A stretch of DNA of 12,725 nt from Alphaproteobacteria bacterium (lineage in GTDB: Bacteria; Pseudomonadota; Alphaproteobacteria; Micropepsales; Micropepsaceae): assembly GCA_025935155.1 (NCBI GenBank), contig JAICVV010000028.1:1-12725 (forward strand). Reading direction: 5' to 3'. Positions within the stretch are counted from its first letter, which is position 1, and every line of letters begins with the position of its first letter. The notes below the pieces were generated by a model. It was not told the DNA's origin. It ran no database searches and saw nothing but the letters and a program-made list of their open reading frames with translations. The position numbers and the translations under genes were made by a program. Below are positions 1 through 12,725 of the stretch, piece after piece.

Positions 1-467
1 AAGCTCGTGGAGGTACTGACCGGATGACCCTGCATGGTGCCGCTCATGGTACTCTTGCCCACATAATGCTCCGGAGTGTCGTACGACACATCCACATGAC
101 CGGTCCCAACCATGTCTCCGTGACACGCCATGTCTGCGCTAAACGAATTGTTGCCCATTTTGGTGTTGGTGAGCGTGCAATCTTTCTGATTGCGCATCGG
201 CGGCGGCCCGCTCGCATCCACTTCGGCCTGTGTCATGCAATGCTGCACGCTCATGGCGTTGCCGTTCATGGTAACGCCGTGCGCGCGCATCGCGGCCTGC
301 GCTTCCGGCGGCAATTTCGACATATCGGGCATGGCCATGCCGCCCATGTTGGTGGTGATGGTGACGTTCCACAAACCCACCTTGCCGTGCCCAGCAATGG
401 CCGGAACGGCGAAGGCCACGGCACCCATCCCGGCGGCGAAATAGGCAAGGCAACTGGAAATCTTCAT
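1..467 (-). CDS. DUF3617 family periplasmic protein, 3' end outside the window
   Basis: The reading frame starts at ATG 467 and runs open to the window edge, giving about 155 residues without a stop. A strong Shine-Dalgarno AGGAGGGAG (479-471) lies 3 bases before the ATG. The N-terminus (MKISSCLAYFAAG then a hydrophobic stretch ending AVPAIAG) is a Sec signal peptide with likely cleavage after AIA. The mature part begins KVGLWNVTITT, then a Met-rich segment with GGMAMPDM, then cysteines in HCMT, KDCTL and MACHGD, and ends in SYDTPEHYVGKSTMSG. The 'GLW-V-T' opening, the Met/Pro-rich segment and the spaced cysteines are the hallmarks of DUF3617, a periplasmic family of unknown function. It is divergent from the PepSY gene. 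The C-terminus is missing only because the window starts here. Confidence 0.85.
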   Translation of the reverse strand, partial: MKISSCLAYFAAGMGAVAFAVPAIAGHGKVGLWNVTITTNMGGMAMPDMSKLPPEAQAAMRAHGVTMNGNAMSVQHCMTQAEVDASGPPPMRNQKDCTLTNTKMGNNSFSADMACHGDMVGTGHVDVSYDTPEHYVGKSTMSGTMQGHPVSTSTS

Positions 468-665
468 GTACTCCCTCCTGTTAAGAGCGCGCGAGCAGCC
501 CTCGGCGATTCGCCGGAATGTGGCATGAAGCGCACGGGCTTTGAAGATGCAGCGCGCGGGCAAGGCGGCATGCGGATCATTGCAGCATCTACACATGCGA
601 GGTCCAATTGCCGCCACAATGGAAAGGCAATGGAACCCGGCGGGGATCGGAAAAAGGAGCCACGA

Positions 666-977
666 ATGACTATCCGTGTACTCGCAGGACTTGCCTCGAT
701 TGGCGCCGGTTTGCTGATCGCTTCTTCAGCGGCGATCGCCTATTCAGGCCAGGAAATGGAAAAGGACGCGAAAGTCAGCATGCAGCAGGCCTCTGCCATT
801 GCGCTGAAAGCGCGTCCGGGAACAATCACGGATCGCGAGCTGGAGAAGGAAGGCGGCGGCAGCGGGCTGCGCTATTCCTTCGACGTGAAAAGTCACGGGA
901 CAACCTACGAAGTTGGAGTCGATGCCGTCACCGGCAAGGTGCTCGAGAACGATCTGGAAGGCAAAAATCCCGACTGA
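666..977 (+). CDS. Small secreted PepSY-domain protein
   Basis: This is a 103-residue protein. ATG 666 is chosen because AAGGAG (654-659) sits 6 bases upstream and the codons that follow give a clean signal peptide, MTIRVLAGLASIGAGLLIAS, ending SSAAIAYS; the frame stays open upstream but reads as low-complexity noise. The mature part shows one PepSY domain: an alpha-helical 'VSMQQASAIALKARPGTI', then beta strands 'LRYSFDVKSHGTTYEVGVDAVTGKVLE', with the typical 'V-DA-TGKVL' ending. PepSY domains occur in peptidase propeptides and in small periplasmic proteins of unclear function; this is the stand-alone kind. Its stop is 29 bp from the convergent stop of the outer-membrane gene, with no obvious terminator between them. 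Confidence 0.88.
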   Translation: MTIRVLAGLASIGAGLLIASSAAIAYSGQEMEKDAKVSMQQASAIALKARPGTITDRELEKEGGGSGLRYSFDVKSHGTTYEVGVDAVTGKVLENDLEGKNPD

Positions 978-1006
978 TTGGGATCTTTTCGCCGGCGTGC
1001 TTGTCT

Positions 1007-1762
1007 TTAAAAAGTGAAAAGAGCCGAAGCATACCAGTTGTAGCGGTTTGTCTCCGCCGCGTTCTGGATGGTCGGCCCGAAATAGCCCAGCAGGTGATAG
1101 TTGTCCGTCAGATCGTATTTGACGCCCGCGCCCACAACAGTGCTGGCGCGGCCGCCCACTGTATCTGAGGTCTGGTGGAAGAGTTCGCCGCCCAGCTGCA
1201 GTTTGGGCAGCAGCTGGTAGGTCATCGCCCAGCCTGCGAGGCAGAAGTTCCGAGACTCGCCGCCGCGGTTCAGCACGCAACCGCCGCCGCCGAATCCGGA
1301 GAGTTTGCCCCAATCTTTCTCGACCAAAATGGGCAGCAGAAACGAGGCATGCCGCTCGCCGACTTGCGCGGAGCCCGCCGGCAGGAACACACGCGGGAAT
1401 ACCGCTACGTCTACCCCGAAATCATTCTGATGCAGGACGCGATATTTCGCGGCCAGTTCGATGTTGCCGAGATCGATATCCGACGGTCCGCCACTCGGGC
1501 GCGCGTAGCCGGCGGGCAGCACCGCCGTCAGCTGGAGATCGGGCGTGGCACCGTAGTTGAAATCGATGCCGGCTTCACCGCCGCTGCGCTCGCGGCCAAC
1601 CGTTCCGTTGGCGAAGGCGTAGATTTCAAAATGTTCATAGTCTGTGGGCTCCGCGTCGTCCGACAGGTACGGCGGCCCTGCGCTCGCAGGCAGGCCATTC
1701 ATTAGGCAGCATGAAGCGGCTGCGGCGGCAACGATATGGCGCAGCGCGGCACGTTCCGGCAA
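1007..1762 (-). CDS. Outer-membrane beta-barrel protein, MetA-pathway/phenol-degradation type
   Basis: The frame is open from ATG 1849, but the best start is TTG 1762. GGAG (1772-1769) lies 6 bases before it, and translation from there gives a convincing signal peptide: MPERAALR, a hydrophobic HIVAAAAASCCLMNGL, then PASA before the mature GPPYLSDD. The result is 251 residues. The mature protein has alternating amphipathic strands, for example 'FEIYAFANGTV', 'PDLQLTAVLP', 'YQLLPKLQLGGELFHQT' and 'NYHLLGYFGPTIQNA', and it ends in WYASALFTF, a C-terminal aromatic beta-signal recognised by the BAM complex. 'DIDLGNIELAAKYR' is typical of the phenol MetA-degradation family of barrels, often called putative transporters. 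The substrate is unknown. The start is divergent from the beta-propeller gene with only 26 bp between. Confidence 0.75.
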   Translation of the reverse strand: MPERAALRHIVAAAAASCCLMNGLPASAGPPYLSDDAEPTDYEHFEIYAFANGTVGRERSGGEAGIDFNYGATPDLQLTAVLPAGYARPSGGPSDIDLGNIELAAKYRVLHQNDFGVDVAVFPRVFLPAGSAQVGERHASFLLPILVEKDWGKLSGFGGGGCVLNRGGESRNFCLAGWAMTYQLLPKLQLGGELFHQTSDTVGGRASTVVGAGVKYDLTDNYHLLGYFGPTIQNAAETNRYNWYASALFTF

Positions 1763-1788
1763 AACACACTCCAACAATGAGGTTCGAT

Positions 1789-2829
1789 ATGAACGGAAGA
1801 GTCCTGATTGTGTGCGCAGCGATAGGAGTCGCGCAAATGATTTCCGCATCGCTCTGTGCGACAGAGGCGGCGCCGCTCTACCGGATTGTGAAAGCGATTC
1901 CCCTCGGCGCGCCGGAGCGCTGGGATTACGCGAGCTTCGACGCAGCGCGCAATCGCGTTTATGTCGCTCATGGCGATCACCTTGCTGTGGTGGACACGGC
2001 GAAGAACACCGTCATCGGTCAGGTGGGTCCATTCCCGGGTGGCACGCACGGCAGCGCCGTGGCGGGAACGTTCGGCTATACGGATGATGGGAGGGCCGGC
2101 ATTGCGGCCGCGTTCGACCTCAATACGCTGAAAGTGCTCAAGCAAATTCCTGCCGCGCCAGATGCCGACGGGATTGTGTACGATTCTGCCACCAAGCATG
2201 TGTTCGTCGTCGACGGCGACAGCGGCGTGATTACCGTGATCTATCCGCAGTCGAACACCGCGAATGCGACCATCAGGATCGGCGCCGGGCTGGAAGCCGC
2301 GACAGCCGATGGCAAGGGTAAACTGTTCGTTTTGGGCGTCGAAAACCACGATATCATTGCGATCGACACGCGGACCAACGCGGCGCTGGCGCACTATCCC
2401 ATGCCCGGCTGCGTGCGGCCGCACGGCATTGCCGTGGATGCGGAAACACGGCGGGTGTTCGTCACCTGCGCGAACAAGGCGATGATCGTGGTGGACGCGG
2501 ACAAGGGTACAAATATCGCCGCGCTACCCATTGGCGCCTCCAGCGACGGCGCGGCCTTCGATCCCAAACGCAAGCTGGCGCTCAGCGCGAACGGCGACGG
2601 CACGTTGACGGTGGTGAAGGAAGTGGACGCCAACCAATTCGTGAAACTGGGCGATGTGCCGACACAACGCAGCGCCCGCACCATCGCCATCGACCCTGCC
2701 ACCGGCCGGGTGTTCCTGCCGGCTGCCACCATTGCCAAAACCGAACCGCCCACCACGCCCGGAGGCCGCCCGCACGTCACCTACGTTCCGGGATCATTGA
2801 AGCTGCTGGTGCTGGAACCGGCGATTTAG
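1789..2829 (+). CDS. Secreted YncE/YVTN-type beta-propeller protein
   Basis: This is a 346-residue protein from ATG 1789, preceded by GAGG (1779-1782) at 6 bases; ATG 1777 and 1711 are also in frame but have poorer context. The N-terminus MNGRVLIVCAAIGVAQMIS, ending in SLCATEAAP, is a signal peptide. The rest is a series of about seven blades with the pattern 'R-VYVAHG--LAVVDTA-NTVIGQV', 'KHVFVVDGDSGVITVIY', 'GKLFVLGVENHDIIAIDT', 'RRVFVTCANKAMIVVDA' and 'GRVFLPAA'. This matches the YVTN-repeat/YncE family of periplasmic propellers, whose ligands are mostly unknown. Repeated 'D--T--V' turns between blades fit. A cargo or metal link with the neighbouring barrel is only a guess from divergent placement. 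The stop is TAG 2827. Confidence 0.82.
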   Translation: MNGRVLIVCAAIGVAQMISASLCATEAAPLYRIVKAIPLGAPERWDYASFDAARNRVYVAHGDHLAVVDTAKNTVIGQVGPFPGGTHGSAVAGTFGYTDDGRAGIAAAFDLNTLKVLKQIPAAPDADGIVYDSATKHVFVVDGDSGVITVIYPQSNTANATIRIGAGLEAATADGKGKLFVLGVENHDIIAIDTRTNAALAHYPMPGCVRPHGIAVDAETRRVFVTCANKAMIVVDADKGTNIAALPIGASSDGAAFDPKRKLALSANGDGTLTVVKEVDANQFVKLGDVPTQRSARTIAIDPATGRVFLPAATIAKTEPPTTPGGRPHVTYVPGSLKLLVLEPAI

Positions 2830-2865
2830 GGCGTTGTTGATTAACATTGAATCAGCCCTCTAAGC

Positions 2866-2900
2866 GTCATCGCCCGCCTTGTGCGGGCGACCCAATTTTC
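2866..2900 (+). repeat. REP-like palindrome A (left of the GIY-YIG gene)
   Basis: The core is an 8-bp perfect stem, TCGCCCGC (2870-2877) with GCGGGCGA (2883-2890), around the loop CTTGT, preceded by GTCA and followed by CCCAATTTTC. The 11-mer GTCATCGCCCG and the 17-mer CGGGCGACCCAATTTTC recur in inverted orientation at 3292-3244. The stretch 2881-2901 is also the exact reverse complement of 12301-12321, 21 bases. Confidence 0.85.
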
Positions 2901-2923
2901 TATTCTTTCTCATGGAGGGCAGC

Positions 2924-3291
2924 ATGCACGCTGTGAAGCGCTACTTCGTCTACATCATGATCAGCAGTCGTGGGGAACTCTCTACGTCGGGGTGACTGGC
3001 GATTTGCAATCGCGCGTCTACCAGCATCGCAATGGCCTGATTGCCGGCTTCACCAAGACCTACGGTATCAAGACACTCGTCTACTTCGAGGAGCATGAAA
3101 ACGCCGCATCCGCCATTCATCGCGAGAAGCGGCTGAAGAAGTGGCCGCGCGTGTGGAAAATCAATCTGGTCCGCACAGATAATCCTGATTGGAAGGATTT
3201 GGCCGCGGACTGGTACCCGCCTGACCTTACGCCTGAATTGATTGAAAATTGGGTCGCCCGGATCGCGCAAGAAGGCGCGACCGGGCGATGA
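2924..3291 (+). pseudogene. GIY-YIG nuclease domain protein, frameshifted
   Basis: From ATG 2924, with GGAGGG (2914-2919) upstream, the frame reads MHAVKRYFVYIMISSRGE and soon stops at TGA 2993. The family sequence continues in another frame from about 2975: GTLYVGVTGDLQSRVYQHR, then FTKTYGIKTLVYFEEHENA, AIHREKRLKKWPR and WKINLV, ending at TGA 3289. Joined, this is a typical small (about 120 residue) GIY-YIG domain protein of the UPF0213/YhbQ-like kind: 'VYI' and 'YVG' strands, the catalytic R of SRVYQH, and the E of the AAxAIxREKxLKKW helix. The break falls at the run GGGG (2972-2975); one more G would restore 'SSRGGTLYVGV'. It may be a real mutation or a base-calling slip. The gene's last codons lie in palindrome B. 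The function of such proteins is unsettled; the family fold cuts DNA. Confidence 0.8.
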
Positions 3292-3292
3292 C
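3244..3292 (-). repeat. REP-like palindrome B (right of the GIY-YIG gene, inverted)
   Basis: This is the inverted copy of palindrome A. Read on the minus strand it has the same outer arms, GTCATCGCCCG (3292-3282) and CGGGCGACCCAATTTTC (3260-3244), but a longer apical stem: GTCGCGC pairs with GCGCGATC around CTTCTT, with one bulged base. It contains the stop codon and the last codons of the GIY-YIG gene. Confidence 0.85.
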
Positions 3293-3313
3293 GGCTTCTG
3301 GGTTTCGTTCGAG

Positions 3314-3331
3314 AAAATCACCCTTTAGGGT
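3314..3331 (-). terminator. Possible weak terminator after the permease gene
   Basis: Immediately after the permease stop, the minus strand reads ACCC-TAAA-GGGT followed by GATTTTCTC. The stem is only 4 bp with a 4-base loop, so this is a weak candidate for a Rho-independent terminator. Confidence 0.3.
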
Positions 3332-4801
3332 TCAGGCGCGCGCCAGCCTCCAGGCATCGCCCGAAGGTGCATTGCCGGTATCGTACGGGCGGGCGAGCAG
3401 CATGTAGAGAGCTCCGATGCCGATAATGGCGAGCCATGTCGCGCCCATGGCGTAATCGATGTACCATGGCGCGGTTGGCGTGCGCGGCCACAGCATATCG
3501 ATCAGTGCGCCGATGCCGTAGATCAGCGCCACGATGTTGACCGGCCATGCCCAGGCGCCGAGGCGAAACTGCCCTGCCGGTTTCCAGCCGCGCGCCCGCG
3601 CCACCAATGCTCCGAGCACGATCATCTGGAAGGCAGCGTAGATGCCGATGATGGCAGAGTTCACGATGGTGGCGATGGCATTCGCGAAGAAATAGCCGAG
3701 GCAGACGATCGCGCCGGCCACAATCCCCGACAGCACCAGCGCGCGCACGGGCACATGGGTGTGCGGCGAGATCGCGGAGAGATACTCGCTCGCAGCGATC
3801 ATGCGGTCGCGCGCGTAGGCGAACACGAGGCGCGAGGTGGCCGCCTGCAGCGAGAGTATGCACGATATGAACGACACCATCACCACCGCGACCACCAGCT
3901 TGGCGCCGAGCGGGCCAAATACACTCAGCAATACGGTTTCCACAGGCGTGGTGTTCTTGCCGGTGACGACCGCTGCGATATTTGGCTGCGCAAGAATGAG
4001 CGCTAGGCACACAAAGGCGGCCGCGCTCATGCCGACGTAAATGGTCATCCGCATGGCGCGGGGAATGGACACGCCAGGGTTCGGCGTCTCTTCCGCCACA
4101 TCGCCGCACGCTTCGAAGCCGTAACAGGTGAAGAGGCCGGTGACGGCCGCTGCGAAAAAGAAGGGCCAGTACGGCCCCGGCGCCCCGATGTTGAAGGTGT
4201 CAGTCACCACCGACAATGGCTGATGGCGGTGGAACAGCAGCAGATAGCCGCCGACCAGAATGGCGCCGATGATCTCGCAGATAAATCCGAACATCGCCAC
4301 ACGCGCGAGAATTTTTGTACCGGCAAGATTGATCAGCGTGGACAGCACGACGAGGCCAAGCGCCACCGCCGTGGTGACGAGCGGCGATGCCGTGAAGCCG
4401 AGCAGGTTTGCAAGAAATGGCCCCGCACCCACCGCCACCGCCGCGATGGTCGTGAAAAGCGCCCAGCCGTAGATCCAGCCTGCCATCCAGGCCCAGCGCT
4501 TGCCGACCAGTCGCCGTGCCCAGGGATAGAGCCCGCCGGAAATCGGGAATTGCGACACCACTTCGCCGAAGATCAGGCAGACGAGAAACTGTCCCGCCGC
4601 CGCAATGAAATACGACCACCACATTGGCGGGCCGCCGGTGGTGAGTCCGAGATCGAAGACCGAATAGACGCCGACAACAGGAGAGAGATACGTGAAGCCG
4701 AGGGCGAAGTTCTGCCACAGGCTCATCGAGCGGTCGAATTTCGCGGTGTAGCCAAGCGCGGCGAGCTGCGCGCTGTCGGCGTCCTTGTTTGTCGCGTCCA
4801 T
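3332..4801 (-). CDS. APC-superfamily amino acid/polyamine permease
   Basis: This is a 489-residue integral membrane protein with about 12 hydrophobic segments, the usual size for the APC family. ATG 4801 (MDATNKDADSAQLAALGY) is chosen over the upstream in-frame ATG 4909, whose product would overlap the divergent mrr-like gene; the ribosome site is weak (GGGG, 6 bases before). Family marks are the cytoplasmic lead-in 'DRSMSLWQNFALGFTYLSP' before TM1, the 'FPISGGLYPWARRL' loop after TM2-TM3, and 'YGFEACGDVAEETPNPGVSIPRAM' after TM6. These fit the amino acid/choline (ACT) branch that includes GABA permeases. It imports an amino acid or amine across the inner membrane by proton symport, as known for the family. 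The aminobutyraldehyde dehydrogenase gene nearby makes putrescine or GABA a reasonable but unproven substrate. Confidence 0.85.
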   Translation of the reverse strand: MDATNKDADSAQLAALGYTAKFDRSMSLWQNFALGFTYLSPVVGVYSVFDLGLTTGGPPMWWSYFIAAAGQFLVCLIFGEVVSQFPISGGLYPWARRLVGKRWAWMAGWIYGWALFTTIAAVAVGAGPFLANLLGFTASPLVTTAVALGLVVLSTLINLAGTKILARVAMFGFICEIIGAILVGGYLLLFHRHQPLSVVTDTFNIGAPGPYWPFFFAAAVTGLFTCYGFEACGDVAEETPNPGVSIPRAMRMTIYVGMSAAAFVCLALILAQPNIAAVVTGKNTTPVETVLLSVFGPLGAKLVVAVVMVSFISCILSLQAATSRLVFAYARDRMIAASEYLSAISPHTHVPVRALVLSGIVAGAIVCLGYFFANAIATIVNSAIIGIYAAFQMIVLGALVARARGWKPAGQFRLGAWAWPVNIVALIYGIGALIDMLWPRTPTAPWYIDYAMGATWLAIIGIGALYMLLARPYDTGNAPSGDAWRLARA

Positions 4802-4907
4802 CCCCTGCCCCGTTTGCCCCTTCGCTATTTCTGGACCGCGCGCGAGGAAATCGTCAATTGCTCTTGAGGCGGAAAGCCATGCTATTAGGTATCCAAAGCG
4901 AGGGCTC

Positions 4908-5927
4908 ATGGCTGTGAAGGCAGAAAATAATATCTGGGGAATTCACGCCGGAAAGACTGGGGATGCCGATGAACTGTTTTTCAAGGGCAGCTGCATCGCT
5001 CTCGGATGGGGAAAGGTCCCTGACCTTTCAAAGCTCCCGTCTGATCGTGAGGCTTTTAAGGACGCGGTCGCGCGAGCCTATCCCGACAAGCCCAGAGCCG
5101 TTCCCGTCAATGGCGGACAACTTTACCGCTTTGTTCACGAAATGAAACGCGGTGACTTCGTTGTATACCCATCCAAACGGGACCGGCAAATTCATCTCGC
5201 GCGCGTAGAAGGTGACTATCGGTACAACAATTCCATAGAGCCCACATACCCGCATCAGCGTTCTGTTGTATGGTTGCGGGAAGTACCTCGCACACATTTC
5301 ACTCAAGGAGCTCTCTACGAAATAGGGGCAGCAATGAGCCTCTTTCTGGTCCAAAAGTATGTTGAAGAATATCGCACGGCCGTCGAGGGGACCGAGGCTC
5401 CAGTTGCTCATGTTGCCAACGACGAAACGGTTGCAGCGGTAACCGAAGATGTCGAGGAGACAACCAAAGATTTTGTTCTGAAGCGACTGGCCCAAGAAGT
5501 GAAAGGCGAAGCGCTTGAGGGCGTCGTTGCGCATCTGCTCGAATGCATGGGTTATCATGCTCGCTTGACTCGCAAGAACGAACCGAGCGTCGACGTTATA
5601 GCACATAAGGATCATCTTGGTCTGGAACCGCCGATAATAAAGGTTCAGGTCAAGAGCGGCGAAGGTGCGGTGAGCGACCGGGATGTTTCGGCGCTTTACG
5701 GCAAATTATCAGCGAGTGAATACGGGCTATTTGTAACGCTGGGCACTTTCAGCCCGCCATCCAGGCAGTTTGAACGCAGCAAGAGCAACCTTCGTCTGAT
5801 AGACGGCGAGGAATTAGTGGAACTTATCTTCCACAACTATGAAAAGTTCGACGCGAGACACAAAGGCTTGCTGCCGTTAAGGAAAGTGTATGTCCCGGAG
5901 CAGATTGATCTGGATGACGAATCTTAG
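4908..5927 (+). CDS. Mrr-type restriction endonuclease with N-terminal PUA/EVE-like region
   Basis: This is a 339-residue protein from ATG 4908 (GAGG at 4900-4903). Residues 5-160 form a PUA/EVE-like region found in front of Mrr nucleases: '[18 protein letters not shown]', '[15 protein letters not shown]', '[17 protein letters not shown]', '[12 protein letters not shown]' and '[17 protein letters not shown]'. An acidic linker (170-187) precedes an Mrr catalytic domain (188-310): '[21 protein letters not shown]', then 'SVDVIAHKD' with D229, and 'IKVQVKSG' with Q247 and K249. This is the D...QxK variant of the PD-(D/E)xK site. Such enzymes are type IV-like, cutting modified foreign DNA; the modification read here is unknown. 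No methyltransferase is adjacent. Codon use looks more AT-rich than in patD. It ends 17 bp before patD, so the two may be co-transcribed. Confidence 0.85.
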
Positions 5928-5944
5928 TCGTGGACGCGACAGAT

Positions 5945-7369
5945 ATGGAAACTGAGCTACTCATTGGCGGCAAATTTGAAGAGGGGCAAGGGGCGGCGGA
6001 GCGCATCGTCAATCCGCGCAATGGGCAGCCGATTGTCGAAGTGCCGGAAGCATCCGAGGCGCAGGTGGACGCCGCGATTACCGCAGCGGCGAACGCGTTC
6101 GACAGATGGTCGCGCACCACGCCCGCTGAGCGGAGCGCCGCGCTGCTGAAGATCGCCGACGCCATCGAGCGTGAGGCCGAGGCGTACGCCGATCTGGAGT
6201 CGCTAAACTGCGGTAAGCCGCGGCATCTGGTTCTGGCGGATGAACTGCCGGCCATCGTCGATTGCTTCCGCTTTTTCGCAGGCGCCTGCCGCACCATTCA
6301 CGGCCCGCTGGCCGGCGAATACCTCCCGGGTCACACCTCCATGATCCGCCGGGATCCGGTTGGCGTGATTGCTTCCATCGCGCCGTGGAATTACCCGCTG
6401 ATGATGGCGGCATGGAAGCTCGCGCCGGCGCTTGCCGCCGGCAATAGCATTGTGCTGAAGCCCAGCGAGCAGACACCACTCACCGCGCTCAAGCTCGCGC
6501 ACACGCTGGCCGATCATTTGCCGGAAGGCGTGGCGAACATCGTCACGGGGCGCGGCGCGAGCGTCGGCAACCGCCTCATCAATCATCCGCAAGTGGCGAT
6601 GATTTCGTTGACCGGCGATGTGGGAACGGGCCGCAAGGTGATCGCCGCCGCGCAGGCCACGCTCAAGCGCACGCATCTCGAGCTGGGCGGAAAGGCGCCG
6701 GTGATCGTGTTCGATGACGGCGATCTCAGCGAAGTTGTAAGCGGCCTGCGCACCTTCGGCTTCTACAATGCCGGTCAGGATTGCACCGCCGCCTGCCGCG
6801 TCTATGCCAGCGACAAACTGTACGACAATCTGGTGGCCGACCTCTCCTCCGCCGCTTCGTCGCTCAAATTCAACCAGCCGGACGACACGCAAAACGAAAT
6901 CGGGCCGCTGATCTCTGAGCGCCAGCGCGAGCGCGTCTCCGGCTTTGTCGATCGCGCCAGAGCGGCGAGGCACATCGAGATCGCAACCGGCGGCGCGCAG
7001 CCGCAGGGCGGCGGCTTCTATTACCAGCCCACCATCGTGGCGGGTGCAGAACAGGCCGATGAAATCCTGCGGCGTGAAGTCTTTGGGCCGGTGATTTCCG
7101 TCACCCGTTTTTCGGATGTGGAGCAGGCCATCGCCTGGGCCAACGATTCCGATTACGGCCTCGCCTCGTCTGTGTGGACGAGCAACATCTCCCGCGGGAT
7201 GCAGGCGGCGGCCCGGCTGCGCTACGGCTGCACCTGGATCAACTGCCACTTCATGCTGGCCAACGAAATGCCGCACGGAGGCCTGAAGCAATCCGGCTAC
7301 GGCAAGGACCTCAGCATGTACGCGCTGGAAGACTACACCGTCCCCCGCCACATCATGGTGAAGCTTTAG
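5945..7369 (+). CDS. patD: Gamma-aminobutyraldehyde dehydrogenase
   Basis: It oxidises 4-aminobutanal to 4-aminobutanoate (GABA) with NAD+, in putrescine breakdown in the cytoplasm. From ATG 5945 ([11 protein letters not shown]) the product is 474 residues, the length of E. coli PatD; GTG 5930 would add five residues. Aldehyde dehydrogenase marks are all present: 'PWNYPLM' with N149, '[12 protein letters not shown]' with K172, 'LTGDVGTG' of the NAD fold, '[15 protein letters not shown]' with general base E246, and '[11 protein letters not shown]' with catalytic C280. The C-terminal '[24 protein letters not shown]' is typical of the aminobutyraldehyde/betaine-aldehyde branch. The combination '[12 protein letters not shown]' plus '[20 protein letters not shown]' favours PatD over BetB. 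No aminotransferase lies in the window, so the source of the aldehyde is unseen. The stop lies 1 bp from the convergent kynU stop. Confidence 0.88.
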
Positions 7370-7370
7370 A

Positions 7371-8606
7371 CTAGGTCACGGCGGCGCGGATGCGGAAGCG
7401 ATCTTCGCGCCAACGTTCATGCCGGATGATTTCGCTGAGCTTCGCAACGGCATCGAATACGTCCACATAGCGTGTGTAGAGCGGGGCGAAGCCGAAGCGC
7501 AGCGTGTCGGGCGCGCGGAAATCGCCGATCACGCCCTCGGTGATCAGCGCCTGCATGATGGGATAACCTTCAGAATGCCGCAGGCACACCTGGCTGCCAC
7601 GTTTCGCGGAATCGCGCGGACAGGCGATGACGAATCCCGCATCGCCGCACTGCTCTTCCGTCAAACAAAGAAACAAACCGCCGAGCGCGCCCGCTTTCGC
7701 CTCCACCTCGCGCATCGAAATGCCGTCGAACGTCTTCAGCCCTTCTTCAAGCGCGGCCATCCCAAGCACCACCGGCGTGCCGGAAAGAAAGCGCAGCGTG
7801 CCGTTTGCGGGGCGATAGCGGTCCGAAAAGTCGAACGGCGCGGCATGGCCCATCCAGCCGCTGAGAGGTTGCACCAGTTTGTCCTGCAAACGACGCGCGA
7901 CGAACAGATAAGCCGGAGCGCCGGGGCCGCCGTTCAGATATTTGTAGCCGCAGCCGATGGCGAGATCGGCGCCGTCGCGATTGAGCGCCAGCTCCATGGC
8001 CCCGGCGCTGTGGCTCAAATCCCAGAGCGTGAGCGCGCCAATCTTGTGCGCCGCGGTATTGATGGCCGCCATGTCATGGATTTCGCCCGTCTTGTAATCG
8101 GTATGGGTGAGCGCGACCAGCGCCACATCTTCGGTTAACGCATGGATCAGTCCATTCCGCGAAACCGTGCGCAACTCAACCGCGCTGCCAAGCAACCCTC
8201 CCAGACCTTGCAGCACATAGAGATCGGTCGGGAAGTTCTCGCACTCGGTGAGGATCACGCGCCGCGGCGCCTGGTGCTTCAGCGCCGCCGCCGCCAGCTT
8301 GAACAGATTCACCGATGTGGAATCTGCGGCGATCGCCTCGTCCTCGCCCGCCCCGATCAGCGGCGCGATGCGCCTGCCAACGCGCGCCGGCAAGCCGATC
8401 CAGTCCGCCTTGTTCCAGCTGCGGATGAGATCGCCGCCCCATTCGCGCGCAATCACATCGTCGATCCGCGCGGAGGTTGTCACCGGCAAGGCGCCCAGTG
8501 AATTTCCGTCGAGATAAATGACGCCGTCCGGAATGCGAAAGCGTGCCCGCGTGAAAGCAAGCGGGTCTTTTGTATCCATTGCCAGACAATCTTCGCGCGT
8601 TGTCAT
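7371..8606 (-). CDS. kynU: Kynureninase
   Basis: This PLP enzyme cleaves L-kynurenine to anthranilate and alanine in tryptophan breakdown, or 3-hydroxykynurenine on the NAD route. ATG 8606 (MTTREDCLAMDTKDPLA) has AGGA (8617-8614) 7 bases upstream and gives 411 residues, normal for bacterial KynU. Motifs: 'VIYLDGNSLGALP' at 29-41, 'DSTSVNLFKL' phosphate binding at 95-104, 'ENFPTDLYV' at 123-131 with the ring-stacking F125, 'LWDLSHSAGA' with D196, and 'GCGYKYLNGGPGAP' with the Schiff-base lysine K222. 'RFLSGTPVVLGMAALE' and the C-terminal 'LRFGFAPLYTRYVDV' complete the family pattern. No kynA, kynB or other pathway gene is within the window. The gene ends 1 bp from patD in convergent orientation. 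Confidence 0.93.
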   Translation of the reverse strand: MTTREDCLAMDTKDPLAFTRARFRIPDGVIYLDGNSLGALPVTTSARIDDVIAREWGGDLIRSWNKADWIGLPARVGRRIAPLIGAGEDEAIAADSTSVNLFKLAAAALKHQAPRRVILTECENFPTDLYVLQGLGGLLGSAVELRTVSRNGLIHALTEDVALVALTHTDYKTGEIHDMAAINTAAHKIGALTLWDLSHSAGAMELALNRDGADLAIGCGYKYLNGGPGAPAYLFVARRLQDKLVQPLSGWMGHAAPFDFSDRYRPANGTLRFLSGTPVVLGMAALEEGLKTFDGISMREVEAKAGALGGLFLCLTEEQCGDAGFVIACPRDSAKRGSQVCLRHSEGYPIMQALITEGVIGDFRAPDTLRFGFAPLYTRYVDVFDAVAKLSEIIRHERWREDRFRIRAAVT

Positions 8607-8753
8607 GCCGGTATCCTGAGCCTTGCGCGTGCAAGCCGGTCAAGGCCCGCAATGACATCGGCATGACGTTTTCGTCACCCGCTTCAATTGCCACCAAAAA
8701 ACCCTTAGAACGTTGGAACTCTGGAGGGCATCTCTCTGCCAATGAGGATTTCC

Positions 8754-9221
8754 ATGCGTCACTGGCTTGCTCCGGCAGCGGTCCTGGGATCGGCCCTGCT
8801 GCTGTCCGCCTGCGTATATTACCCGAACGGGCCATATGGTCCGGGTTACGGGCCGCCACCTCCGCCGCCCCCGCCGCACGGCGCCTATGGGCCACCGCCG
8901 CCGCCGGAATCCGGTCCCCCGCCCGGCGCTGGAGAGGAGGCTGGCCCTCCGCCAGCCGGTGGCGAGGACTACGGCGCGTCCGGCGGCGCTGGATCGGGAC
9001 CGCCTGCAGCCTACGGGCCGGGTCCACGGCCGCGCGGCCCGCATTGGTGCGAACGCCATCCCAGGCGTTGCGCCAAGGAACAGCAGATGATGCAGCAGGG
9101 CGCCGGGCCGAACGATCAGGGCGGACCACCGCCGAACGAGATGAGCGGGCCGCCGCCGAACGATGAAAGTGGTCCACCCCCCAACGATGACAGTGGACCG
9201 CCTCCACCGCCGCACCGATAG
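8754..9221 (+). CDS. Proline/glycine-rich lipoprotein
   Basis: This is a 155-residue protein from ATG 8754, chosen because GAGGA (8744-8748) precedes it by 5 bases; ATG 8742 would add four residues. The N-terminus MRHWLAPAAVLGSALLLSAC is a type II signal peptide with lipobox LSAC and lipidated C20. The mature chain is low complexity: VYYPNGPYGPGYG, a run of eight prolines, more GPPPP blocks, a short charged segment with 'HWCERHPRRCAKEQQ', then a tail of near-identical units GPPPNEMS, GPPPNDES, GPPPNDDS. The two cysteines in the charged segment could form a disulfide. Such tails suggest an extended spacer in the periplasm or at the outer membrane. I recognise no named family and assign no function. 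A hairpin terminator follows at 9240. Confidence 0.8.
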   Translation: MRHWLAPAAVLGSALLLSACVYYPNGPYGPGYGPPPPPPPPHGAYGPPPPPESGPPPGAGEEAGPPPAGGEDYGASGGAGSGPPAAYGPGPRPRGPHWCERHPRRCAKEQQMMQQGAGPNDQGGPPPNEMSGPPPNDESGPPPNDDSGPPPPPHR

Positions 9222-9239
9222 CGCATGATGGACTGAAGC

Positions 9240-9261
9240 AGGGCGGCAGCGTTACCGCCCT
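9240..9261 (+). terminator. Hairpin terminator after the lipoprotein gene
   Basis: AGGGCGG (9240-9246) pairs with CCGCCCT (9255-9261) around an 8-base loop and is followed by CTTCATCTTGT. It lies 18 bp after the lipoprotein stop and may also serve the convergent carbonic-anhydrase-like gene. Confidence 0.6.
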
Positions 9262-9288
9262 CTTCATCTTGTCAGCCAACGCGAGGTG

Positions 9289-9804
9289 TCAGATCAGCTT
9301 CTCGGCCGTGCCGTTCAGCGCCATCAGATAACCTTCGCAGCCGAGATCGGGATGCTTCTGCGCCAGCATCGCTTTCGCCTGCTGCATGACGCCCTTGTGC
9401 TGCGCGGCCTCTGCCTCGCCGGCCGCGGCGAAGTCCTTGCCGAATGCCACCCTGTAAGCGCCGCAATCGCGATGATCGAGGAAGATCACCTTCTTGATGT
9501 GATGCAGCTGCTTGGCGATGACAACATGGTCCCACACCGCGGCGTTGGACGACGGAAATTTCGGCGACACGGCGGCAAGCGACGCGCCTGCCAGCGCCAC
9601 CTGATCGTACTCCTTCGTCAGATGAATGCTGTTGAAGAACTTCACGCCATCGTCGACCAGACGATAGTCGATGCAGGTGAGCGCCAGCGCTTCGATGTCC
9701 GCGGCGCGCGCGCGAAGCGGAAGGAGCGCCAGGCCGCCCGCGCCGGCGAACAGCGCGCCAAGCTGGCGGCGATTGAAACTGAAATGACGGTGAACTTCAC
9801 ACAT
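9289..9804 (-). CDS. Exported beta-carbonic-anhydrase-like protein
   Basis: This is a 171-residue protein from ATG 9804; GGGAGGGG (9818-9811) sits 6 bases upstream, better than the in-frame ATG 9861. The N-terminus has 'SFNRRQLGALFAGAGGLALLPL' followed by RARAA: twin arginines, a hydrophobic stretch and an AxA site, so Tat export is likely though the motif is not perfect. The body shows the beta-carbonic-anhydrase zinc signature: 'TCIDYRLV' (C44, D46, R48) and 'FLDHRDCGAY' (H111, C114), so ligands Cys-His-Cys and the Asp/Arg dyad are present. Known family members interconvert CO2 and bicarbonate. The chain is shorter than the usual 200-230 residues and has 'VWDHVVIAKQLHHIKKV' before the His/Cys motif, as in the family. 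The Tat signal would fit cofactor insertion before export, but activity is not shown by sequence. Confidence 0.75.
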   Translation of the reverse strand: MCEVHRHFSFNRRQLGALFAGAGGLALLPLRARAADIEALALTCIDYRLVDDGVKFFNSIHLTKEYDQVALAGASLAAVSPKFPSSNAAVWDHVVIAKQLHHIKKVIFLDHRDCGAYRVAFGKDFAAAGEAEAAQHKGVMQQAKAMLAQKHPDLGCEGYLMALNGTAEKLI

Positions 9805-9861
9805 ATAGCCCCCCTCCCGTATAGCCGCACCTAACGGAATGGACGGCGCCGACAAAGTCAA

Positions 9862-9898
9862 TGGCGCGCCTTTGGGGAGTGGCGCGCCCTAGGGGAGT
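9862..9898. repeat. Tandem copies of the tRNA-Glu 3' end (att-like)
   Basis: The 19-mer TGGCGCGCCCTAGGGGAGT at 9880-9898 is identical to 10954-10972, which is the 3' end of tRNA-Glu including CCA (as complement TGG). A second copy at 9862-9880 differs at two positions. All are in the same orientation as the tRNA end. Duplicated tRNA 3' ends are the usual footprint of site-specific integration. Confidence 0.65.
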
Positions 9899-10062
9899 TG
9901 ACCAAGCGGGGCGAGTCAATGGGTTAGCGTTGCGTGGGGCTATTTCGCATTCCAATGTTTCCAGTGCTTTCCAGCCGATTGCCCCACCTAAGATTCAGCC
10001 AGGGGTCAACCGATTGGTAATGCGCCGGGGCGACTATCGGGCATCTCGGAAAGGACTCGCCC

Positions 10063-10527
10063 ATGCCTGTCGCCACCACAAACGAACTGAAGCGCATCTT
10101 CTTTGATGCGTATGACGGTTTTGTCGATAAGCGCGTCAAGAATTTGGACAAGGAAAGTTTCTTTGCTGTCGATGGCCGCGGCGAAGGAGATTACGACGCC
10201 AGAGGGCAGCTGTTCCTTTGGTTCTGTGAAATTTACGTTGAGGTAGTCGATGAGCAAGCCGTCAGCGTGACATTGAGAGGCGGCGTTCCTGAGAGTCGCG
10301 CCGTAGCCGCTTGGTTAGAACAGCACAATGCGAAGCAAGATCATTATGGCATTCGTTTTTCACTGCAACGCGGCGAACAGGACGAACTTCTCCTGCTCGC
10401 GGCGGCGTTCCGCGCGATCACACAACCCGGCGCACGTTATGAAGTGAAAGCCTATAAATACGTTTGCCCAAGGGCGGCTGCTGCGATTGAGCAGCTTCGT
10501 CGCATATTGGATGGAGCGTGGAGATGA
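10063..10527 (+). CDS. Hypothetical protein, 154 residues
   Basis: ATG 10063 has AAGGA (10051-10055) 7 bases upstream. The product has no signal peptide or membrane segment and is charged and soluble-looking: 'TNELKRIFFDAYDGFVDKRVKNLDKESFF', 'GQLFLWFCEIYVEVVDEQAVSVTLRGG', 'ESRAVAAWLEQHNAKQ', 'DELLLLAAAFRAITQPGARYEVKAYKYVCPR' and a final amphipathic helix. I do not recognise the family. The stop overlaps the start of the next gene by ATGA (10524-10527), so the two are a translationally coupled pair. Both lie between the intact tRNA-Glu and its repeated 3' end. Base composition is noticeably less GC-rich than the metabolic genes, which fits acquired DNA. Confidence 0.7.
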   Translation: MPVATTNELKRIFFDAYDGFVDKRVKNLDKESFFAVDGRGEGDYDARGQLFLWFCEIYVEVVDEQAVSVTLRGGVPESRAVAAWLEQHNAKQDHYGIRFSLQRGEQDELLLLAAAFRAITQPGARYEVKAYKYVCPRAAAAIEQLRRILDGAWR

Positions 10528-10862
10528 GAAGGACGATTCCGTTCGTCGCAGCGTTGCTGTGGGCTATGCCGCTTCAGGCAGCCGAACCACACTCAGTCAG
10601 CACCATGTGGCAGGTGGATTGTGGGCAGTGGGTGACGGGGCGCGCCGAAGCCCGCTCGCTGCCAAATGAGAGATTCGTTATCGGCCTTCTCGATGGACTC
10701 TCTCTGGGTCACTTTGTGGAATTTTGGAAAGCGAACGGGGCGTCAACAAGTCCGGACGCTGTGTTCCTTTGGCTAGACAACTATTGCAAGGCGCATCCGT
10801 TGGATAATTTGGACCACGCCGTAGTTGACCTATACATGAAACGAAGCGGCTGGAAGGGATAG
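10524..10862 (+). CDS. Small secreted two-cysteine protein of unknown function
   Basis: This is a 112-residue protein. ATG 10524 overlaps the previous stop (ATGA) and has GGAG (10513-10516) 7 bases upstream; the in-frame GTG 10518 is less likely. MRRTIPFVAALLWAMPLQAA is a signal peptide, so the product is periplasmic. The mature part holds two cysteines, C33 in 'WQVDCGQW' and C88 in 'LWLDNYCKAHPL', which could pair, and the helical 'ERFVIGLLDGLSLGHFVEFWKA' and 'DAVFLWLDNY'. The layout (secreted, about 100 residues, C...GxxxG...C with 'YCxxHP') recalls Rap1a/Tai-like periplasmic immunity proteins, but the resemblance is loose and no effector gene is nearby. It is coupled to the upstream hypothetical gene. 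Confidence 0.65.
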   Translation: MRRTIPFVAALLWAMPLQAAEPHSVSTMWQVDCGQWVTGRAEARSLPNERFVIGLLDGLSLGHFVEFWKANGASTSPDAVFLWLDNYCKAHPLDNLDHAVVDLYMKRSGWKG

Positions 10863-10953
10863 CCGTGGTTCAATTGAATCCGGATAAAGCTGAGGGGCCG
10901 CGCGAAACACGCAACGGTGCATGAATTTGGGCCAGTTGATTTCGATTGGGAGA

Positions 10954-11028
10954 TGGCGCGCCCTAGGGGAGTCGAACCCCTCTTGCAAGATTGAAAATCT
11001 TGAGTCCTAACCGATAGACGAAGGGCGC
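10954..11028 (-). tRNA. tRNA-Glu (anticodon TTC)
   Basis: On the minus strand the cloverleaf closes fully: acceptor GCGCCCT (11028-11022) with AGGGCGC (10964-10958), D arm GTCT/GGAC, anticodon stem CAAGA/TCTTG with loop TTTTCAA giving anticodon TTC, T arm AGGGG-TTCGACT-CCCCT, discriminator G at 10957 and an encoded CCA at 10956-10954. The 3' end is repeated at 9862-9898. Confidence 0.95.
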
Positions 11029-11038
11029 GGGTTTGGCG

Positions 11039-11067
11039 GCTATACTCGCGAGGGCCGCATCGCGCAA
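11039..11067 (-). promoter_or_regulatory. Probable promoter of tRNA-Glu
   Basis: On the minus strand TTGCGC (11067-11062) and TATAGC (11044-11039) are separated by 17 bases and end 10 bases before the tRNA 5' end, the expected place for a sigma-70-type promoter of a tRNA gene. The -35 box is a partial match (3 of 6 to TTGACA). Confidence 0.5.
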
Positions 11068-11103
11068 GGTTGCCAATATCAGTTTGAATCATAACCCTTA
11101 TTT

Positions 11104-11129
11104 GTCGTCGCCCGGCTTGTCCGGGTGAC
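11104..11129 (+). repeat. REP-like palindrome C, interrupted by the IS110 element
   Basis: The sequence GTCGTCGCCCGG-CTTGT-CCGGGTGAC is a clear relative of palindrome A, with the same CTTGT loop and a stem of CGCCCGG with CCGGGTG. Its expected continuation CCCA is missing here and appears instead at 12289-12292, on the far side of the IS110 element. Confidence 0.8.
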
Positions 11130-11136
11130 TGTGTTG

Positions 11137-12090
11137 TCAGTCAAGAGCTGCAGCAGGGTTCCATGGATGACCGCTTTTGACGATGGCATTGGCGAGGACG
11201 ATGAGTTTCCTGGCGACGGCGATGATAGCCAGTTTGTTTGGCTTACCGTCATTGGTGAGGCGCTTGTAGAAGACTCTGAAGGAGGGATTGCATCGAATAG
11301 CTGCGACGGCGGCCATGTAGAGGGCGGTGCGCACACAGGCGCGACCGCCACCGATGTGATCGCCGCGCTGTGAGGTGCCACTGCGCTGCGGGTGTGGAGC
11401 AACGCCGGCAAGACTTGCGGCCTGATGCCGGTTCAGGGTTCCAAGCTCGGGCAGATCGGTGATGAGAACGCTGGCCACAACTGGGCCGACACCGGGAATG
11501 GAGCGCAGGAGATCCGCTTTTTCTGCCAATCCTTCATCCGCAGCAATGGCTTTGGAGAGGGCTGCTTCGACACGATCGCGTTCGGCGTTGAGAGCGGCAA
11601 TGACGGCCTTGAGGCTATCCAGCACAAAGCTGTCGCGCGTCATGCGCAGCCGGGTTTTCTCCTGCACGAGCAAATCCACCAATTGGCGCCGGCGCGCAGA
11701 AAGGCTGCGAATCGCCTCGGCCCGTTCGCTGGGCACCGATTGGCGTGGATCGTCCTGGGGCATGGCCAGAGCAAATCGTGCGATGAGTTCGGCGTCGATT
11801 GTATCGGTCTTGGCGCGCTTGCCGACAAATCGGCGGAAGCCGCGAACTCGGCCGGGCTGGACTCGTGTAACGGAAAGCCCGGCATCGCACAGGGCACGGG
11901 CGGCGGGGAACTCCAATCCGCCGGTAGCCTCAAGCACGACGCGCACGACATTGTGCTGCTTCAGATGGCCCGTCAGCGCTGCAATGCCTTCACAGCCATT
12001 GTTGAATGTGCCGGAGATACGCTGCGGCAGAACAAAAACGTCCAAGCGGGCTTTGGACACGTCGATCCCCGCAACGCAGAGTGTTGTCAT
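11137..12090 (-). CDS. IS110-family transposase (bridge-RNA-guided recombinase)
   Basis: This is a 317-residue protein. ATG 12090 (MTTLCVAGIDVSKARLDVFV) has GAGGA (12102-12098) 7 bases upstream; the frame stays open further upstream to 12321 but that part is the noncoding leader and flank. The N-terminal RuvC-like DEDD domain shows D10 in 'GIDVSK', E54 in 'VVLEATGG', and D96 and D99 in 'KRAKTDTIDAELIARF'. A coiled middle part (about 120-190) is followed by the C-terminal Tnp domain: 'LLRSIPGVGPVVASVLITDLP', 'AASLAGVAPHPQRSGTSQRGDHIGGGR', with the catalytic serine probably S237, then 'LYMAAVAAIRCNP' and 'KLAIIAVARKLI'. All key residues are present, so the enzyme looks intact. In this family it recombines the element's ends with target DNA chosen by the bridge RNA. 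Confidence 0.95.
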   Translation of the reverse strand: MTTLCVAGIDVSKARLDVFVLPQRISGTFNNGCEGIAALTGHLKQHNVVRVVLEATGGLEFPAARALCDAGLSVTRVQPGRVRGFRRFVGKRAKTDTIDAELIARFALAMPQDDPRQSVPSERAEAIRSLSARRRQLVDLLVQEKTRLRMTRDSFVLDSLKAVIAALNAERDRVEAALSKAIAADEGLAEKADLLRSIPGVGPVVASVLITDLPELGTLNRHQAASLAGVAPHPQRSGTSQRGDHIGGGRACVRTALYMAAVAAIRCNPSFRVFYKRLTNDGKPNKLAIIAVARKLIVLANAIVKSGHPWNPAAALD

Positions 12091-12268
12091 GAGAAGGTCC
12101 TCGCCTGTATGCGGGCTCGCGGCACATGATGCCGCGGCCCTCCTGACTGTCCGGACTGGACTCAAGGATGCGGCCGCGCGCCAACCCGGACACGTGCTCG
12201 ATGGTTCGAGAGAAGCACCCGCACAGCGACCCAGCGCGCTACGACCGCACCGCCAGCTTACAAGCCAG
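12091..12268 (-). ncRNA. Candidate IS110 bridge RNA
   Basis: The leader folds as two looped stems on the minus strand. In the 5' one, GCGGUC (12248-12243) pairs with GGCCGC (12175-12170) and GCGCGC (12239-12234) with GCGCGC (12181-12176). The internal loop holds TGGGTCGC (12233-12226) and TGTCCGGGT (12192-12184) and is closed by a hairpin including CTCG/CGAG. TGGGTC equals the target flank at 12292-12287, and TGTCCGGGT is complementary to the other flank, ACCCGGACA (11126-11118). In the 3' one, ACAGTC (12150-12145) equals the right end of the element plus core (11132-11127). After a 7-bp hairpin (12136-12130 with 12124-12118), CATACAGGCGA (12111-12101) is complementary to the left end (12288-12278). 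The order matches the IS621 bridge RNA. The 5' end is inferred from the junction promoter; the 3' end is uncertain. Confidence 0.75.
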
Positions 12269-12289
12269 CTTCCACGACATACAGGCGAC

Positions 12290-12404
12290 CCATTTGATTG
12301 AGAAAATTGGGTCGCCCGCACCCGCCTACGCTAAAGCTTCGGCGTGGCAAGGAATACATGAGGCGCGCCGTAGCCCTGGCGGAGCGGCTAAAGCGGGCGG
12401 TGAC
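12290..12404 (-). repeat. REP-like palindrome D and intergenic region right of the IS element
   Basis: There is no gene here. 12290-12301 completes palindrome C (CCATTTGATTGA). GAAAATTGGGTCGCCCG (12302-12318) is identical to palindrome B (3244-3260), and 12301-12321 is the exact reverse complement of 2881-2901. The returning arm is probably GCGGGCGGTGAC (12393-12404), a near match to the CGGGCGATGAC arm of B. The apical part is longer than in A or B and contains CGCCTACGCTAAAGCTTCGG. Confidence 0.6.
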
Positions 12405-12419
12405 GCTGGAGGGTAATCG

Positions 12420-12725
12420 CTACTTCGAGGGCGGACGGAGAAGTTCAATTTCCAGCGGATCGAGTTTCGGGCTCACGTGCTGGATGGAGCGCCAGGTGAA
12501 GCCGTCCTTGGGCGAAATCCAGTAGCTGTTGGTAAATGTCCAATCTGGCGTATCGCTATGGCACTGCTCATCCACATGGATCGTGGGAATGCGTGAGGTG
12601 AAATTCGGCACGCCTTCAGGGCCGATCACAACGCTACGGCAGGTAACAAGCACTCCGTAAAGGTGGAGATCGCCGAAATCTTCCGACCATTGCGTCTCCG
12701 CGCTGCCCTGCAGCGGCGGGCCGCC
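12420..12725 (-). CDS. 3' part of a gene resembling YjbF/GfcB lipoproteins
   Basis: The frame is open from the window edge (12725) to TAG 12422-12420, about 101 residues. It begins in mid-protein with 'LQGSAETQWSEDFGDLHLYG', so the true start lies outside; GTG 12653 inside the window is not a convincing start. The C-terminal part 'DWTFTNSYWISPKDGFTWRS', then 'IQHVSPKLDPLEIELLRPPSK', resembles the end of YjbF/GfcB (group 4 capsule lipoprotein) proteins, which have an 'F-N-YW' segment, a 'G--W+S-Q' segment and a final 'P--I-+L+P'. Two cysteines (VTCRS and EQCHS) are visible. The family call rests on a short stretch and is tentative; a role in exopolysaccharide export would follow from it. Confidence 0.5.
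   Translation of the reverse strand, partial: GGPPLQGSAETQWSEDFGDLHLYGVLVTCRSVVIGPEGVPNFTSRIPTIHVDEQCHSDTPDWTFTNSYWISPKDGFTWRSIQHVSPKLDPLEIELLRPPSK

Follow-up and report, generated by a model that had tools for sequence, protein, structure and literature searches.

Elements of the IS110 group are guided by an RNA whose mechanism is already known, and the bridge RNA described here is a further member of that family; the new point is its core. In IS621, the preference for a CT core is attributed to a main-chain contact with the T (PMC11208158), made by the amide of G63, while N84 contacts the base facing the first letter of the core, and the same article describes handshake bases that continue beyond guide and core. 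Core changes tried on IS621 in PMC11208160 include AT, GT and TT, which keep the T, and a T at the second core base is reported to be almost invariant among relatives of IS621. Natural re-targeting has been reported for the pair ISEc11 and ISXne4 (PMC11187229), and insertion of IS110 elements into REP repeats was described in 2006 (PMC1525189), before the RNA was known.

The DNA analyzed here (the window) is 12,725 nucleotides long and constitutes one entire contig, C245, of the MAG G000, whose assembly is fragmented. To judge by the database name of a single protein, P0003, of 86% identity, the host is probably a relative of Rhizomicrobium. Near its right end lies an insertion sequence whose leader very probably encodes an IS110-group bridge RNA, with loops pairing to a REP target and to the joined ends of the element, and with strand exchange at a CC core. 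In the mechanism that we propose, the leader would be expressed as a bridge RNA, as in IS621; its first loop would pair with both strands of the target REP hairpin, TGGGTCG-CC-CGGACA, and its second with the junction of the element's two ends, ACAGTCA-CC-TGTATG, whereupon the recombinase would exchange strands beside the CC core and insert an excised circle into REP repeats. The predicted pairings and the position of the core follow from the letters themselves; circle formation, strand cleavage and RNA expression we infer by analogy with IS621. As judged from its sequence, the locus is an IS110 bridge system with a variant core, and its features are listed in Table 1.

Table 1. Positions of the element, its flanks and the predicted RNA features in the window.
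Feature	Position	Strand	Basis or remark
IS110-group insertion sequence	11126..12285	(-)	1160 bp including a single core copy
Left core dinucleotide CC	12284..12285	(-)	Junction comparison
Right core dinucleotide CC	11124..11125	(-)	Junction comparison
Left target flank TGGGTCG, portion of REP repeat	12286..12292	(-)	Empty TGGGTCGCCCGG copies in host
Right target flank CGGACA, remainder of same REP hairpin	11118..11123	(-)	Rejoined hairpin
Partner half of REP doublet, left of element	12305..12316	(+)	Inverted repeat 12284-12295 / 12305-12316
Bridge recombinase (DEDD/RuvC + Transposase_20), 317 aa	11137..12090	(-)	Pfam, phmmer, catalytic residues
5' stem-loop of predicted bridge RNA	12252..12270	(-)	RNA folds
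Predicted target-binding loop (stem, left guide, hairpin, right guide)	12167..12251	(-)	Constrained folds, pair counts
Left target guide TGGGTCGC	12226..12233	(-)	8/8 to own flank
Right target guide TGTCCG + GG opposite CC core	12185..12192	(-)	7/7 to complement of core + five target bases
Predicted handshake base U, pairing donor A before core	12184..12184	(-)	Handshake comparison
Predicted donor-binding loop	12097..12156	(-)	Folds, pair counts
Left donor guide ACAGTCA	12144..12150	(-)	Identical to right end before core
Right donor guide CATACA + GG opposite CC core	12104..12111	(-)	Complement of left-end CC-TGTATG
Predicted handshake bases CGA, pairing target TCG before core	12101..12103	(-)	Sequence; first base tested across families

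Element boundaries and core position

The ends of the element were set by comparing its junctions with empty REP copies and with five copies of a related element in a second genome, G065. Empty copies in the host read TGGGTCG-CC-CGG at five places (none for the reversed control), and the junctions are TGGGTCG-CC-TGTATG on the left and ACAGTCA-CC-CGGACA on the right, so that the letters common to both junctions and the empty repeat are CC. When the flanks are rejoined at CC a perfect hairpin is restored in all six insertions, with a stem of 9 bp in the window (GTCGCCCGG-ACAAG-CCGGGCGAC) and of 8 bp in each of the five in G065. The initial annotation had proposed a GTC core; rejoining at its boundary yields stems of only 5 bp in the same six insertions, and both that core and its element ends, which lie 2-3 bases away from those in Table 1, were abandoned. 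The crossover thus placed appears, on these alignments, to lie at CC instead of the usual CT. The MAG contains near-identical loci and its assembly around repeats could therefore be imperfect; the five G065 copies, in a genome of three contigs, are independent of its quality. Between the core and the ATG lie 195 non-coding nucleotides and downstream of the gene about 11, the longer end being upstream, as in the IS110 group.

The alternative that survives best places the usual CT core one base later, with C-CC in the target and C-CT in the donor and with the core of the left junction derived from the donor. The junctions can be written this way (GC-CT-GTATG on the left, AC-CC-GGACA on the right), a mismatched CT/CC core is formally possible, and in one distant family, L045, the junctions share CCT, such that CC and CT are indistinguishable. 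However, this placement demands unequal cores, it shifts every guide by one base relative to ten relatives aligned on donor guide plus CT, and it leaves unexplained the GG that the loops carry opposite CC in all three elements of this type. We regard it as improbable, and take the core to be CC in what follows.

Several observations concern the surroundings of the insertion. Window positions 12284-12725 are 96.4% identical to positions 178-619 of contig C360, where the same REP is empty and the sequence beyond differs; a paralogue, another strain or a rearrangement at the REP would each account for this. Contig C11 fuses window segments 9776-9898 and 10948-11048 (100% and 94% identity) without the approximately 1 kb between them, which suggests strain variants within the MAG. 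A tRNA gene (10957-11028, minus strand; anticodon TTC by eye) lies about 75 bases from the REP entered by the element.

Guides and their flanks

The four guide strings named in the initial annotation are all present where it placed them, and its interpretation of the leader as a bridge RNA is supported, as are the order and polarity that it likened to IS621 (target loop first, left guide in sense, right guide in antisense). The lengths required revision. With the core at CC and the ends shifted, the left target guide becomes 8 nt (12233-12226), where TGGGTC had been given as 6, and the left donor guide, given as ACAGTC, is ACAGTCA (12150-12144), although both matches are real. The 9-base match at the right target exists, and is composed of six target bases, two core bases and one base pairing the donor A; the 11-base donor match likewise exists, and consists of six donor bases, two core bases and three that pair the target flank. 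These matches are long because each stretch extends beyond guide and core to include handshake bases. The donor guides correspond to both element ends, and the left one does not extend over the core, its next letters, GG, having no match to CC. Each guide, as redefined, is unique in the leader, and among 50,000 dinucleotide shuffles of the leader minus its first 20 nt none contained all four guides and eight contained two or more.

Relatives were sought at E 1e-60 or better in 95 other genomes of the same taxonomic family, three of which were positive: G065 with five copies (75% protein identity), G007 with one that has lost its right end (67%), and G052 with one (42%). The left guides of the window, G065 and G007 elements (TGGGTCGC, TGGGTGGC and TGGATGGC) are distinct, and each matches its own left flank at 8 of 8 positions. 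Among these close relatives, left guides vary together with each element's own target flank, which is the outcome favoring the guide reading in the comparison of related copies that had been suggested for it. A contrary case is a partial second copy in the same MAG, inside which contig C305 begins; it has the identical left guide and the flank TGGGTCA, matching at 7 of 8 (the exception being position 7).

The same relationship extends to more distant elements, tested with one copy per family. Across 12 IS110 families, 83 of 96 left-guide letters match on the diagonal, with an off-diagonal mean of 5.5/8, and the right guides match at 76 of 84; in neither test was any of 100,000 permutations as good, a result that overstates independence since the families tested are related. 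The weakest left guides are those of G295 and G231 (5/8 each, failures) and G572 (6), and the lowest right-guide scores are those of G065 and G439 (5/7). Further copies in G471 (L056, L061) and G439 (L060) differ from the copy tested by one flank letter. The left-guide test covers families whose left end and donor guide are recognized by motif, and so omits L009-L022, L042, L045, L047, L049-L051 and L055; G800 is also omitted from it and included in the right-guide and handshake tests. Handshake pairing, with guide strings chosen by eye and the right guide of G439 not identified, is seen at target position 7 in 12 of 13 cases, G800 being the exception, and at donor position 7 in 12 of 12, counting one for which the G007 base, its right end being lost, was taken from its guide.

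These data bear on a different explanation, namely that the transposase binds the matching stretches as terminal repeats in the DNA, and that they are not guides in an RNA. The 11-base pair is indeed a plain inverted repeat in the DNA, and the bridge RNA is here a prediction from sequence. Terminal repeats would not, however, be expected to alternate between sense and antisense within conserved stems, to change with the flank of each copy and include handshake bases, or, in the case of the target guides, to match flanking DNA outside the element. We consider such repeats a very improbable explanation, and RNA guides the far better one.

The hosts differ in how frequently the corresponding repeats occur. 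The REP word of G065, TGGGTGGCCCGC, is found 135 times in that genome, twice in G000 and once in G007 (reversed controls 0, 1 and 0). The word entered in the window, TGGGTCGCCCGG, occurs five times in G000, four in G065 and once in G007 (reversed controls 0, 1 and 1), and is thus only mildly enriched in its host. For G007, whose right flank is lost, the target predicted blind from the RNA is TGGATGGCCGGCTCA. This exact word is absent from G007; with one mismatch it occurs at five places, two of them TGGATGGCCGGCTCG, and with up to three mismatches at 277 places vs 75 for the reversed control.

We note that genes for GIY-YIG nucleases also occur beside such repeats. One in the window (2864-3294; PF01541) is flanked by two REP halves in inverted orientation, which belong to the repeat family targeted by the element, a relative in G007 (L122/L123; L123 1120-1510) also lies between inverted REPs, and another in G065 (L104 1140-1520) lies between two REPs of the same orientation, one TGGGTCGCCCG and one TGGGTGGCCCG. 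The arrangement recalls, by analogy, the REP-associated tyrosine transposases; a literature search combining GIY-YIG with repetitive extragenic palindromic returned nothing. In G127 another GIY-YIG gene (L045 1064-1321) is found approximately 180 bases beside an IS110 element.

The predicted leader RNA

The leader folds more stably than all of 200 shuffled versions (z -5.3). When folding is constrained to keep the guides open, the three leaders (window, G065 and G007) each form first a stem of target type, bearing an internal loop and a hairpin, and then one of donor type, in agreement with the two looped stems of the initial annotation; in the unconstrained minimum-energy fold of the leader the guides are partly paired. 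The unconstrained fold was rejected as a model of the loops because in it the start of the left end pairs with the right donor guide, reflecting the inverted repeat at the DNA level. In an alignment of the three leaders, 89.9% of cells are paired vs 27-52% for slid versions, an excess that is partly expected since the structure was drawn from the window. Stem covariation, a further check that had been proposed, gives a favorable result on a small sample: the stems are common to the three leaders, and 5 of 43 stem pairs are changed on both sides among these three sequences.

That the leader is a mere structured 5' UTR controlling the transposase, with guide matches that are inherited or due to chance, is also highly unlikely: the right donor guide (12111-12101, handshake bases included) does lie a short way upstream of the ATG at 12090 and translation could be affected by such strong folding, but the absence of all four guides from every shuffled leader argues against chance, inheritance leaves unexplained why three guides match three different flanks, and translational control could in any case coexist with a guide role.

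Searches with models gave mixed results. A covariance model of seven pairs (R1), built from ten donor loops of CT-core elements, recovers relatives outside its training set (L045 at E 4.7e-8, L014 at 1e-5 and L051 at 0.001); with filters on, its hits at E up to 1 include no donor loop from a CC element, and with filters off this CT-derived model places the window donor loop correctly, but without significance, as the third best hit in the window (E 0.53, 8.9 bits). A scan of the window with Rfam yielded the tRNA only, and no match in the leader. In IMG/VR, a donor-loop motif scan gave two matches, both without a transposase, and an alignment scan gave eight stretches, none of them a relative. 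A candidate promoter spanning the joined ends, TTGACT-17-TATGTC, matches at 8 of 12 positions and is weak, being equalled by 356 of 2,000 shuffles; 6 of 12 junctions have TTGAC at the corresponding position, and a promoter scan of the integrated element found one site only, inside the gene.

Core choice, the recombinase and described systems

CC is present at both ends in the window and G065 elements and at the left end in G007. Among 16 readable distant families the right end has CT after the donor guide in 14, namely the ten in the right-guide test together with L009, L010, L011 and L012. In the other two, L045 and L049, CC follows the donor guide there, and the left end of L049 has CT; each may be an additional CC core or a decayed copy. 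CT at the left end was part of the motifs typed for the CT families, so CT on the left reflects selection and only CT on the right is a reading; the latter excludes L017-L022 and L055, and the right end was not recognized in L013-L016, L042, L047, L050 and L051. In the SAR202 relatives L009 and L015 the apparent left core is TG, not CT, L009 having CT at the right end. The letters opposite the core match its identity, being GG in the CC elements and AG in 10 of 10 CT families; the right donor guide fits the core in 13 of 13 elements and the right target guide in all 12 identified. After the left donor guide the CC elements have GG, GA or CG, without pairing to the core.

The recombinase contains PF01548 (DEDD_Tnp_IS110) and PF02371 (Transposase_20), both above the curated cut-offs, and phmmer matches it over its length to ISCro4 (9t56, 2e-37) and IS621 (8wt6, 1.2e-35). 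Residues D10, E54, D96, D99 and S237, whose positions were derived by counting along from the IS621 numbering in PMC11208158, are the same in all 13 aligned homologues. The glycine corresponding to IS621 G63 is kept. At the position of N84 the three CC elements have Q, whereas the ten CT families aligned have N in nine and D in one. The comparison was widened to 134 aligned rows, comprising the query, the 13 aligned homologues and, from 4,867 database hits, the 120 listed as best, with duplicates included; rows of at least 59% identity have Q (87), R (13), T (3), P (1) or a gap (1); N is confined to rows of 55% identity or less. Both alignments had favored a change of N84 to Q as what allows the recombinase to use CC, but this claim was dropped on residues read by eye: L011 has Q despite a CT right end, and in L045 and L049 N occurs together with a CC right end. 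Since L011, with its CT core, also has Q, this residue alone cannot be the switch; Q is typical of most of this clade, and we do not claim it as a determinant of the core.

The three CC elements form one clade, and a switch would therefore count as a single event. That a natural clade of bridge recombinases changed its core from CT to CC, with A to G in both RNA loops keeping the pairing, is in our estimate an evenly balanced proposition, having stood slightly better before the L011 counter-example and the CC right ends of L045 and L049 were taken into account. No CC core was seen in passages of PMC11208160, PMC11208158, PMC11187229 and PMC1525189, and its novelty is to that extent provisional. 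With a clade whose core is CC and whose RNA letters match it, the basis of core choice would become testable.

Among described systems, ISCro4 (PDB 9t56) provides the best match to a solved structure and is likened here by protein alone. ISEc21, an IS110-type element with a seekRNA (PMC11187229), is similar by description, in that a non-coding region upstream of tnp gives rise to a target-matching RNA, and differs in being another element with another target. Also by description, ISPpu9, ISPpu10, ISPa11 and ISRm19 (PMC1525189) share insertion of an IS110 element into host REP repeats. The closest likeness is to IS621 of E. coli (PDB 8wt6; PMC11208160, PMC11208158), which as described there has its RNA in the left end with the target loop before the donor loop, a left guide in sense and a right guide in antisense, handshake bases, and a REP target, and which shares the DEDD and serine catalytic residues. 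The window element differs from IS621 in having Q at the position of N84, in a right donor guide that runs ungapped over CC-TGTATG where that of IS621 is described as interrupted, and in its core, predicted to be CC where IS621 has CT.
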